Positions 1-64,000 of a stretch of 64,000 bases of DNA are shown here, piece after piece. Under the pieces are notes generated by a model. It made no database searches and was not told the origin of the DNA. It was given only the letters and a program-made list of their open reading frames with translations. The stretch is from Allohoeflea poritis (GTDB lineage: Bacteria; Pseudomonadota; Alphaproteobacteria; Rhizobiales; Rhizobiaceae), in contig NZ_JAPJZH010000008.1 of the NCBI RefSeq assembly GCF_027889715.1, positions 1 through 64,000 on the forward strand. The letters run 5' to 3'. Numbering within the stretch: position 1 is the stretch's first letter; every line of letters begins with the position of its first letter. The position numbers and the translations under genes were made by a program.

Positions 1-108
1 CCTGTTGCTCTCGGCAACAATGCCAGCATTGCGCTGCATTATGATATAGAGGCGCGAGAAGACTACGTCGATCAAACTGCCTTCGTAAAGTTCTGGAGAA
101 AACTTTGA
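1..108 (+). CDS. C-terminal fragment of an unidentified protein, cut by the window edge
   Basis: Frame 1 is open from the first base to a TGA at 106-108 and gives 35 residues ending in AFVKFWRKL. The composition looks protein-like, but no start is visible and I do not recognise the family. The strong hairpin at 380-408 could end its transcript. It belongs to the mobile element. Only a short piece is seen, so coding status is a moderate guess. Confidence 0.4.
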   Translation, partial: PVALGNNASIALHYDIEAREDYVDQTAFVKFWRKL

Positions 109-379
109 AATCTGACATGTTCAATCACTAGGCTGGACAGTCGACAAAATACTCCACCAGTCCTGCTGACCAAACCACTGCGCCAGCTAATTTGGTGCGT
201 TGTGACCCAAATCCTGTGTCCCCATACGAGCAGCGCAATCTTTCGGAAGACCGCAAAGCGGACACCGATCCTTTGATAGGCCGCATTGACGGTGGCAAAG
301 CATAATCGCCTGAAGATACTAAATATCCGACCGACTGAGGCAGTTGCATCATCGGCTCCAAAGAACAGTCCGACATACA
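109..379. other. Non-coding stretch, nothing recognised
   Basis: Open frames here run on both strands but overlap each other and show no protein family or convincing ribosome binding site. No RNA gene, repeat or promoter was recognised before the terminator at 380. Confidence 0.4.
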
Positions 380-408
380 AAAGGAGGATCAGCCGATCCT
401 CCTTTTTT
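380..408 (+). terminator. Rho-independent terminator, probably bidirectional
   Basis: A perfect 10-bp stem (381-390 with 395-404) closes a 4-base AGCC loop, and six T residues follow on the plus strand. On the minus strand the hairpin is followed by a shorter T run, and it sits just past the stop of the minus-strand gene at 425-895. It can serve both the truncated gene at the window start and the XRE/RuvC-like pair. Confidence 0.85.
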
Positions 409-424
409 AATGTGAGACACTGGT

Positions 425-895
425 TCAGTCTTCCGGCGGCAGGAACCCGGACTGATCCGCCAGAGCCAGAGCTTCAAAACAGACAAGGTTTCGAGGTTCC
501 CTCTCCCAGATACGATGCCGTGACGGCACCAGTGGTTTGAGTTCCGGGAAGCGACCAGCCAGAGACTTGGCTTCAACAAACTTGTTCGGGTAGTCCTGCG
601 CCCGTGTCACTTGCGCCACCAACACCGTTGACCGCTTGGCGACTCGATACAGAGCCTTGATGATCCGCCGTGTCTTATGGGCTTTGCGTTTCGCCGTATG
701 GTGATTTTCCAAAACAACGATATCAGGATCAAACCTCTCCAGCCATTTGGTCATGGCTGTATTGGCGGCTTTGGTGGCCTCGGCTGGCCCCTCCGAAATC
801 CGCCAATCCTTGACTTTGCCATCGACGAAGACGATGCGTGCAACCCGGCCAGCTCTAACGGCAACCGCCAGAACAACCAGCCGCCTACGCCTCAT
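425..895 (-). CDS. RuvC/RNase H-fold protein, possible resolvase-like nuclease
   Basis: 156 residues. The layout recalls RuvC/YqgF proteins: an N-terminal strand pair (LVVLAVAV, then RVARIVFVDG), a strand ending in an acidic residue (IVVLENHH, residues about 79-86) and a C-terminal helix (FEALALAD). In RuvC the first strand carries a catalytic Asp; here valine or alanine stands there, so activity may be lost or use other residues. It follows the XRE gene with an 11-base overlap and is probably made from the same mRNA, ending at the hairpin at 380-408. A role in processing element DNA is inferred from fold and context only. The fold call is by eye and tentative. Confidence 0.55.
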   Translation of the reverse strand: MRRRRLVVLAVAVRAGRVARIVFVDGKVKDWRISEGPAEATKAANTAMTKWLERFDPDIVVLENHHTAKRKAHKTRRIIKALYRVAKRSTVLVAQVTRAQDYPNKFVEAKSLAGRFPELKPLVPSRHRIWEREPRNLVCFEALALADQSGFLPPED

Positions 896-1235
896 TATCT
901 TGCGGATAGGTATCGATTAAACGCTCCGCCAGACTATTGAGCGTATGCTGACGGTTCATCCGTCCGAGCCAGCCATTGGGCGCATCGGGAATGGTGGTCA
1001 GGCGTTCCCGAAGGTCAATGCGGGCCTCTTTGAAGATCCCGGCAAACAGGCTCTCAAAGTTACGTCCGTAGATAAGCGAGAGCGTACAGAGTTCGCGCAC
1101 GCTTGGCATCCGCTTGCCGTTCTCGATGCGTGAGCAGATCGGTTCAGTTACATTTAATAAATGGGCGCAATCGACCTGGGTCAGGCCCGACTTTTTGCGC
1201 GCTGTTTTCAAATCCAGCGCGAATTCGTTGATCAT
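885..1235 (-). CDS. XRE-family helix-turn-helix regulator
   Basis: 116 residues. Residues about 8-62 form a Cro/C1-type domain: ARKKSGLTQVDCAHLLNVTE is helix 2-turn-helix 3, and SRIENGKRMPS is the typical following segment. The C-terminal half (FKEARIDLRERLTTIP onward) has no recognised domain. It is first in a two-gene unit and overlaps the RuvC-like gene by 11 bases. It is divergent from the coiled-coil membrane gene, with a large nested inverted repeat between them, so it could control both directions and its own expression. Such proteins often repress element transfer or excision; that is inference here. Confidence 0.85.
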   Translation of the reverse strand: MINEFALDLKTARKKSGLTQVDCAHLLNVTEPICSRIENGKRMPSVRELCTLSLIYGRNFESLFAGIFKEARIDLRERLTTIPDAPNGWLGRMNRQHTLNSLAERLIDTYPQDNEA

Positions 1236-1336
1236 AGTGGTGAATGATGAACTTAAAGAACTGATAAGGGCCGAAGCCTACGGTCAGGTTGCGCACGAGA
1301 GATAAACCCGACAGCTACGTATCCAGGCAACATAAA

Positions 1337-1415
1337 CCACGAACCCGGTGGCTGGTTTATCGTCAGTGAGTCGGAGGGGTGGAACCCCTCCGATCAACCA
1401 CCACCGAGTTCGTGG
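1337..1415. repeat. Large nested inverted repeat between divergent genes
   Basis: Outer arms 1337-1357 and 1396-1415 pair almost fully (about 19 of 20 positions, one single-base bulge). Inside lies a perfect 10-bp hairpin, 1371-1380 with 1384-1393, closed by GGA. No T run follows, so it is not a simple terminator. It sits in the roughly 330-base gap between the XRE gene (start 1235) and the gene at 1565. Possible roles are a transfer or replication origin, a recombination site, or an operator. Nothing else was recognised in this gap. Confidence 0.75.
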
Positions 1416-1564
1416 TCATGCTTATCCCAGACGCCCATCAGCTTACCCAATCTGAAATTCGGCGGTAGTGACCGGGAATTGCGGCGGCGCAACCATACAT
1501 CCATCGCTTGCATTTGGGCATCAACTCACACATCATAAATGCCGCTCTGGCTTCGGGGGTGGGG

Positions 1565-2272
1565 ATGCGAGAATTTCTTGATTTCGTTCGTCGGTACATA
1601 GTGCCGATCATGGCGTTTTACTTGCTACTTTTTGGGTTTACTGATGGAAAGTCGATTGCTTGGGCTCAGAGCACTAGTCATAGCGCCAGCCATGCTGCGG
1701 TGAGGGAAATCGACATTCCGCAAAGTCCGTTCTCAGCCGAGCTTGATCTGTTGAATCAAGAAATCGACGGACTACGAACAATTAAAGAGAAGCTCGAAGA
1801 CGCGATTGAAAACGCCGACGAAGAAATGACGTCAAAACAGATCGATGCCTTGGAAGAGCGATTGGAATCCATCCGATCAACTTGGATAATGCTATATAAG
1901 AGCTACAAACAATTGGATCTTGTTCAGAATAGCAAGGAATACCAAACTGCTTGGATCGCGTACCAAGAGAAGCTAATGGATCGCAATGTCAACATGTATG
2001 CTTGGCATGATGAGGCGACGAAATCGATACACTCAACTACAACCATACTTGTTTTGTCTGGCTTGGTAATCTCGGTGGCTCAGATCGTTTTTGGCATGGC
2101 ATTTTATCGGAAAAATCCGGCGGCGGCCGATCAGTATATAGAAACGATCGAACTATCAACAACTCGCATAAAAATCGCCACCACTGTTTCTGGAATGATC
2201 CTGCTCGTGATTACCCTGGCTTTCTTTTACATATACGTGCAGGAGGTGTACTCAATTAAGATGCCGACTTAG
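1565..2272 (+). CDS. Membrane protein with periplasmic coiled coil, family not recognised
   Basis: 235 residues from the ATG at 1565, which follows a G-rich stretch; an in-frame TTG at 1508 would add 19 residues but lacks a ribosome binding site. The N-terminus has a hydrophobic segment (YIVPIMAFYLLLFGF) ending in AWAQ, resembling a signal peptide or anchor. A charged, heptad-like region (about residues 60-150) follows, then two hydrophobic helices near the C-terminus. The likely topology is a periplasmic coiled coil held by C-terminal membrane helices. It is divergent from the XRE gene. Function unknown; surface exclusion or a host-interaction role is speculation. Confidence 0.7.
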   Translation: MREFLDFVRRYIVPIMAFYLLLFGFTDGKSIAWAQSTSHSASHAAVREIDIPQSPFSAELDLLNQEIDGLRTIKEKLEDAIENADEEMTSKQIDALEERLESIRSTWIMLYKSYKQLDLVQNSKEYQTAWIAYQEKLMDRNVNMYAWHDEATKSIHSTTTILVLSGLVISVAQIVFGMAFYRKNPAAADQYIETIELSTTRIKIATTVSGMILLVITLAFFYIYVQEVYSIKMPT

Positions 2273-2418
2273 CGCGCCAAAACCATTTGGATCGTAGCCA
2301 AATCTTCGCGTGTTGATTTCGACCTCTAGTGTGCAGGCCTGCAGTCTCCATTAGCCATTTCGGTAGTGAAAACCACCGCCACTACGCAGCCAGCCAGACC
2401 CCCGGCATACTCTCATCC

Positions 2419-2550
2419 ATGAATGATCAAGAAAAATTCGAGCAGTTCATCGAACTGTGCAAGCGGGTTTATGAGCGCATGGCCGACGAAGGTTCTTGGC
2501 CATGGGCAGATTCGCCAAATTCCGGGGATTTGGTAGAGTCTGAAGATTAG
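2419..2550 (+). CDS. Small acidic protein preceding the serine recombinase
   Basis: 43 residues from the ATG at 2419 (MNDQEKFEQFIELCKRVYER, then a segment with SWPWAD and an acidic end). The frame also opens upstream, but that part is not protein-like. It ends 19 bases before the recombinase start, so the two are probably cotranscribed. I have an uncertain memory of similar short proteins next to alphaproteobacterial serine recombinases, with a conserved aromatic GxWPW-like end. It might be a directionality factor or regulator; this is inference. Confidence 0.6.
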   Translation: MNDQEKFEQFIELCKRVYERMADEGSWPWADSPNSGDLVESED

Positions 2551-2569
2551 AAAATAATCAAAAAATTAT

Positions 2570-4153
2570 ATGAAAAAATGTTTTGGGTACATCCGGGTTT
2601 CAACCAAGAAACAAGGCGACGGAGCGTCTTTGGACGCCCAGAAAGAAGCCATCGTTGAGTTCGCCAAACGCAACGACATAATCATCACCAAATGGTACGC
2701 GGAGCAGAAGACAGCGGCCAAGCGGGGCCGTCCGCAATTCGTAGCTATGATCAAAGCGCTCCGGCAAGGCAAAGCCCAGGGCGTGGTGATGCACAAGATT
2801 GACCGCAGTGCTCGCAACTTCTTCGATTGGGCAAAGATCGGCCAGTTATCCGATGCCGGGATCGACATCCACTTTGCCGTTGAGAGTTTGGACTTCCGCT
2901 CCCGTGGCGGCAGGCTGGCGGCCAATGTGCAGATGGCGGTGGCCGAGGACTACATACGCAACCTCAAGGAGGAAATTCGCAAGGGACAAATCGGACGGCT
3001 GAAGAACGGGTATTATCCCTTCACCGCGCCCCTTGGCTATCTCGACAACGGCAAGGGAAAACTGAAAACGCCAGACCCGAAACGGGCTAAGTTGGTGCAG
3101 ACGCTTTTTGAACTTTATGCCACCGGTACCTATTCAATCCGAACGCTCCGAACCGAGATGATACGGCGGGGTCTCACCAATCGAGATGGAAGACCGCCAG
3201 CCAATAACCTGATTGAACGCATACTCGGCAACCCATTCTATACCGGCATCATAAGTATCAGCGCCACCGGGCAAACATACGAAGGCAAACACAAGCCGCT
3301 GATATCAGCTTCGCTGTTTAAACGGGTGCAAGAGGTGAAGTTCGGCAAGCGGGGCAAGAAGTTCACCCGGCACAATCACATCTATCGTGGCTTGTTTCAG
3401 TGCGCGGGTTGTATGCGCAGCATGATCCCCGAACTGCAGAAGGGCCACGTTTATTACCGCTGCCATAGAATAGACTGCCCCTCAAATATCATTCGGGAAG
3501 ACGATATTGAGAAAGCCGTTGTCGATGAGTTGAGGAAGCTACGACTTGGGCCTGCCGAGATAGAACAACTGACCCACGCCGTTACCGCCTGGGCGGAGGA
3601 AAAGTACGGCGGGAAGGGTAATCAACTGACACTCCAATGCGAACTTGAGAAAGTCGATCAACGTATCGAAAATCTGACTGACGCCCTTATCGACAAACAC
3701 ATTGAACCTGACGCCTACCACAAGCGTCATCAAGCTTTGCTTATCGAGAAACGAGAGCTTGAGGAGAAGGTGGAAAATCTACGAGATTTGCAGTCTGCTG
3801 GCGACAATGTGCAGCGATTTCTCGAACTGGTGAAAAGCCTTGCAGAATACTACCAAACCGTTAGCCCGGACGAAAAACGAGAGTTTGTTGAATACACCGT
3901 CTCGAACCGAACGGTGAAGAACAAAAAGGTAGAGCTGGAACCGTCGGAATGGCTAATTCCGGTGCAGAATGTGACTTCTGTCATGGATGGTGCACTCACT
4001 CCACCCAATTGTCGAAGGGTACCGGACTTGCAGCCATGTCAGATTGAAGCGTTGGTGGTGGCTGCATACTCTGAAGAAGCCAAGCGGTTTGGTGCGATCT
4101 GTCGGAAGTACGACAAGAAATTTAAAAGGCACGAGCAGAGCTCGGAGCAATGA
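2570..4153 (+). CDS. Large serine recombinase (site-specific resolvase/integrase)
   Basis: 527 residues. Residues 1-140 form the resolvase domain, with nucleophile Ser11 in YIRVSTKKQ and the active-site segment KIDRSARN at 76-83. A recombinase domain follows (about 160-265), then a zinc ribbon with Cys278, Cys281, Cys298 and Cys303, and a coiled coil (about 345-425) of the type that controls synapsis direction in large serine integrases. It should cut and exchange DNA through a Ser-DNA link. It overlaps the ATPase gene by 4 bases (ATGA). A tyrosine integrase at the element's edge is more likely to catalyse integration of the whole, so this gene may belong to an older or nested element, or act as a resolvase. 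Confidence 0.95.
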   Translation: MKKCFGYIRVSTKKQGDGASLDAQKEAIVEFAKRNDIIITKWYAEQKTAAKRGRPQFVAMIKALRQGKAQGVVMHKIDRSARNFFDWAKIGQLSDAGIDIHFAVESLDFRSRGGRLAANVQMAVAEDYIRNLKEEIRKGQIGRLKNGYYPFTAPLGYLDNGKGKLKTPDPKRAKLVQTLFELYATGTYSIRTLRTEMIRRGLTNRDGRPPANNLIERILGNPFYTGIISISATGQTYEGKHKPLISASLFKRVQEVKFGKRGKKFTRHNHIYRGLFQCAGCMRSMIPELQKGHVYYRCHRIDCPSNIIREDDIEKAVVDELRKLRLGPAEIEQLTHAVTAWAEEKYGGKGNQLTLQCELEKVDQRIENLTDALIDKHIEPDAYHKRHQALLIEKRELEEKVENLRDLQSAGDNVQRFLELVKSLAEYYQTVSPDEKREFVEYTVSNRTVKNKKVELEPSEWLIPVQNVTSVMDGALTPPNCRRVPDLQPCQIEALVVAAYSEEAKRFGAICRKYDKKFKRHEQSSEQ

Positions 4154-5361
4154 AGGCGGCGCAAGACCGTCAGCTATCATTGAAAGCAAATTCTGGCTTC
4201 AAGCCCGCCAAAGAGCTAGTCAAAAACATCGGCCATACCATCGGCCGCCATCCCCGGCGGCTGTTCGGTATCCGTCAAAGAGATATGCTTCACCACATGG
4301 CAGTATTCGGTCAGACCGGCACCGGCAAGTCAACGCTGTTGGCGCAGTTAATGAAGCAAGATGTAGGGAACGGTAGCGGCTTCTGTCTCATCGACCCCCA
4401 TGGCGATCTGGCCGAGGAAATGAGAGCGCTTTCCGGTGACAACTGTGTCTATTGGAACGTTGCCGATCCCGACAGAGACCTTGGCTATAACCCGCTCACC
4501 TACGTATCAGCCGAGTACCGGCCTCTCATCGCTTCCGGCCTCATTGATACCCTCAAGAAGCAATGGGCGGACGCCTGGGGTGCTCGTATGGAGCATCTGC
4601 TTCGGTATGCTCTGCTGGCTTTGTTAGAGCGGCCTGGTTCCAGCCTGCAAGACATCATTCCCTTGTTTCTCGATAAGGGCTTTCGGGCAAAGGTAATGAG
4701 CCAGGTAACCGACCAGCAAGTACGGTGGTTTTGGCAAACTGAATACAAGGCCATGAACTTCAAGACGGCGGCTGATGGCGTAGCACCGATAGCCAATAAG
4801 CTAGGAGCCTTCTTGGCTCACCCGGTAGTACGAAAGGCTGTTTGTGATCCACCTTCTCCATTACGCTTCCGGAAGCTCATGGACGAGGGTACCACCCTTA
4901 TAGTGAACCTGGCTAAAGGCCGATTGGGGGCTGACGTATCAAACGTCATGGGCGGATTGATCATTTCCAGTCTGGCGCAAGCCGCTTATAGCCGAGAGAG
5001 CCTGCCACCTGACCAGCGACCGCAATACACGCTCTACTGTGACGAGTTTCATAGCTTCACCACCGCTGCCTTTGCCGACATGCTATCCGACCTGCGGAAG
5101 TTTGCCCTCGCACTGGTGCTGACGACACAGCATTCCTCAAAGATAGAACTATCCACCTTTGAGGCCATTCTAGGGAACGTGGGAACGTTGATATCGTTTC
5201 GGGTGGGAGCCAATGACGCCACCATTCTCGCCAAGCAGTTTGCCGCTGACACGCCGCAACCGAAAGACCTAATCAATCTTCCGAACTACGAGATGTTCAT
5301 TAAGCTCATGGTTGAGGGAAGGCAGAGCCAACCGTTTTCGGCCACCACGCAGGCCGTGTAA
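4150..5361 (+). CDS. VirD4/HerA-like DNA-translocating ATPase
   Basis: 403 residues. Walker A is GQTGTGKS at 54-61 and Walker B ends at Asp298-Glu299 (YTLYCDEFH). LIDPHGDLAEEM after Walker A and TTQHSSKIE in the later strand are typical of type IV coupling proteins and HerA-like pumps. There is no N-terminal membrane segment, so it is probably a soluble hexameric motor. It overlaps the recombinase stop by 4 bases, which suggests translational coupling and joint action on DNA. A second, membrane-anchored ATPase of the same superfamily lies at 8961-10874. Confidence 0.9.
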   Translation: MKAAQDRQLSLKANSGFKPAKELVKNIGHTIGRHPRRLFGIRQRDMLHHMAVFGQTGTGKSTLLAQLMKQDVGNGSGFCLIDPHGDLAEEMRALSGDNCVYWNVADPDRDLGYNPLTYVSAEYRPLIASGLIDTLKKQWADAWGARMEHLLRYALLALLERPGSSLQDIIPLFLDKGFRAKVMSQVTDQQVRWFWQTEYKAMNFKTAADGVAPIANKLGAFLAHPVVRKAVCDPPSPLRFRKLMDEGTTLIVNLAKGRLGADVSNVMGGLIISSLAQAAYSRESLPPDQRPQYTLYCDEFHSFTTAAFADMLSDLRKFALALVLTTQHSSKIELSTFEAILGNVGTLISFRVGANDATILAKQFAADTPQPKDLINLPNYEMFIKLMVEGRQSQPFSATTQAV

Positions 5362-5428
5362 CTTCCGCAGACCTTGGTCGAAATATTCTCAATTTCCACG
5401 TCTATAGAATTTTGATCAACACTGCCAA

Positions 5429-5716
5429 TCAGTGAGGAAATTTCGCTATCGCTGCCAATATAATGACGCTAATCTCGGCTGCGGTCGCTCCAATCAAAGT
5501 GACAATGACTGTGGAACTAATTATACGTTGATCAGCTTCTATATAACCAGACCACAAGTAAATAATGTCAACCGCTAAAGCTATTCCCAAAATAATCAAC
5601 AAGACATTGTTTGCCTTCCTGAATAACGGCATTGTATCGCCAACAATTTTCGCAAGCGCACGTTCTTTCTCAGAAACAATAAGTTCCGTTTCCAACTGTG
5701 ACTGCACTATCTTCAT
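5429..5716 (-). CDS. Small membrane protein with two hydrophobic helices
   Basis: 95 residues from the ATG at 5716, chosen because AGGGGG lies about 6 bases upstream; longer frames run back into the terminator hairpin at 5734-5762. A charged N-terminal half (ETELIVSEKERALAKIV) is followed by two membrane helices (NVLLIILGIALAVDIIYLW, then a helix with VTLIGATAAEISVIILAA). Family not recognised. It is convergent with the ATPase gene and separated from the upstream ribbon-helix-helix gene by that gene's terminator. Confidence 0.65.
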   Translation of the reverse strand: MKIVQSQLETELIVSEKERALAKIVGDTMPLFRKANNVLLIILGIALAVDIIYLWSGYIEADQRIISSTVIVTLIGATAAEISVIILAAIAKFPH

Positions 5717-5733
5717 CGTCGGCCCCCTATACA

Positions 5734-5762
5734 AAAAACCCCTCTGAAATCTCAGAGGGGTC
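5734..5762 (-). terminator. Rho-independent terminator of the RHH gene
   Basis: A perfect 10-bp stem (5739-5748 with 5753-5762) has a 4-base loop and, on the minus strand, a run of six T residues. It directly follows the stop of the minus-strand gene 5777-5989. Confidence 0.9.
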
Positions 5763-5776
5763 ATTAAAGATTGCAT

Positions 5777-5989
5777 TCACAACCCTAACAATACTTGCTC
5801 ATTGGTGTCTGGATCAGTAACTGTGACCATATGATTTTCATCGGCAAGTTGCTTTGCGCTGCGGGTGATTGCCAACGCACGACGAATGACTTCGGCCCTA
5901 GTGTTGACTCTGAAATATTCCTTCAACTCATCAAACACCTTTTCAGCCCTGTCATCATACTCCAGCGTCAATTCGTGCTTTTGAGCCAT
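5777..5989 (-). CDS. Ribbon-helix-helix (CopG/Arc-type) regulator
   Basis: 70 residues. The N-terminal strand HELTLEYDD and the helix-turn-helix TRAEVIRRALAITRSAKQLA fit the ribbon-helix-helix fold, in which a dimer binds DNA through a two-stranded sheet. The C-terminal MVTVTDPDTNEQVLLGL forms a short extension. It has its own terminator. It may repress transfer or partition genes of the element or act as an antitoxin; no toxin gene is visible beside it. Confidence 0.8.
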   Translation of the reverse strand: MAQKHELTLEYDDRAEKVFDELKEYFRVNTRAEVIRRALAITRSAKQLADENHMVTVTDPDTNEQVLLGL

Positions 5990-6383
5990 TCCAATCTCCT
6001 CAGATCAGCGAATAAAAAATGGCGCCAAGGGTGCCCCCCAAGACGCCACTCGCTTTTCCTCATCACCCAAACAAGTTGCTGTTTAAGCGATTGATTTATC
6101 GCAGTTTTCCAAAACCGCACAAAAAATAGAGCGATTCGTTCTGTATTAAATGGTACACCCTGCGGGAGGTGATTGCAAACCACCTGGATCAAACATTTAC
6201 AATTAATAGTAAATAGAAAATCATCATTATTTGATTTTTTTTGAAAAGAGCGGAATATAAATTGATATTTTTGATACTTCCTCTCGTCTTTATTTATACT
6301 TTCCGCGGTTTGGCATCGACGCCATCTGTCCGTTTGATGACCGAATAAGCACTGTGGGGAGTTCGAAGGGTTAGACATCGTCA
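5990..6383. other. AT-rich intergenic region, no convincing gene
   Basis: A minus-strand frame covers this stretch but has no family features or ribosome binding site and overlaps the RHH gene, so it is not called. At about 6017-6050 a minus-strand stem (outer CGCC/GGCG pairs, inner GGG/CCC pairs) is followed by six T residues and may be a weak terminator for the gene at 6384-6779. The base composition is clearly AT-richer than its surroundings, as in recently acquired DNA. Confidence 0.45.
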
Positions 6384-6779
6384 TTAATCCAGGTAAAAGG
6401 AAGCACCCCACGAGATAAGAAATTTCGTACGTCCATCGGAGCAATATCCAACCTGCCTGATCGTCGCTGCATTTCTATCGATTTTATATGGATCGTATCC
6501 GCAACCGTAGTCAGGCGTACTCCGAGGGCCACGTTTATACCTAATACACCCGCCGTGTGCTGAATCGATAATCACCGAATTGCAGTATACACCGGATGAT
6601 TTTTCTACTCCTTCTGGAGTTTCCAATTTAACTTCCTCGACACCATATGGGTCAGACGTATCTTCGTCATTGGCGGCGGCAAGTTCTTCAATCAGTTCTT
6701 CGGTCACATATTCAAGTTCCGCCACTGCAATCCCGGTCTCAGCAGCAATGAGATTCTTGATCGCGACGATATCCACCAT
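6384..6779 (-). CDS. Unrecognised acidic protein
   Basis: 131 residues; the start is supported by GGGGGAAG about 4 bases upstream. The N-terminal half is acidic and helical (ETGIAVAELEYVTEELIEEL), a composition seen in some ribosomally made peptide precursors but not diagnostic. The C-terminal half has four Cys (VYCNSVI, GGCIRY, YGCGYD, GYCSDG) and many Tyr and Gly, ending in an aromatic tail. No export signal is seen. Function unknown. Confidence 0.6.
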   Translation of the reverse strand: MVDIVAIKNLIAAETGIAVAELEYVTEELIEELAAANDEDTSDPYGVEEVKLETPEGVEKSSGVYCNSVIIDSAHGGCIRYKRGPRSTPDYGCGYDPYKIDRNAATIRQVGYCSDGRTKFLISWGASFYLD

Positions 6780-6983
6780 AACTTCCCCCTATAGTATATG
6801 TCTTCCCCTTGGACCTCTATAGGTTGTCATCTTGTATTGAAGAAAGCAAGGACCGTAGCTTTTAGTTCCAACAAAGTAGTTCGCGACTGACGTGTCATCT
6901 CTCCGGTGACTTGATCAATGTGGCGGAATATAAAGTGTTTTGCAGCTGATGATTGATAGGGTTCAGAGCAATTGGAGTATTTC

Positions 6984-7907
6984 TTAGACTCTCTTGACGA
7001 CCCAAGATGACTTGGCTGCCCTACCTAGCGACCTTTCAAACAAGTGTGTCAGCGGACGCGGTGGCCTCCAAAACGGCGGCTCAAAGTCGGTGGCCACGCC
7101 AACGGCGATGTAATGACAGGGGCCGAGGTTATCGGAGATCACTTGTAGGATGTTGTTGGCGTGCGTAGCGCTCACCGTCACATAGATGAGCATCATCGGC
7201 GTTTGGCGGCCATACGTCTTTTGGTAGAGCTTATTTCCGATAACAGACTGGTATTGAAGCACCGAGCTTTTGGCAGACTTGCGCTTCCAGTCTGCCGCGT
7301 CGTTTGGTTCAGTATTGCGGTCGGCTTCGAGAGCGTAGGCAATGTGGCCGTCGGGGTAGCCGATGGCGAAGACGCTATCGGGTGTCAGGTGCTTCTTTCG
7401 TCGCCGCCCATCATACAAGAACGGCACGTTCTCAATCTTGAGTTTTTGACCTGCAAATACGTGCGGCGGAACATACTCATAACCACAGCGTAGACACATT
7501 ATGTGCATGGTGGCGGTGATGCAGGAGATCATGAAGTTATGCGGCCACTTGTCTGATGAACTGAAGCTACGCGGTCGGTAAGCATCGACATATAGGCCAT
7601 GTAGTTTGAGGTAGCTAATGCCCTTGTCGGTCAAGTCATAGACGTATTCGTGATAGTTGGCGTTGTCGGTCGCCCGCTGTTGTTTCGGTCGATAGATGTA
7701 GCCGCCAAGCCAGAGCCGCCTTAGCTGGTGTTGCGTGGCCCGCTCGCTCTTCGCGGTGTCTCTGGTCAATTCGTGGAGATAAGACGAAGGCAGACAGCCG
7801 TGGAGGTTGAGGAACTTCAGCCATTCCACCTGCCGCCTGGTTGGGTTTAGCTCGACAGTCCGGGCGGGTCGCTCGCGGAAGCGGCCCCGCCCGATATTGC
7901 TGGTCAT
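6984..7907 (-). CDS. Replication-relaxation family protein (putative relaxase-like)
   Basis: 307 residues. Residues about 20-105 look like a winged helix ([16 protein letters not shown], then [12 protein letters not shown] and [13 protein letters not shown]). The second half carries EADRNTEP at 194-201, a motif I associate with the replication-relaxation family, inside a nuclease-like core. Family members occur on plasmids and integrative elements and are thought to nick or relax DNA for replication or transfer. The ATG overlaps the stop of the upstream methyltransferase (ATGA). Context with two VirD4-like ATPases supports a role in DNA mobilisation. Confidence 0.8.
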
Positions 7908-8833
7908 GAGACAGAATTGAGATTGGCTGCACTAATCCGCAGTTTCGCCAGTTTGACGTAATCGGGATTTAGCTCAATGCCGATGAAGTCTCGCCCGTGT
8001 TCAAGAGCCACGGCCCCGGTCGTGCCGGAACCCATAAAGGGATCGAGAACCACGCCACCTTTTGGCGCACCGGCCAGAACGCACGGACGAATGAGGTCTG
8101 GTGGATAGGTAGCGAAATGCGCGCCTTTGTATGGCTTGGTGTTGACTGACCATACGGAGCGCTTGTTTCGACCAAGCGGGTGGGTCAAAGATTTACCAAC
8201 CTTGATGTTGCCAGCGGTCAAATCTTTGCGGTGTTCATGCCACGATTGTCCACCATAGCCTTTGGCGCTGGCTTTGGGAGTTGTGACTGGCTCCTCACGT
8301 ATCGAGTCAACGTCAAAGTAGTATTGCGGTGACTTAGTGAGCAGGAAGATGTACTCGTGGGATTTGGTACACCTGTCTTTGACGCTCTCCGGCATCGGGT
8401 TCGGCTTGTGCCAAATGATGTCCTGGCGGAGAAACCAGCCCTCATCTTGGAGGGCAAAGGCAACGCGCCAAGGAATGCCGATCAAGTTCTTCTTGGGAAT
8501 GGACGTGCGCCTCTCAACCAAAGCGGCTTTTCCGAAGCCACCGAACTTATCGAACGACTTGTATAACAGGTTAAGAGAGTTGCCACCGCTGGCACCGTAG
8601 GTGTCGCCAAGGTTAAGCCACAGCGTACCATCATCTTTAAGGACACGGTGGACTTCGGCGAACACCTCAACCAACACACCGACGAACTCATTTGGCGTTC
8701 CTTCCAAGCCGAGTTGACCGTCCACGCCATAGTCTCTCATGCACCAATAGGGTGGCGAGGTAATGCAAGTCTGAACCGATAGGTCGGGGAGGGTTTGCAG
8801 AACGTCCAGGCAATCGCCCGTGATCAGTTTCAT
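7904..8833 (-). CDS. Site-specific DNA methyltransferase, beta class (N4-C or N6-A)
   Basis: 309 residues from the ATG at 8833, which has GGAGGA about 9 bases upstream; an in-frame start further up lacks support. The catalytic motif IV TSPPYW (25-30) lies before the AdoMet motif [10 protein letters not shown] (264-272), the order of the beta class. SPPY is most common in N4-cytosine enzymes but also occurs in N6-adenine ones, so the modified base is undecided. No restriction endonuclease is adjacent, so it is an orphan here. It overlaps the relaxase-like gene by 4 bases. It probably protects or marks element DNA during transfer. Confidence 0.92.
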
Positions 8834-8960
8834 CTTCAGTAGTCCTCCGTTGGTGAAGGACACTGAAAAGTTCACATATTCCGGGGGGCGTAAAAGGGAT
8901 GGGTGTTGACTGGTTTGGTCAGGCGAAGACCGACGGGTGTATATGTTGGGGTGAAGAAAA

Positions 8961-10874
8961 TCAGAGCTTTCCGGGTTTGATATCCTCGTCATCGTCCGGC
9001 GGAGGCTCGTCATCGCCATCCTCGTCCGCCCGGTTGTTTCCGTACTCTTCTTCCATCACGCTGATAAGCCCATCGAGGCTGTACCGCTTAGGGCGATCAT
9101 GAAGGGCGCCAAGCGGCACCGAGATTGAATAGACCCCCTCACCCTGAACATAAGCGGCGAAGTGTAGCGGATCTTGCTCTTTTATGAACTGGTAGTCGGT
9201 TCTCATATTGCCCGCCATGTATCGGGCATCATTGTCGGAAACATCACCGGCAAACTTGATAGCGGTGTTGCCGGTTAGCGCTGCCAGCACGTCATGGCGG
9301 CGGGCGTCGGCTAAATCCTGATGAAGCAGGATGAGGCCGATATTTGCCTTGCGAGCCTCCCGCAACATGCGTTCGAGTCGACTGTCGAAATACGGCGGGG
9401 CTTCGTCGATGTAGAAGTAGACGGGGCGATGTTTGCCAGTGAAGCGCTGGCGGGCGGTTTGCAGCACCATGGCGATGAACATCCGTCCGAAGAACGAAGA
9501 GCCGTTTTCGCCAAGCAAGGACTGGTCAGTGTCAATTAGTATCAGCTTGGCGTTGGCCAACTCATCAGCCATATTGATTGGGTTTTCCTTGGCGAAGAAG
9601 ATCCGGGCGAAGGTGGGGTTCTTCAGCATTCCCCAGACCCGGCGGGAGACTTCCTGCTTGGTGGTGCCGTACTGGTTCTCGTTGTCAAACTGGTCGTGGA
9701 AGAATTCCTGCACGTAGGCGGGCATGTCGTCGAGGACATCGGCATACTCCACCCAGCCTTTTGGCTTTAGTATTTCCAGAAAGGTATCGATGTTGCCGTC
9801 CGCGGCGGCGGTCAGTTGAATGGCGAACTGAAAGACCACCTGCTGCTTGGAGGTCAGCTCCGCTTCCATGAGGGAGCCAAGGACGTATTCCAGCAGCTCA
9901 ACCGCGTTCGTTACCGCCCCCTCGTCTTTCCGCAGGTTTTTGTAGTCTACGTCAAAGAGGTTGATACCGAGATCGTTATGCGGCGACAGATAGGTTACGT
10001 CATCAATCGGTAAGTCGAGGTGAGCCAACTCGTCAATCAGTTGGCGGTGGCTGTCCATGACCACGATGGTGCAATCCTCATCCAACTGCTTGGCGATCAT
10101 GTATTTGACCAGGGACGTTTTGCCGTGCCCGGTGCCCGCCAGTACCCACATGTGGCTGGTCAGGTTTTTGAGCGACACCCGCTGCGGAATAGACGCCAGC
10201 AGGATGAGCGGCGTGTCTTTGAGATAGGCGTAGGCGCAGTGTTCGCCCTTGTATTTTGAGGGCAGAACATTGTCTTGCTCCCGAAAATTCCGCTCTAGTT
10301 TCTGCCGTAGATTATGGAAGAATCTGTCATGCTCATAGAACGGCAGGATCAGCTTCTCCACGTCCTCATTGGTGAGTTCGGCGGATGCCTCAAACATGCC
10401 GTCGGACTTTTTGTATTTCGGCAGGCAGGCAAACAGGGCATTCAGGAAGTCGTCATGGTCTTCGAGAGCATTGGCTTTTTCGATGTACCGATGAAGCTTG
10501 TCCCGGTATCTGGCTCCCTCCACCGTATTGCAAACTAGTGGCGGTTCTTTGGGTCTTGCGTAGCCCTCGATGGCGCTGATCGCTAAAGCCGCCTGCGCCA
10601 GTTCGGGCACATCCCAATTCAAACGATCAATCAGCTTTTCCGCATCAGGCGGGGCCAGAGCCGCCGCCTGCCGATACAAAGCTTCGGTCTGAGCCTTGAC
10701 CCCTTTTTCTTTGTATTCAGCGGAATTAACGTGGGCGTAGTAGATAACGCCGGGGAGGACAATCAGGCCGATGGCCAGCCCGATGATCGGCAGGTACATG
10801 GCGAACATGACGAGCGCCGTGGCACCAACAGCGAACAGAAAGACAGCAATCATGCAGCCAGCCAGTTCGTCCAT
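8961..10874 (-). CDS. Membrane-anchored VirD4/TraD-like coupling ATPase
   Basis: 637 residues. Two N-terminal hydrophobic helices (about 5-48) anchor it to the inner membrane. Walker A is GTGHGKTS at 247-254 and Walker B ends at Asp490-Glu491 (YFYIDEAPP). [11 protein letters not shown] after Walker B and a highly acidic C-terminal tail (about 612-637) are typical of coupling proteins, whose tails bind partners. It should pump DNA at the membrane during conjugation. The gene is followed by a 127-base gap before the methyltransferase and preceded, one base away, by the small gene at 10876-11238. Confidence 0.9.
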
Positions 10875-10875
10875 T

Positions 10876-11238
10876 CTAAAGCTCGAAGGTCTCGCTTCTG
10901 GCCTCTATGGCGGCGTTGCCGCCAATGTACTCTTTTAGAGTCTCCAGATTTTCCCTGAGCAGCCGATGATAGTATTTGGCTTCTACCGGGTTGGCCACCG
11001 GATGAGCATCCGGACCTCTCAGCAAATTCGAGATTGTCAGTGTGTATAGGTAAGCGTGGTCAGAGTCGGAGCCAGGTGGCGGATTGCGATCCATCACCGG
11101 GTATTCCTCCAGTTTCCACTCGTCTATTATGTGTCTCTCTTCGTCTGAAAACTGAACCGTGACAACCACGACACAAATCTTGGTTTTCTTGAATATACCG
11201 CCCTGGATATCCTCACGATGTTCAATGGTTACATGCAT
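10876..11238 (-). CDS. Unrecognised small protein coupled to the coupling ATPase
   Basis: 120 residues from the ATG at 11238, which has AGGGGG 6 bases upstream; an in-frame TTG two codons earlier is less likely. A beta-rich N-terminus (KTKICVVVVTVQFSDEERH) is followed by a proline-rich, polar middle and a helical C-terminus (LLRENLETLKEYIGG). Its stop lies one base before the start of the TraD-like ATPase, so the two are translated together and may act together. No domain recognised. Confidence 0.65.
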   Translation of the reverse strand: MHVTIEHREDIQGGIFKKTKICVVVVTVQFSDEERHIIDEWKLEEYPVMDRNPPPGSDSDHAYLYTLTISNLLRGPDAHPVANPVEAKYYHRLLRENLETLKEYIGGNAAIEARSETFEL

Positions 11239-11467
11239 GACCAACCCCCTTTCTTTTGTCTCTCCCGATTTAACTAGTGGGTACTAAAATCTGCATTGGC
11301 CAACTGACACAACCAAGGGTATGCCACATTTCAGCTTGCGGATAGATGCGATAAATATTCCCGAAAATACAATTATTGATTGCATCGATAAGAAGTCACG
11401 GCGGCTTTGGAGCCGGAAACGTGAACCTATGTTTTCCGGTGTGGCTGTATGTCTGCCGACTGCCGAT

Positions 11468-11496
11468 GTTCGTTCAGAACGAACCCTTGAACGAAC
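11468..11496. repeat. Three GAACGAAC sites, two forming a palindrome
   Basis: GTTCGTTC (11468-11475) and GAACGAAC (11477-11484) form an 8-bp inverted repeat around one base, and a further direct copy lies at 11489-11496, 12 bases downstream of the previous one. The group lies in the 300-base gap between the AlpA-like gene and the gene at 10876. Such clustered sites suit a dimeric repressor or recombination accessory protein. Apart from this and the terminator at 11507-11534 nothing was recognised in the gap. Confidence 0.65.
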
Positions 11497-11506
11497 CCGC
11501 AAATAG

Positions 11507-11534
11507 AAAAGGGAGAGACCAGAGCCTCTCCCTT
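11507..11534 (-). terminator. Rho-independent terminator of the AlpA-like gene
   Basis: A 9-bp stem (11509-11517 with 11526-11534), followed on the minus strand by TTTTC, lies 8 bases past the stop of the minus-strand gene 11542-11838. Confidence 0.8.
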
Positions 11535-11541
11535 GTTGCTC

Positions 11542-11838
11542 CTAAATAGGAGCCTGCCAGTCGTCCGAAACTGGAAGACCGTGGGCCTCAAAGTAGTCGA
11601 GCACGTCTTTGACGCGCCAGACGTAGCGTGACGTTGGAAACGCTCCGAGGCGGCGGCCTGTGGGGAACGGGTCGGGATTGGGAATATCCCAATACTCACG
11701 TGCCCTAGAACCCCTGCCCCCAATCCTCTTGGAGAGCGTTATGGTCTCCTTCATCAGCCGATCTGTATGAACTCGGCTATAAGGCCAGCCCATACGTTTA
11801 AGACCATGCCAGTCGATTACCAGTGGCTTCTCCGACAT
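11542..11838 (-). CDS. AlpA/excisionase-like helix-turn-helix protein
   Basis: 98 residues from the ATG at 11838 with GGAG about 8 bases upstream; a GTG three codons earlier overlaps that ribosome binding site. WHGLKRMGWPYSRVHTDRLM resembles the MerR-like winged helix of AlpA proteins, but an unusually long insert (about residues 40-70) separates it from RVKDVLDYFEAHGL. AlpA proteins switch on integrase or guide excision in P4-like elements. It is transcribed in the same direction as and just downstream of the integrase, which fits such a role. Confidence 0.75.
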   Translation of the reverse strand: MSEKPLVIDWHGLKRMGWPYSRVHTDRLMKETITLSKRIGGRGSRAREYWDIPNPDPFPTGRRLGAFPTSRYVWRVKDVLDYFEAHGLPVSDDWQAPI

Positions 11839-11882
11839 TGCAAACACTCCGTGTTAGGGAGCGTTGCAACGCCCAGGTTGAG

Positions 11883-12908
11883 TTAACCACCGATGGACAA
11901 CGTAGAGCTTAACCAGTCTTCATATCGCTGTACAGCTTGGCGCATTTCCTCCATGTATCCGTAGCGGTTATAGATACCGGCCACACCGCCAAACGAGCCG
12001 GATGAGTGGTTGAGTAGCTTTTCCACCACATGTATCGGCGTGCCAAGCGGGGCATGATTAGAAGAAAATGTCCTTCTAAGATCATGGAGTGTCCAAGGAT
12101 CAATCTTGACCGCTTTATCCATGGCCCTCTTGCTTTTGCTCCAACCGTTAAACGGTTCCGGCGGCAGGTACCGAGCGGCCAAAGGGCCGAACGGAATGGC
12201 ATGTGCTTTCTTGTTCTTGGTGACTTCCGGGGGGAAGTAGATGATATCGCCGTCGATCCAGTCGGACACGATAAGCGACGTTTCGGTTCGACGTTGACCC
12301 AAGAGAACAAGCAGCTTGACTATGTCCGAAAACGGCGGGCACTCATAATGCCAAACCGCTTTCAGTTCTTCGACCGAGAGCACCCGGTCACGGGAGGGGT
12401 TGTATGAGGCTTTGTCGCCTAAAAGCGGATTACGCAGCAGATACTCATTCCGCACGCACCAATTGAGAAATATCTTGAAGGCGGTGAGTTTATGCGGACT
12501 GCTGAGTACCGGTTTCAGCGTCTGACGGTTCAGGTCGGAGACCTTGCCGGAATATTTGAGCGTCTTGAGGTATCGCTCATACCCAACAACCGTCTTGGGG
12601 CGGTTCTTGTCCCGACACTCTTCTATAAATGCCTTGCGAGCGTCGTCATAGCTGATCTCAACTTCGGGCGATGCCGGTTTGGACACCAAAACACGCTTGG
12701 CGGCCAGCCTGGCGTCAGCCAGAGATATGTCGGGATAGCGACCAAGCGTTTTCAGTTTTCGCTTCTGGCCATACATGACCACAAACGACTTGGAACGGGT
12801 ACCGACACGCAGGCCAAAAGCGGGCGTGGTGACATCCCAATATGTCTGTTGACCAGACGGGGTAAACGGTAGCTGGCGAATGGTTAGATCGGTCAGTTTT
12901 AGTCGCAC
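11883..12908 (-). CDS. int: Tyrosine integrase with N-terminal arm-binding domain
   Basis: 341 residues. The N-terminal DUF4102-type arm-binding domain (about 1-75, with FGLRVGTRSKSFVV and LGRYPDISLADAR) is typical of P4-type integrases. The catalytic domain shows Arg206/207 (LGQRRTET), His275 and Arg278 (HDLRRT), His301 (LLNH) and the probable nucleophile Tyr313 (IYNRYGY). Its start faces the tRNA-Lys attachment site 130 bases away, the usual arrangement. It should integrate and excise the element. A long inverted repeat lies between gene and attachment site and may hold arm-type binding sites or the promoter. Confidence 0.95.
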   Translation of the reverse strand: MRLKLTDLTIRQLPFTPSGQQTYWDVTTPAFGLRVGTRSKSFVVMYGQKRKLKTLGRYPDISLADARLAAKRVLVSKPASPEVEISYDDARKAFIEECRDKNRPKTVVGYERYLKTLKYSGKVSDLNRQTLKPVLSSPHKLTAFKIFLNWCVRNEYLLRNPLLGDKASYNPSRDRVLSVEELKAVWHYECPPFSDIVKLLVLLGQRRTETSLIVSDWIDGDIIYFPPEVTKNKKAHAIPFGPLAARYLPPEPFNGWSKSKRAMDKAVKIDPWTLHDLRRTFSSNHAPLGTPIHVVEKLLNHSSGSFGGVAGIYNRYGYMEEMRQAVQRYEDWLSSTLSIGG

Positions 12909-12918
12909 TTAGTCACTC

Positions 12919-13007
12919 CAATCGCGTATTCTGGGGTGAATTTCAATGAACTCGTATGTGCCAAGTTTAGCACATAACACATTGAAACCATTGGAGAATA
13001 CGGATTG
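12919..13007. repeat. 89-bp interrupted dyad between integrase and attachment site
   Basis: Three nested arm pairs share one centre near 12965: 12955-12961 with 12970-12976, 12941-12948 with 12980-12987, and 12919-12932 with 12995-13007 (one base bulged). Spacers on the two sides are almost equal, 6 versus 3 and 8 versus 7 bases. A direct repeat of GTATGTT follows at about 13007-13022. The position, between the integrase start and the cut tRNA, suggests integrase/excisionase arm sites or an operator. Confidence 0.75.
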
Positions 13008-13038
13008 TATGTTGACGTATGTTAGCGGTCTAAAATCA

Positions 13039-13077
13039 ATTAAGAGTCAGCTGCTCTACCAACTGAGCTACACACCC
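13039..13077 (-). pseudogene. 5' half of tRNA-Lys(CUU), attachment site at the element's right end
   Basis: On the minus strand from 13077 the sequence reads the acceptor strand GGGTGTG, a D arm (GCTCAGTTGGTAGAGC), the anticodon 5' stem GCTGA and the loop CTCTTAA with anticodon CUU (13044-13042). After one more T the expected 3' stem is missing and element DNA follows; no T arm or CCA end is present before the integrase. The crossover core is therefore in or just after the anticodon loop. The other half must lie at the left end of the element, outside the window. Excision would restore the gene. Confidence 0.85.
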
Positions 13078-13149
13078 ACGAATTAAGAGAGGCCGGATAT
13101 AACCGCCCTGCCCCGTTCTGTCCAGATGAATTTCAATCGCCGGACAGCG

Positions 13150-14067
13150 TCAGTCGATTAGCAGAACGCCCTCGGCGACCTTGACGGCGTTGCCGCCGAT
13201 GCGGCCCTGGGCGATCTTGCCGCCGTCGACCTCCAGGTGCAGGTGGATCTTCGACGGGCGGCCCATCTCGACGCCCTGCTCGATGAGCAGCGCGTGGTGG
13301 CCGTCGAGCAATTCGTCGAACTGGTGGATCGCGCCGGAGATGGCGGCCACGGCCGAGCCGGTCGCCGGATCCTCGTTGATGCCGGCATGCGGCGCGAACA
13401 TGCGGGCATGGAAATGCGCCTCGTGGTCGACGCCGCCCCTGCAATAGACATAGGCGTCGGCAAGCTGCCCGTCGGCGATCGGCGCGAGCTGCTCCCACTG
13501 GCTCGCCTCGCAGCGCGCCCTGGCGGCCACCGAAAGATCGTGCACCGGCACCATCAGGAAAGGAACGCCGGCATTCCAGAATGAGATATGGTGGTTCTCG
13601 AAGCCGATCTCATGCGGCTCAAGCTGCAGGGCGGCGGCAACCGTATCCTTGCTCACTTCGAAGTCGATGCGCGAGGCAAGCCTCGGCAGGTCGAACTCGG
13701 CGAAGCTCGCCGCGCCGCGCTGGAGCTTGGCGACCGTGCGCACCGGCCCGACCCCCTCCTCCAGCACGTTCATCAGGTCGATATCGGCATCGCCCGTGGA
13801 TTTCCGCTCCGCCAATGCGATCGCCGTGCCGACGGTCGGATGGCCTGCGAAGGGCAGTTCGCGACCCGGCGTGAAGATGCGCACGGCCGCCCCGTGCGCG
13901 GGGTTTTGCGCCGGCAGCACGAACACCGTCTCCGACAGGTTGAACTCACCAGCGATCTGCTGCATCGCCTCGCCCGAAAGGCCTTCCGCGTCGAACACCA
14001 CCGCCAGCGGGTTGCCGGTCAGCCGGTCGGAGGAAAAAACGTCGTAGATGGCATATTGGCGCGGCAT
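13150..14067 (-). CDS. PhzF-family isomerase/epimerase-like protein
   Basis: 305 residues, the usual family length. Typical features are YDVFSSDRLTGNPLAV at the N-terminus, catalytic Glu in NLSETVF (about 46), GHPTVGTA (about 75-82) and EDPATGSA in the second domain. The two-lobed fold resembles diaminopimelate epimerase. PhzF itself isomerises a phenazine precursor, but most relatives have unknown substrates and no phenazine genes are nearby. It is the first chromosomal gene beyond the element. Confidence 0.9.
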   Translation of the reverse strand: MPRQYAIYDVFSSDRLTGNPLAVVFDAEGLSGEAMQQIAGEFNLSETVFVLPAQNPAHGAAVRIFTPGRELPFAGHPTVGTAIALAERKSTGDADIDLMNVLEEGVGPVRTVAKLQRGAASFAEFDLPRLASRIDFEVSKDTVAAALQLEPHEIGFENHHISFWNAGVPFLMVPVHDLSVAARARCEASQWEQLAPIADGQLADAYVYCRGGVDHEAHFHARMFAPHAGINEDPATGSAVAAISGAIHQFDELLDGHHALLIEQGVEMGRPSKIHLHLEVDGGKIAQGRIGGNAVKVAEGVLLID

Positions 14068-14198
14068 GTGGGCACTCCGTTTAGAGCAGGATGAAGTCCG
14101 GTCTGGTCATTTGATGACGGACAATCGAATTTTCGGCCTATCAGGACCACAATTAATTTTGCGTTGCAGGAATACGCGAATACTGATCGGGCCTACCT

Positions 14199-15308
14199 TC
14201 ACACCATATCGAGCGTCATGGCAACGGGGCAGTGATCGGAAGCCTTGGGGCGGTCCCAGCCGGTGCGCGGATAGCGCTCCGCCGCCTGGCCTTCCGGGAA
14301 GATCGTGCGGAAGGGCTGCCCGGCACGGACGATCTCCGGAACACGGCTGGCATTGCGCTCGGCCAGCGACGGCGACAGCAGCAGATAGTCGAGCTGGCAC
14401 AGATGCCGTTCCTGTGGCCCGCGCGTATGGAACAGCGTCCAGCGGTCCATTTCCGGCCGGCGCGTGACGGGGTTTTCCGCAAATCCGTCGCCGGTGAAGA
14501 CATCGATGGCGCTCGTTTCCTCGACCACGGGCTCGAACCCGTAGCCGTTGAACCGGTCGCCCGAAATGATGACCCGCTCCTTGTAGTCGTTCATGTCGCC
14601 GCAAATGACCCAGCGCTTGCCGGCGGTCTTTTCCTTGCCGAAACGGTTCTCGATGATGCGCCGCACGGCCATCGCCTCGGCGCTGCGCACCGGCATGGTC
14701 GCCGTGCGCCCGTCCATGCCGTTGCGGGGCGAGCCCATGGACTTGAAGTGGACCACGTAAAGCGTCAGCGGCCGTCCGCCCACCTTGACGTCGATCTCCA
14801 GGCAGTCGCGCTTGAAGATGCGATCGGATTCCTGGTTGGTTTCGGCGATCGCATCGCTGAATAGGCCGAGATCCGCATAGGTCAGATGCGCATGGCTGGT
14901 CATCTTCCGGAACTCGATCGGCTGACCGTCGCGGGTCTCCTCGCGCATCATCACCGCAACGTCGATGCCGCGCCCGTCATTGCCGTCGGTCATGTATTTG
15001 TGGATATAGCCACGGCCGACCATCTTGAAGAGATAGCCGTATTCGAAGGCCTTGAGCGCGTCGAGATTGTCGACCTCCTGAAGGCACAATATGTCGGCGG
15101 CCGCATCGGCGATCGCCAGCGCGGTCAGTTGCCTTGTGTCGTCGGTATGGGCAATGGCGCGCGCCTGCTCGAGCTGCCGGTATTCTTCCTTGGTGCGAAT
15201 GTCGTAGAGCTGCAGGCTGCGGTCCTGGCGCAGTTCGTTCCGGAAGCCGGAAAAATCGAACCGGTTCATCAGGTTCTCGACATTGAATGTGGCGATCCGC
15301 AGCGACAT
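14199..15308 (-). CDS. Endonuclease/exonuclease/phosphatase-family protein
   Basis: 369 residues from the ATG at 15308 (MSLRIATFNVENLMNRF); the longer frame upstream is not protein-like. Motifs of the DNase I/AP endonuclease fold are ATFNVENL (metal-binding Asn/Glu), LCLQEVDN, VHFKSMGSPRN, CGDMNDY and SDHCPVAM at the end. It should hydrolyse phosphodiester or phosphomonoester bonds with a divalent metal. No signal peptide is seen, so it is probably cytoplasmic. The 131-base gap to the PhzF gene shows no terminator. Confidence 0.88.
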   Translation of the reverse strand: MSLRIATFNVENLMNRFDFSGFRNELRQDRSLQLYDIRTKEEYRQLEQARAIAHTDDTRQLTALAIADAAADILCLQEVDNLDALKAFEYGYLFKMVGRGYIHKYMTDGNDGRGIDVAVMMREETRDGQPIEFRKMTSHAHLTYADLGLFSDAIAETNQESDRIFKRDCLEIDVKVGGRPLTLYVVHFKSMGSPRNGMDGRTATMPVRSAEAMAVRRIIENRFGKEKTAGKRWVICGDMNDYKERVIISGDRFNGYGFEPVVEETSAIDVFTGDGFAENPVTRRPEMDRWTLFHTRGPQERHLCQLDYLLLSPSLAERNASRVPEIVRAGQPFRTIFPEGQAAERYPRTGWDRPKASDHCPVAMTLDMV

Positions 15309-15549
15309 CGTACGCTCTGATTGCTGGAGGTTTTTCTGGCCTTCCTGTTTAGAACCTGAACACGGCCTTGTCACGCAGGCTTGATGGGACTGCAAGGACG
15401 GCCGGCAAGCCGCTGATTTTCATCCGATAAACGCAAGGGCGCGTTAACGCTCACTGCAATTGTGATCGCCTGTGCCAAGGCAAAAGCTTGCCAGCGCGCC
15501 GAACATGTCAAATAGTTAATGCCACGTTACCGAATATCGGGAGGCACAT

Positions 15550-15987
15550 ATGTCAGTCTTGTTCAGGAGCCTTGCCATCGTCATGGTCGGCATCGGCGCG
15601 CTCGCCATGGCCGTTCCGGATGCGGCGGCCGGCAAGAAATACCGCTACAAGAACAACGGCGCCAACTTCGCGGCGGGCGTCTTCACCGGCCTTGTGATCG
15701 GCGGCATTGTCGCCAATAGCGGGCGCCATGGCCGCTACCATTGCTACAACGGGTACTGCAACGGCCGCTACTACAAGCGGAACTATTACCCGAAGCCTTA
15801 TTACGGGCCGCGTTATTACGGCCGCACCTACGGCCCAAGATACCAATACCGGCCGGCGCCGCGCCGCATTTACGTCTCGCAGCAGCACATCAACTACTGC
15901 TACCGCAAATACCGGTCCTACCGGGCCTACGACAACACGTTCCAGCCCTATCACGGCCCGCGCAAGCAGTGCCGCTCGCCTTATTAA
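15550..15987 (+). CDS. BA14K-family protein
   Basis: 145 residues. A signal peptide ([20 protein letters not shown]) is followed by a short hydrophobic helix ([12 protein letters not shown]), a Tyr/Arg/Gly-rich low-complexity stretch and a C-terminal BA14K domain ([20 protein letters not shown]) with paired Cys. The family is named after a Brucella lectin-like surface protein and is typical of Hyphomicrobiales. GGGAGG lies upstream of the start. It is followed by a strong terminator at 16025-16047, so it is probably a single-gene unit. Confidence 0.88.
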
Positions 15988-16024
15988 GGGCAACGGCGCA
16001 CCGAATTGGAAAATGCGAAAAACG

Positions 16025-16047
16025 AGCGGCCCCCAGGGCCGCTTTTT
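16025..16047 (+). terminator. Rho-independent terminator of the BA14K gene
   Basis: A perfect 8-bp GC-rich stem (16025-16032 with 16036-16043), a 3-base loop and a T run (16043-16047) lie about 40 bases past the BA14K stop. Confidence 0.9.
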
Positions 16048-16143
16048 GTTTGGCTGGCGGTGACGCATACATATATGAATTCGCGTCCAGCGCTCGAATT
16101 TGAACACTGGTGACACGCGGCTTCGGGCCTGTACTGTCGGCCC

Positions 16144-17070
16144 ATGAGTGATTCCCGCAAGTTCATCGTCTGCACCAGCATCAATCCCCCGACAGAGGCG
16201 ATCCGGCGTTTCGACGCTTGCACGGACTGGACCCTGATCGTCGTCGGCGACCGCAAGACACCGGATGACTACCGCCTTGAAAACGGTATCTACCTGTCGC
16301 CCGGGGATCAGGAGAAACTCGCCCCGGAGCTCTCCGGGCTGATCGGCTGGAATTGCATCCAGCGGCGGAATCTCGGCTTTGTGCTGGCCCTCGACGAGGG
16401 CGCGCAGATCGTGGCGACGGTCGACGACGACAACATTCCCCACGATGATTGGGGCACCGGTCTGCTGGTCGGCACAACGACGCCGATCAAATCCTACGTC
16501 ATCGACGATTGCTGCTTCGACCCTGTCGGCGCCACGGAGCACGGCCATCTATGGCACCGCGGCTTTCCGCTTCAACTGCTGAGCGGCCGCGACTATTCAC
16601 GATCCGAGACGATACATACCCGCATCGACGTTCAGGCGGATTTCTGGAACGGCGATCCGGATATCGACGCCGTCTGCAGAATGGAGCACGCGCCGGACGT
16701 CACGTTCGATCCGGAAAATTTTCCCTTTACCGCAAACAAACCTGGGCCGTTCAATTCCCAGAACACATTCCTGACGCGCGATGCTTTGAGCCGCTATTTC
16801 ATGGTGCCCGGCGTGGGCAGGATGGATGACATCTGGGCGTCCTACCACCTTCAGCATCTCGGCTACACCGTCGCCTATGCGCGCGCCTCCGTCACGCAGC
16901 TACGGAACGTGCATGACCTGACAGGCGATCTGGTTGGCGAGTTCGTCGGATACGAGCGCACGATCGACATGGTCAAAGAGATCGCCGGCGGGACATACGA
17001 CGCCAGAAACTATTGGCCCGAGCAGGCGCTTGCGGCCTATGACGCGTATCTGCGACGGGTGGGCGCATGA
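16144..17070 (+). CDS. STELLO-like glycosyltransferase-related protein
   Basis: 308 residues. The N-terminus FIVCTSINPPTEAIRRF, WTLIVVGDRKTP, the segment IGWNCIQRRNLGFVLALDEG and the acidic motif VDDDNIP match the pattern I know from STELLO/DUF288 proteins, a glycosyltransferase-like family first named in plants. The DDD motif would bind a metal and sugar nucleotide. No signal peptide or membrane helix is seen. It overlaps the next glycosyltransferase-like gene by 4 bases, so they probably build the same glycan. Substrate unknown. Confidence 0.75.
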   Translation: MSDSRKFIVCTSINPPTEAIRRFDACTDWTLIVVGDRKTPDDYRLENGIYLSPGDQEKLAPELSGLIGWNCIQRRNLGFVLALDEGAQIVATVDDDNIPHDDWGTGLLVGTTTPIKSYVIDDCCFDPVGATEHGHLWHRGFPLQLLSGRDYSRSETIHTRIDVQADFWNGDPDIDAVCRMEHAPDVTFDPENFPFTANKPGPFNSQNTFLTRDALSRYFMVPGVGRMDDIWASYHLQHLGYTVAYARASVTQLRNVHDLTGDLVGEFVGYERTIDMVKEIAGGTYDARNYWPEQALAAYDAYLRRVGA

Positions 17071-17993
17071 TTTCCATCATAATTGCGGGCCGCAACGACA
17101 ATTATGGCGGCGATTTCGAGGACCGCCTCTTTTCCACCTCCCGCTACAATGTCGACGCGCTTCGGGCACACGGCATCGAATTCGAGCTGATATTCGTTGA
17201 ATGGAATCCGCTGCCGGACCGCGAGTTGCTGTCCGAGAAGGTCATGGACGCCTTCCCGGAGGCACGCTGCATTGTCGTCGATGGCGCCATACACCGGCTG
17301 ATCAGCGAGAACCGCCATATCGCGGTGTTTGAGTATCACGCCAAAAATGCCGGTGCGGCACGGGCAAAGGGCGACTGGATCCTGATCACCAATCCCGACA
17401 ACTTCCTTGGCGGCGATGTTCTCCAATTCCTTCAGCAAGGCGCGTTTGACGCCAATACGCTGTACAGGGCGGGCCGGATCGACATTGCGGACGAGACCCT
17501 GGTGGACAGCCCGGACCTGGAGGATGACTTTGCACATGAAGACGCACCGTTCTTCGGCGCATCGGGTGATTTCATCTTCTGCTCCGCGGAACTGTTCCGG
17601 CAGATCGGCGGTTTTCGGGAGGACCTGAAGTTTACGAACACCGCGAAGGACGTCATCTTCTGCCAGTCCGCTTTCGAAAGGACGGGACAGGCCGTGAAGA
17701 TCGGCTGCACGTATCATCTCAGCCACGGGCGCCCGCAACACACCAGCCGCCGCATTGTGTTCGCGTGGCACAAGGTCAGCCGGCTCCCACAGAAGACATT
17801 CGGTCTGGCGGATGATGATGTGATCGCCACAACGCACGGGCGGATAACAAGGCTGACCTTGCCCGATCACCTCCTCGGCGCGGCCAACGGCAGGCAACCG
17901 CCCGACCCGGCCGTTCCGCACGAATATCGCGTGGATTACAGTCTTGTTCGCCAGCCACGCAAGGCTCTGTTACGATTTATGGGCAGGCTTTAG
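17067..17993 (+). CDS. Glycosyltransferase-like protein (GT-A fold)
   Basis: 308 residues. ISIIIAGRNDNYGGDFEDRL at the N-terminus, AKNAGAARAKGDWILITNPD (a degenerate DxD as NPD, about 92-111) and a later FIFCSAELFRQIGGF resemble family-2-type glycosyltransferases. The degenerate DxD may change metal use. The start overlaps the stop of the STELLO-like gene (ATGA). A strong hairpin follows the stop. The sugar acceptor cannot be told from sequence. Confidence 0.75.
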   Translation: MISIIIAGRNDNYGGDFEDRLFSTSRYNVDALRAHGIEFELIFVEWNPLPDRELLSEKVMDAFPEARCIVVDGAIHRLISENRHIAVFEYHAKNAGAARAKGDWILITNPDNFLGGDVLQFLQQGAFDANTLYRAGRIDIADETLVDSPDLEDDFAHEDAPFFGASGDFIFCSAELFRQIGGFREDLKFTNTAKDVIFCQSAFERTGQAVKIGCTYHLSHGRPQHTSRRIVFAWHKVSRLPQKTFGLADDDVIATTHGRITRLTLPDHLLGAANGRQPPDPAVPHEYRVDYSLVRQPRKALLRFMGRL

Positions 17994-18016
17994 GGCGGGG
18001 CGCGGCGCGCCCCGCC
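17994..18016. terminator. GC-rich hairpin between convergent genes
   Basis: A perfect 10-bp stem (17994-18003 with 18007-18016) with a GGC loop starts one base after the glycosyltransferase stop and precedes the ilvC stop on the other strand. No long T run follows on either strand, so it may act as a processing or blocking structure rather than a classic terminator. Confidence 0.65.
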
Positions 18017-18033
18017 TGTCTTCCGGTGTTCGC

Positions 18034-19098
<1,065 letters not shown>

Positions 19099-19779
19099 TC
19101 AGGACCTTGCCGCCCCTTCCGTTCCGTAAAGTGCAAAAAACTGGTCGATGGCGGATTTCGCCTGGGCGCTGAAATCGCCCTCCTCCGTCGTCAGCGTATC
19201 GCCGAGCAACTGACGCACGTGAAAATCACGGATCACCAGGCCGTAGAGCGTCTGGAACACCGCATCGCCATCCTCGTACCGGATGAAACCACGCCGCCGC
19301 CCGGCTTCAAGCAAGGCTCCTGCCCGCTGACCGATCATGCGCCGGCCGCGTTCCAGCACCAGCCGCCCGAGATGGGCGTCATCGCGACTGGCCTGGCCGA
19401 TAGCAAGACGGTTGAGCGCCAGTGAAACATCGCCCGAAAGCACCGAAAGCAAATCGCTGGCGAATTGTTCGAGATGTTCGCGAAATGCGGCTTCAGTTTC
19501 GGGCAGCGGCCCGGTTCCCGGAACCCGGACCTTGCTTGCCTGATACGCAATGATCGCAGCGAGCAGCCCGTCGCGGTCGCCGAACCATTTGTAGAGGCTT
19601 TCCTTGGAGCAGTTCGCCGCGCGCGCGATACGGGCCGTCGTCAGCGCACCGCCGCCGCCCTCGACGAGAAGCCGAAGCGCCGTTTCGAGCACCGCGTTCT
19701 GCCGCGGCGTAAACGCCTCAAAGCCGCCTGTTTCGCTCTCTTTCAGCACTGCCTGCGTCATATCTTGCTGTAATTCCAA
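19099..19779 (-). CDS. TetR-family transcriptional regulator
   Basis: 226 residues. The N-terminal HTH spans about 25-72: RQNAVLETALRLLVEGG, LTTARIARAANCSKESLYKW. The C-terminal ligand domain is typical in length. A near-perfect palindrome overlaps its promoter region (19785-19804) and is probably its own operator. It lies 45 bases upstream of ilvC in the same direction and could affect ilvC expression. An ATG at codon 7 (19761) is an alternative start. Ligand unknown. Confidence 0.88.
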   Translation of the reverse strand: MELQQDMTQAVLKESETGGFEAFTPRQNAVLETALRLLVEGGGGALTTARIARAANCSKESLYKWFGDRDGLLAAIIAYQASKVRVPGTGPLPETEAAFREHLEQFASDLLSVLSGDVSLALNRLAIGQASRDDAHLGRLVLERGRRMIGQRAGALLEAGRRRGFIRYEDGDAVFQTLYGLVIRDFHVRQLLGDTLTTEEGDFSAQAKSAIDQFFALYGTEGAARS

Positions 19780-19784
19780 TGCGT

Positions 19785-19804
19785 ACCGTACCGTACGGTT
19801 CGGT
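19785..19804. promoter_or_regulatory. Likely operator of the TetR regulator
   Basis: The perfect 10-bp palindrome ACCGTACGGT (19790-19799) is flanked by further matching half-sites (ACCGT and TCGGT), giving an 18-of-20 match across the dyad. It starts 6 bases upstream of the TetR start codon, where binding would block transcription. Confidence 0.75.
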
Positions 19805-19863
19805 CTTGATTAAAGCAAGATAATGATCGGGTCAAGCGACTACGAAAAGCAGGTCTTGAAGGT

Positions 19864-20628
19864 TCAGACGTCGTGCCCGCAAGCGCGCAGGAAACGCCTG
19901 ACGGTCTCTGTCATGCCGTATTGCAGCGCGTCGGCGGTAAGTCCGTGCCCTATCGAGACTTCAAGCAAATTCGGAATATGTTGCTTGAGCCCCGGAAGGT
20001 TGGCCACGGTCAGGTCATGGCCGGAATTGATCCCGAGCCCGAGACCATTCGCCGCCTCGGCGCTGGCCTGCAGTTTTTCCAGCGCCGCGGAGGCGGCCTT
20101 CGGATCGTCATAGCAGGCGCCATAAGGGCCGGTGTAGAACTCGACCCGGTCCGCCCCGGTTTCGGCCGCCGCAGCAAGCACTTCCGCATCGCCGTCTCCG
20201 TCCGCGAAAAGCGAGACGCGGATTCCCTGTTTTTTCAGTCGCGCGACAACCGGTTTGAGCAGCGCACCGTCGCGCCTGAAATCCCAGCCATGGTCCGAGG
20301 TCGCCTGCGCCGGATCGTCCGGCACCAGCGTCACCTGCTCCGGCTGGTTGGCCTCGACGAGCTCCAGGAAAGCCTCCGTCGGGTATCCCTCGATATTGAA
20401 CTCGGCCTGCGGAAAGTCATCGTCGATCAGGGCGCGGATTTCCGGCAGGTCGCTGCGCCGGATATGCCGCTCGTCCGGACGCGGATGGACGGTCAGCCCG
20501 TGGGCCCCCGCACCGAGCGCAAGCGCCCCCAGGCCCGTCACGCTCGGCCACGGCAGATCCCGCCGGTTGCGAAGCTGGGCGATGGCGTTGAGGTTGACCG
20601 ACAATTTGGTAATGGCGGGCTGCGTCAT
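19864..20628 (-). CDS. pdxJ: Pyridoxine 5'-phosphate synthase
   Basis: 254 residues from the ATG at 20628 ([14 protein letters not shown]); the frame upstream is not conserved-looking. PdxJ features: [45 protein letters not shown] and GINSGHDLT with [10 protein letters not shown] near the end. It condenses 1-deoxyxylulose 5-phosphate with an aminoacetone phosphate to pyridoxine 5'-phosphate, the last ring-forming step of DXP-dependent vitamin B6 synthesis, in the cytoplasm as an octamer. It is divergent from the SpoIIAA-like gene. Confidence 0.96.
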
Positions 20629-20801
20629 GCAGAAAATTCCAGGCAGATCTGTCCGAGAGTTCGCAATACCTAACGCAGGGGCCCCAGACAATCACGAACC
20701 AATTTAAACAGTTAACGCCAAACCAGTGGAAACGGGCGATTGTATCGATTGAGGGTCGTGCCTAAATGAACAGGTACACGCAAAGGTTTTTGGAGGCCGC
20801 G

Positions 20802-21215
20802 ATGACATCCGGACTACGGCACCCCGCCCTCACACAGCTCAAGACGGAGCGCGACGATGTGTATGCTTTCGAAATCGACGGTCATCTGACCCGAGAGGAA
20901 ATCGAGACGGTCTATAACACCCTCGAAGAGGCCTATGAGAAGCACGACAAGATCAGCATTTTGATGCGCATCGGCCGCTATGACGGGTTTGACTGGAACA
21001 CCCTGTTCTCCGACACCGCCTATATCGGCAAGCTTCAGGCAATCCGGCACATGAAACGCTACGCCCTTGTCGGCGGACCGTCCTGGGCGGCCGGCGCAAC
21101 GCAGTTTTTCGGCCCGCTGTTCCGCATGGAGGTCAAGCACTTCGAGCTGCAGGACGAGACCGAGGCCTGGCAGTGGGTTTACGGCAATCCCGAAACCGAT
21201 GCAACCGCCGACTGA
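20802..21215 (+). CDS. SpoIIAA-like (STAS-related) protein
   Basis: 137 residues from the ATG at 20802, chosen because GGAGG lies 5 bases upstream; an ATG twelve codons earlier lacks this. VYAFEIDGHLTREEIETVYN, ISILMRIGRYDGFDW and RYALVGGPSWAAGATQFFGP are typical of the SpoIIAA-like/DUF3478 family, related to STAS domains. Members are thought to bind small molecules or lipids; no defined role. It is convergent with the helicase gene, 9 bases apart. Confidence 0.85.
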   Translation: MTSGLRHPALTQLKTERDDVYAFEIDGHLTREEIETVYNTLEEAYEKHDKISILMRIGRYDGFDWNTLFSDTAYIGKLQAIRHMKRYALVGGPSWAAGATQFFGPLFRMEVKHFELQDETEAWQWVYGNPETDATAD

Positions 21216-21224
21216 CCGGCCGCT

Positions 21225-22352
21225 TCAGCGCACGATCGTCAGTTCCTCGGCCGCGCGGGTAATGGCCGTGTAAAGCCAGCGCTCGCGTGAATCGCGGAAG
21301 GCATAGCTCTCGTCGAACAGCACGATCCGGTCCCATTGCGAGCCCTGCGCCTTGTGCACGGTGAGCGCATATCCGTAGTCGAAATCATCATAGCGCCGCC
21401 GGGTCTGCCAGGGCACCTCGGCGTCCGGGTCTTCGAAGGCCTGCTTCAGCAGCTTGATCTTGGCCGCGCCGCGGTTCATGTCGTCGTCTTCGGGTTTCAC
21501 GATCAGGTTGATGCCCGGCTTGACCGTTTCGCGCGACGAAGTCATCACCTGCCACAGCGACCCGTTCAGCAGACCCTTGGCCGGATCATTGCGCAGGCAT
21601 ACAAGCTTGTCGCCCGCCTGCGGATATTTGGCATCGAAGCCCTTCAATTCGCGCAGGCGCTGATTGTAGCGCCGCCGGGTGCGGTTGATGCCGAGCAACA
21701 CCTGGTCGGCATCAAGCACCAGTTCGGTGGATACGTCCGACTTGGTGATCACCCGCGCCGTTCCCCAGTCGCCATAGCCGATATCGATCCCCTCACGCAC
21801 GCGCATCGCAAGATCGATGATCGGATTGTCGCGCGCCTGCCGGTGGATGTCGGTCAGCAGATAGTCAGGCTCATGCTCGGTGAAGAAGCCGCCGCCGGTA
21901 ACAGGCGGCAGCTGTCCGGGGTCGCCAAGTACCAGGATCGGCGTGCCGAAACTCATCAGATCCCGGCCGAGTTCCTCATCAACCATCGAGCACTCATCGA
22001 CAATCACCAGAGACGCCTTGGCGATCGGGCTCTGCCGGTTGAGTGAGAACATCGGCGCCATCGAGGTCTTTCCGGTTTCCTCGTCCTCGACCGCTTCCTC
22101 GCCGCGTGGCCGGTAGATCAGCGAATGGATCGTCTTGGCGTTGCTGGCGCCCTTGCTGCGCAAAACCTGCGCCGCTTTGCCGGTGAAGGCGGCGAACTGC
22201 ACGTCGCCGTCGACCTCTTCAGCAAAATGGCGGGCGAGCGTCGTCTTGCCCGTGCCGGCATAGCCGAACAGCCGGAACAAGGGGCTTTGCCCCTCCCTCA
22301 GCCACCGGGAGACGGCCTGCAGCGCTTCGTCCTGCTGTCGCGAGAATTCCAT
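21225..22352 (-). CDS. RecD-like ATP-dependent DNA helicase (superfamily 1B)
   Basis: 375 residues from the ATG at 22352 (MEFSRQQDEALQAV). Walker A GYAGTGKTT is at about 30-38, then LVIVDECSMVDEEL (Walker B), LVLGDPGQLPPV (motif III), and the C-terminal VHKAQGSQWD and YTAITRAAEEL (motifs V-VI). It is much shorter than RecD2 and lacks its N-terminal region. It probably unwinds DNA 5'-3' in repair. The thioesterase gene ends 50 bases upstream in the same direction. Confidence 0.9.
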   Translation of the reverse strand: MEFSRQQDEALQAVSRWLREGQSPLFRLFGYAGTGKTTLARHFAEEVDGDVQFAAFTGKAAQVLRSKGASNAKTIHSLIYRPRGEEAVEDEETGKTSMAPMFSLNRQSPIAKASLVIVDECSMVDEELGRDLMSFGTPILVLGDPGQLPPVTGGGFFTEHEPDYLLTDIHRQARDNPIIDLAMRVREGIDIGYGDWGTARVITKSDVSTELVLDADQVLLGINRTRRRYNQRLRELKGFDAKYPQAGDKLVCLRNDPAKGLLNGSLWQVMTSSRETVKPGINLIVKPEDDDMNRGAAKIKLLKQAFEDPDAEVPWQTRRRYDDFDYGYALTVHKAQGSQWDRIVLFDESYAFRDSRERWLYTAITRAAEELTIVR

Positions 22353-22402
22353 GGCTTCAACTGGCAGGATTCGCCCCGTCAGGGCAAGGGGCAAACCGTC
22401 GT

Positions 22403-23209
22403 TCAGGCCTTGCGATCGTACCAGACCAGCTGCTGCGAAACGGCAACGAGATTGCCTTGCGTCGAATAGAAGCTGGTGTGCTGATCGTAGAAGCCGCCGA
22501 CGGAACGTTCACAGCGCGCATCGGCGAGAAGATAGTCGCTGCCGATGGCCTGCAGCTCCGCAAGCGGTGCATGGAAATAGATGGTCATCGTGATCGTCGA
22601 GATATTGGACGGCCGGCCCGTGGCAAGAAATATTCTGGGAAACGGGCTGTCGCACAGCGCGGTGAGAGAAACATGGTCCAGCGGACGCTCATCCGCCTCG
22701 CGCACCCAGGTCAGCGAATGGGCGTCGGGGGTAATGTCTCCCATTTTTCCCTTGATGACCCGCGTCTCGTATAGATGCGCCCATTTGACCGGCAGCACCT
22801 CGGTGCGAAACCGCTCGACCTCCTGCGGTGGGGGAACATCGGGCATCTTCTGCGTCGAAAACACCATTGTCTCGCGGTGCGGCGCAAGCGTCACCATCGC
22901 CCGTGCGCATGGCGTTCCGTCCGGCAACTCCAGGACAACGTGCCAGAAGGCCGCCGTGCGCCCTGCCCGGTCGCAACTGCGTTTCAGGATGACTTCGCCC
23001 TCCGCCGGCGCCTTCATGAAGTCGATGGTGAATGCCACCGGTTCAAAACGGTCATCGGCCTGGTCATGGATGACCGCCTTGATCATCACCGCCGCGATCC
23101 AGCCGCCATAGGGCCCGATGAGATTCCAGTAACGCTGGTCCGTTTTGCATCTGAAAACATCGTCGGAGACGCGTTCGATGCTGAGTGTATCGTCGAGCGT
23201 GAAGGTCAT
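22403..23209 (-). CDS. Acyl-CoA thioesterase-like double hotdog protein
   Basis: 268 residues. Two hotdog halves: the first with NLIGPYGGWIAAVMIKAV (helix entering the active site), the second with LTALCDSPFPRIF and STITMTIYFHAP. SVGGFYDQHTSFYSTQGNLV near the end is typical of TesB-like or 4HBT_3 proteins. It should hydrolyse acyl-CoA esters; chain length unknown. It lies 46 bases downstream of the nitrile hydratase accessory gene and may be read from the same transcript. Confidence 0.85.
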   Translation of the reverse strand: MTFTLDDTLSIERVSDDVFRCKTDQRYWNLIGPYGGWIAAVMIKAVIHDQADDRFEPVAFTIDFMKAPAEGEVILKRSCDRAGRTAAFWHVVLELPDGTPCARAMVTLAPHRETMVFSTQKMPDVPPPQEVERFRTEVLPVKWAHLYETRVIKGKMGDITPDAHSLTWVREADERPLDHVSLTALCDSPFPRIFLATGRPSNISTITMTIYFHAPLAELQAIGSDYLLADARCERSVGGFYDQHTSFYSTQGNLVAVSQQLVWYDRKA

Positions 23210-23255
23210 TGGTGTTCCTGATCAGACAAGGGACCGCAGCGGGATAAGGGCAGTC

Positions 23256-23636
23256 TCAAAGGGTATGCGGATCGTTTTCAAGCAGGATGGGTTTGCCGTG
23301 CGGCGTGGCGCGGGCCGCCCGCGACCACGATGCGCTCAGCGCGTCGATTTCCGCGACATCTGCAATTTGTTTGTTTCGAATGATCGTCTCAAGCGCCGCA
23401 AGCCAGCAGTCGTAATAGTCACTGCCATCCTGCGCCACATCCGGCTTTTTCAGTTCGGCCGACAGGGTTTCCGCCCATTCGCTCCAGTCGAAAAGTCCGC
23501 GCTCGTGCAGTCCGACGACCATGGCGAAGGCCTCAGCCTGCCAGGGTTCCGCGAAGGGTGCGGGATCGGAGATATCAGCTGGAAGGGAACGACCCTTGCC
23601 GCGATCAGGCCCGTTCAAGATAACTCTCCCAGGCAT
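23256..23636 (-). CDS. Nitrile hydratase accessory protein (P14K-like)
   Basis: 126 residues. FAEPWQAEAFAMVVGLHERG, FDWSEWAETLSAEL and YYDCWLAALETII match the small helical accessory proteins that are also related to the N-terminal part of the beta subunit. In cobalt-type enzymes this protein carries the alpha subunit during metal insertion (self-subunit swapping). The called start lies inside the end of the beta gene, a 32-base overlap, without a clear ribosome binding site, so translation is probably coupled; a TTG six codons later is an alternative. Confidence 0.88.
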   Translation of the reverse strand: MPGRVILNGPDRGKGRSLPADISDPAPFAEPWQAEAFAMVVGLHERGLFDWSEWAETLSAELKKPDVAQDGSDYYDCWLAALETIIRNKQIADVAEIDALSASWSRAARATPHGKPILLENDPHTL

Positions 23637-24264
23637 CGATGGACACGGTCAGCGACGGATCGCCTTGCGGGCCCCACAATTCGTCGCCGGTAAAGACGAC
23701 CCGGTAGAGCCATTGCGGGTTCTCGCCACGGCCATGGGCATTGTCGTCCGGGAACACATAGGCCCCGGCGGCTTCCTCGATAACGCCCGTCCTGCCCTTC
23801 GCATAGGACGGAACGCGCGTATGACCGGACGGGTTGATGTTGCGGACCGTGACCCTGTCGCCGACCGCAAAGGCCGGATCGGCTTCCGCCGGCCGGTCGC
23901 AGGGCCCGCCCCGCGCCAGAACCGCCGGGACATCGGCCGCTGCGAGCGGCGGCTTGTCCATTATCGCCTTTTCGCGCGCGTGGCCGGACTGCAGTTCCTG
24001 CTCCGTCACGCAGCCATGCCGCAGGAGCAAGGATTCAAGCGCTTTCACCCAGATCTCGTAGTAGCTGGAGGAATAATAGTCCGCCGGATGCAGGCTCTCG
24101 CGCGCATGCCGGCTTTCATCGATGTTCCAAAGCCCCAGCGCGCCTGAGCAAAGGGTGACGCCTAAGGCGTGTTTTTCCCAATCGGCGTGGAAAACCGGTT
24201 CGTTGTCCTCCGGCGCGACCGGGCCAAAACCCATCTTCCCGCCGAGATCATGCGGCCCGTTCAT
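23605..24264 (-). CDS. nthB: Nitrile hydratase beta subunit
   Basis: 219 residues from the ATG at 24264 ([16 protein letters not shown]), which overlaps the alpha stop by 4 bases. The N-terminal domain has [13 protein letters not shown] and [14 protein letters not shown]; the C-terminal SH3-like domain has [20 protein letters not shown], a conserved sequence of the family. With the alpha subunit it hydrates nitriles to amides in the cytoplasm. Part of the operon alpha-beta-accessory. No amidase gene is adjacent. Confidence 0.95.
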
Positions 24265-24872
24265 GCCGTTGCTCCCGCAAGGCCGGTCCCGATCATGGAA
24301 TCGCGGCTGACCAGCGCCGCCAGCGCCTCTTCGTCGAGCCCTTCCGTTCCGTCCGGACGCATGGGCACCACCAGGTAGCGCAGCTCGGCGGTCGAATCCC
24401 AAACACGGATATCGACGTCTTGCGGCAGCGTCACGCCGAATTCTTCCAGCACACCACGCGGGTCCATGACCGCGCGCGAACGGTAAGGCGGCGATTTGTA
24501 CCAGACGGGAGGCAGCCCGAGCACGCTCCACGGGTAGCAGGAGCAAAGCGTGCAGACGACGAGATTGTGCGTCTGCGGCGTGTTGAACACCGCCTGCATA
24601 TGCTCGCCCTGCCGGCCCGTATAGCCGAGAGACGCGATTGCGGCCGTCGCATCCTTGCCTAGCCAGTCGGCGAATTCCGCGTCGCTCCAGGCCTTGGCCA
24701 CGACCCGGGCGCCGTTCTGCGGCCCCACCTTGTTCTGATAGGTATCGACAACGGCGTCGATCGCCGCCGGATCGATCAGGCCCTTTTCACTCAGGATCGT
24801 TTCCAGCGCCCGCACACGGGCAGTCATCGGGTCGAATTCGTTATCGTGGTCGTGGTCGTGGGAATTGGTCAT
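24261..24872 (-). CDS. nthA: Nitrile hydratase alpha subunit, cobalt type
   Basis: 203 residues. The metal motif CTLCSC occupies 107-112; Thr at the second position is the mark of cobalt enzymes (iron enzymes have Ser), and the outer cysteines are oxidised in the mature protein. A His/Asp-rich N-terminus ([11 protein letters not shown]) might bind metal. It is first in the operon. No cobalt transporter or amidase is seen next to it, unlike many nitrile-degrading clusters. Confidence 0.95.
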
Positions 24873-24941
24873 ACTTGAACTTTATCGCATCACGCGTCCA
24901 AGTAAATCACAAGAAGCAAATTTGTGACCGGCCCGCAACCG

Positions 24942-25535
24942 TCAGAGCATCATCGGAACGAGCGTCGCGAGCAGCAGAACGCCCATGGTCATGTTGAACC
25001 ACCGCAAATGCTGCGGACTTGAAAGCGCACGACGCATGACAGTTCCGAAACCGGCCCATATCGACACGCTCGGAAAATTCACGACAACGAACGCTGCGGA
25101 AACCAGCAGCACCGAAATGCCCGGCTCCGCCGGATTCGCGAACAGAACCATGGCCGTCAGCGCCATCATCCAGGCTTTCGGATTGACCCATTGAAAGGCC
25201 GCGGCCTGCAGGAATGTCACGGGCCGGGACACTGTTTCATCGTCCGCGAGCGCGCGGCTGCCGGCGATCTTCCACGCCAGATAGATAAGGTAACTGCCGC
25301 CGGCGATCTTGAGGAGGAGATGCAAGGCAGGCCAGCTCTGCAACAATGTGCCGAGACCGAAACCGACGCCCATCAGCAGCGACGCAAAACCCGCCGCAAT
25401 GCCGAACATGTGCGGCACTGTACGCGCAAAACCGAAATTCGCGCCCGAGGCCAGGAGCATGAAATTGTTCGGTCCGGGCGTAACCGAGGTCACGAAGGCA
25501 AAAGTGACAAGTGCGAGGAACGTATCGACAGCCAT
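24942..25535 (-). CDS. LysE-family amino acid exporter
   Basis: 197 residues from the ATG at 25535, which has GGAGGG 5 bases upstream; an in-frame GTG two codons earlier is inside that site. TPGPNNFMLLASGANFG at the N-terminus and FQWVNPKAWMMALTA in the middle are the family signatures; about six membrane helices. It should export amino acids or related metabolites by proton antiport. It lies 100 bases from ilvH on the same strand. Confidence 0.92.
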   Translation of the reverse strand: MAVDTFLALVTFAFVTSVTPGPNNFMLLASGANFGFARTVPHMFGIAAGFASLLMGVGFGLGTLLQSWPALHLLLKIAGGSYLIYLAWKIAGSRALADDETVSRPVTFLQAAAFQWVNPKAWMMALTAMVLFANPAEPGISVLLVSAAFVVVNFPSVSIWAGFGTVMRRALSSPQHLRWFNMTMGVLLLATLVPMML

Positions 25536-25635
25536 GAGCACCCTCCAATAAGGTCAGCAATGTTGACCTATTTTCACGCTGTCAGCAATATCAGGAATGC
25601 ATGCCACCCATTCGTCCGGATCAAGGCTGGTCGGG

Positions 25636-26208
25636 CTACATCCCGTCCGGGCCGCGATTGAGCGCTGCAACGCCGGTCCGGCAAACCTCGATCAGCCCGA
25701 GCGGCCGCATGATCGAGATGAATTGCTCGATCTTCGACACCCGGCCGGTAATCTCGAAAATGAAATGTTCGGTATTGGCGTCGATCACCTGGGCGCGAAA
25801 TGCATCGGCCAGACGCAGGGCCTCGACACGATGATCGCCCTCGCCTTTCACCTTGAGCAGCGCGAGTTCCCGTTCCAGCGGTTTTTCGTGCCCCTTCTCG
25901 CGGGCGCGGATCGAAAGGTCGACGACCCGGTGCACGGGCACGATGCGCTCCAGCTGGTGCTTGATCTGCTCCAGGACATGAGCCGTCCCGTTGGTGACAA
26001 TAGTGATGCGCGAAAGATGCGCCTCGTGTTCGGTCTCCGAGACCGTCAGGCTCTCGATATTGTAGCCACGCCCGGAAAACAGCCCGATCACCCTTGCAAG
26101 GACGCCGGGCTCATTGTCCACCAGCACGGATAGCGTGCGGGTTTCAAGCTGCTCGGTCTCCTTGGCAATGAAATAGGCCGAGCCGGTCGGTTTGTGTTGT
26201 GCATTCAT
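25636..26208 (-). CDS. ilvH: Acetolactate synthase small (regulatory) subunit
   Basis: 190 residues. The N-terminal ACT domain (about 24-100: LSVLVDNEPGVLARVIGLFS, then YNIESLTV) binds valine for feedback inhibition; a ferredoxin-like C-terminal domain follows. It activates and regulates the catalytic IlvI subunit. Its ATG overlaps the stop of the EamA-type exporter gene by 4 bases, so it is translationally coupled to it rather than to ilvI. Confidence 0.97.
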   Translation of the reverse strand: MNAQHKPTGSAYFIAKETEQLETRTLSVLVDNEPGVLARVIGLFSGRGYNIESLTVSETEHEAHLSRITIVTNGTAHVLEQIKHQLERIVPVHRVVDLSIRAREKGHEKPLERELALLKVKGEGDHRVEALRLADAFRAQVIDANTEHFIFEITGRVSKIEQFISIMRPLGLIEVCRTGVAALNRGPDGM

Positions 26209-27125
26209 GAGGTCTTTTCCTCGATTGTCTGTAATTTCGGCTTCGGATGGAAACGCGCGACGGCGACACCCGAAAGAATGATTGCAAGGGCGATGAAGGC
26301 GTTGAACGACAGCCTTTCACCCAGGATAAGCGCGCCCCATATAACCCCGGCCACCGGGACCAGCAGGTTGATCTGCCCGAAAAAGCTGGCACCCTGACGG
26401 CCGATGATGCGGAACATGAGCAGCGAGGCCAGCGCGGTCGGAAAAATGCCGAGAAGCAAGATGGAGAACCATGCCGCGGCCGGGGGGTTGGCGGCCGGCA
26501 GCGGTTCGAAAAGCAATGCCGCCGGCGCCAGCATGACCACGGACCAGCCGATATTCACCGCGAACATCGGCCGCGGTTTCAGATGCAGCAGGCGCTTGGT
26601 GATCAGCGCATTGATCGCATAGGAGACGCCCGCGCCCATAATGGCCAGCTGGCGCCAGATATCCGCATCGGTCCGGGCAACGATATCCGGCCAGAAAAGA
26701 ACGACAAGCCCGCCGATACCGAGAAACACGCCAACCAGCTTGGCCTGGTTCATCTTTTCATCATGGGTGAAGAAATGCGCGAGGATGATCGTAATCAGGG
26801 GCATCAGACCCATGAGAATGGCGGACAGGCCGGCGGTGATTTCCTGAAGGCCCCAACTGATCAGGACGAAGGGAAGCGCCAGGCCGAAAAAGGCCGACGC
26901 CACGATCACAGCGTGATCCGATCTTGACGCATTGAGCCTCTGGCCGGAATGAACGGCAACAGCGGCGAGGATGATCACGGCAACCACCTGACGGATCGCC
27001 GTCAGCGTGATCGGCGGCACATCGGCCACCGCGATCCGCGTCAGCATGAAACTGCCGCCCCAGATGACGGCAAGCATGCAAAGCATGCCGTAATCCGTCC
27101 ATCCGGGGTGTTTGCTGTTATGCAT
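26205..27125 (-). CDS. EamA/DMT-family transporter inside the ilv operon
   Basis: 306 residues from the ATG at 27125. Ten hydrophobic helices in two EamA repeats: LAVIWGGSFMLTRIAVADVP in the first and PVAGVIWGALILGERLS in the second are typical. Members export amino acids or other metabolites. It starts 40 bases after the ilvI stop and overlaps ilvH by 4 bases, so it is made with both acetolactate synthase subunits. Export of branched-chain amino acids or their precursors is a reasonable but unproved role. Confidence 0.9.
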   Translation of the reverse strand: MHNSKHPGWTDYGMLCMLAVIWGGSFMLTRIAVADVPPITLTAIRQVVAVIILAAVAVHSGQRLNASRSDHAVIVASAFFGLALPFVLISWGLQEITAGLSAILMGLMPLITIILAHFFTHDEKMNQAKLVGVFLGIGGLVVLFWPDIVARTDADIWRQLAIMGAGVSYAINALITKRLLHLKPRPMFAVNIGWSVVMLAPAALLFEPLPAANPPAAAWFSILLLGIFPTALASLLMFRIIGRQGASFFGQINLLVPVAGVIWGALILGERLSFNAFIALAIILSGVAVARFHPKPKLQTIEEKTS

Positions 27126-27165
27126 GGGATCTCGCCAGACCGGTCTTTTCGCCAGTGATCGCGGT

Positions 27166-28944
27166 TCAGACCAGCGCCTTGCCCTTCTTGTCGATGGCGT
27201 TTGCCACCGCTTCATCCGTCGCTTCGTCCGGCAGCAGCATTTCGTTGTGCGCCTTGCCCGACGGGATCATGGGGAAGCAATTGGCCAGGTTCGCGACACG
27301 GCAATCGAAGATCACCGGCTTGTCGACCGAGATCATCTCGTTAATCGCATCGTCCAGTTCGCCCGGCTTTTCGGCGCGAAGACCGACACATCCATAGGCT
27401 TCCGCCAGCTTGACGAAATCCGGCATGGCCTCGGTATAGGAATGCGACAGCCGGTTGCCGTGCAGCAGCTGCTGCCACTGGCGCACCATGCCCATATACT
27501 GGTTGTTCAGGATGAAGATCTTGATCGGCGCCTCGTATTGGACGGCCGTCGACATCTCCTGGATCGTCATCTGCACGGAGGCATCGCCTGCAATATCGAT
27601 GACCAGCGCATCCGGATGCGCGATCTGCACGCCGAGTGCCGCCGGCAGGCCATAGCCCATGGTGCCGAGCCCGCCGGAGGTCATCCACCGGTTGGGCTCC
27701 TCGAAACCGTAGAACTGCGCCGCCCACATCTGATGCTGACCGACTTCCGTTGTGATGTAGGTTTCGCGGTCCTTGGTCAACTCGTAGATCCGCTGCATCG
27801 CATATTGCGGCATGATCACGTCTTTGTTGGGCGTATAGGCCAGCGAATTGCGGGCGCGCCACTTGTCGATCTGCTCCCACCAGCCGGCCAGCGCCTTGTT
27901 CTCGACCCGTGTCGACGAAGCACGCCACAGCCGCACCATGTCCTCCAGCACATGGCCGCAGTCGCCGATAATCGGGATATCGACATGCACGTTCTTGTTG
28001 ATCGACGACGGATCGATATCGATATGGATCTTCTTCGAATTCGGCGAGAACGCATCCAGCCGACCCGTGATGCGGTCGTCGAACCGCGCACCGATACACA
28101 CCATGACGTCGCAATCGTGCATCGCCATGTTGGCCTCATAGGTGCCGTGCATGCCGAGCATTCCCATCCAGTTCTTGCCCGACGCCGGATAAGCGCCGAG
28201 ACCCATCAGGGTCGACGTGATGGGAAAATCGGTGAGCTGCACCAGCTCGCGAAGCAGATGACTGGCCTCGCTGCCGGAATTGATGACCCCGCCGCCCGTA
28301 TAGAGGATCGGCTTGCGGGCTTCGCTCATCAGCTGGACCGCCTCGCGAATGGAGTCGAGGTCGCCCTGCAGCTTGGGCTGATAACTCTTCTGCTCGGTTA
28401 CAGGGGACGGTCCGACATATTCACCCGTCGCGAACTGCACATCCTTCGGAATGTCAACGACAACCGGCCCGGGCCGGCCCGTCTGGGCGATCCGGAACGC
28501 CTCATGCAGGACACGCGGAAGGTCATTGACATCCCGCACCAGCCAGTTGTGCTTTGTGCAGGGCCGCGTGATGCCGACCGTATCGCACTCCTGGAAGGCA
28601 TCCGAGCCAATCAGCGGCGTCGGCACCTGGCCGGATATGCACACAAGCGGAATTGAATCCATCAGCGCGTCCTGCAGCGCCGTGACCACATTGGTTGCGC
28701 CGGGACCGGACGTGACCAGGACGACACCGACCTTGCCGGTCGACCGGGCATAGCCCTCGGCCGCATGACCGGCGCCCTGTTCGTGGCGAACAAGGACATG
28801 AACGATTTCGTCCTGCTGGAAAAGCTCGTCGTAAATCGGCAGTACGGCGCCGCCCGGATAACCGAATATGTCCTCAACGCCATTGTCCTTGAGCGCCTGG
28901 ACGACCATCTCCGCGCCCGTCATTTCCCTGCTGCTGCCCGTCAT
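27166..28944 (-). CDS. ilvI: Acetolactate synthase catalytic subunit
   Basis: 592 residues, normal for the family. Typical parts: FGYPGGAVLPIYDEL, the proton-relay Glu in RHEQGAGHAAEGYAR (about 54), TSGPGATNVVTALQDAL, and the thiamine diphosphate motif starting GDASVQMTIQE. It joins two pyruvates to acetolactate, or pyruvate and 2-oxobutyrate to acetohydroxybutyrate, with thiamine diphosphate, Mg and FAD. It is first in the operon and is preceded by a leader peptide and attenuator, so expression follows branched-chain aminoacyl-tRNA supply. Confidence 0.97.
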   Translation of the reverse strand: MTGSSREMTGAEMVVQALKDNGVEDIFGYPGGAVLPIYDELFQQDEIVHVLVRHEQGAGHAAEGYARSTGKVGVVLVTSGPGATNVVTALQDALMDSIPLVCISGQVPTPLIGSDAFQECDTVGITRPCTKHNWLVRDVNDLPRVLHEAFRIAQTGRPGPVVVDIPKDVQFATGEYVGPSPVTEQKSYQPKLQGDLDSIREAVQLMSEARKPILYTGGGVINSGSEASHLLRELVQLTDFPITSTLMGLGAYPASGKNWMGMLGMHGTYEANMAMHDCDVMVCIGARFDDRITGRLDAFSPNSKKIHIDIDPSSINKNVHVDIPIIGDCGHVLEDMVRLWRASSTRVENKALAGWWEQIDKWRARNSLAYTPNKDVIMPQYAMQRIYELTKDRETYITTEVGQHQMWAAQFYGFEEPNRWMTSGGLGTMGYGLPAALGVQIAHPDALVIDIAGDASVQMTIQEMSTAVQYEAPIKIFILNNQYMGMVRQWQQLLHGNRLSHSYTEAMPDFVKLAEAYGCVGLRAEKPGELDDAINEMISVDKPVIFDCRVANLANCFPMIPSGKAHNEMLLPDEATDEAVANAIDKKGKALV

Positions 28945-29021
28945 TGTCCTTTTCCGCCTTACTCTCCCGCTGTTCCGTCCCCCGGACCGCGGGTACCAAT
29001 TTTCCTTAAACCACCGGCCAT

Positions 29022-29099
29022 AAAAAAAGGCCCCTGTCGGAGCCTCGTTGAGCGCATGGGTGGCTGCCGCCGGATGGTTACACCATCCTGCCCATGCGC
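29022..29099 (-). promoter_or_regulatory. ilv transcription attenuator
   Basis: Read on the minus strand, a 9-bp long-range pairing (29091-29099 with 29052-29060) and a short hairpin around the leader stop are followed by a terminator: stem 29039-29045 with 29028-29034, loop 29035-29038, then seven T residues. Ribosome stalling on the leader's Leu-Ile-Val-Val codons should change which pairing forms and let transcription reach ilvI. Confidence 0.88.
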
Positions 29100-29131
29100 T
29101 TCATCACCACAATTAGTCCTGTCCTGATCAT
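29078..29131 (-). CDS. ilvL: Branched-chain leader peptide of the ilv operon
   Basis: A 17-residue peptide, MIRTGLIVVMKRMGRMV, with Leu-Ile-Val-Val in a row as control codons. Its stop lies inside the first attenuator structure. No ribosome binding site precedes the ATG, and a sigma-70-type promoter is placed so that transcription should begin at or next to the ATG, so it is probably translated from a leaderless mRNA. Confidence 0.85.
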   Translation of the reverse strand: MIRTGLIVVMKRMGRMV

Positions 29132-29138
29132 GCGCGGG

Positions 29139-29167
29139 ACGTTAGCGGCAAAGAAACGGCGCGTCAA
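29139..29167 (-). promoter_or_regulatory. Promoter of the ilv operon
   Basis: The minus strand shows -35 TTGACG (29167-29162), a 17-base spacer and -10 TAACGT (29144-29139). Seven bases later comes the A of the leader ATG at 29131, the expected start of transcription. Confidence 0.75.
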
Positions 29168-29358
29168 TGCCGCAACAATCGATTCACCTTCGATTAAGAA
29201 TATGCGGCTTCGGTCACCGCGAACGCCCCGTAAACGTGCAATGACAACGGGTTGTTAACTCCGGTTTCCTAAACTTGACGCGCTGGAGCCTGCTCTATCG
29301 GAACGTGATGGGCGTTCCGGACAGGCTTCGCGCGCTTAACTGTATGAAACGGGGCAGC

Positions 29359-31263
29359 ATGATTAACAAACCAGGAGTAGAGGAAAGGCGTGACGTTTCA
29401 TTTCCGTCCCGCGTCCTCGGCCATGTTGTAAAGTGCAATGGTGCACGCGCAACCATTTCAGCACGTGTTCCGATCAACGAACACGCCCTCGCAGCGACAA
29501 TGTCCGTCGGACGGCTTATCTCGATACGGGTTGGGCAGAACCGCGTCGTGGCGCTCGTCTACAGCATTCACAGCCCCGGCGAAATCTGGTTCGAAGAAGA
29601 GCCCAACACCATGCATTTCGAGGTCGAGCTCGTCGGCGAAATTCGTGGTGAAGGCGAAGAAACCAAGTTCAGCGCGGGCATTTCCGATTATCCGACGCTT
29701 GGCTCGGTCGCGCACCAGATCCGCACCACCGATCTCGACGCGATTTATTCGGTCGACAGCGCAAATCCGGTCAATATCGGCCATTTGACGCAGAACGCGG
29801 AGATCCCCTCCTGCATATCGGCGGACGCCTTGCTTGACCGCCACTTCGCGATCGTCGGCACGACCGGCGTCGGCAAGTCGACGGCCGTCTCGCTGCTTGT
29901 AAACCGCATCGTGGATGTGTGCCCGGACCTGCGTGTCCTGGTACTTGATCCGCACAACGAATTCGCATCGGCGTTCAAATCGCGGGCACACCTCATCGAA
30001 ACGGATACGCTGGACCTTCCCTTCTGGCTGTTCCGGCTCGAGGAGTTTGCCGAGGTGATATTCCGCGGCCGTCCGACGGTTGCCGAAGAGGTCGATATGC
30101 TGCGCGATCTCATCGCGGAAGCCAAGCGGAACTTCAAGGGCACGGCCGACGGCCGCCCGATCGCCCGCCGCCAGGACAGGTCGTCGATCACATCCGACAC
30201 GCCGGTCCCCTACCGCGTCGCCGATCTGCTCGCATTGATCGACGAACGCATCGGCCAGCTCGACGGGCGCGAGGAAAAACCGTATCTGCGCAATCTCAAG
30301 CAGCGTATTGCGTCGGTGATCAACGATCCGCGTTTCCGCTTCATGTTCTCCACGAACACGATCGTCGACAATCTGACCGACGTCATCAGTGAAATCTTCC
30401 GCATTCCAGGCGACGGCCAGCCGATCACCTCGTTTCAGCTTTCCGGTATTCCGTCCGAGGTCGTTAACGCGGTTGCCTCGGTCCTGTGCCGGATGGCTTT
30501 CGAGATCGCTCTGTGGAGCAATGGGCAGATGCGGATCCTGGTGCTTTGCGAGGAAGCGCACCGCTATGTGCCGGCCGATGCCAGCCTCGGCTTTTTCCCG
30601 ACGCGGCAGGCCGTGGCCCGGATTGCCAAGGAAGGACGTAAATACGGCGTCAGTCTCGGCGTGATCACGCAGCGCCCCGGCGAACTCGACCCGACGATCC
30701 TGTCGCAGTGCTCGACGGTCTTTGCCATGCGCCTTGCCAATGACCGAGATCAGGAGATCATCCGGTCGGCCATTTCAAACTCGTCGAGCTCGACAATCAG
30801 CTTCCTGTCGTCAATCGGCAATGGCGAGGCGATCGCCTTCGGTGAAGCGGTTGCTGTGCCGATGCGCATGTGCTTCGAACGTCTGAAGAAACACGAACTG
30901 CCTAAAACCGCCAGCGGTCGCGGCGCCGGTTCCAGTCTGCGTGCCAAGGATGGCATTCCTGACGTTCAGCACATCATCAAGAGCATGCGGCACACCGAGG
31001 TTCCGCTTGGCAGTTCCGGCATGCCGCCGCAAAGCGCGCCGCTCCAGCCGCAAATGTCGGACCTTGCCGATCTGGAGAAAGCGATCAGCGGACCGGCCGC
31101 TCCACTCGCGGAACCCGCGATGGATATGGACGAACCGGCACCGGAAGACGAAAGCCCGTCCCTCGGCTCGGTTCATTCCAACGATCTGCGCGATTCACTG
31201 TTGAGAAAATCGCCGCATCGCGCGACCCTGCTCAAAAAGGCAGAAACGCCGCCAACGGAATAG
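29359..31263 (+). CDS. HerA-like ATPase with HAS-barrel and DUF87 domains
   Basis: 634 residues from the ATG at 29359 (GGGG 4 bases upstream); an ATG at 29344 is a close alternative. An N-terminal barrel (VLGHVVKCNGARATISARVP) precedes Walker A IVGTTGVGKST and LDPHNEFASAF; Walker B is LVLCEEAHRYVP, then GVITQRPGELDPTILSQC. The C-terminal 120 residues are low-complexity and acidic. HerA proteins are hexameric DNA pumps that often work with NurA nucleases, but none is adjacent. I recall this gene between ilvI and miaA in rhizobia, so a housekeeping DNA-repair role is more likely than phage defence. Confidence 0.9.
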   Translation: MINKPGVEERRDVSFPSRVLGHVVKCNGARATISARVPINEHALAATMSVGRLISIRVGQNRVVALVYSIHSPGEIWFEEEPNTMHFEVELVGEIRGEGEETKFSAGISDYPTLGSVAHQIRTTDLDAIYSVDSANPVNIGHLTQNAEIPSCISADALLDRHFAIVGTTGVGKSTAVSLLVNRIVDVCPDLRVLVLDPHNEFASAFKSRAHLIETDTLDLPFWLFRLEEFAEVIFRGRPTVAEEVDMLRDLIAEAKRNFKGTADGRPIARRQDRSSITSDTPVPYRVADLLALIDERIGQLDGREEKPYLRNLKQRIASVINDPRFRFMFSTNTIVDNLTDVISEIFRIPGDGQPITSFQLSGIPSEVVNAVASVLCRMAFEIALWSNGQMRILVLCEEAHRYVPADASLGFFPTRQAVARIAKEGRKYGVSLGVITQRPGELDPTILSQCSTVFAMRLANDRDQEIIRSAISNSSSSTISFLSSIGNGEAIAFGEAVAVPMRMCFERLKKHELPKTASGRGAGSSLRAKDGIPDVQHIIKSMRHTEVPLGSSGMPPQSAPLQPQMSDLADLEKAISGPAAPLAEPAMDMDEPAPEDESPSLGSVHSNDLRDSLLRKSPHRATLLKKAETPPTE

Positions 31264-31276
31264 CCGCCACAAAAAG

Positions 31277-31301
31277 GTTCGGGCGATACGGTCGCCCGAA
31301 C
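31277..31301. terminator. Bidirectional terminator between the HerA-like gene and miaA
   Basis: A perfect 10-bp stem (31277-31286 with 31292-31301) and 5-base loop lie between convergent stops. On the minus strand CTTTTT follows directly; on the plus strand a T run comes after four bases. Confidence 0.85.
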
Positions 31302-31317
31302 ATGCTTTTCCGATATC

Positions 31318-32187
31318 TCAAGCCCGCCGCTCCCATCCGTCGTCGAGCTGATTGCGAAACCAGGTCATCTGCCGCTTGGCGTATTGCCGCGTCGCGATGC
31401 TGGCGCGTTCGATTGCCTGTTCGATCGTCATGTCCCCGGAAAGAAAAGCGCCGATTTCCCGGACACCGATCGCCTTCATGGCTGGAAGGTCCGGCGACAA
31501 CCCCAATGCGAGCAACCGCTCGACCTCTTCGATCGCGCCATCATCGACCATTGAAACAAAGCGCTCATGAATGCGTTGCCTGAGCAGGTCGCGCTCCGGC
31601 ATCAAGACAATACGGCGGGCATCTTCCGGCCTTACAAGCGCCCTGCCCCGGTCCTTCTGCAATTTCCGGATGGACTGGCCGGACGCATCGAACACCTCAA
31701 GTGCGCGCACGATCCTCTGGCTGTCTGTGGCGTCAAGCGTCGCCGCCGTTTGCGGATCGACCGCACGCAACCGCGCGTGCAACGTCTCCGCCCCGTCTTC
31801 CCGCAACCGGTCCCGCCAATGCCGGCGTATAGGTTCCGGAATGGCCGGCATCTCCGAGAGACCGTCTGTCAGGGCACGGAAATACAGCCCGGTCCCGCCA
31901 ACGAAAACCAGCAGGCGACTTGCCACATCGTCACGCGCAAGCAGGTCATCGACGTCCCGGAACCACTGGCCCGCCGAATAGCTCCGCAAGGCTGGCACGT
32001 GGCCGTACAGATAATGCGGCGCGCGCTCCAGATCCGCCTGTGCGGGCCGCGCCGTGAGGATCCGCAACGTGTCATAGACCTGCATCGAATCGGCGTTGAC
32101 AACCACACCGTCCTCAGCCTCGGCCATTTCGAGGGCCAGTGCGGACTTGCCGCTCGCTGTCGGTCCGGCTATCAGGACGGCACGCAT
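31318..32187 (-). CDS. miaA: tRNA dimethylallyltransferase
   Basis: 289 residues. P-loop GPTASGKS at 8-15, [10 protein letters not shown] (Asp that activates A37), [10 protein letters not shown], and the insertion domain ending [13 protein letters not shown]. It attaches a dimethylallyl group to A37 of tRNAs reading UNN codons, the first step to ms2i6A. It is divergent from serB with only 24 bases between the starts, so the promoters overlap. Confidence 0.96.
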
Positions 32188-32211
32188 TGTTTCTCCGGAA
32201 AGTCACGTCTC

Positions 32212-33108
32212 ATGCCACTCGTTGCCACGCTTATTACCGATCCGTCAAATCCTGTCCTGTCGGCGGATCTGGCAGCAGATGCCGCGAGGAAGATTTCCGA
32301 GGCCGGTCCGCAATGGCTGGCGGAAGGCGTTGCATGCGATCTGCCGTTGAAGGACGGCCTTACACTAGAGGAAGCCAGCGACACGATTGCCGTCGCACTT
32401 GACGACAGGCCCATCGACATTGTCGTGCAGGATGCGGAAGGCCGGCGGAAACGGTTGCTGATCGCCGATATGGATTCGACCATGATCCGGCAGGAATGCA
32501 TCGACGAACTGGCGGCGGAGGCAGGGTTCTACGACAAGGTCGCGGCCATCACCAAACGCGCAATGAACGGCGAAATCGCATTCGAGCCGGCCATGCGCGA
32601 ACGGGTCGCGCTGCTCAAGGGTCTTGATCTTTCCATCGTCGACCGGGTGCTGGAAAATCGGGTCACGCTGACACCCGGCGGCCGTGAGCTGATCGCGACC
32701 ATGAAGCAGAATGGTGCCTATACGGCGCTGGTCTCCGGCGGATTTACGCTGTTTACGAGCCGCGTGGCGGGCGAACTCGGTTTCGATGAGGATCGCGCCA
32801 ATGTCCTCAACCATCAAAACGGCAAGCTCGACGGCACTGTCGCCGAGCCCGTGCTCGGACAGCAGTCGAAGATCGACGCGCTTGAGGAACTGACGGCGAA
32901 ACTTGACCTGTCGGTCGATGACGCGCTGGCGGTGGGCGACGGGGCCAACGATCTTGGAATGCTGCGTCTTGCCGGCAGCGGTGTCGCGCTGCACGCCAAA
33001 CCGGTCGTCGCGGCCGAGGCCAAGATCCGCATCGACCATGGCGATCTTACGGCACTTCTTTATATCCAGGGCTACAGCCGAAACGAATTTGTCGGAGCAG
33101 AAACATGA
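32212..33108 (+). CDS. serB: Phosphoserine phosphatase
   Basis: 298 residues from the ATG at 32212 (MPLVATLITDPSNPVL, with GGAAAG upstream); the open frame extends further back into miaA but is a shadow there. The nucleophile is Asp86 in LIADMDSTMI, followed by SGGFTLFTSRVA and GDGANDLGML of the HAD fold; the N-terminal 80 residues are the ACT-like extension of this type. It converts phosphoserine to serine, the last step of serine synthesis. The next gene overlaps by 4 bases. Confidence 0.96.
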   Translation: MPLVATLITDPSNPVLSADLAADAARKISEAGPQWLAEGVACDLPLKDGLTLEEASDTIAVALDDRPIDIVVQDAEGRRKRLLIADMDSTMIRQECIDELAAEAGFYDKVAAITKRAMNGEIAFEPAMRERVALLKGLDLSIVDRVLENRVTLTPGGRELIATMKQNGAYTALVSGGFTLFTSRVAGELGFDEDRANVLNHQNGKLDGTVAEPVLGQQSKIDALEELTAKLDLSVDDALAVGDGANDLGMLRLAGSGVALHAKPVVAAEAKIRIDHGDLTALLYIQGYSRNEFVGAET

Positions 33109-33665
33109 TCGCACAAACCGAGCGCCTGATCGTCCGCAACTGGCGGCCGGAGGATGAAGACGCATTTCACCGGCTGAATTCCGATGATACGATCATGCAG
33201 TTCTTTCCGTTCCGGCGCAGCCGAGAGCAGTCGCGCGAGGTCATGGAAAAGACCATGCGTGAAATCAACGAAACCGGCTACGGCTTCAGCGCTCTTCAGA
33301 CCCAGGACGACGAAACGGCGATCGGAATTCTCGGGCTTTCGGTACCGCAGCTCGAACCCCTCGTGCCGGGCGACTCGGTGGAAATCGGCTGGCGGCTGGT
33401 GCCGGAAGTCTGGGGCAAGGGCTATATCACCGAGGCATCGAAGGAGCTGCTGCGGATCGGCTTTCAGGAGCGCGGCCTGGAGGAGATTGTCGCTTTCGCC
33501 GTTCCGGCCAACACCCGCTCAACGGCGGTCATGGATCGGATCGGCATGCGGCACAGCCCGTCACGCGACTTCGACCATCCTTTCGTGCCGGACAGCCACA
33601 TCCATCTGCGTCGCCATGCCTTTTATGCCGTGACGGCTGCGGATTGGGCCGGCGGGCAAGACTGA
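33105..33665 (+). CDS. GNAT-family N-acetyltransferase (RimJ/RimL-like)
   Basis: 186 residues. TERLIVRNWRPEDEDAFHRL is the usual N-terminus; GWRLVPEVWGKGYITEASKE is the acetyl-CoA loop, and TRSTAVMDRIGMRH is motif B. It should transfer acetyl groups to protein N-termini or small amines; substrate unknown. The start overlaps serB by 4 bases. It is convergent with degP. Confidence 0.92.
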   Translation: MIAQTERLIVRNWRPEDEDAFHRLNSDDTIMQFFPFRRSREQSREVMEKTMREINETGYGFSALQTQDDETAIGILGLSVPQLEPLVPGDSVEIGWRLVPEVWGKGYITEASKELLRIGFQERGLEEIVAFAVPANTRSTAVMDRIGMRHSPSRDFDHPFVPDSHIHLRRHAFYAVTAADWAGGQD

Positions 33666-33681
33666 CCGCCGGCAGGGTTTT

Positions 33682-35151
33682 TCACCGCATCGGCACGGTC
33701 ACGAAACGCAACTCCCCGATCGTGTTGGCGATCATGAGCAGCGCGTTGCGCCGTCCGTCGTCCTTCAGTTCCTTGACCCGGTCGGACACCTCCTGGGGCG
33801 ATTTGACCGCTTCCTGCGCGACCTCGACGATCACGTCACCTGCAACGATACGCTTCTCGGCGGCTGAGGATTCCTCTTCGACATTGACGATGACAACACC
33901 TTCGACATTCTCCGAGAGCTCATATTTCTCGCGCAGCGCATCGTCGAGTTCGGCCAGTTCCATGCCGAGAACCGTCGCGGTTTCCGGCTCGTCGGTTTGC
34001 TGGGCCTGCGCAATCAGCTGTTCGCCGTCCTCCAGGCGCCCGAGCGTCACCGATATGGTCTCTTCCTTGCCTTTGCGGATGATGACAACCTCGACTTCCT
34101 TGCCGACCGGGCTTTCCGCCACGATGCGCGGCAGGTCGCGCATATCCTCGACATCCTGACCGTCGAAGCGGATGATCACATCACCCGGCTGGATGGATCC
34201 GTCATCCACCGGTCCGCCCTTGATGATGCCTGCGACCAGGGCGCCCATGGCCTCCTTCATATCGAGGCTCTCGGCAATGTCGTCGGTCACCGGCTGGATG
34301 CGCACGCCCAGCCATCCGCGCCGTGTTTCGCCGAATTCGATCAACTGCTCCACAACCGATTTGACCAGATCGGACGGCACGGCGAAGCCGATGCCGATGG
34401 AGCCGCCCGTCGGAGAGATGATCGCGGTATTGACGCCGATCACCTCGCCTTCCTGGTTGAAAAGCGGTCCGCCCGAGTTGCCGCGGTTGATCGCGGCATC
34501 GGTCTGGATGAAATTATCATAAGGGCCGGAATTGATATCGCGCCCGCGTGCCGAAACGATGCCGGTGGTCACCGTACCGCCCAGGCCGAACGGGTTTCCG
34601 ATCGCCATCACCCAGTCGCCGATACGAATGGTTTCCGAATCGCCGAATGGGACCGCCGTCAAAGGCGTCACCGGCTTGACCCGCAGGACCGCGATATCGG
34701 TCTTCGGATCGGCGCCGACCACCTCGGCTGTCAGCTTCGAGCCGTCGGCGAAATTGATTTCGATATCGTCGGCATCCGCGATCACATGGTTGTTGGTAAC
34801 GATCACGCCTTCCTTGTCGATGACGAAACCCGAACCCAGCGAGTTCACACGGCGCGAACGCGGCGCCTGCTCGCCTTCGCGCTCACCGAAGAACTCGTCA
34901 AAGAAATCCTGGAAAGGAGAGCCATCCGGAATGCGCGGCCGCGGCGTGCGCCGGTTGTTGCTGACCCGCTGCGACGTCGAGATATTGACCACCGAATCCA
35001 GCAGTTGTTCGGCAAGATCCGCAACCGATTCCGGCCCCTGGGCCGCTTGCGCCGATCGAACACCGAAATCCGCGAAATGGACCGCGGCCACCCCGAGCGC
35101 CGTGACGATGGCAACGGCGCGAACCGGTTTCAGGACAGTGTTCAATAGCAT
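33682..35151 (-). CDS. degP: Periplasmic serine protease/chaperone of the DegP (Do) family
   Basis: 489 residues from the ATG at 35151; GGGAGAG lies upstream. A signal peptide or anchor (AVAIVTALGVAAVHF, ending AQAAQ) is followed by the trypsin-like domain with His122 (TNNHV), Asp152 (KTDIAVL) and Ser226 (GNSGGPL), then two PDZ domains (about 275-370 and 395-485). It degrades or refolds damaged envelope proteins. It is last in the hflK-hflC-DUF2065-degP series, 107 bases after DUF2065. Confidence 0.95.
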   Translation of the reverse strand: MLLNTVLKPVRAVAIVTALGVAAVHFADFGVRSAQAAQGPESVADLAEQLLDSVVNISTSQRVSNNRRTPRPRIPDGSPFQDFFDEFFGEREGEQAPRSRRVNSLGSGFVIDKEGVIVTNNHVIADADDIEINFADGSKLTAEVVGADPKTDIAVLRVKPVTPLTAVPFGDSETIRIGDWVMAIGNPFGLGGTVTTGIVSARGRDINSGPYDNFIQTDAAINRGNSGGPLFNQEGEVIGVNTAIISPTGGSIGIGFAVPSDLVKSVVEQLIEFGETRRGWLGVRIQPVTDDIAESLDMKEAMGALVAGIIKGGPVDDGSIQPGDVIIRFDGQDVEDMRDLPRIVAESPVGKEVEVVIIRKGKEETISVTLGRLEDGEQLIAQAQQTDEPETATVLGMELAELDDALREKYELSENVEGVVIVNVEEESSAAEKRIVAGDVIVEVAQEAVKSPQEVSDRVKELKDDGRRNALLMIANTIGELRFVTVPMR

Positions 35152-35258
35152 GGTAGGTTCTCTCCCGACTGCATTTCCTGCGAGGCTTTGTCCCGCATAG
35201 ATATGTTCAATTTGGGCCGCGTCCACTCAAATCTGCGCCAATTGCGCGTGAACGGCGT

Positions 35259-35444
35259 TTAGCCCCTGATCATCCAGACAAAAAATACGCCAAGACCGAC
35301 CGCCGCAAGCCCGAATGCCCGCAACTGCCGGTCTGGAATAAGCGGCAACTCCTCGGCCATGCGCCGAATCAACGAAGGGGCCAATGCATAGATCAGCCCC
35401 TCGATGACAAAGAACAAGCCGATCGCCACGACAAAATCGCTCAT
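35259..35444 (-). CDS. DUF2065 small membrane protein
   Basis: 61 residues with two hydrophobic helices (VVAIGLFFVIEGLIYALAP and LAAVGLGVFFVWMI) joined by a charged loop with RRMAEELPLIPDRQLR. This matches DUF2065 proteins such as YjeT, which are commonly encoded beside hflC. Role unknown. It starts 12 bases after the hflC stop, so it is cotranscribed. Confidence 0.9.
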   Translation of the reverse strand: MSDFVVAIGLFFVIEGLIYALAPSLIRRMAEELPLIPDRQLRAFGLAAVGLGVFFVWMIRG

Positions 35445-35456
35445 GGCGCGGCGTGC

Positions 35457-36371
35457 CTATTGCTGAGTGGCGCTCGCCGAACCTTCCGGTATGGTTCCCG
35501 CCGCATCCTGGAAGAAGCGGAAGAACTCCGAATTCGGTGAGATCACCATGGTGGTGTCCGTATCGGTCAAGGACTGCCGGTAGGCTTCCATGGAACGGTA
35601 GAAGTCAAAGAACGACTCGTCCTTGGTAAAGGCTTCGGCGAAGATACGGTTGCGCTCGGCATCGCCCTCACCACGGGTGATTTCCGAATCGCGCCGTGCT
35701 TCCGATTCAAGCTCGACCACCTGCCTGTCGGCGATCGCCCGGATACGCTGGCCGGCTTCACGGCCACGGGCGCGGATCAGCTCGGCCTCGGCCAGACGTT
35801 CCGCCTTCATGCGGTCATAGGTCTGTTGCGAGACTTCCTTTGTCAGGTCTGTCCGGCGGATGCGCACGTCCTCGATCGTCAGCCCCAGCGATTCCGCATC
35901 GGGCCGCAACTGATCGCGCACCTCCGCCATCATGGCGTTGCGAGCGTCGGAAAGGGCCGCCTCAAAGCCTCTCAGGCCGTAGACTCGCCTGAGCGCCGAA
36001 TCGAGACGGGTTCTAAGCCGGGACTCGGCCGCGGTGACGTCACCGGAGACTGTTTCCCGGAAGCGTTCCGCATTGGTGATCTTGTAGACCACGAATGCAT
36101 CCACCTCGTAGAACTTACCGCCGGAAACCTGAACACGGATATCGTCCAGGTCGAAACGGATCGCGCGTTTCTGGATCATCTGAATGTTGTCCGCTTCAAT
36201 AAAGCCGAAGGGCAGCTTGAAGTAGATTCCCGGCTCCGTCTTGACGGACCGGATTTCACCGAAGCGCAGGACAATCGCCTGCTCACCGGCCTGGACAACG
36301 AAGAAGGACGAATAGGCAAGGCCGAGCAGAACAACGACGGCGATGACAATGACGGGAAGACGGTTACCCAT
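35457..36371 (-). CDS. hflC: HflC, SPFH-domain modulator of FtsH
   Basis: 304 residues. One N-terminal membrane helix (LPVIVIAVVVLLGLAY), the SPFH/band-7 domain (about 20-200, with QAIVLRFGEIR and TEPGIYFKLPF) and a helical region rich in Ala, Glu and Arg (about 175-250). With HflK it forms a periplasmic cage around the FtsH protease. The start shares one base with the hflK stop (TAATG). Confidence 0.95.
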   Translation of the reverse strand: MGNRLPVIVIAVVVLLGLAYSSFFVVQAGEQAIVLRFGEIRSVKTEPGIYFKLPFGFIEADNIQMIQKRAIRFDLDDIRVQVSGGKFYEVDAFVVYKITNAERFRETVSGDVTAAESRLRTRLDSALRRVYGLRGFEAALSDARNAMMAEVRDQLRPDAESLGLTIEDVRIRRTDLTKEVSQQTYDRMKAERLAEAELIRARGREAGQRIRAIADRQVVELESEARRDSEITRGEGDAERNRIFAEAFTKDESFFDFYRSMEAYRQSLTDTDTTMVISPNSEFFRFFQDAAGTIPEGSASATQQ

Positions 36372-37456
36372 TAGTTGGTTCCTCCCTGCGTTGAGGGTCG
36401 GTTCAGCTCATTCAGCGGCAGATAGGGAACAACCCCCTGACCCTGATTTTGCTCAACGATAAACTTGTTGGACGTTTTGAAGACATCTTCCATGGTCTCC
36501 AGGAACAGGCGCTTGCGCGTCACATCCGGGGCCTTGGAATATTCTTCATAGATGGCGATGAAGCGCTGCGCCTCACCGGTCGCCTCATTGACGACGCGGT
36601 CCTTGTAGGCGGCCGCCTCTTCGCGGATCTGTGCGGCTTCACCGCGCGCCTGACCCAGTTTCTGGTTGGAATACTGGTTGGCTTCCTCGACGAAGCGGTC
36701 CTCGTCCTGCTCGGCGCGCTGCACTTCGTCAAACGCATCGGCAACTTCGCGCGGCGGTGCGGCGTCCTCGATCGATACGGTATTGATCGAAATGCCGGCG
36801 CCATAGGTATCCATGGTCGTCTGGATGATGGTTTTCACGCTGTCGGCGATCGCCTGGCGGTTGTCGCGGAAGACATCCTGGGCAGGACGCCGGCCGACCA
36901 CCTCGCGCATGGCGCTTTCCGCCACCTGCCGCAATGTGTCCTCGGGATTTTCCACATTGAACAGGTAGTCGCGCGGATTGGTGATGGCGTAAAGCAGCGA
37001 AAACTGGACATCGACGATATTCTGGTCGCCCGACAGCATCAGGCCCTGGGTCGCGCCGCGCGCGGAACTGCCGCCGATATTGATCTGCCGCTCGACGATC
37101 TGGACCATCTCGACCCGCTCGACCGGCCACCACAGGAAATGCAGGCCCGGCTGCGAGATTTCTTCCTTGGGTTTACCGAATAAAAGCACGACGCCGCGCT
37201 GATCCGGCTGGACGGTATAGACCGCCTGGAACAGCCACAGCAGGAACAGGCCCGCTATGATGACACCGATGAAAAGCGGACTGCCGCCACCGCCGCCCGG
37301 AAGCGCGTTCTTCAGCTGGTCCTGGCTGCGGCGGATGATTTCTTCGAGATCCGGTGGCGTTCCACCGCCCCCTCCCGTGCGACGCGGTCCGCGCGGCCCC
37401 TGCCCCCAGGGACCCTGGTTGTTTCCGCCGCCGCCATTTTGGTTACTCCAGGGCAT
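36371..37456 (-). CDS. hflK: HflK, SPFH-domain modulator of FtsH
   Basis: 361 residues. A Gly/Pro-rich cytoplasmic head (NQNGGGGNNQGPWGQGPRGP), one membrane helix (about 62-80, GVIIAGLFLLWLFQAVY) and a band-7 domain (QPDQRGVVLLFGK), then a long helical stretch (AEQDEDRFVEEANQYSNQ). It partners HflC around FtsH. It is first in the operon hflK-hflC-DUF2065 (probably also degP). The 209-base gap upstream to folA shows no RNA gene. Confidence 0.95.
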   Translation of the reverse strand: MPWSNQNGGGGNNQGPWGQGPRGPRRTGGGGGTPPDLEEIIRRSQDQLKNALPGGGGGSPLFIGVIIAGLFLLWLFQAVYTVQPDQRGVVLLFGKPKEEISQPGLHFLWWPVERVEMVQIVERQINIGGSSARGATQGLMLSGDQNIVDVQFSLLYAITNPRDYLFNVENPEDTLRQVAESAMREVVGRRPAQDVFRDNRQAIADSVKTIIQTTMDTYGAGISINTVSIEDAAPPREVADAFDEVQRAEQDEDRFVEEANQYSNQKLGQARGEAAQIREEAAAYKDRVVNEATGEAQRFIAIYEEYSKAPDVTRKRLFLETMEDVFKTSNKFIVEQNQGQGVVPYLPLNELNRPSTQGGTN

Positions 37457-37665
37457 ATAGTCCTCATCGGTTCGTCAGCACAATTTGTTGAATTTTCGGG
37501 ATTCTTCCCGGACAAATAGGGCTGATCCTTGCAGTTTTCCTGTCTCGCCGCATCGATTTGCACGACCATGGGACAAGGTCAAGGCATATTCCTGTGCGGG
37601 CAAGTTGGCCTAATTGGGGTTATAGGTACTAAAGAACCGGCTTTCAACGCGACCGGTGTACGCGG

Positions 37666-38202
37666 TTACGCACCCATGCGCCTGTAAACCATATAATTCG
37701 TGGCGGCGGTGTCCTTGTCGCCGGCCGGAAACGCTTCCTCCGACTCGAGCATCCAGACGTTCGGGTCGAGTTCCGGAAACCGCGTATCGCCCTGCGGCTC
37801 GCTGTCGACGCGCGTGTAGTGAATCGTTTGAGCCCCGGCAAGTGCCTGCCGGTATATCTCGCCACCGCCGATCACGCATATTTCCGTTTGCCCGTCGGCC
37901 GCCGCCTTTTGACGCGCACGTTCGAACGCCGCATCCAGCGTTGTAAAGACTTCCGCATCGTCTGCCCGAAAAGCCGGATCGCGCGTCACCACGACATTGA
38001 GACGACCCGGCAAGGCCTTGCCGATGGACTGATAGGTCTTGCGTCCCATGACAACCGGCTTGCCCATCGTAACGGCCTTGAAACGCTTCAGGTCCGTGGA
38101 AAGCCGCCAGGGCATATCACCATCGCGCCCGATGACGCCGTTGCGTGCCACTGCAACCACCAGCGTGACCGTCACCTGGCTGCTGTCAACGAGCCGGTTC
38201 AT
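37666..38202 (-). CDS. folA: Dihydrofolate reductase
   Basis: 178 residues. [20 protein letters not shown], the proton donor Asp in [23 protein letters not shown] and [13 protein letters not shown] are classic chromosomal DHFR motifs. It reduces dihydrofolate with NADPH to regenerate tetrahydrofolate after thymidylate synthesis. Its ATG overlaps the thyA stop by 4 bases, coupling the two steps of one cycle. Confidence 0.96.
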
Positions 38203-38993
38203 ACCGAAACCTTCGCCGCAATGTGCGGATGGGGATCGTAGCCCTCCAGAGAAAAATCCTCGAAGCTGAAAGCAAACAGGTCTTTCACCTGCGGATTGAT
38301 GCGCATCACCGGCAATGGCCGCGGATCGCGGGTCAGTTGCAACTGCGCCTGCTCGAAATGGTCGGAATACAAATGCGCATCGCCCAGCGTCAGCACGAAA
38401 TCGCCGGGTTCGAGATCCGCGACCTGCGCGATCATCATCGTCAGAAGCGCATAGGATGCGATGTTGAAGGGCACGCCAAGGAAGATATCGGCGGAGCGCT
38501 GGTAGAGCTGGCAGGAAAGCCGTCCCTCGGCGACATAGAACTGGAACAGGCAGTGGCAGGGCGGCAGTGCCATTTCGTCGACCAGCGCCGGGTTCCAGGC
38601 GGAAACGACAAGACGCCGCGAATTCGGATTGGTCCGGATTGTTTCAACGGTATTGGCGATCTGGTCGATAGACTTGCCGTCCGGCCCCGGCCACGAACGC
38701 CATTGATAACCGTAGACCGGCCCGAGTTCGCCGTTCTCGTCGGCCCATTCGTCCCAGATGGAAACGCCGTTCTCCTTCAGCCAGGCGATATTCGTTTCGC
38801 CCCTGAGGAACCACAAGAGTTCTATGATGATGGAGCGCAGATGCAGCTTCTTGGTCGTCAGGACCGGAAAGCCGTCGGCAAGGTCGAAGCGCATCTGGTG
38901 GCCGAAGACCGAGCGGGTGCCCGTTCCGGTGCGGTCGCCCCGGTCAACGCCGGTCTCAAGCACCCGTCTCAGAAGATCGTGATATTGCTGCAT
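38199..38993 (-). CDS. thyA: Thymidylate synthase
   Basis: 264 residues from the ATG at 38993, the same length as the E. coli enzyme; the frame upstream is not conserved. Nucleophile Cys146 in [10 protein letters not shown], with [16 protein letters not shown], the [20 protein letters not shown] segment and GDAHLYSDH. It methylates dUMP to dTMP with methylenetetrahydrofolate. folA follows with a 4-base overlap. Confidence 0.97.
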
Positions 38994-39104
38994 GCCCTGC
39001 TCCCGCACCGATTCGCGCCGGGCAATCATAAGCCCACCCGCCATGAGTCAAAACGGTCTTGTGAGGCAAACCCGTGCGCAGGCGCGACATACATAGCCCG
39101 AGAC

Positions 39105-39435
39105 CTTTTCAAACAGGGCGCAAAGCCTTATATCAAAAGGGCTGTTTCGGCAGCTATGGCAATAAACGGAAGATGCAATAAACCCATCGGACCCGGGGGC
39201 AGTACCCGGCGCCTCCACCACAAACGGCTGGACCGCTTCAATGAGCCGGTTGTGTTGGGGGCGACACAGGATCGACGAGGGCGTAAAGATCAACTTTTTG
39301 CCCGGCATGGTTCCGCCGTTATCGGGCCGACTCAATAGTTGCAAACGACAACTATGCGGAAGCACGTCTCGCCGCTTAATGCGGTGCGACAGCTTCAATT
39401 AAACTCCTGACCGGTCGCACGGTCAGGCGGGGTTC
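39105..39435 (+). ncRNA. ssrA: tmRNA (permuted, two-piece alphaproteobacterial type)
   Basis: The acceptor piece comes first: a T arm with CCGGG/CCCGG stem around GGCAGTA, then CGCCTCC and CCA ending at 39220. The coding piece starts at 39257 with GGGGGCG, which pairs with CGCCTCC and places the G-U pair at position 3 that alanyl-tRNA synthetase needs. The resume codon is GCA at 39341 and the tag ANDNYAEARLAA ends at the TAA 39377-39379. The 36-base linker would be removed in maturation. The 5' end is only approximate. It rescues stalled ribosomes and tags proteins for ClpXP. Confidence 0.95.
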
Positions 39436-39473
39436 GGAGGCACCTGGCAACAGAAGCCTCCACTTTTCTTTTT
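39436..39473 (+). terminator. Terminator of ssrA
   Basis: Stem GGAGGC/GCCTCC (39436-39441 with 39456-39461), a 14-base loop and a T-rich tail (39464-39473) lie after the last tmRNA helices. Confidence 0.8.
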
Positions 39474-39556
39474 ATGAAGGATATTTTCATTCGTTATATT
39501 GAGCGACCAATCGAGGATGTGTATCACGGTACTTGGACAAAAAGCGGAATCTTAAA

Positions 39557-40114
39557 GTGCAGGATCACATCAGATACGACATACTGGCGCAGGAGGCGTT
39601 GCGGGGGGTTATCCGTAAAGTACTGTCGGAAGTCGCCGCGACCGGAAGCCTGCCGGGTGAGCACCATTTCTTCATCACGTTTCTGACCAATGCGCCGGGT
39701 GTCCGGATTTCGCCTTATCTGAAGGAGAAATACTCGGAGCAGATGACTATCGTCATCCAGCATCAGTTCTGGGACCTGAAAGTGACCGACAGCTATTTCG
39801 AGATCGGCCTTTCCTTCTCCGACAAACCTGAAAAGCTGCACATTCCCTTTGCCGCCATCCGCGGGTTCTACGATCCGTCGGTCAATTTCGAACTCGAGTT
39901 CGACACCATGATGGCCGACAATGAGGATCTGCCCGCCGAAACGATCAGCATTGCGGAAACCGAAGAGGACGCGCCCGAGGCCGAAGCGGATACGGAAGCC
40001 GGCGATACCACCGCCGCCACCGAAGCGGAGCCCGCCGCGACCGAAGGTGAGGACGGGGATGACAAGTCCGGCGCCGATGTCGTCTCGCTGGATGCCTTCC
40101 GCAAGAAGAACTGA
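39557..40114 (+). CDS. sspB: SspB-family ClpXP adaptor
   Basis: 185 residues. The GTG at 39557 is chosen because GGAA lies 7 bases upstream and the protein then begins QDHIRYDILAQEALRGVIRK as I remember for rhizobial homologues; a TTG at 39533 is possible. The SspB fold (about 20-115) has HHFFITFLTNAPGVRIS and the segment MTIVIQHQFWDLKVTD; a long acidic linker leads to a C-terminal ClpX-binding tail (VSLDAFRKKN). It delivers tmRNA-tagged proteins to ClpXP. It lies just after the tmRNA gene. Confidence 0.93.
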   Translation: MQDHIRYDILAQEALRGVIRKVLSEVAATGSLPGEHHFFITFLTNAPGVRISPYLKEKYSEQMTIVIQHQFWDLKVTDSYFEIGLSFSDKPEKLHIPFAAIRGFYDPSVNFELEFDTMMADNEDLPAETISIAETEEDAPEAEADTEAGDTTAATEAEPAATEGEDGDDKSGADVVSLDAFRKKN

Positions 40115-40115
40115 A

Positions 40116-40322
40116 TTGTCCGCCGAGATCGTAAATCTGCGCCGTCACCGGAAACGCAAGGCGCGGCAGCAGCGCGAAGAAACGGCAGAGCAGAACCGTA
40201 TATCCTTCGGACGGACGAAGGCCGAGAAGGCCGCGACGGATGCGCTCAACAAACGCAAGCGGACGGAACACGCACAAAAGCGTCTCGACAGGCCTGGAAA
40301 GCCCCAGCGCCCGAAACCATGA
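40116..40322 (+). CDS. DUF4169 family small basic protein
   Basis: 68 residues from a TTG at 40116. It reads SAEIVNLRRHRKRKARQQRE and then NRISFGRTKAEKAATDALNK, a highly charged helix typical of DUF4169, common in alphaproteobacteria. The open frame upstream lies inside sspB and is a shadow. It starts one base after the sspB stop and overlaps the next gene by 4 bases, so the three are cotranslated. Function unknown; nucleic-acid binding is possible from its charge. Confidence 0.8.
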   Translation: MSAEIVNLRRHRKRKARQQREETAEQNRISFGRTKAEKAATDALNKRKRTEHAQKRLDRPGKPQRPKP

Positions 40323-40537
40323 TCCGTAAACGCTCGGTCACGATCAGGGGCCACCGGACAAGCATTTCATTGGAAGACGAATTCTGGCAGGCGCTGCAAA
40401 CGATCGCTGGCGCACGCGGCGTTTCCCTGTCCGCACTTATCGCCGAAATTGACGAGAACCGACGCCCCGACGACAATTTGTCTTCCTCCATGCGCCTTTG
40501 CGTGCTCGAATGGCTGCGATCCGGCAAGGGGCTGTAG
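40319..40537 (+). CDS. Ribbon-helix-helix domain protein (RHH_4 type)
   Basis: 72 residues. KRSVTIRGHRTSISLEDEFW and LQTIAGARGVSLSALIAEID form a ribbon-helix-helix of the type often found after DUF4169 genes, and RLCVLEWLRSG ends it. It probably binds DNA as a dimer; target unknown. It overlaps the DUF4169 gene by 4 bases. An inverted repeat follows the stop. Confidence 0.88.
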   Translation: MIRKRSVTIRGHRTSISLEDEFWQALQTIAGARGVSLSALIAEIDENRRPDDNLSSSMRLCVLEWLRSGKGL

Positions 40538-40541
40538 CCGC

Positions 40542-40575
40542 TAGAGTATCCGTTTTGATCAAGCCGGATACTCTA
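40542..40575. terminator. Inverted repeat between convergent genes, probable terminator
   Basis: A perfect 11-bp stem (40542-40552 with 40565-40575) with a 12-base loop. The right arm contains the stop codon of the AsmA gene. No T run follows on either strand, so termination may be weak; the repeat could also be a dispersed chromosomal element. Confidence 0.6.
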
Positions 40576-43500
40576 ATTGTTGAGTGCCTCGAAATTCAGC
40601 TCGGGCAGCGCCTCGCCGCCGCTTTGAACGCCGCGCTCGGTCGGAACGGGCAGCCGGGTCACGCTGCCGGATGAGGTCCCGCCGGTTGCCTGCTCGCCCG
40701 CCTGCCGGACGGCATTTTCAAGCTGTTGCAGGAAATCGTCCTGCGGCGGGCGCGACATCCTGTCGGCGGCGCGCCGCGCGGCGGCGTCGAGCTGGCGTTC
40801 CAGCTCCTCCTCCCGCGCTCTCAGGGCCGCTTCCTCGGCTTCCCTTCTTTCATTCTCTTCCGCTTCAAGCCGCGCCAGGCGCTCCTGTTCAATCCGCGTC
40901 TGGCGCTCCTGCTCAAGGCGCGCCTCGTCTTCCGTATCGCGCTCGCGCTCAAGCCGCCGCCGCTCCTGTGCGGCGTCCCTGTATGCCTTCTCCTGTTGCT
41001 TGGCGAGCAGGGCCTCGCGCCGCATACGCTGATTTTCGAGCACGACGGCCTGGAGGATCTCGACCCTCCGGCGTTCACGCTCGAATGCGCGCAAGGACAG
41101 GAAATTGGCAAGTTCGGCGGCATCGATAGTCCTGTCCGGCGCCGCAACCGGGCCCAGAAATGCAAGGCTCAGCGCCGGCGCGGCGCCCGTCAGCGCATTG
41201 TCCTCCGGATCGAACTCCACATCAAAGCGCGCATCGATCGCCTCGTCCACAAGATCGATCCGCGCCTCGCCACGCACCGTCGCACCGTCATCGCTCAAAA
41301 CGATATTGGGCATGCGCACGGTTCCGGCCGCCATGGTGAAGGGCGCGGTAACCGCATCGGCATAGTAGCTGCCGCTCGAAACGACACGATCCGCTAGAAC
41401 CTTGACATTGTCGCCATCGATTTCGAAGCCTTCATCGTCCGCCGCCGCCAGGATTGGGGCCAGCGATTCATTCTCCAGGCCCGAGAGTTCCAGGCCGCTT
41501 GTCTCGATAATGCCGGAACCCGAGAGCGAGGCGACCACTTCCTGAACGGATTTTCCCGCGCCTTCGAAGGAAGCGGAAACCCCGAGCCCGCCGGTCGCAA
41601 TCGGAAAGCCGCCGCGTTTCCACATAACCGCCCCGAGATCGGCATCGGTCAGTTGCAACTGGCCGGACAGGAGCGCGGTCGAATCGCGATTGGCGAGCGT
41701 CAGGGCGCCGGCCAGAGAGCCGCTGAGCCAGTCTGCCCGGAGGTTGCGCCATTGAAGCTCGTTGTCTTTCAACACAAGCTTGCCGGCCCAGTTCGTTGCT
41801 TCCGGACCGAAATGCAAAAGCGCCGTCTGTGCGCTTACATCGAGGTCGAACTCCAGATTGTCCTGCAGCGGCGGCAGGAACGATGCCGTTGACCATGCCT
41901 CCAGACCCGACAAGGTGGTGCCCGGCCCGACCATCAACTCCGCCAGCCATGCCAGATCCATCTCGGACAGCGCCAGTGAGCCGCTGATATCGGCGCGTTC
42001 AGTACCACGCGAAACGGCGATTTCTCCGGAAAACCGGCTTTCACCGACCGTTCCCTCAAGGTTGCCCAATTGGTAGTTTCTTGCGGTGGTTTTCACATCC
42101 GTCTGGATTTCGGCTGGCAGCCCGAAGCCGGGATCGATGACATTGATGCCATTCATCGCCAGATAAGGCGTCAGATCATTCGAGGAAAGCTTGAGCTGGA
42201 ACGCGCCCTGCAGCGCCCGGTCTTCGTCCTGCCAGCCGGTTCCACGTGCCGAAAGCTGCGTATCGGGCGCATCGTAGCCGAGTGAAAAGTCGAGCTGCTT
42301 GGATGGTATGCCGTCCAGCCGCATATCCAGTATTGCCGGCCCCGACAGATCCACCGGCAGGCTGTCGACACCGACCTGAGCCAGCAATCTGCGCGGCGCA
42401 CTGCTGCTCACATCGGCGGTCACGGTCAGTTGCCCGCTGTCGAGCGGCGCGAAAGCATCCGCGCGCTCGACCAGAACATTGAACCGGCTGCCGCCGGAAC
42501 GTCCCCGGATACGCGAGGACAGGGATGTGCGATCGCTCCCGAGCGGCGCGAATTGCGCCTGCACGTCAATGGTCGTTTCACCGAACAGGGCGGCATTGTC
42601 GCGCAGGTGATCGAGCACCGGATGCGCGCCGCCAAGGTTCGACAACAGCGTGAAGAGCGGTCTGCTGTTTTCAGTCAGTACGCTGAGGTCGATGTCGCCC
42701 ACAGGCGAAGTAAAAACCTTCTCCAGCCGTCCGACACCCGAGACCGATGCGCCGGCCAGGTCGTTGACGGTCAGGCGGTCGATATCGAGCGTTCCGCCCT
42801 TCAACCGCAACGACAGATCGGCATCATTGGCCGTCACGCCGGAAGCCAGAAACCGGCCGGCACTCAGCCGGGCGCTCACATCGTGGCCGGCCAGCCGGCT
42901 CTCCTGATCGTCACCGACGATCACGCCGGTGAACGCCCGCAGCGCGTCGACATCCACCTCGTCGCCCTCGAGGATCAGCGAAAGCGACGGACGGCCCTGT
43001 ATCGGAACGACCCGCTCGAGCCTGCCCTTGAGAATGGCTGCTCCGACCGCGATCTCCAACTCATCGAAACGCTGAAGCTGCGTCGACAGATCGACCTTGG
43101 CGGAAAGACCGGCCGCCTCCAGCCGGCGGATGGCGGGATCAACGCTGTCTGTCAGCCAGGAAGCAAAGCCCGAGGGCTGGTTCGAGGCGACGATGACCTC
43201 GCCGGAAAATCCGAAATCGGCGCCGACACCGAGCCGCCCCGACGCCAGGAACTGGGTCCGGCCAGGCAACTTGGCCTCCATCCGGCCTATCTTCCAGGCT
43301 GTCCCGTCAGGTGTGGCCTCGACGAGGACATCGCGCACCGTGGTGTCGCCGGCCAGGATGGCAGGAAGCGCTACGGCAACCCTTCCCGGCATCTGCGGCA
43401 CCGGAGCCAGCGACAGCAATCTGCGAAGTCCTGCAAGCCTTTCGCCAAGCGAAAGCGAACCGGTCGCCGCCTGATCGTCGTTCTGGCCGCCGTTCATGCG

Positions 43501-44427
43501 CGCGAGGTTGAGCTGCTGACCATCCGCGATCAGCAGGAATTCGGGATTGCGGCCGGTATCGAAGGTGGCCTCTCCGGACACGATATACGGATCGTTGGGC
43601 GGCCCGGTCTCCAGCCTGTAATCCTCGATCCTCAGCCGCTCATTGTTGAGCTCAAAGACACCGACGGCGCGCGCATAGATCGGGCGTCTGCCGGTTTTTG
43701 CCGTCGTGCCGTTCTCAGCCTGCATCTTTGCCGGATCGAGCGCGCGGACCTCGAAGGTGCCCTTGTATTGAGGTTTCAGATCCTCGATCCGCAGGTCGCC
43801 CTCCAGATCGACCGAGACGGGCAGCGCCTCGGGAAGCACGCGGGCCTTCAGCCTGATCCGGTCTTCCTCGGTCCGCGCGCCGGTTGTCAGCGAGAAACCG
43901 CTCCGGTAGCCGTCGATCTCGGCGTCACCCTCCATGTTCCAAGGACCCGTGACAGATTTCGCCGACATCTGCATGTTGAGGTCTCTGACCCAATGTTCAC
44001 GGCCATTCTGCTCATCGAGGACCAGCGCCTCGCCGCCGCTGACGGTGATGCTCTCGAAGGTCAGCGAATCCTCCGGAAGGCTTTTCTGGCTGCGCAGCGC
44101 CCAGTCCAGTTCGCCGGTCGGAGAAAGCCGGACAATCGCCTTGGGGTTTTCGATGTGCATGTCGAAGATGCGTATTTCACCGCTCAGGAACGGCGCCAGT
44201 TCCGCATCCATCGAGAAACGGTCGATGGTCATCATCGGCCGGCCGTCCTTGCTCTCGCCGACGACGACATTGTCGAAACTCACCGAAGGGAACGGCAGAA
44301 TCCGTGCATCGGCCTCACCGAGCACCTGGACTTTCTGGCCAAGGATGCGGCCCGCCTCGCGCTCGAATTCCTGTCGATAGCTGGACCAGTCAACGAAATA
44401 GGGTCCGATCAGCGCCGCAAAAAGCAC
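40573..44427 (-). CDS. Very large AsmA-family protein
   Basis: 1284 residues from the GTG at 44427. GPYFVDWSSYRQEFEREAGR at the N-terminus is typical of AsmA-like envelope proteins, which bridge inner and outer membrane and are thought to move phospholipids; repeated beta segments fill most of the length. A Glu/Arg-rich coiled coil spans about 1125-1235, followed by a Gln-rich tail. The called start cuts the membrane helix; codons back to 44469 would complete it, but only CTG starts exist there, with GAGAGG at the right distance. The true start is therefore uncertain. Confidence 0.88.
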   Translation of the reverse strand: MLFAALIGPYFVDWSSYRQEFEREAGRILGQKVQVLGEADARILPFPSVSFDNVVVGESKDGRPMMTIDRFSMDAELAPFLSGEIRIFDMHIENPKAIVRLSPTGELDWALRSQKSLPEDSLTFESITVSGGEALVLDEQNGREHWVRDLNMQMSAKSVTGPWNMEGDAEIDGYRSGFSLTTGARTEEDRIRLKARVLPEALPVSVDLEGDLRIEDLKPQYKGTFEVRALDPAKMQAENGTTAKTGRRPIYARAVGVFELNNERLRIEDYRLETGPPNDPYIVSGEATFDTGRNPEFLLIADGQQLNLARMNGGQNDDQAATGSLSLGERLAGLRRLLSLAPVPQMPGRVAVALPAILAGDTTVRDVLVEATPDGTAWKIGRMEAKLPGRTQFLASGRLGVGADFGFSGEVIVASNQPSGFASWLTDSVDPAIRRLEAAGLSAKVDLSTQLQRFDELEIAVGAAILKGRLERVVPIQGRPSLSLILEGDEVDVDALRAFTGVIVGDDQESRLAGHDVSARLSAGRFLASGVTANDADLSLRLKGGTLDIDRLTVNDLAGASVSGVGRLEKVFTSPVGDIDLSVLTENSRPLFTLLSNLGGAHPVLDHLRDNAALFGETTIDVQAQFAPLGSDRTSLSSRIRGRSGGSRFNVLVERADAFAPLDSGQLTVTADVSSSAPRRLLAQVGVDSLPVDLSGPAILDMRLDGIPSKQLDFSLGYDAPDTQLSARGTGWQDEDRALQGAFQLKLSSNDLTPYLAMNGINVIDPGFGLPAEIQTDVKTTARNYQLGNLEGTVGESRFSGEIAVSRGTERADISGSLALSEMDLAWLAELMVGPGTTLSGLEAWSTASFLPPLQDNLEFDLDVSAQTALLHFGPEATNWAGKLVLKDNELQWRNLRADWLSGSLAGALTLANRDSTALLSGQLQLTDADLGAVMWKRGGFPIATGGLGVSASFEGAGKSVQEVVASLSGSGIIETSGLELSGLENESLAPILAAADDEGFEIDGDNVKVLADRVVSSGSYYADAVTAPFTMAAGTVRMPNIVLSDDGATVRGEARIDLVDEAIDARFDVEFDPEDNALTGAAPALSLAFLGPVAAPDRTIDAAELANFLSLRAFERERRRVEILQAVVLENQRMRREALLAKQQEKAYRDAAQERRRLERERDTEDEARLEQERQTRIEQERLARLEAEENERREAEEAALRAREEELERQLDAAARRAADRMSRPPQDDFLQQLENAVRQAGEQATGGTSSGSVTRLPVPTERGVQSGGEALPELNFEALNN

Positions 44428-44622
44428 CAGTACCAGCAGACCACCGAAGAAGACGAACAGACGAACCAGGGTTCACAACCTCTCACAGACGCAAGACACG
44501 CCGACAGATCTGAAACCCCGGAACCGGCATTGCTCCGCCCGAGGGCTGCGGCTTGCAACATACTATACGCCTAATTCAGCCGCGTCATGACAAATTGATG
44601 GCATAGGCGGCGAATTGACTGA

Positions 44623-46035
44623 CTACCGGGGAGGAAAAATCTTTCCCGGATTCATGATGTTGCCGGGATCAAGCGCGGCCTTGATCCGGCGCATCGGATG
44701 CATGGCACCGTCGAGTTCCCTCTTCAGTATCGATTTCTTGCCCTGTCCGATCCCGTGTTCGCCGGTGCATGTGCCTTCCATCGACAAGGCCCGCGCGGAG
44801 AGCCGTTCGGCAAAGGCCTCAGCCTTGCCGATTTCATCGCTGTTGTTCTGATCGATCAACAGAAGCACGTGAAAATTGCCATCGCCCACATGTCCGACAA
44901 TCGGAGCGATCAGCCCGGTTTCGGCGATATCGTCTTGCGTTTCTCGGATACACTCCCCGAGCCTGGAGATCGGAACGCAAACATCCGTCGTGATGCCGTT
45001 GGCGCCAGGGCGCAGTTGCAATCCGGACCAGTAGGCGTTGTGACGGGCTTTCCACAACCTGTTGCGTTCCTCCTGCTCGGAGGCCCACATGAAGTCGCCG
45101 CCGCCGAACTCGGCCGCGATCTCGCCGAACAGTTCCGCCTGCTCGGCCGCATAGGCGTCGGTGCCGTGGAATTCGACGAACAGGGCCGGCGTTTCCGGAT
45201 AATCCAGCCCGGAATGGGCGTTTGTCGCACGCATGGAAAGCGCGTCGAGCAGTTCGATACGGGCAACCGGAATGCCCATCTGGATGGTCATGATGACCGT
45301 GTTGACCGCGTCATCGACGGTCGGAAACGGGCACACGCCGGCTGTAATCGCCTGCGGAATGCCATAGAGACGCAGCGTGACCGAAGTAATCACGCCAAGC
45401 GTTCCTTCCGAGCCGACAAAGAGCCGGGTAAGATCATAGCCGGCCGAGGACTTCTTGGCCCGGCTTCCCGTCGTGATCTCCTGTCCGTCGGCCGTTACCA
45501 CGGTCAGCGACAACACATTGTCCTTCATCGTCCCGTAACGCACGGCATTGGTGCCCGATGCCCTTGTCGCGGTCATGCCGCCGATCGATGCGTTTGCGCC
45601 CGGATCGATGGGGAAGAAAAGACCGGTATCGCGCAAATGCACGTTGAGGTCCTCGCGCGTTATGCCGGGCTCGACAACGCAGTCGAGATCCTCGGCATTG
45701 ACCCGAAGGACGCGGTTCATGTTCACCATGTCGATACTGATGCCGCCGCTTGGCGCATTCAATTGACCTTCGAGCGAACTTCCGGCACCGAACGGTATGA
45801 TCGGCACCTTGTGATCGGCGCAAATGCGCACAATGTCCTTCACCTCGTCCGCCGACTGCGGAAACACGACCGCATCGGGCTGTTGGTTCGGAAGATAGGT
45901 GGTGGTGTGTCCATGCTGCTCGCGCATGGATGCACCGGTGTTCAGTCGTTCCCCGAAACGCTGTTTGAGAACGCCGATCGCGGCCGCAATACCTTCTTCG
46001 TTTCTTTCACCCGCGATGACGTCGGCCAGACTCAT
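44623..46035 (-). CDS. FAD-linked D-lactate/glycolate-type dehydrogenase
   Basis: 470 residues. The FAD_binding_4 domain has PFGAGSSLEGQLNAPSGG, DPGANASIGGMTATRASGTN and the segment LFVGSEGTLGVIT; the C-terminal oxidase domain ends with GTCTGEHGIGQGKK and ALDPGNIMNPGKIF. This matches D-lactate dehydrogenases (cytochrome-linked, as in LDHD) and GlcD. It should oxidise a D-2-hydroxy acid and pass electrons to the respiratory chain. No glcE/glcF genes are beside it, which favours the lactate type. Confidence 0.9.
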   Translation of the reverse strand: MSLADVIAGERNEEGIAAAIGVLKQRFGERLNTGASMREQHGHTTTYLPNQQPDAVVFPQSADEVKDIVRICADHKVPIIPFGAGSSLEGQLNAPSGGISIDMVNMNRVLRVNAEDLDCVVEPGITREDLNVHLRDTGLFFPIDPGANASIGGMTATRASGTNAVRYGTMKDNVLSLTVVTADGQEITTGSRAKKSSAGYDLTRLFVGSEGTLGVITSVTLRLYGIPQAITAGVCPFPTVDDAVNTVIMTIQMGIPVARIELLDALSMRATNAHSGLDYPETPALFVEFHGTDAYAAEQAELFGEIAAEFGGGDFMWASEQEERNRLWKARHNAYWSGLQLRPGANGITTDVCVPISRLGECIRETQDDIAETGLIAPIVGHVGDGNFHVLLLIDQNNSDEIGKAEAFAERLSARALSMEGTCTGEHGIGQGKKSILKRELDGAMHPMRRIKAALDPGNIMNPGKIFPPR

Positions 46036-46155
46036 ATGCCCATTACTCCTTGTTTGTTCAGCTCTCTTTCATTCTTTGGGCGCAGGATGCCCCTTGTGGC
46101 TGCAGATTGAAAGAGTCATGTTGCCCGAATATAGCGTGTGTTGAGGGAGATTGGC

Positions 46156-46635
46156 ATGGCACAGGCAGCGCCGTTCACGGCGCCGGCGGCGGAAATCGAG
46201 CCATCCTGGATCGATTATAACGGCCATTTGAACATGGCCTATTACAATGTGCTGTTCGACAGATGCGCCGACCACGTCTTTGCGGAAATCGGTCTGACGG
46301 AAAACTACGTCAAGGATCGCGGCCTCAGTTTCTACGTTGCCGAAGTGCATGTGTGTTACCTGCGCGAACTTCATCTCGGTGCCAGTGTAACGGCCACTTT
46401 CCAGCTTCTGGACTGCGACGAGAAGCGGCTTCATGCCTATAGCGAGCTCATCCACGAAGACGGCTGGGTGGCCGCCACATCGGAAGCCCTCTACCTGCAT
46501 ATCGATGCCTCCGGCCCCAAGGTCGCGCCGATCCCCGAACCCATGGCCTCGAAGGTCGCGGCAATGCGCCGCGCGCACGCCGATATCCCCTATCCGGAAC
46601 GAGCCGGGCGCAGAATAAAGATCAACAAGAAATAG
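46156..46635 (+). CDS. Hotdog-fold thioesterase (4HBT type)
   Basis: 159 residues from the ATG at 46156, which has GAGGGAGA 5 bases upstream; a TTG at 46138 is less likely. WIDYNGHLNMAYYNVLFDR carries the active-site Asp and the hotdog helix, and LSFYVAEVHVCYLRELHLG follows. It should hydrolyse an acyl-CoA; some relatives act on carnitine or betaine metabolites, but the substrate is not visible. It is divergent from the FAD dehydrogenase and 10 bases upstream of the CLC gene. Confidence 0.9.
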   Translation: MAQAAPFTAPAAEIEPSWIDYNGHLNMAYYNVLFDRCADHVFAEIGLTENYVKDRGLSFYVAEVHVCYLRELHLGASVTATFQLLDCDEKRLHAYSELIHEDGWVAATSEALYLHIDASGPKVAPIPEPMASKVAAMRRAHADIPYPERAGRRIKINKK

Positions 46636-46645
46636 CCCGCAAACC

Positions 46646-48283
46646 ATGCTTCCTGATTTCATCAGAACCCTTCCACACCATTTGCGTCAATGGGTTACGC
46701 CGAATATCAGAAGCTTTGTGGGAGAACGCCAGCCACGGCTGTGGTGGCTTTCGCTGGCCATCGGGATCGCCGTCACGGCCGCCGCCATCCTGTTTCGCGA
46801 AATGATCGGCGCTGTTCAGCTTCTATGGCTGCAGGACAGCAGCGAGCGGGTCATTTCAGCCGCCCGCAACACGCCCTGGTATCTGATCTTTCTCGCGCCC
46901 ATCGTCGGCGGCCTCGTCGTCGGCATCCTGCTGCAGACGTTGATGCCCCAGCGCCGCACGCTTTCCGTCGCCGACGTCATCGAGGCGCGGGCGCTGACCG
47001 GACGCAAACTCGGTCTGCGCGACGGGCTCAGCTCGGCCCTGATCACCGTGATATCGCTCGGATCGGGCGCCAGCGCCGGCCGCGAGGGGCCGGTGATTCA
47101 TCTCGGCGCCACCATCGCCAACCACACGGCGCGGCGCACCGGCCTGCCCGAATGGTCGAAACGCACCCTGCTCGGCGCAGGCGTGGCGGCGGCGATCTCG
47201 GCGAGCTTCAACGCGCCCCTCGCCGGCGTACTCTTCGCCCATGAGGTCATTCTCGGCCACTTTGCGCTGCGGGCTTTTGTGCCCATCGTCATTGCCTCAA
47301 GCGGCGCTGCCGTCATCTCGCGCGGCTGGTTCGGCGAATCCGCCGCCTTCGTCGTGCCCGAATACCACGTCTCCTCCTATTGGGAATTCCCCGGTTTCGC
47401 ACTGCTCGGCCTGGTTTCGGCGATCGTCGCGATCGCCTTTCAGTTCTCGCTGTTCTCTGCCGACTTCCTGGCCCGCAAAGTCACCATGCCGCTATGGCTG
47501 AGACCGGTGCTGGGTGGTGTCGCCATCGGCGGCATGGGCGTTTTCCTTCCGCACATACTGGGTGTCGGCTATGAAGCGACCGATCTTGCCCTTTGGGGCC
47601 GCCTGCCACTCATCTTGATGCTTGTGCTGATCGTCGCCAAGACGCTGGCAACGGCGATCACGCTTGCCTCGCGTTTCGGTGGCGGGATCTTCTCGCCCGC
47701 GCTTTATCTGGGCGCCATGACCGGCGGCGCATACGGCATCGTTGCCGCCAACGTGTTTCCCGATCTCGCCTCCAGCCAGGCGCTCTACTCAATTCTCGGC
47801 ATGGGCGCCGTCGCCGGCGCCGTGCTTGGCGCCCCGATCTCGACCACTCTGATCGTCTTCGAACTGACCGGCGGCTACGAGTTGTCCATTGCGCTGTTGC
47901 TCACCGTCGCCATCGCCTATGGCGTGACGCAGGCGATCCACGGCCATTCCTATTTCCAGTGGCAGCTTGAAATGCGCGGCCTCTTCGTTCAGGCCGGTCC
48001 GCACAGGGCAGTGATGAGCAGCGCCCGCGTGATGGATTTCATGACCGCAACCAATCCGGACGACCCGAAAGAGGCCCATGATCCGGAGCGGGGCGTTCCC
48101 AGCCTGCGCCCCACCGACACGCTGGAAAAAGCGCTACGAACCTTCGATTCCGGTGGTCATCCACGCCTGCCGGTGGTCGACGAGGTCGAAGGCAAGACCA
48201 TTGTCGGCTGGGCCGAACAGGTCAAGGCCCTCGCCTATTTCAACAAGCGGCTGATCGCAGCCTCCGAGGAAGAGCACTGCTAG
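46646..48283 (+). CDS. CLC-family chloride channel/antiporter with C-terminal CBS region
   Basis: 545 residues. CLC signatures: GSGASAGREGPVIHLGA (with the gating Glu), FNAPLAGVLFAHE and FGGGIFSPALYLGA. About ten or more membrane helices are followed by a cytoplasmic tail (about 455-545) with CBS-like segments (VPSLRPTDTLEKALRTF, GHPRLPVVDEV). It moves chloride, in exchange for protons in antiporter types. It is separated by 10 bases from the thioesterase and is cotranscribed. Confidence 0.93.
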   Translation: MLPDFIRTLPHHLRQWVTPNIRSFVGERQPRLWWLSLAIGIAVTAAAILFREMIGAVQLLWLQDSSERVISAARNTPWYLIFLAPIVGGLVVGILLQTLMPQRRTLSVADVIEARALTGRKLGLRDGLSSALITVISLGSGASAGREGPVIHLGATIANHTARRTGLPEWSKRTLLGAGVAAAISASFNAPLAGVLFAHEVILGHFALRAFVPIVIASSGAAVISRGWFGESAAFVVPEYHVSSYWEFPGFALLGLVSAIVAIAFQFSLFSADFLARKVTMPLWLRPVLGGVAIGGMGVFLPHILGVGYEATDLALWGRLPLILMLVLIVAKTLATAITLASRFGGGIFSPALYLGAMTGGAYGIVAANVFPDLASSQALYSILGMGAVAGAVLGAPISTTLIVFELTGGYELSIALLLTVAIAYGVTQAIHGHSYFQWQLEMRGLFVQAGPHRAVMSSARVMDFMTATNPDDPKEAHDPERGVPSLRPTDTLEKALRTFDSGGHPRLPVVDEVEGKTIVGWAEQVKALAYFNKRLIAASEEEHC

Positions 48284-48393
48284 AACAGTTTTTGACTTCA
48301 GCCGGAACCTGCCCCTGCGAAGGCGATTTGCGCTTTCCATTGCGCAGCAGTGATTGATCGCTTAGAGCATTGCGGAATCCACAAGAGGTTCCA

Positions 48394-49446
48394 ATGGCGG
48401 AATTTGTTTCAGATACGGTTTTCAAGCGCGATGTGTTTTCCGAAACACGCGCCGGCCACTTTGCCGACCGGCCGGAGATACGCGTCGCGCGCCGCATCGT
48501 CACCGCCTCGCCCCTTTGGTCGCGCCCGCTCGCCTGGTTCCTGGCAAAGCGCGAAATAAAGGCGCTTCGCGCCGTTGCCGGCATCGAGGGCACGCCGGAC
48601 ATCATCGAAGTGGATGCCGATGGCCTGTTCCGTTCCTGGACGGATGGCACCCCGTTGCATCTGGCGCGCCCGCAATCGCCTGTCTGGTACACGGATGCGC
48701 GCCGCCTGCTGCGGGACATGCGCCGGCGCGGCATTACCCATAACGATCTGGCCAAGCCGCAGAACTGGCTGATGCTGGCCGACGGAAAGGCCGCCGTCAT
48801 CGACTTCCAGCTTGCCTCCTGCCACCGCCGCAAGGGCCGCCTTTACCGCATCATGGCCTATGAGGACCTGCGCCACTGCATCAAGCAGAAGCGGTCCTTC
48901 GCCCCGCATCTCTTGACGGCAACCGAACAGCGCATCCTGGCGCGCAAATCGCTGCCGTCGCGCATATGGATGGCCACCGGCAAGAAGATCTACAATTTGA
49001 TCACCCGAGGGATATTTTCCTGGTCGGACGGCGAAGGAACCGGCGACCGGATCGACCGCGAAGGACCGGCCATCTTGAAGGCGCTGAATGAAAATGCGGC
49101 GGTCTCGGCGGCCGCTTTGGCGCTTTATCCGCTGCCGCGCAAGGGCGTCGGCATCTATGCCTTCGTCGAGACGAAACTGAAGACGCTCGATCTGGCGGGG
49201 TTCAACGAGGCCGTCGCCGCCATCAACAAGGACGCCCTGATCGATCTGGCGCAGCCGGTCGGCCATCTGCCGCGCCGCGAGGGCGGCGAAATACGCGACG
49301 ACATTCTCCGCCTTGTCGCCATGAACCAGATCACCGAACTTGATGATGTGCTGACGCGCGAACCGGAACTCGCCGAAATCGTGCGACCGATCATCGACGG
49401 GCGGCTCAACTGGACAGACAGGCGCATATCGCGGTTGGAGAAGTAG
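48394..49446 (+). CDS. Kinase-like protein with acyl-CoA-synthetase-like C-terminal tail
   Basis: 350 residues from the ATG at 48394 (AGAGG upstream). Residues 1-200 look like a RIO/aminoglycoside-type kinase: catalytic loop HNDLAKPQN at 116-124 (Asp118, Asn124) and metal-binding VIDF with Asp137. Residues about 240-335 (YPLPRKGVGIYAFVE, LPRREGGEIRDDILR at 292-306) resemble the mobile C-terminal subdomain of acetyl-CoA synthetases, but Glu299 replaces the catalytic Lys. I recall similar proteins annotated as serine/threonine kinases in rhizobia. Substrate unknown. It is convergent with the MarR gene. Confidence 0.75.
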   Translation: MAEFVSDTVFKRDVFSETRAGHFADRPEIRVARRIVTASPLWSRPLAWFLAKREIKALRAVAGIEGTPDIIEVDADGLFRSWTDGTPLHLARPQSPVWYTDARRLLRDMRRRGITHNDLAKPQNWLMLADGKAAVIDFQLASCHRRKGRLYRIMAYEDLRHCIKQKRSFAPHLLTATEQRILARKSLPSRIWMATGKKIYNLITRGIFSWSDGEGTGDRIDREGPAILKALNENAAVSAAALALYPLPRKGVGIYAFVETKLKTLDLAGFNEAVAAINKDALIDLAQPVGHLPRREGGEIRDDILRLVAMNQITELDDVLTREPELAEIVRPIIDGRLNWTDRRISRLEK

Positions 49447-49453
49447 CCGCGGT

Positions 49454-49915
49454 TCAGCCAGGTCTTCCCGCTTCGGCATCAAGATAGCCGCGGATACGCT
49501 CTAGCAGCGGCAGGATCTCGATCATGTCGGGCGCGGAAATGGTCCGGGCCAGTTCGAGCAAAGGCGGCACCAGCGCCTCGATCCCGTCTCTGTGCGCCGC
49601 ACGGCCGGATGCCGTCAGTCCGACGCGCTTTGACCTTCGGTCGGCGCTGACCGTGACATAGCCCCGTTCTTCCAGACGCCGGACCGTATTTGAGATGGCG
49701 CCGCGCGTGACATTCATCGCCAGCGCCAGTTCCCCCATGGTCGGCCGCCCGTCGTTGCGTGCCAGGAAATCGAGCACATTGAAATGCGGCTGCTTGAGCT
49801 CGTCCGGCAGCGCCCGCTCAACAAGCCGGTCTGCGCTTTGTGAAACAGCCGCCAGCTCCCGAAAGAAACGGAAGATCGCATTGTCAAAACCCGACGGGTC
49901 AGTTGATCTCTCCAA
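49454..49915 (-). CDS. MarR-family transcriptional regulator
   Basis: 153 residues from a TTG at 49915 (MERSTDPSGFDNAIFRFFRE); no better start exists in frame, and the frame continues far upstream as antisense of the helicase gene. The winged helix is clear: MGELALAMNVTRGAISNTVR, then RLEERGYVTVSADRRSKRVG. MarR dimers usually repress neighbouring genes and respond to phenolic or other small ligands. It is divergent from uvrD with about 200 bases between. Confidence 0.85.
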   Translation of the reverse strand: MERSTDPSGFDNAIFRFFRELAAVSQSADRLVERALPDELKQPHFNVLDFLARNDGRPTMGELALAMNVTRGAISNTVRRLEERGYVTVSADRRSKRVGLTASGRAAHRDGIEALVPPLLELARTISAPDMIEILPLLERIRGYLDAEAGRPG

Positions 49916-50113
49916 CGGCCTGTTCCCGAATTGAACGGCGAAGGCAGGAGCCGCTGCGAATCGACCGCTGCCTTCCCCAATTATAGGCGCTGAAGCCGGT
50001 AACGGCAGACCTTGGAGCCCAATCCGGACCAATTCGAACGATTCAGGAACAAAACCGCCTGCACAGCGCATTGGTTGCTGGCCTTTCACAGCCGAATCAC
50101 TACATTGGAGGGG

Positions 50114-52591
50114 ATGGTCAGCCCGGACGAAGACATACCGTTTTTCGGCGACAGCGACAGTTCCGCCCCGACAGCTCCGGCGGGCGGCGGCATTGCCGCG
50201 CGTGCCATGGCCGCACGCAACAGGCAGACGGGTCCGGCAAGCTATCTGGAGGGCCTCAATCCGGAGCAGATACGCGCCGTCGAGACAATCGACGGACCGG
50301 TACTCGTCCTTGCCGGCGCCGGCACCGGGAAAACGCGGGTTCTGACAACCCGCATTGCCCACATCCTTGCGACCGGCAAGGCCTATCCCAGCCAGATCCT
50401 CGCCGTCACCTTCACCAACAAGGCGGCCCGCGAGATGAAGGAGCGCATCGGCGTCCTGGTCGGCGGCGCCGTCGAGGGCATGCCGTGGCTCGGAACGTTC
50501 CACTCCATCGGTGTCCGGCTCCTTCGGCGCCATGCCGAGCTGGTCGGTCTGCGATCCGATTTCACCATCCTCGATACGGACGATCAGATCCGGCTCATCA
50601 AGCAGTTGATTCAGGCCGAAGGGCTTGACGACAAGCGCTGGCCCGGCCGCCAGTTTGCCATGATGATCGACGGCTGGAAGAACAAGGGCTTCGGCCCCGC
50701 CGAGATCCCGGAGGGTGATGCACGGTCGTTCGCCAACGGCAAGGGACGCGAACTCTTCGAGGCCTATCAGAACCGCCTGAAGACCCTCAACGCCTGCGAT
50801 TTCGGAGACCTCTTGTGTCACCCGATCCGCATCTTCAGGAATCATCCGGATATCCTGAAGGAGTATCACGACAAGTTCCGCTACATCCTTGTCGACGAGT
50901 ATCAGGACACCAACACCGCGCAATATATGTGGCTGCGGCTGATCGCCCAGGGATCGCACAATGTGTGCTGCGTCGGCGATGACGACCAGTCGATCTATGG
51001 CTGGCGCGGCGCCGAGGTCGACAACATCCTGCGCTTCGAGAAGGACTTTCCCGGTGCCGTCGTTATCCGCCTCGAGCGCAATTACCGCTCGACCGCGCAC
51101 ATATTGGGCGCCGCATCACATCTGATCTCGCACAATGAAGGCCGGCTAGGCAAAACCCTGTTCACCGACCAGGCAGACGACGATCATGAGAAGGTCATGG
51201 TCCATGCGGCATGGGATTCGGAAGAAGAAGCCCGCGCCGTCGGCGAGGAGATCGAGCAGCTGCAGCGCCGCGATCACCGGCTCAACGACATGGCGATCCT
51301 GGTGCGCGCCTCCTTCCAGATGCGCGAATTCGAGGACCGCTTCGTCACGCTCGGCCTGAACTACCGGGTCATTGGCGGCCCGCGCTTTTACGAGCGCCTC
51401 GAGATCCGCGACGCCATGGCCTATTTCCGTGTCGTGTGCCAGCCGGCCGACGATCTTGCCTTCGAGCGCATTGTCAACACGCCCAAGCGCGGCCTCGGAG
51501 AAGCGGCCGTGCGCCAATTGCACGATTACGCCCGCGCCCGCGGCCTGCCGCTGCTGAAAGCGGCTTCCGATCTCGTCATGACCGAGGAGATGAAGCCGCG
51601 CCCTCGCAAGGCCCTCACGGACGTGGTCGAGAATTTCCAGCGCTGGTCGTCGCTGCTGGAGAACACGCCGCACACCGAGCTCGCCGAGCAGATCCTGGAG
51701 GACAGCGGCTATACCGCCATGTGGCAGAACGACAAGTCGGCGGATGCGCCGGGCCGGCTCGACAACCTCAAGGAACTGATCCGTTCCATGGAGGATTTCG
51801 AATCCATGCGCGGCTTCCTCGAACATGTCAGCCTCGTCATGGACGCCGAGCAGAACGAGGATCTCGACGCCGTCTCGATCATGACGCTGCACTCGGCCAA
51901 GGGACTCGAATTCGAGACGATCTTCCTTCCCGGATGGGAGGAAGGCCTGTTTCCCCACCAGCGGGCGCTCGACGAGGGCGGAAGGTCCGGGCTGGAAGAG
52001 GAGCGCCGGCTCGCCTATGTCGGCCTCACCCGTGCCAAGGTCAACTGTCACATCTGGTTCGTTTCCAACCGCCGAATCCACGGCCTTTGGCAATCCACCA
52101 TTCCCTCGCGCTTTCTCGACGAACTGCCCTCCGAACACGCCGATGTCGCCGAGCCCGACACCTCCTACGGCGGATACGGAGCGACGGCTGTCGGCGGCGG
52201 CTATGGCGCCTCACGCTTTGACGAGGCCGAACCCTTCTCCGGCAGCTACAACACGCCCGGCTGGCGCCGCGCCCAGGCCAACCGCAACGACGCGACGCGT
52301 CAGAACTGGGGCACGCGGTCCGGCCACGCGGTCGAGCGTATCGGCTATGGAGAAACCGACTCCGGCTATGGCGCCGGCCGCGGCTCCGTCAAGGCCAAGA
52401 CCATCGAAGGCGAACTCGTCGCCCGCTCTGTCGCGGATGAACCCTCGGCTTTCTCCGTCGGCGACCGGGTGTTCCACCTGAAGTTCGGCAACGGCAACAT
52501 CGCATCGATCGACGGCAACAAGCTGACGATCGATTTCGACAAGGCCGGCCAGAAGCGCGTGCTCGATAATTACGTCGAAAAGAAGAAATAA
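50114..52591 (+). CDS. uvrD: UvrD/PcrA-type DNA helicase II
   Basis: 825 residues from the ATG at 50114 (GGAG just upstream). Walker A GAGTGKT at 68-74, DEYQDT at 261-266 (Walker B), GDDDQSIYGWRGA, SIMTLHSAKGLEFE and YVGLTRAK complete the superfamily-1A motifs. A Gly/Tyr-rich linker leads to a C-terminal Tudor-like domain (FSVGDRVFHLKFGNGNIASI) that contacts RNA polymerase in relatives. It unwinds DNA 3'-5' in nucleotide-excision and mismatch repair. Confidence 0.96.
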   Translation: MVSPDEDIPFFGDSDSSAPTAPAGGGIAARAMAARNRQTGPASYLEGLNPEQIRAVETIDGPVLVLAGAGTGKTRVLTTRIAHILATGKAYPSQILAVTFTNKAAREMKERIGVLVGGAVEGMPWLGTFHSIGVRLLRRHAELVGLRSDFTILDTDDQIRLIKQLIQAEGLDDKRWPGRQFAMMIDGWKNKGFGPAEIPEGDARSFANGKGRELFEAYQNRLKTLNACDFGDLLCHPIRIFRNHPDILKEYHDKFRYILVDEYQDTNTAQYMWLRLIAQGSHNVCCVGDDDQSIYGWRGAEVDNILRFEKDFPGAVVIRLERNYRSTAHILGAASHLISHNEGRLGKTLFTDQADDDHEKVMVHAAWDSEEEARAVGEEIEQLQRRDHRLNDMAILVRASFQMREFEDRFVTLGLNYRVIGGPRFYERLEIRDAMAYFRVVCQPADDLAFERIVNTPKRGLGEAAVRQLHDYARARGLPLLKAASDLVMTEEMKPRPRKALTDVVENFQRWSSLLENTPHTELAEQILEDSGYTAMWQNDKSADAPGRLDNLKELIRSMEDFESMRGFLEHVSLVMDAEQNEDLDAVSIMTLHSAKGLEFETIFLPGWEEGLFPHQRALDEGGRSGLEEERRLAYVGLTRAKVNCHIWFVSNRRIHGLWQSTIPSRFLDELPSEHADVAEPDTSYGGYGATAVGGGYGASRFDEAEPFSGSYNTPGWRRAQANRNDATRQNWGTRSGHAVERIGYGETDSGYGAGRGSVKAKTIEGELVARSVADEPSAFSVGDRVFHLKFGNGNIASIDGNKLTIDFDKAGQKRVLDNYVEKKK

Positions 52592-52716
52592 CGGCGCGGG
52601 CCGACGGGCCCTGTACCATTCCGGGGATAAGCCGATCTTTGTCACAAAAATGCGGTGATTGTGGACGCATAGTTTGCGGCGGACTACACTGTCCCATTCG
52701 GCAAATTCTAATGTCA

Positions 52717-52762
52717 GGCGAATCCGGAACCGCACACCGCGTGCGGTCGCTTCCGGATTGCC
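52717..52762 (+). promoter_or_regulatory. Nested hairpin upstream of the cpdB-like gene
   Basis: Perfect outer arms 52721-52729 with 52751-52759 enclose a second stem 52730-52735 with 52741-52746; GGC and GCC extend the outer stem past one bulged base. It ends about 17 bases before the start codon, next to the ribosome binding site, and has no T run, so it may control translation or RNA stability. Confidence 0.65.
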
Positions 52763-52778
52763 GCAAGGGAGAACTTCC

Positions 52779-54758
52779 ATGACAATACGATCATTCGACC
52801 AGCTCAACCGCCGCCAGTTCCTCGCCGGAACGGCAGCCGTCGGCTCGCTCGCACTGCTTCATCCCTTCTCGGCCTTCGCCTCCGGCAACCAGGCGCATCT
52901 GCGCCTGATGGAAACGACCGACCTGCATGTACACGTCTTCCCTTACGACTATTATGGCGACAGGCCGTCGGATGCCGTCGGGCTTTCCCGCACCGCGACA
53001 CTGATCCGCAAATTCCGCGACGAGGCGACAAACTCGTTGCTCGTCGACAATGGCGACTTCCTGCAGGGCAACCCGATGGGCGACTATATCGCCTATGAGC
53101 GGGGCATGAAGGAAGGCGACATGCACCCGATCGTCCAGGCCATGAACACCATCGGCTTCGACGCTTCGACCCTTGGCAACCATGAGTTCAACTACGGCCT
53201 CGACTTCCTCTTCAAGACGCTCAACGGCGCCGATTTCCCGGTCGTGTCCGCGAATGTCACCAAGGGCATGCTTGCCTCCAACCCGCGCGACGACGAGTTG
53301 TTCCTCAAGCCCTACGTCATCGTCGACAAGACGATCACCGACGGCAACGGCAACCAGCACCCGATCCGCATCGGCCTGATCGGCTTCGTGCCGCCTCAGA
53401 TCATGAACTGGGACCGCCGCCACCTCGAAGGCAAGGCCAATGCCCGCGACATCATCGATGCCGCCAATGCATGGGTACCGGAAATGAAGGAGGCCGGCGC
53501 CGACATCGTCGTCGCGTTGTCGCACTCGGGCATCGATGCGAATGACCGTAGCGACGGCATGGAAAACGCGTCGCTGCATCTCGGCAATGTCGACGGCATC
53601 GACGCCATCCTCACCGGCCACCACCACCTGGTTTTCCCGGGTCCGAAATATGCCGACATGGCCGGTGTCGACGCCGAAAAGGGCACGCTCTTCGGCACGC
53701 CGGCAGCGATGGGCGGATTCTGGGGATCGCATCTCGGCATTATCGACCTGATGCTGGAGCGCGGTGGCAATGAATGGAAAGTGGTCGGCTTCACCACCTC
53801 CGCACCGTCCATCTTCGAGCGCGACGGCCGCAAGGTTATTCCGATCGTCCAGGATCAACAGGATGTCCTCGATTCCGTTTCCAGGGAGCACGACGAGACG
53901 CTTGCCTATGTGCGCCGCGCCGTCGGCAAGACCTCGGCGCCGCTGCACTCCTATTTCGCGCTCGTCGCTGACGATCCGTCGGTCCAGATCGTCAGCCAGG
54001 CGCAGACCTGGTACATCGACCAGATGATGAAAGGCACCGAGTGGGAAGGTCTTCCGATCCTCTCGGCGGCCGCGCCCTTCAAGGCCGGCGGCCGTGGCGG
54101 TCCCGAATACTATACGGACGTCGCTCCCGGCGATGTGGCCATCAAGAACGTTTCAGACCTTTATCTCTATCCGAACACCGTGCGGGCCGTCGCCATCAGC
54201 GGCGCGCAGGTCAAGGACTGGCTGGAGCGCTCCGCCGGTATCTTCAACCAGGTCGAGGCCGGCAAGAAGGACCAGGCCCTCATCAACAACGAATTCCCGT
54301 CTTACAATTTCGACGTTATCGACGGCGTCACCTACAAGATCGACCTGACCCAGCCGTCGAAATACGATCCGAAGGGCGAACTGCTCGATGCCAATGCCAA
54401 TCGCATCGTGGACTTGAAGTATAATGGCGAACCGATTGATCCGGATCAGAAATTCGTTGTCGCAACCAACAATTACCGCGCTGGCGGCGGCGGCAATTTC
54501 CCGGATATCAATGACGAAGTGGTGATCTTCATAGGACCGGACACCAACCGCGACGTGATCGTCCGCTACATCGTCGATCAGGGCACGATCAACCCGTCCG
54601 CCGACAGCAACTGGTCCTTCAAGCCGATCGACGGCGCCACCGTCATCTTCGAGACCGGACCGAAGGCCAAGGACTTCATGAAGGACGTGCGCGACGTCAA
54701 CATCGAAGCCGCCGGCGAGGGCGAAGAGGGCTTCGCCAAGTACCGCATCAATATGTAA
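52779..54758 (+). CDS. cpdB: Periplasmic 2',3'-cyclic-nucleotide phosphodiesterase/3'-nucleotidase
   Basis: 659 residues from the ATG at 52779 (GGGAG upstream). A Tat signal with RR at 11-12 (LNRRQFLAG) precedes export. The metallophosphatase domain has [36 protein letters not shown] and LTGHHH; the C-terminal 5'-nucleotidase domain follows (about 380-640, with [12 protein letters not shown]). It hydrolyses cyclic and 3'-nucleotides so that the cell can use extracellular RNA breakdown products as phosphate and nucleoside sources. Confidence 0.94.
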
Positions 54759-54790
54759 TTGCGGCCTGTTCGAAAAAGCACAACAAGGAA

Positions 54791-54819
54791 GGCGTCGTCC
54801 TGCCGGGCGGCGCCTTTTT
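54791..54819 (+). terminator. Rho-independent terminator after cpdB
   Basis: Seven-bp stem (54791-54797 with 54808-54814, one G-T pair), a 10-base loop and five T residues, 32 bases after the stop. Confidence 0.85.
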
Positions 54820-54881
54820 GTCCAAAACCCGCAAGCACGCCTGGATAGACTCGGCGCAACGAATCGGACGATGGTCTGACA

Positions 54882-55865
54882 ATGACGATCCTGGTTACCG
54901 GCAGCGCCGGGCATCTCGGCGAAGCGATCATGCGGCTGCTGCGCGCGGACGGCCGCTCAGCCATCGGTCTCGACATTGCGCCCTCGCCTTACACGGACAT
55001 TGTCGGCTCCATCGTCGACCGGACCCTCGTGGATGGAGCGATGAAAGGCATCGATGCCGTCATCCATACGGCAACGCTGCACAAGCCGCACGTCGCAACC
55101 CACACGCGGCAGGAATTCATCGATACCAATATCACCGGAACGCTCAATCTTCTGGAAACCGCCGCCGAGGCGCGCGTCTCGTCCTTTATATTCACCAGCA
55201 CGACCAGCGTCTTCGGCGATGCGCTGGTGCCGGCGCCCGGAGCCCCGGCCGCGTGGATCACCGAGGATGTCGCCCCGCGTCCGAAGAACATCTACGGCAT
55301 CACCAAACGGGCGGCGGAGGAACTCGGCCGGCTTTTCGCCCGCAAACACAGCCTGCCGGTGACGGTGCTGCGCACATCCCGCTTCTTTCCGGAAGAAGAC
55401 GACCGACGGGCGGTCCGCGAGGCTTTCGCGGACGAAAATGCCAAGGCGAACGAGTTTCTCTTCCGCCGCGTCGACATCGAGGACGCGGCCCGGGCGCATC
55501 TGATTGCCCTGGACCGCAGACAGACACCGGGCTTCGACCTCTTCATCATCAGCGCGACAACGCCCTTCACGGCTGATGACCTCGGCGATCTTCGCTCCGA
55601 TCCTTCAGCCGTCATGCGCCGCAGGTTGCCGGAGCTGTACGCCGAATTCGAGCGGCGGGGATGGAAAATGTTCGACGAAGTCGACCGGGTCTATGTCAAT
55701 CAGAAGGCACGCAACGCACTTGGCTGGAACCCGCGCTACGATCACCGGTTTCTGCTTGAGCGGCTGCGTGCTGACGAGCCGGTTCCAGGCCCCATGGCGC
55801 AGGCCGTCGGCGCAAAGGGCTATCACGCCGAAAGGTTCGAGGAAGGCCCCTACCCGGTCGAATAA
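54882..55865 (+). CDS. NAD-dependent epimerase/dehydratase (extended SDR)
   Basis: 327 residues. The nucleotide motif GSAGHLG is at 7-13; IHTATLHKPH, FTSTTSVFG and the catalytic YGITK (Tyr-x3-Lys, about 145-149) follow. It should act on a sugar nucleotide or a related hydroxy compound. The C-terminal part has RDxxW-like ends (GAKGYHAERF) of unknown use. Substrate unknown; no sugar cluster is nearby. It is convergent with the anti-sigma gene. Confidence 0.9.
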   Translation: MTILVTGSAGHLGEAIMRLLRADGRSAIGLDIAPSPYTDIVGSIVDRTLVDGAMKGIDAVIHTATLHKPHVATHTRQEFIDTNITGTLNLLETAAEARVSSFIFTSTTSVFGDALVPAPGAPAAWITEDVAPRPKNIYGITKRAAEELGRLFARKHSLPVTVLRTSRFFPEEDDRRAVREAFADENAKANEFLFRRVDIEDAARAHLIALDRRQTPGFDLFIISATTPFTADDLGDLRSDPSAVMRRRLPELYAEFERRGWKMFDEVDRVYVNQKARNALGWNPRYDHRFLLERLRADEPVPGPMAQAVGAKGYHAERFEEGPYPVE

Positions 55866-55877
55866 TGCATTGCGGCC

Positions 55878-56180
55878 TCAGCGCCCGCGCGCCTCCATGA
55901 CAGCCTGCACCAGGTCATCCGGGACCGGCGGCAGGGCTTCATCCGGTTCCTTGCCGCATTTTCTTGCAAGCTCGAGCGATGCCCGGTAGGCAGCCAGATA
56001 TTCGCGGCAATCCCGGCAGACCTTCAGATGCAATTCGAAAACGAATTTTTCCCGGGCGGACAGCGTGTCTTCCAGATAGGCAAGGATGAAGTCATCGAAC
56101 TCCTCGCAGGTGATCATCAACGGCATTTTGAACATCATGCCGCGGATCCGTCGCATCAGTGTCGGTGCGGCCTGTGTCAT
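55878..56180 (-). CDS. Zinc-finger (ZAS-type) anti-sigma factor
   Basis: 100 residues. ITCEEFDDFILAYLEDTLS followed by His51-x3-Cys55-x2-Cys58 (HLKVCRDC) is the ZAS zinc-binding fold of anti-sigma factors. There is no membrane helix, so it is soluble and may sense redox or zinc. Its ATG overlaps the stop of the ECF sigma gene by 4 bases, as usual for such pairs. Confidence 0.88.
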   Translation of the reverse strand: MTQAAPTLMRRIRGMMFKMPLMITCEEFDDFILAYLEDTLSAREKFVFELHLKVCRDCREYLAAYRASLELARKCGKEPDEALPPVPDDLVQAVMEARGR

Positions 56181-56794
56181 ACCGCTTGTCCTCTGATCAA
56201 GGGTTCCAACAAACGTTTCAGCGCGGCGCGGGCCCGGTGCAGACGCACCTTGACATTCGCCTCGCTGATTTCGAGAAGCTGCGCGACCTCCTGCGTCGAC
56301 AGCTCTTCAATGTCCCGCAGCACAAGAATGATGCGATAATTGTCGGGCAAAAGGTCGATTTTCCCGTTCACCTGCGCCTGGATATCCGATCGCATCAACA
56401 GCGTTTCCGGCGTCTCCATGGACATCCACCGGTCCTCGATCCGGCATCCATTATTGTCGAACACCGGCTGCAATTCGTCAATCGCCACGGTCTGCGACCG
56501 ATTGGTCTTGCGCAGCAGCATCAGGCTCTCATTGACGACGATCCGGTGCATCCAGGTCTTCAACGCGGACCGGCCGCCGAAGCCTCCGATATTGTCGAAA
56601 ACTTTGGCAAAGGCGTTCTGAACCGCATCCTCGGCATGATGCGCATCGCGGACGATCCGCATCGCAACCGCCAGCATCCAGCCGGCATGTTTGCGCACGA
56701 ACCGCTCGGCTGCGGCGGGATCGGCATTGGCGACCGCGGCGATTGCCTCGCCCTCGTCCGGCTCCGTCGCCGATGATCTGTCGCCCTTTTGCAC
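56177..56794 (-). CDS. ECF-family RNA polymerase sigma factor
   Basis: 205 residues from the GTG at 56794; a TTG at 56818 would add 8 residues. Region 2: DAHHAEDAVQNAFAKVFDNI and LKTWMHRIVVNESLMLLR; region 4: LLPDNYRIILVLRDIEELST and ISEANVKVRLHRARAALKR. It directs RNA polymerase to a small regulon and is held by the coupled anti-sigma factor. Its stimulus is not evident. Confidence 0.92.
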   Translation of the reverse strand: MQKGDRSSATEPDEGEAIAAVANADPAAAERFVRKHAGWMLAVAMRIVRDAHHAEDAVQNAFAKVFDNIGGFGGRSALKTWMHRIVVNESLMLLRKTNRSQTVAIDELQPVFDNNGCRIEDRWMSMETPETLLMRSDIQAQVNGKIDLLPDNYRIILVLRDIEELSTQEVAQLLEISEANVKVRLHRARAALKRLLEPLIRGQAV

Positions 56795-56915
56795 GCGTCG
56801 CCCCGTTTGCCGCCTCAAACTGTAATATTTCTAAATTCCGGCAATGCGCTGTAACCTTATTGAGGGCCCCTGCATCTGACAAGAAGCCGTCAAGGCAGCG
56901 CACCACGATGCAGGC

Positions 56916-58247
56916 ATGGTGAGCCGGCGGCGTCACGGCGGAAAACGCGATTGGGTTATGATGGGCTTACTGCTTCTTGCCATGTTCACGGTTGCCTACT
57001 CCATGGTGGCCAACCGGCTTTCCTCGACCGTGCTGACGGCACCGATGCTCTTTATCGGCTTCGGCGTCCTGCTGGCCGAGACCGGTCTCATGTCGCCGGA
57101 AGGCGCCGAAGAGGCGCTGCACCTCGTCGCCGAAGTGGCGCTGATCGTGCTCTTGTTCCTCGACGCGGCGCAGATCGATATCGCGACATTGCGCAGGCGC
57201 CATACATGGCCGGTGCGCATGCTGGTCATCGGGCTGCCACTGTCGCTCGTCCTCGGAACCCTGCTCGCCCTGCCCTTTCTGCCCGGATGGCCCATCGTCG
57301 CGGTTGCGCTGGTCGCGGCGATCCTCGCACCGACAGATGCGGCACTGGGTCAGGCCGTGGTGAGCAACCCGGCCGTGCCGGAACGCCCGCGGCGGGCGCT
57401 GACCGTGGAAAGCGGCCTCAATGACGGCCTCGCGCTGCCGGCCGTGCTGCTCTTTGCCAGCCTCGCCGCCGAGGCGATGGACCGGACCAACGCCGACTGG
57501 CTGGTTTTCGGCGCCAAGCAGATCCTGCTGGGGCCGCTGGCGGGCATCGTCACCGGCCTTCTCGGCGGCACGATCCTTTTGTGGGCCAAGCGCAAAAACG
57601 CAACGAGCGACACGTTCGAAGGCGTCGGCGCCATCGCGCTTGCCGGCGGCACCTATCTGGCCGCGACCCTGATTGACGGCAACGGCTTCATCGCCGCCTT
57701 TGTGGCCGGCCTGTGTTTCGGCAATGTGGTCAAGGGCCGCTGCAAGTTCGTCTATGAATTCACTGAAAGTGAAGGACAAATGCTCACTTGGGGCGCCTTC
57801 TTTCTGCTCGGGCTCGCCCTCGTTCCGGAAGCCGTACGCCATCTCGAACCGCCGGTGCTGGCGATCATTCTCCTGAGCCTGTTTGTGACCCGCCCGCTCG
57901 CCATATGGATTTCGCTGATCGGCACGGATGCATCGCCCGTAACCCGGCTGTTCTTCGGCTGGTTCGGACCGCGCGGACTTGCGACGGCGCTTTTTGCCCT
58001 GCTCGTCGTTGCTCAGGTCGATCATCCGATCGCCGAGCCGGTGCTGATGCTTGCCGTCAATGCCGTCTGGATCAGCGCGCTGCTGCACGGGTTCACCGCC
58101 GCACCGGGCGCGCGCTGGTATGCGGCCAAAGTCGGCGCGATGGGACCATGCGCCGAGATCGAGCCGCTCGACGCCTCCGCGAAACCGCTGAAAACCGGTG
58201 AATTCAAGCCTGACAATACAACAATCATGGGGAACCGAAATGAATAA
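56916..58247 (+). CDS. CPA1-type cation:proton antiporter
   Basis: 443 residues with about twelve membrane helices. LAPTDAALGQAVVSNPAVPE and LTVESGLNDGLALPAVLLF carry the acidic residues of the Na/H exchanger core. An ATG at 56958 is another possible start. The C-terminal 60 residues are soluble, without a TrkA domain; a TrkA-C-like tail is instead found on the membrane protein at the end of the operon. It overlaps the next gene by 8 bases, which ties it to the two Rieske fusions. Confidence 0.9.
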   Translation: MVSRRRHGGKRDWVMMGLLLLAMFTVAYSMVANRLSSTVLTAPMLFIGFGVLLAETGLMSPEGAEEALHLVAEVALIVLLFLDAAQIDIATLRRRHTWPVRMLVIGLPLSLVLGTLLALPFLPGWPIVAVALVAAILAPTDAALGQAVVSNPAVPERPRRALTVESGLNDGLALPAVLLFASLAAEAMDRTNADWLVFGAKQILLGPLAGIVTGLLGGTILLWAKRKNATSDTFEGVGAIALAGGTYLAATLIDGNGFIAAFVAGLCFGNVVKGRCKFVYEFTESEGQMLTWGAFFLLGLALVPEAVRHLEPPVLAIILLSLFVTRPLAIWISLIGTDASPVTRLFFGWFGPRGLATALFALLVVAQVDHPIAEPVLMLAVNAVWISALLHGFTAAPGARWYAAKVGAMGPCAEIEPLDASAKPLKTGEFKPDNTTIMGNRNE

Positions 58248-59850
58248 GCTGGCGATCATCGCCCTTGACGATCTGGAGGATCGCAAGCCCGAACACGCGC
58301 TGGTCGGCGAGGTCGATCTCGTCGTCGTGCGTTTCGACGACGAAGTCTCCGTTTTCTATGGTCGATGCCTGCACCGCGGCGCGCTCATGGCGGACGGCTT
58401 CGTGCGCGGCCGCAATCTCATCTGCGGCGTCCACTACTGGGACTACCGCCTCGATTCCGGCGTTTCAGCCTACGCCAACGAAGAGGTGCTGCCGAAATTC
58501 TCGAGCTGGATCGAGGACGGCCAGGTGCTTGTCGATGAAGACGAGATTCTCGCCTGGGCCAAGGACAACCCGCAGCCTTTCAACCGCAAGGCCTATCTCG
58601 GCGTCTACGCCGATACCGGCCACGGCACCGAGGAAGAGCCCTACAACCGGCTTATCCAGAATTACGCCCGGTCGGGTCTCAAGCGCACCGGCCATCACGG
58701 CCAGGTCGAGGCAATGGGCGTGCCGCGCACGCAGCTGCCCGACTGGGATGACATCCAGATCCTCACCGCCCAGCTCCATCGCATGCCGCTGCTCGACGAG
58801 GAGCCTGTCGGCACCGATGTGACGATCGGGCCGAACGCGCAAAAACCGCTGCAGCTGAAGATCCCGCTCTTTGTCTCGGATATGAGTTTCGGCGCGCTTT
58901 CGGAGCCCGCAAAAATTGCCCTTGCACGCGGCGCGGAACTGGCCGGAACCGGCATCTGCTCGGGCGAAGGCGGCATGCTGCCGGAGGAACAGGCCGAGAA
59001 TTCGCGCTATTTCTACGAACTCGCCTCCGGCCGTTTCGGCTTCGACTGGGACAAGCTGGATAATGTCCAGGCGTTCCATTTCAAGGGCGGACAGGGCGCC
59101 AAGACCGGCACCGGCGGCCACCTGCCCGGCCCCAAGGTCAAAGGCAAGATCGCCGAGGTGCGCGGCCTTCAGGAAGGCGAGGCAGCCATCTCCCCGCCGC
59201 GTTTTCCGGATTGGACCGAAGTGGGTCAGGTCAAGGATTTCGCCGACGAAGTGCGCGACCGCACCGGCGGCATACCGATCGGCTACAAGCTGTCGGCGCA
59301 GCATATAGAAAAGGACATCGACGCGGCGCTGGAGATCGATGTCGACTATATCATTCTCGACGGCCGCGGCGGCGGCACCGGCGCGGCGCCGATCATCTTC
59401 CGCGACAACATCTCCGTGCCGACCATACCGGCCCTCGCACGCGCCCGGCGGCATCTGGATTCGAGCGGACGCCCCGACATCACATTGGTCATAACCGGCG
59501 GGCTCAGGAAACCGGCCGATTTCATCAAGGCACTGGCCCTGGGCGCCGACGCCGTTGCGCTTTCCAACGCGCCCATGCAGGCGATCGGCTGTATTGCCAT
59601 GCGCGCATGCCACACCAACAACTGTCCGGTCGGTATCGCAACACAGAAACCGCATCTGGTCAGCCGGCTGGTTGTCGAGAAGTCCGCCGAACGGCTGACC
59701 AATTTCTTCGACGCATCGGTTGAGCTGATGCAGGTCATGGCCCGTGCCTGCGGACACGACCACCTGTCGAAATTCAACATTGAAGACCTGACGACCTGGA
59801 AGAAGGACATGGCCGACCTGTCCGGCGTTGCCTTTGGCGGCGTCGCTTAA
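58240..59850 (+). CDS. Rieske-ferredoxin / FMN glutamate-synthase-like fusion
   Basis: 536 residues from the ATG at 58240. Residues 1-105 form a Rieske domain: Cys43-x-His45 and Cys62-x2-His65 bind a [2Fe-2S] cluster. After about residue 120 comes the GltS FMN domain (FVSDMSFGALSEPAKIALARG, SPPRFPDW, ILDGRGGGTGAAP) with Cys451-x5-Cys457-x4-Cys462, the spacing of the [3Fe-4S] site in glutamate synthase. The amidotransferase domain is missing. It could make or oxidise an amino acid with electrons delivered through the Rieske cluster; the true substrate is unknown. It follows the antiporter with 8 bases overlap. Confidence 0.92.
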   Translation: MNKLAIIALDDLEDRKPEHALVGEVDLVVVRFDDEVSVFYGRCLHRGALMADGFVRGRNLICGVHYWDYRLDSGVSAYANEEVLPKFSSWIEDGQVLVDEDEILAWAKDNPQPFNRKAYLGVYADTGHGTEEEPYNRLIQNYARSGLKRTGHHGQVEAMGVPRTQLPDWDDIQILTAQLHRMPLLDEEPVGTDVTIGPNAQKPLQLKIPLFVSDMSFGALSEPAKIALARGAELAGTGICSGEGGMLPEEQAENSRYFYELASGRFGFDWDKLDNVQAFHFKGGQGAKTGTGGHLPGPKVKGKIAEVRGLQEGEAAISPPRFPDWTEVGQVKDFADEVRDRTGGIPIGYKLSAQHIEKDIDAALEIDVDYIILDGRGGGTGAAPIIFRDNISVPTIPALARARRHLDSSGRPDITLVITGGLRKPADFIKALALGADAVALSNAPMQAIGCIAMRACHTNNCPVGIATQKPHLVSRLVVEKSAERLTNFFDASVELMQVMARACGHDHLSKFNIEDLTTWKKDMADLSGVAFGGVA

Positions 59851-59872
59851 ATCCGAAGGAATGGAGCCACAC

Positions 59873-61849
59873 ATGACAGCCGACAATCTGGAATGGATTA
59901 ACGTTGGACACGCCGACGATCTGCCCGAGGGGCGGGTCAAGACCGTGACGGCACGCGATGTATCGCTGTGCCTTTCGCATTTCGAGGGGCAATGGGCGGC
60001 CATGGACAATCACTGTCCGCACCAGGGCGGCCCGCTCGGCGAGGGATCCATTGAACAAGGTGTCGAAGGCAAGTGCTGGATCCGCTGCCCCTGGCACGGC
60101 TGGGATTTCGATCCGCTGACCGGCGCGCCGCCCGGCGGCCACAAGGATACGGGACAGAAAACCTATCCGGTCGAAATCCGCGACGACGAGGTCTTCATCG
60201 GCCTGGAGCCTGAGCCGGAGCGCGCGCGCACCGTCACCGATGCAATGACCGAGACCATGATCAATTGGGGCGTGCGCAGCGTCTTCGGCATGGTCGGCCA
60301 TTCCAATCTAGGGCTTGCCGACTCCATCCGTATCGCGGCCCGCGACGGCAAGCTGAGCTATTACGGCATTCGCCACGAGGGCGCCGCCGCCTTCGCCGCC
60401 TCCGCCTACGGAAAGCTCACCGGGCAGCCGGCCGCCTGTATCACCATCGCAGGCCCCGGTGCGACCAACCTGCTGACCGGCATGTGGGACGCCAAGGTCG
60501 ACCGGGCGCCGGTGCTGGCGCTGACCGGCCAGGTGCAGACCCAGGTCTTCGGACCCGGCGCCTTCCAGGACATCGACCTGAAATCCGCATTCGACGCCGT
60601 TTCCCGGTTTTCGCAGACGGTGCTTTCCACCTCAAAGCACACGGAGCTCATGTCGCTTGCCTGCAAGAACGCCATTGTTGAGCGCGACGTCGCCCATCTG
60701 ATCTTCCCGGACGATGTGCAAACCCAGCCCAGCAAGGCCAAGCCGCGCGGCCCCAAGGGCCGTCTCGGCGACACGGCGATCAAGCCGTCGGACGCCGATG
60801 TCGAGGCTGCGGCGGAAATGATCAATGCCGCGAAGCGGCCGATCATCATCATGGGGCACGGTGCCGTGCACGTCCGCGACGCGGTGATCGCCTTCGCCGA
60901 GAAACTCGGCGCACCGGTGCTGACAACGTTCAAGGCAAAGGGTCTGATCGCCGACACGCACCCCAACGCCGCCGGCGTCCTCGGCCGTTCCGGCACGCCG
61001 ATCGCAAGCTGGTTCGTCGCCACCTCCGACCTCGTGATCACGCTCGGAACCTCGTTCTCAAACCACACCGGCATCGAGCCGTCCAAACGCATCATCCAGG
61101 TGGATTTCGAACGCATGCAGCTCGGCAAGTTTCACCGGGTCACCCTGCCCGTGTGGGGCGAGATCGGTGAATTCTGCAAGATCATGGCGCAGACGGCCGA
61201 AAAGTCGCCGGATGCGGAAGACCAGATTTCCGAACTCGCGGAGCGGTGGGCGATCTGGCGAACCGAGAAGCAGTCGCGTCTCGCCGAAGAGAAAGACAAC
61301 GGCATCCATTCCTTCGCGGTGTTCGATGCGCTGACGAAATTGTGCCCGGCGGACGCGATTATCGCCGTCGATGTCGGCAACAATACCTATTCCTTCGGGC
61401 GCTATTTCGAAACCTGCGGCCAGCGGGTGCTGATGTCCGGCTATCTTGGTTCCATAGGCTTCGGTCTGCCCGCCGCCATCGGGGCATGGGCCGCCACGCG
61501 GGACCTCGAAGCGTTCGAGGGCCGCAAGGTGGTCTCGATTTCCGGTGACGGCGGCTTCGGCCAATATGCGATGGAATTCACCACCGCGGTCAAATACGGG
61601 ATGGACATCACCCATATCCTTCTCAACAACGGTCAGCTCGGCAAGATTTCCAAGGAACAACAGGCCGGACACTGGCCGGTCTGGGAAACGCAGCTCAGCA
61701 ACCCGTCCTTTGCCGCCTTTGCCCGCCTGTGCGGCGGCCACGGCACGCGCGTCACCGAAACCGAGGCCCTTGAAAAGGCCATATCCGAGGCGCTTGATCA
61801 CAAGGGCCCATCGCTTGTCGAGATCATGACCGATCCCGAACTGGTCTGA
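59873..61849 (+). CDS. Rieske-ferredoxin / thiamine-diphosphate enzyme fusion
   Basis: 658 residues from the ATG at 59873 (GGAG 6 bases upstream). Residues 1-115 are a Rieske domain with Cys48-x-His50 and Cys72-x2-His75. The rest is a full acetolactate-synthase/pyruvate-oxidase-type enzyme: GIRHEGAAAFAASAYGKL with the proton-relay Glu, TIAGPGATNLLTGMWDAK, and the thiamine diphosphate motif starting GDGGFGQYAME. A 2-oxoacid or acyloin substrate is likely. The Rieske cluster may accept electrons, as in pyruvate oxidases. It lies 22 bases after the Rieske-GltS gene. Confidence 0.92.
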   Translation: MTADNLEWINVGHADDLPEGRVKTVTARDVSLCLSHFEGQWAAMDNHCPHQGGPLGEGSIEQGVEGKCWIRCPWHGWDFDPLTGAPPGGHKDTGQKTYPVEIRDDEVFIGLEPEPERARTVTDAMTETMINWGVRSVFGMVGHSNLGLADSIRIAARDGKLSYYGIRHEGAAAFAASAYGKLTGQPAACITIAGPGATNLLTGMWDAKVDRAPVLALTGQVQTQVFGPGAFQDIDLKSAFDAVSRFSQTVLSTSKHTELMSLACKNAIVERDVAHLIFPDDVQTQPSKAKPRGPKGRLGDTAIKPSDADVEAAAEMINAAKRPIIIMGHGAVHVRDAVIAFAEKLGAPVLTTFKAKGLIADTHPNAAGVLGRSGTPIASWFVATSDLVITLGTSFSNHTGIEPSKRIIQVDFERMQLGKFHRVTLPVWGEIGEFCKIMAQTAEKSPDAEDQISELAERWAIWRTEKQSRLAEEKDNGIHSFAVFDALTKLCPADAIIAVDVGNNTYSFGRYFETCGQRVLMSGYLGSIGFGLPAAIGAWAATRDLEAFEGRKVVSISGDGGFGQYAMEFTTAVKYGMDITHILLNNGQLGKISKEQQAGHWPVWETQLSNPSFAAFARLCGGHGTRVTETEALEKAISEALDHKGPSLVEIMTDPELV

Positions 61850-61886
61850 TTGCCTGTAAAGAATTCGATATTTTGGGAGATATTCA

Positions 61887-62741
61887 ATGACTTCAGCCGC
61901 CGATCTGCTTGCCCAGACCGCACCCGGCTCGATCGCCGACGCCCGCAGCGTGGCCCACAATGCTGCCCAGATCGCCGCTCTTGCGGCACTGGCCAATCTG
62001 AAAGCCAGGCCCGATTACAGCCATACCGCCTTGCACTGGAATGCGGCGAGCGGCGCCTTCGAGACGAATCCGATTCCCAGTTCCGACGGTCCGATCATCA
62101 TCCGCATTCCGCTGTCGCCGCTTTCCATGCGGCTGGTCCGGGGCGGCGAGGCAATCGATACGCTTGAGCTGGATGACGTATCGGAGGCGGCCTGCATTGC
62201 CTGGCTCGATGAGGGCCTGACGGAACATGGGCTGAATGCGGCTTCCAGCGTCAAACATCCCTTCAAGCTTCCGAAGGATGTCGTTGCCGTAACCGAATTC
62301 AGGACCGACGGACTTGAAGCCGGCCTGCTGGCACTCGGCCGCTGGTACGATCTCGCCAGCCGGCAATTGCTGAACTTCGCATCGAAGCATGCCGCCATTA
62401 TACCCGGACCGAGCCCTGTCTATTGCTGGCCGCATCATTTCGATATCGCCACCTATGTCGGTCTCGACGAGGAGGGTGGAGAGAACGCCCGCGGCATCGG
62501 TGTCGGCATGTCGCCCGGCGACAAGGCCTATGGCGAGCCCTATTTCTACATCAATCCCTGGCCGCACCTTGCGACCGGAAACCTGCCGCCTCTACCTGCT
62601 CCGGGACACTGGCATAAGGAAGGTTTCGTCGGCGCTGTCGCGACAGCCACCGAAATCCTGACCCTGGACGACAAGGAAGGCGGCCTCGCCGATTTCATCG
62701 AAGGGGCATTCGCGCTCGGCCGCGAGAAGCTGGGGGCCTGA
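61887..62741 (+). CDS. Unrecognised protein of the Rieske-fusion operon
   Basis: 284 residues, soluble-looking. The C-terminal half has striking, conserved-looking pieces: SPVYCWPHHFDIATYVGL, GIGVGMSPGDKAYGEPYFYI and NPWPHLATGNLPPLPAPGHW, with paired His (WPHHFD, GHWHKEG) that could bind metal. The N-terminal half is helical and Ala-rich. It starts 37 bases after the thiamine enzyme and ends 4 bases before the next gene. I do not recognise the family; given the context it may be a third enzyme of the pathway. Confidence 0.8.
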   Translation: MTSAADLLAQTAPGSIADARSVAHNAAQIAALAALANLKARPDYSHTALHWNAASGAFETNPIPSSDGPIIIRIPLSPLSMRLVRGGEAIDTLELDDVSEAACIAWLDEGLTEHGLNAASSVKHPFKLPKDVVAVTEFRTDGLEAGLLALGRWYDLASRQLLNFASKHAAIIPGPSPVYCWPHHFDIATYVGLDEEGGENARGIGVGMSPGDKAYGEPYFYINPWPHLATGNLPPLPAPGHWHKEGFVGAVATATEILTLDDKEGGLADFIEGAFALGREKLGA

Positions 62742-62745
62742 TCTT

Positions 62746-63429
62746 ATGGCGGCAGCGCTCACGATCGCCATCCTTCTGGCCCTGTCCGTCTCGCTGGTCA
62801 GGATCGGCGCCGTCGCCATGCGGCTGACGGGATTGCCGGAAAACATCGCCCGATTCCAGTGCGTCTCGGCCCTGACCGGAACCGGTTTCACCACCCATGA
62901 AGCCGAGATGATCGCCAATTATCCGATCCGCCGCCGCATCGTGGTCGTGCTGATGGTGCTCGGCAATCTCGGACTGATTTCCATCGCCTCGACCTTCATC
63001 GTCGCCTTTGTCCGGACCGGGCCGGATACCCAGCATATCGCGATACAGGCGGCGATCCTGGCCGCCACCATCGCAGTGACCTTCCTGGTGCTGAGCAACA
63101 AGAGCCTCGACCGCGGCATGTGCGCGCTGATCGGCCATGTCCTGTTGCGCACCACATCGCTCGGCAAGGACGGCTATCACCGCATCTTGCAGATCGGCAA
63201 GGATCTCAGCATTGCCGAGCACGAATATTTCGGACCCGAGATACCGACCGACCGGCTGGATCTGGAAGGCGAGACCCTGCTCGCCATCCGCCCCGCCGGC
63301 TCCTGGCAGACGACGGCCGCCGCCGATGTGAAGACCCTCAGGCCGGGCGATACGCTGATCCTGTGCGGAGACGAGGCGGCGCATAAAGCGCTTGCACGAC
63401 ATTTCGGCAGGGACGAGGTCCGGAATTAG
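62746..63429 (+). CDS. Membrane protein with TrkA-C-like cytoplasmic domain
   Basis: 227 residues. Three or so N-terminal membrane helices (ALTIAILLALSVSLVRIG, VVVLMVLGNLGLISIASTFI and the one after) include a segment FQCVSALTGTGFTTHEAEMI that recalls a pore-like loop of potassium transport proteins. Residues about 150-225 (EIPTDRLDLEGETLLAIRPA, then LRPGDTLILCGDEAAHKALA) resemble TrkA-C/RCK_C domains. It may gate or help the antiporter at the operon start. It is the last gene of the operon. Confidence 0.75.
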   Translation: MAAALTIAILLALSVSLVRIGAVAMRLTGLPENIARFQCVSALTGTGFTTHEAEMIANYPIRRRIVVVLMVLGNLGLISIASTFIVAFVRTGPDTQHIAIQAAILAATIAVTFLVLSNKSLDRGMCALIGHVLLRTTSLGKDGYHRILQIGKDLSIAEHEYFGPEIPTDRLDLEGETLLAIRPAGSWQTTAAADVKTLRPGDTLILCGDEAAHKALARHFGRDEVRN

Positions 63430-63442
63430 AGCGAAATTAGGC

Positions 63443-63934
63443 TTAGGGCTTGCCTTGGGTCCAGGTCACATTCTGTCCGTAAAGCGGCACTGTGGACAGC
63501 GACATCTTCGCCGATCCATCCTGGACCTGGCGCGAATGCGACAGATAAATCAGTGTGTCGTTCTTCTTGTCGTAGATACGCTTGATGACCAGTTTCTTCC
63601 AGACGATCGAGCGCCTCTGCTTGAAGATTTCCTCGCCGCCCTCGTCCAGCTCGATATCGCCGATAACCACCGGACCGGTCTGGCGGCAGGCGATTGAGGA
63701 GTTGGACGGGTCCTCGAACCAGTTGCCCTTCTGCAGCCGGTCGATCACCCCGCGCTCGAAATAGGCGACATGGCAGGTCACGCCCAAAACCCCCGGATCC
63801 TCGACCGCATCGACGATAATGTCGTTGCCAAGCCAGTCGACGCCGACTTCCCCGACCTGTTCGGCCTGGGCCGGGTTCATTCCAGCTGCCGCCAGTGCAA
63901 AAACCGCACTTGCGCATAAAATCAGATACCGCAT
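63443..63934 (-). CDS. creA: CreA-family periplasmic protein
   Basis: 163 residues from the ATG at 63934 (GGGAG 6 bases upstream). A signal peptide (RYLILCASAVFALAAAGM, ending AQAEQ) is followed by VGVDWLGNDIIVDAVEDPGV, GVTCHVAYFERG and SNSSIACRQTGPV, all typical of CreA. Two Cys suggest a disulfide. Role unknown. It is convergent with the Rieske-fusion operon, 13 bases from its stop. Confidence 0.93.
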   Translation of the reverse strand: MRYLILCASAVFALAAAGMNPAQAEQVGEVGVDWLGNDIIVDAVEDPGVLGVTCHVAYFERGVIDRLQKGNWFEDPSNSSIACRQTGPVVIGDIELDEGGEEIFKQRRSIVWKKLVIKRIYDKKNDTLIYLSHSRQVQDGSAKMSLSTVPLYGQNVTWTQGKP

Positions 63935-64000
63935 TGAAAACTCCCGTTCTTCCTTTGGCCTCATATAGGAACCCATGGAACCCGATTGCGAGGTCTAGCG

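Follow-up and report, generated by a model that had tools for sequence, protein, structure and literature searches.

Gene content of the operon

The window, that is the whole stretch of 64,000 nucleotides from Allohoeflea poritis that was analysed, contains five plus-strand open reading frames lying one after another, preceded by a promoter and a divergent pair of regulatory genes:

55878..56180, minus strand: anti-sigma factor of 100 aa with a zinc-finger-type motif (zf-HC2; H-x3-C-x2-C); Pfam zf-HC2, 37 bits
56177..56818, minus strand: ECF sigma factor, divergent from the operon; Sigma70_r2 53 bits, r4_2 58 bits
56850..56876, plus strand: ECF-type promoter TGTAACC-N15-GCATC, a conserved motif upstream of the operon
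56958..58247, plus strand: Na+/H+ exchanger-family antiporter; PF00999 (Na_H_Exchanger), 131 bits
58240..59850, plus strand: RGlt, 536 aa, a Rieske [2Fe-2S] domain fused to a GltS-type FMN/[3Fe-4S] synthase domain; PF00355, PF01645
59873..61849, plus strand: RTPP, 658 aa, a Rieske [2Fe-2S] domain fused to a pyruvate-oxidase-like thiamine-diphosphate (TPP) enzyme; PF00355, PF02776, PF00205, PF02775
61887..62741, plus strand: DUF5996 protein of 284 aa; PF19459, 25.0 bits, exactly the cut-off
62746..63429, plus strand: membrane protein with a TrkH-like pore-loop segment and a probable C-terminal RCK_C (TrkA-C) domain; weak profile and fold matches

ORF analysis upholds an earlier, sequence-only reading of this DNA, which described five same-direction genes separated by anything from an 8-base overlap to 37 bp. 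The antiporter and RGlt genes overlap by 8 bp, and gaps of 22, 37 and 4 bp follow at the RGlt/RTPP, RTPP/DUF5996 and DUF5996/membrane protein junctions. The divergent sigma/anti-sigma pair and the promoter were overlooked in that reading.

RGlt starts at ATG 58240 and scores 305 bits for the Glu_synthase domain and 41 bits for the Rieske domain; RTPP starts at ATG 59873, with 106, 122 and 118 bits for the N-terminal, middle and C-terminal TPP-enzyme domains and 62 bits for its Rieske domain. Both sets of Rieske ligands (C-x-H ... C-x2-H) are intact, as had been claimed. Those of RGlt (C43/H45/C62/H65, codons starting at 58366, 58372, 58423 and 58432) are kept in 95/95 distinct sequences and those of RTPP (C48/H50/C72/H75) in 44/44, the window included in each, although selection at an identity of at least 60% or 50% and a query coverage of at least 95% or 90% biases these sets towards proteins that keep the Rieske part. 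The Rieske domains are followed by GltS or TPP domains with no catalytic oxygenase domain, and hence a Rieske oxygenase was rejected.

In the synthase domain of RGlt, C451, C457 and C462 are conserved in all 95 distinct sequences and match the C-x5-C-x4-C pattern, which we take to supply the [3Fe-4S] ligands. K288 and R308 align with the Lys and Arg of GltS, and His294, present in 95/95 distinct sequences, occupies the Gln position; these three GltS residues presumably form the 2-oxoglutarate site. The HHDIYSIED segment of GltS aligns with an FPDWTEV-like stretch. A Pfam scan of the 536 residues at E ≤ 1 gave no match to a PurF-type glutaminase domain, and RGlt scores well under the NCBIfam equivalog cut-offs for glutamate synthase. 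An ordinary glutamate synthase was rejected because the glutaminase domain is absent. In the window's genome, the 13 to 14 kb of sequence retrieved around three of the four GltS paralogues holds no RTPP-like gene.

RTPP contains all three TPP-enzyme domains with the catalytic Glu, and LGKI(S/T)KEQ is conserved among its relatives. Its best PDB match is E. coli PoxB (3EYA), and it reaches 396.5 bits against NF006377, for which the pyruvate oxidase equivalog cut-off is 742. K591 aligns with a Phe of PoxB, which raises the possibility that RTPP acts on something other than pyruvate. In one variant RTPP, CDGSH, Fer4_19 and Rieske domains, three different Fe-S types, follow one another in an arrangement that looks like a wire.

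Among the accessory genes, the antiporter ORF opens at 56916 and its stop ends at 58247; its start is probably ATG 56958 or 56961, as several relatives start there. It scores 132 bits against the potassium/proton antiporter family NF003716, under the cut-off of 355. The DUF5996 protein has conserved CWPH-F-D and SPGD segments in an alignment of 14, and its AlphaFold model (pLDDT 93.5) resembles no PDB fold at E ≤ 0.001, while its profile finds only two PDB sequences (E 0.88 and 0.97). For the last protein no family exceeded its cut-off in the Pfam scan, and the match to TrkH is weak (13.8 bits against a cut-off of 331). A profile match to the RCK_C domain of KtrA (E 0.015) is accompanied by Foldseek matches to 2bko (the best, E 8.1e-4, function unknown), 1vct (E 1.6e-3, potassium channel related) and then MthK, KtrA and TrkA, with low TM-scores to the query of 0.27 to 0.31 and a model pLDDT of 73.8. 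Its C-terminal part is thus probably an RCK_C domain of the K+-channel type, which makes a potassium link of the operon likely. This link lends partial support to the earlier, conjectural suggestion that the antiporter and the TrkA-C-like protein may provide ion coupling or drive uptake.

Probable ECF control and occurrence in relatives

The ECF sigma factor scores 100.5 bits against the sigma70-ECF family TIGR02937 (cut-off 42.9). The anti-sigma factor was scanned against Pfam without its first residue, and the pattern C...HxxxCxxC is present in 12/12 aligned anti-sigma rows, one of which is the window and two of which come from one genome. TGTAACC-N15-GCATC has a single match in the window even with one mismatch allowed. 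When spacers of 14 to 16 were searched in 126 loci (2,083,199 bases), the motif matched 13 times, always with a spacer of 15, in intergenic DNA by our own ORF calls, and upstream of the antiporter, RGlt or RTPP. It is exact in 12 of the 13 ECF-linked loci. This set includes the window (L068) and two loci from a single genome (L055 and L142); a 30% identity cut kept out L123, whose ECF gene has 26% identity. The thirteenth, L056, has one mismatch, its ECF gene having been assigned by a tblastn match rather than by the ORF caller. Among the 102 remaining loci that contain RGlt or RTPP, none has the exact motif. L158 carries the two enzyme genes in separate, divergently oriented operons, and the motif stands in front of each. 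As one ECF-type promoter precedes all five genes of the window's operon, they should be expressed together once the anti-sigma factor sets its sigma partner free, and they very probably constitute one regulated unit.

No wider regulon emerged. The window's genome holds 14 sites at up to one mismatch (one exact) versus 20 for a reversed-pattern control. A search of 12 genomes gave 23 exact sites, and the control gave 8. The gene cluster accounts for 12 of these 23 sites, spread over 11 genomes (two in G680), and the remaining 11 are near the control level. The single exact site of G079 lies outside the cluster.

Nitratireductor sp. XY-223 (L103) keeps the order of the five genes at identities of 92% (antiporter), 95% (RGlt), 96% (RTPP), 88% (DUF5996) and 85% (RCK_C protein). 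L041 and L107 have the same order at lower identity, and parts of the gene set recur in many bacteria. Of eight partner genes searched for within 7 kb of RGlt by tblastn with score cuts, not one is present in 33 of the 80 named RGlt loci (19/50 where at least 6 kb is available on both sides). The expectation that the five genes stay together is therefore borne out in some relatives, while in others they are scattered. These 33 loci comprise 13 labelled Alphaproteobacteria, 18 from other groups and 2 labelled only 'Proteobacteria'; one, L143, has a contig-end piece of a membrane Rieske protein (see below) that falls under the score cut. Genes in the fetched loci were called by a simple codon-usage ORF caller, with some starts and small genes wrong. 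Linkage to an AGCS amino-acid symporter was dropped as weak (4/126 loci, two sequence types).

The search for co-occurring fusions that the earlier reading proposed gave a clear association. In an order sample of 296 genomes, window excluded, RGlt occurs in 33, RTPP in 21 and both in 14, so that 14/21 RTPP genomes also carry RGlt compared with 33/296 overall (Fisher p 1.8e-10). Counting Rieske-type proteins only, by genus (122), gives 17, 18 and 12 (p 6.8e-9), and a class sample of 384 genomes gives 13, 14 and 7 (p 2.3e-8), all three Fisher values being inflated by relatedness among the genomes. Of the 22 genomes of the order sample that carry RTPP, seven lack an RGlt match at E ≤ 1e-90. Shared neighbourhood, genome content and an ECF promoter on both enzyme genes even where they lie apart support the view that these genes belong together.

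Proposed Rieske-linked electron exchange and its alternatives

The sequence-only reading saw the same electron module on both enzymes. This is amended here, as the Rieske domains of RGlt and RTPP share a mean of 23% identity and are not close relatives; a recent duplication between the two was rejected on this value. An MsrQ-like membrane protein, the third Rieske fusion, is repeatedly seen next to both. Its Rieske domain shares 34% identity with that of RTPP, while RGlt shares 22 to 23% with either. It is a neighbour of RGlt (at most 7 kb away) in 28 of the 80 named loci and lies near RTPP, with RGlt not nearby, in L093, L095 and L100. Each of the three Rieske proteins thus occurs next to each of the others, and in L157, a Nitrospirales MAG, the three stand together on one strand. 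In the window's genome, matches to the membrane protein are confined to its Rieske part, which leaves that genome without an identified shared carrier.

We favour, at a probability of about 0.5, a module for electron exchange through Rieske domains under ECF control, in which RTPP oxidises a 2-oxo acid and RGlt carries out FMN-dependent amino-acid chemistry. RTPP would use thiamine diphosphate, and probably a flavin, for oxidative decarboxylation of a 2-oxo acid, its electrons leaving singly through its own low-potential Rieske domain and not through a PoxB-type tail to quinone. RGlt, with Rieske, [3Fe-4S] and FMN centres, would perform reversible amino acid/2-oxo acid chemistry at the FMN, involving an amine or free ammonia given that it has no glutaminase domain; any particular direction of this reaction is doubtful. 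The earlier reading's example, decarboxylation of a 2-oxoacid by one enzyme paired with amination by the other, likewise stays a hypothesis. The two enzymes would swap electrons through their Rieske domains, either directly or via a shared one-electron carrier, a role that the MsrQ-like membrane protein may fill in many relatives. Under the same stress, the antiporter and the RCK_C protein would tune the K+/H+ balance. That the Rieske domains join these proteins in one electron network has slightly better than even odds. Counted against this module are the partner-less RGlt loci (33/80), the RTPP genomes without RGlt (7/22), the lack of a membrane Rieske protein in the window's genome, and scores of both enzymes under the equivalog cut-offs.

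The same centres could serve two dehydrogenases, RGlt converting an amino acid to a 2-oxo acid and ammonia and RTPP then taking the 2-oxo acid to an acid and CO2, with a common membrane or soluble acceptor. The proximity of the membrane Rieske protein to RGlt, and to RTPP in the three loci without RGlt, is consistent with such an acceptor, as is the gene just upstream of RGlt in L051 and L052, which has cytochrome-c-like matches (L051 scanned). This is rather unlikely, however, since the window's genome matches the membrane protein in Rieske domains only and an amino acid transporter is not consistently linked (AGCS-type in 4/126 loci). A pyruvate-powered amination is less probable again. Here RTPP would oxidise pyruvate or a similar acid and pass electrons from its Rieske domain to the Rieske, [3Fe-4S] and FMN centres of RGlt, which would form glutamate or another amino acid as counter-ion to the K+ that the antiporter and the RCK_C protein transport. 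RGlt and RTPP are the only Rieske partners in the window's operon, the last gene carries the K+-type domain, and the pyruvate couple lies below the [3Fe-4S] and FMN potentials of GltS. With 2-oxoglutarate bound, these are given as −190 mV and −270 mV (PMC8097209). However, the genome G044 yields no RTPP match at E ≤ 1e-120, yet its RGlt (L054) adjoins the membrane Rieske protein, so RTPP is not the only partner of RGlt, and the FPDWTEV-like stretch in place of HHDIYSIED also argues against this route.

Without any transfer between the enzymes, the Rieske and CDGSH domains might serve to sense redox state or to stabilise the proteins, switching each enzyme on or off in oxidative stress. The controlling ECF/zinc-finger anti-sigma pair would fit, as would the different [2Fe-2S] type in a sister clade of RGlt, where the CDGSH-GltS gene of L064 adjoins GST- and hemerythrin-like genes; the wire-like series in the variant RTPP argues otherwise, and we consider this role improbable. 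Regulation might also be all that the enzymes share, each serving a separate pathway. The 33 RGlt loci lacking a partner point that way, but the three neighbour pairings and the one-strand trio of L157 make it very unlikely.

The Rieske-linked module leads to a broader and more tentative proposal, that of a new electron-exchange pathway in which unrelated flavin, thiamine-diphosphate and membrane-haem enzymes, each with its own [2Fe-2S] domain, share the electrons of 2-oxo acid decarboxylation with amino acid chemistry and transmembrane electron delivery, within one regulon under a dedicated ECF factor. GltS-type and TPP enzymes ordinarily rely on separate ferredoxins, NAD(P)H-linked subunits, quinones or oxygen. 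In agreement with the earlier suggestion of novelty, no description of Rieske-GltS, Rieske-POX or DUF5996 function was found in the literature searched, which covered few subscription journals. If true, a Rieske-wired TPP enzyme and GltS-type flavoenzyme under one ECF switch, with a third Rieske fusion in the membrane alongside, would represent a new mode of electron sharing in metabolism and give a testable function to widespread genes named today by domain alone.

Comparison with known systems

RGlt shares the synthase domain and its C-x5-C-x4-C cysteines with GltB (PDB 1EA0, 7MFM) and Fd-GltS (1LLW). It differs from both in its N-terminal Rieske domain and the lack of a glutaminase-domain match, and from GltS in having His294 for Gln and FPDWTEV for HHDIYSIED. 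Fusions of a [2Fe-2S] CDGSH domain to a GltS-like domain are already reported in one paper (PMC5859297, Sci Rep 2018). The CDGSH-GltS forms found here are a sister clade of RGlt in which CDGSH replaces Rieske, and their nine loci (L059-L067, some on short contigs) show no ECF gene, antiporter or exact promoter.

With PoxB (3EYA/3EY9) and the POX/ALS family, RTPP has in common the three TPP-enzyme domains, the conserved Glu169 and Phe231-Gln232. It departs from PoxB in its N-terminal Rieske domain and in K591 for Phe. The C-terminal tail of PoxB has a membrane role; as the alignment stops at PoxB residue 528 of 572, RTPP lacks this tail.

Two sources (PMC8315932, PMC3420878) link the ECF16 sigma factors Brucella BcrS, Caulobacter SigF and Bradyrhizobium EcfF to oxidative stress and describe activation of an adjacent operon by BcrS. 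The operon's ECF factor resembles ECF16 in being alphaproteobacterial with a TGTAAC-type -35 box, and differs in a -10 element of GCATC instead of CGAA and a 100-aa zinc-finger-type anti-sigma factor instead of the membrane NrsF/OsrA type. Membership of an ECF16/SigF regulon was rejected on these two differences. Finally, the membrane protein of L093 weakly matches MsrQ, the haem subunit of methionine sulfoxide reductase (30.5 bits against a cut-off of 130), from which the membrane Rieske protein is set apart by a C-terminal Rieske domain of its own.

The operon and its flanking genes

The five same-strand genes described in the sequence-only reading are present on the + strand, with the antiporter first and the RCK_C membrane protein last; the four junctions measure -8, 22, 37, and 4 bp. 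The operon is real, and its regulation as one unit is very likely. No description of it was found in the literature, within the papers open to searching. Two divergent genes upstream, listed first below, were missing from the sequence-only reading.

55878-56180, divergent, upstream of the operon: zf-HC2 anti-sigma protein, 100 aa
56177-56818, divergent, upstream of the operon: ECF sigma factor
start at 56958 or 56961, +: antiporter, Na+/H+ exchanger by domain search
58240-59850, +: RGlt, Rieske and GltS-type domains by domain search
59873-61849, +: RTPP, Rieske and TPP-enzyme domains by domain search
61887-62741, +: DUF5996 protein, borderline family member (25.0 bits against a cut-off of 25)
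62746-63429, +: the operon's last protein, no family above cut-off in domain search
63443-63976, -: small gene, convergent, directly downstream of the operon

Judged from the starts in several relatives, the two antiporter starts listed are more likely than 56916. The closest PDB matches of RGlt are GltS large subunits and that of RTPP is E. coli PoxB, with both proteins scoring far below the NCBIfam equivalog cut-offs. The structure prediction for the DUF5996 protein is of high confidence (pLDDT 93.5) and has no PDB fold match at E<=0.001; its invariant CWPH, FD, and SPGD residues suggest a ligand or metal site. The last protein contains a TrkH-like pore segment (weak match) and, in a profile search, a match to an RCK_C domain at E 0.015. 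Foldseek returns RCK domains of K+ channels and transporters, at low TM-scores from a medium-confidence model. An RCK_C domain is hence probable, and joint K+ handling with the antiporter would suit this protein. The small convergent gene, presumably CreA-like, has a match in a single locus (L103) of the 80 best RGlt loci kept from a total of at least 576.

Co-occurrence and gene neighbourhoods

RGlt-type proteins occur in 34 of 297 order-level genomes (E<=1e-90). Of these, 24 align from the Rieske end and 8 have a CDGSH N-terminus, while the remaining two are cut by a contig end (G002) or carry an internal stop (G047). RTPP is found in 22 of the 297 (E<=1e-120) and both enzymes in 15. Genomes with both fusions, which the sequence-only reading proposed to seek, number 14 of 296 when the window is excluded, with RGlt in 33 and RTPP in 21 (Fisher p 1.8e-10, inflated by relatedness). 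Counting by genus and Rieske type only gives 17, 18, and 12 with both of 122 (p 6.8e-9), and the class sample (RGlt E<=1e-120, RTPP E<=1e-150) gives 13, 14, and 7 of 384 (p 2.3e-8), values likewise inflated by relatedness. Neither enzyme is found in the 12 same-family genomes listed, at E<=1e-90 and E<=1e-120, respectively.

One scan of a genome collection found at least 576 relatives, of which the best 80 were kept; partner genes were sought within 7 kb of RGlt in these 80 and were also counted in 24 order-sample loci (L035-L058).

Partner genes of RGlt: loci among the 80 best relatives (from at least 576; within 7 kb); loci among the 24 order-sample loci
RTPP: 30; 9
Membrane Rieske protein (MsrQ-like, C-terminal Rieske domain): 28; 6
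c6: 27; 6
Antiporter: 23; 17
DUF5996: 10; 4
ECF: 5; 7
Anti-sigma: 4; 7
RCK_C protein: 4; 5

Whether the five genes stay together, a question raised by the sequence-only reading, has a divided answer. The complete set, including the ECF pair, is present in the window, L041, L103, and L107, but none of the eight partners lies within 7 kb of RGlt in 33 of the 80 best relatives (from at least 576). At least 6 kb is available on both sides in 50 of these 80, and 31 of the 50 have a partner; 4 of the 24 order-sample loci have none. L125 has the complete set with broken frames and no anti-sigma call, RGlt and the RCK_C gene each being apparently split over two reading frames in the assembly (L125:10001-15256). 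A Nitrospirales MAG (L157) has the membrane Rieske protein, RGlt, DUF5996, and RTPP all on one strand, and the association is therefore not only alphaproteobacterial, with the proviso that mis-binning may have affected some of the MAG labels.

The Nitrospirales clusters (L157:3921-11979 and L159) also contain a glutathione-synthetase-type ATP-grasp gene and, by eye, a carbonic anhydrase-like gene; that of L157 includes an EamA transporter. The 5.3-kb contig L140, from a possibly mis-binned MAG labelled Campylobacteraceae, encodes RGlt and RTPP with 78% and 68% identity to those of the window. Another pairing of GltS-type and TPP enzymes is seen in a Nitrosomonas-labelled MAG (L160:4445-9197), where a second GltS-like gene without a Rieske domain adjoins RGlt. 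The same stretch holds a TPP gene (27% identity to RTPP) and a gene that, by eye, resembles an aldehyde dehydrogenase. The unnamed protein c6 (L049:11889-12647 and homologues), usually adjoining the membrane Rieske protein, is hydrophobic near its N-terminus and contains the motif KC..G.M.PG.G..HK.CA.LC; the copies that were scanned match no Pfam or NCBIfam family. In genus g44, a sodium:alanine-type symporter lies near RGlt and the RCK_C gene (L042:12921-14366, by Pfam; L044:13386-14831).

A promoter motif linked to the sigma factor

The motif TGTAACC-N15-GCATC, oriented towards the operon, occurs in 10 of 10 ECF-to-antiporter intergenic regions, and the window contains a single match at <=1 mismatch, where shuffles average 0.15. 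Scanning 126 analysed loci (2,083,199 bases, spacer 14 to 16 allowed) gave 13 hits, all with a spacer of 15 and all intergenic by simple ORF calls, leading into antiporter, RGlt, or RTPP. An ECF gene lies near the enzyme genes in 13 loci (tblastn), including the window (L068) and two loci of one genome (L055 and L142). The exact motif is found in 12 of these 13 and in none of the 102 other loci carrying RGlt or RTPP, with L056 placed among the ECF-linked loci; this thirteenth locus carries a one-mismatch version of the motif ahead of its RCK_C/RGlt genes. In a Kordiimonadaceae MAG (L158), RGlt and RTPP belong to two different operons that diverge from each other, each preceded by the motif. 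An exact search of 12 genomes found 23 sites versus 8 for the reversed control, 12 being the cluster sites. As the remaining 11 are near control level, the regulon appears to be limited to these genes, with the reservation that an exact search could miss weak sites.

Iron-sulfur modules and catalytic sites

The Rieske ligands, read as intact in both enzymes from the sequence alone, are kept in every distinct sequence of two sets selected for high coverage (RGlt, 95 of 95; RTPP, 44 of 44). Mean Rieske-domain identity (200 random pairs each) is 23% for RGlt-RTPP, 22% for RGlt-membrane protein, and 34% for RTPP-membrane protein; the RGlt domain is therefore more distant, and the other two are closer. 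In a GltS-domain tree rooted on the second GltS-like protein of L160, the Rieske clade (99 Rieske and 2 truncated rows, support 0.94) is apart from a CDGSH clade (n=8, support 0.79). CDGSH-Glu_synthase fusions have already been reported (PMC5859297). An RTPP variant of ~870 aa (L101:8420-11029) carries two CDGSH stretches and Fer4_19 ahead of its Rieske and TPP domains by Pfam, which was run on this locus only; L102:9025-11634 encodes a variant of the same length.

That the same enzyme kinds bear different Fe-S modules would argue for a role of these modules in electron transfer. The best supported reading is that RGlt and RTPP, in relatives perhaps together with the membrane Rieske protein, would exchange electrons through their Rieske domains.

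In L064:7802-12018, a CDGSH-type GltS gene is accompanied by one hemerythrin-like and two GST-like genes (by Pfam). Relatives of these neighbours lie near a Rieske-type GltS gene in L040, and clusters c9/c10 are also present in L040, L060, and L063.

RGlt keeps the three cysteines of the GltS [3Fe-4S] site and a Lys and an Arg aligned with GltS residues that are presumably near the 2-oxoglutarate site. It differs from GltS in having His in place of Gln (95 of 95 distinct sequences), in the segment HHDIYSIED, and in lacking the glutaminase domain. Without this domain, RGlt is likely to use an amine or free ammonia, or else to run in the opposite direction. RTPP keeps the TPP motifs but differs from PoxB in having Lys591 at a PoxB Phe position (44 of 44) and in stopping short of the C-terminal tail of PoxB. 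Its Rieske domain may serve as the electron outlet, substituting for the PoxB-type membrane contact.
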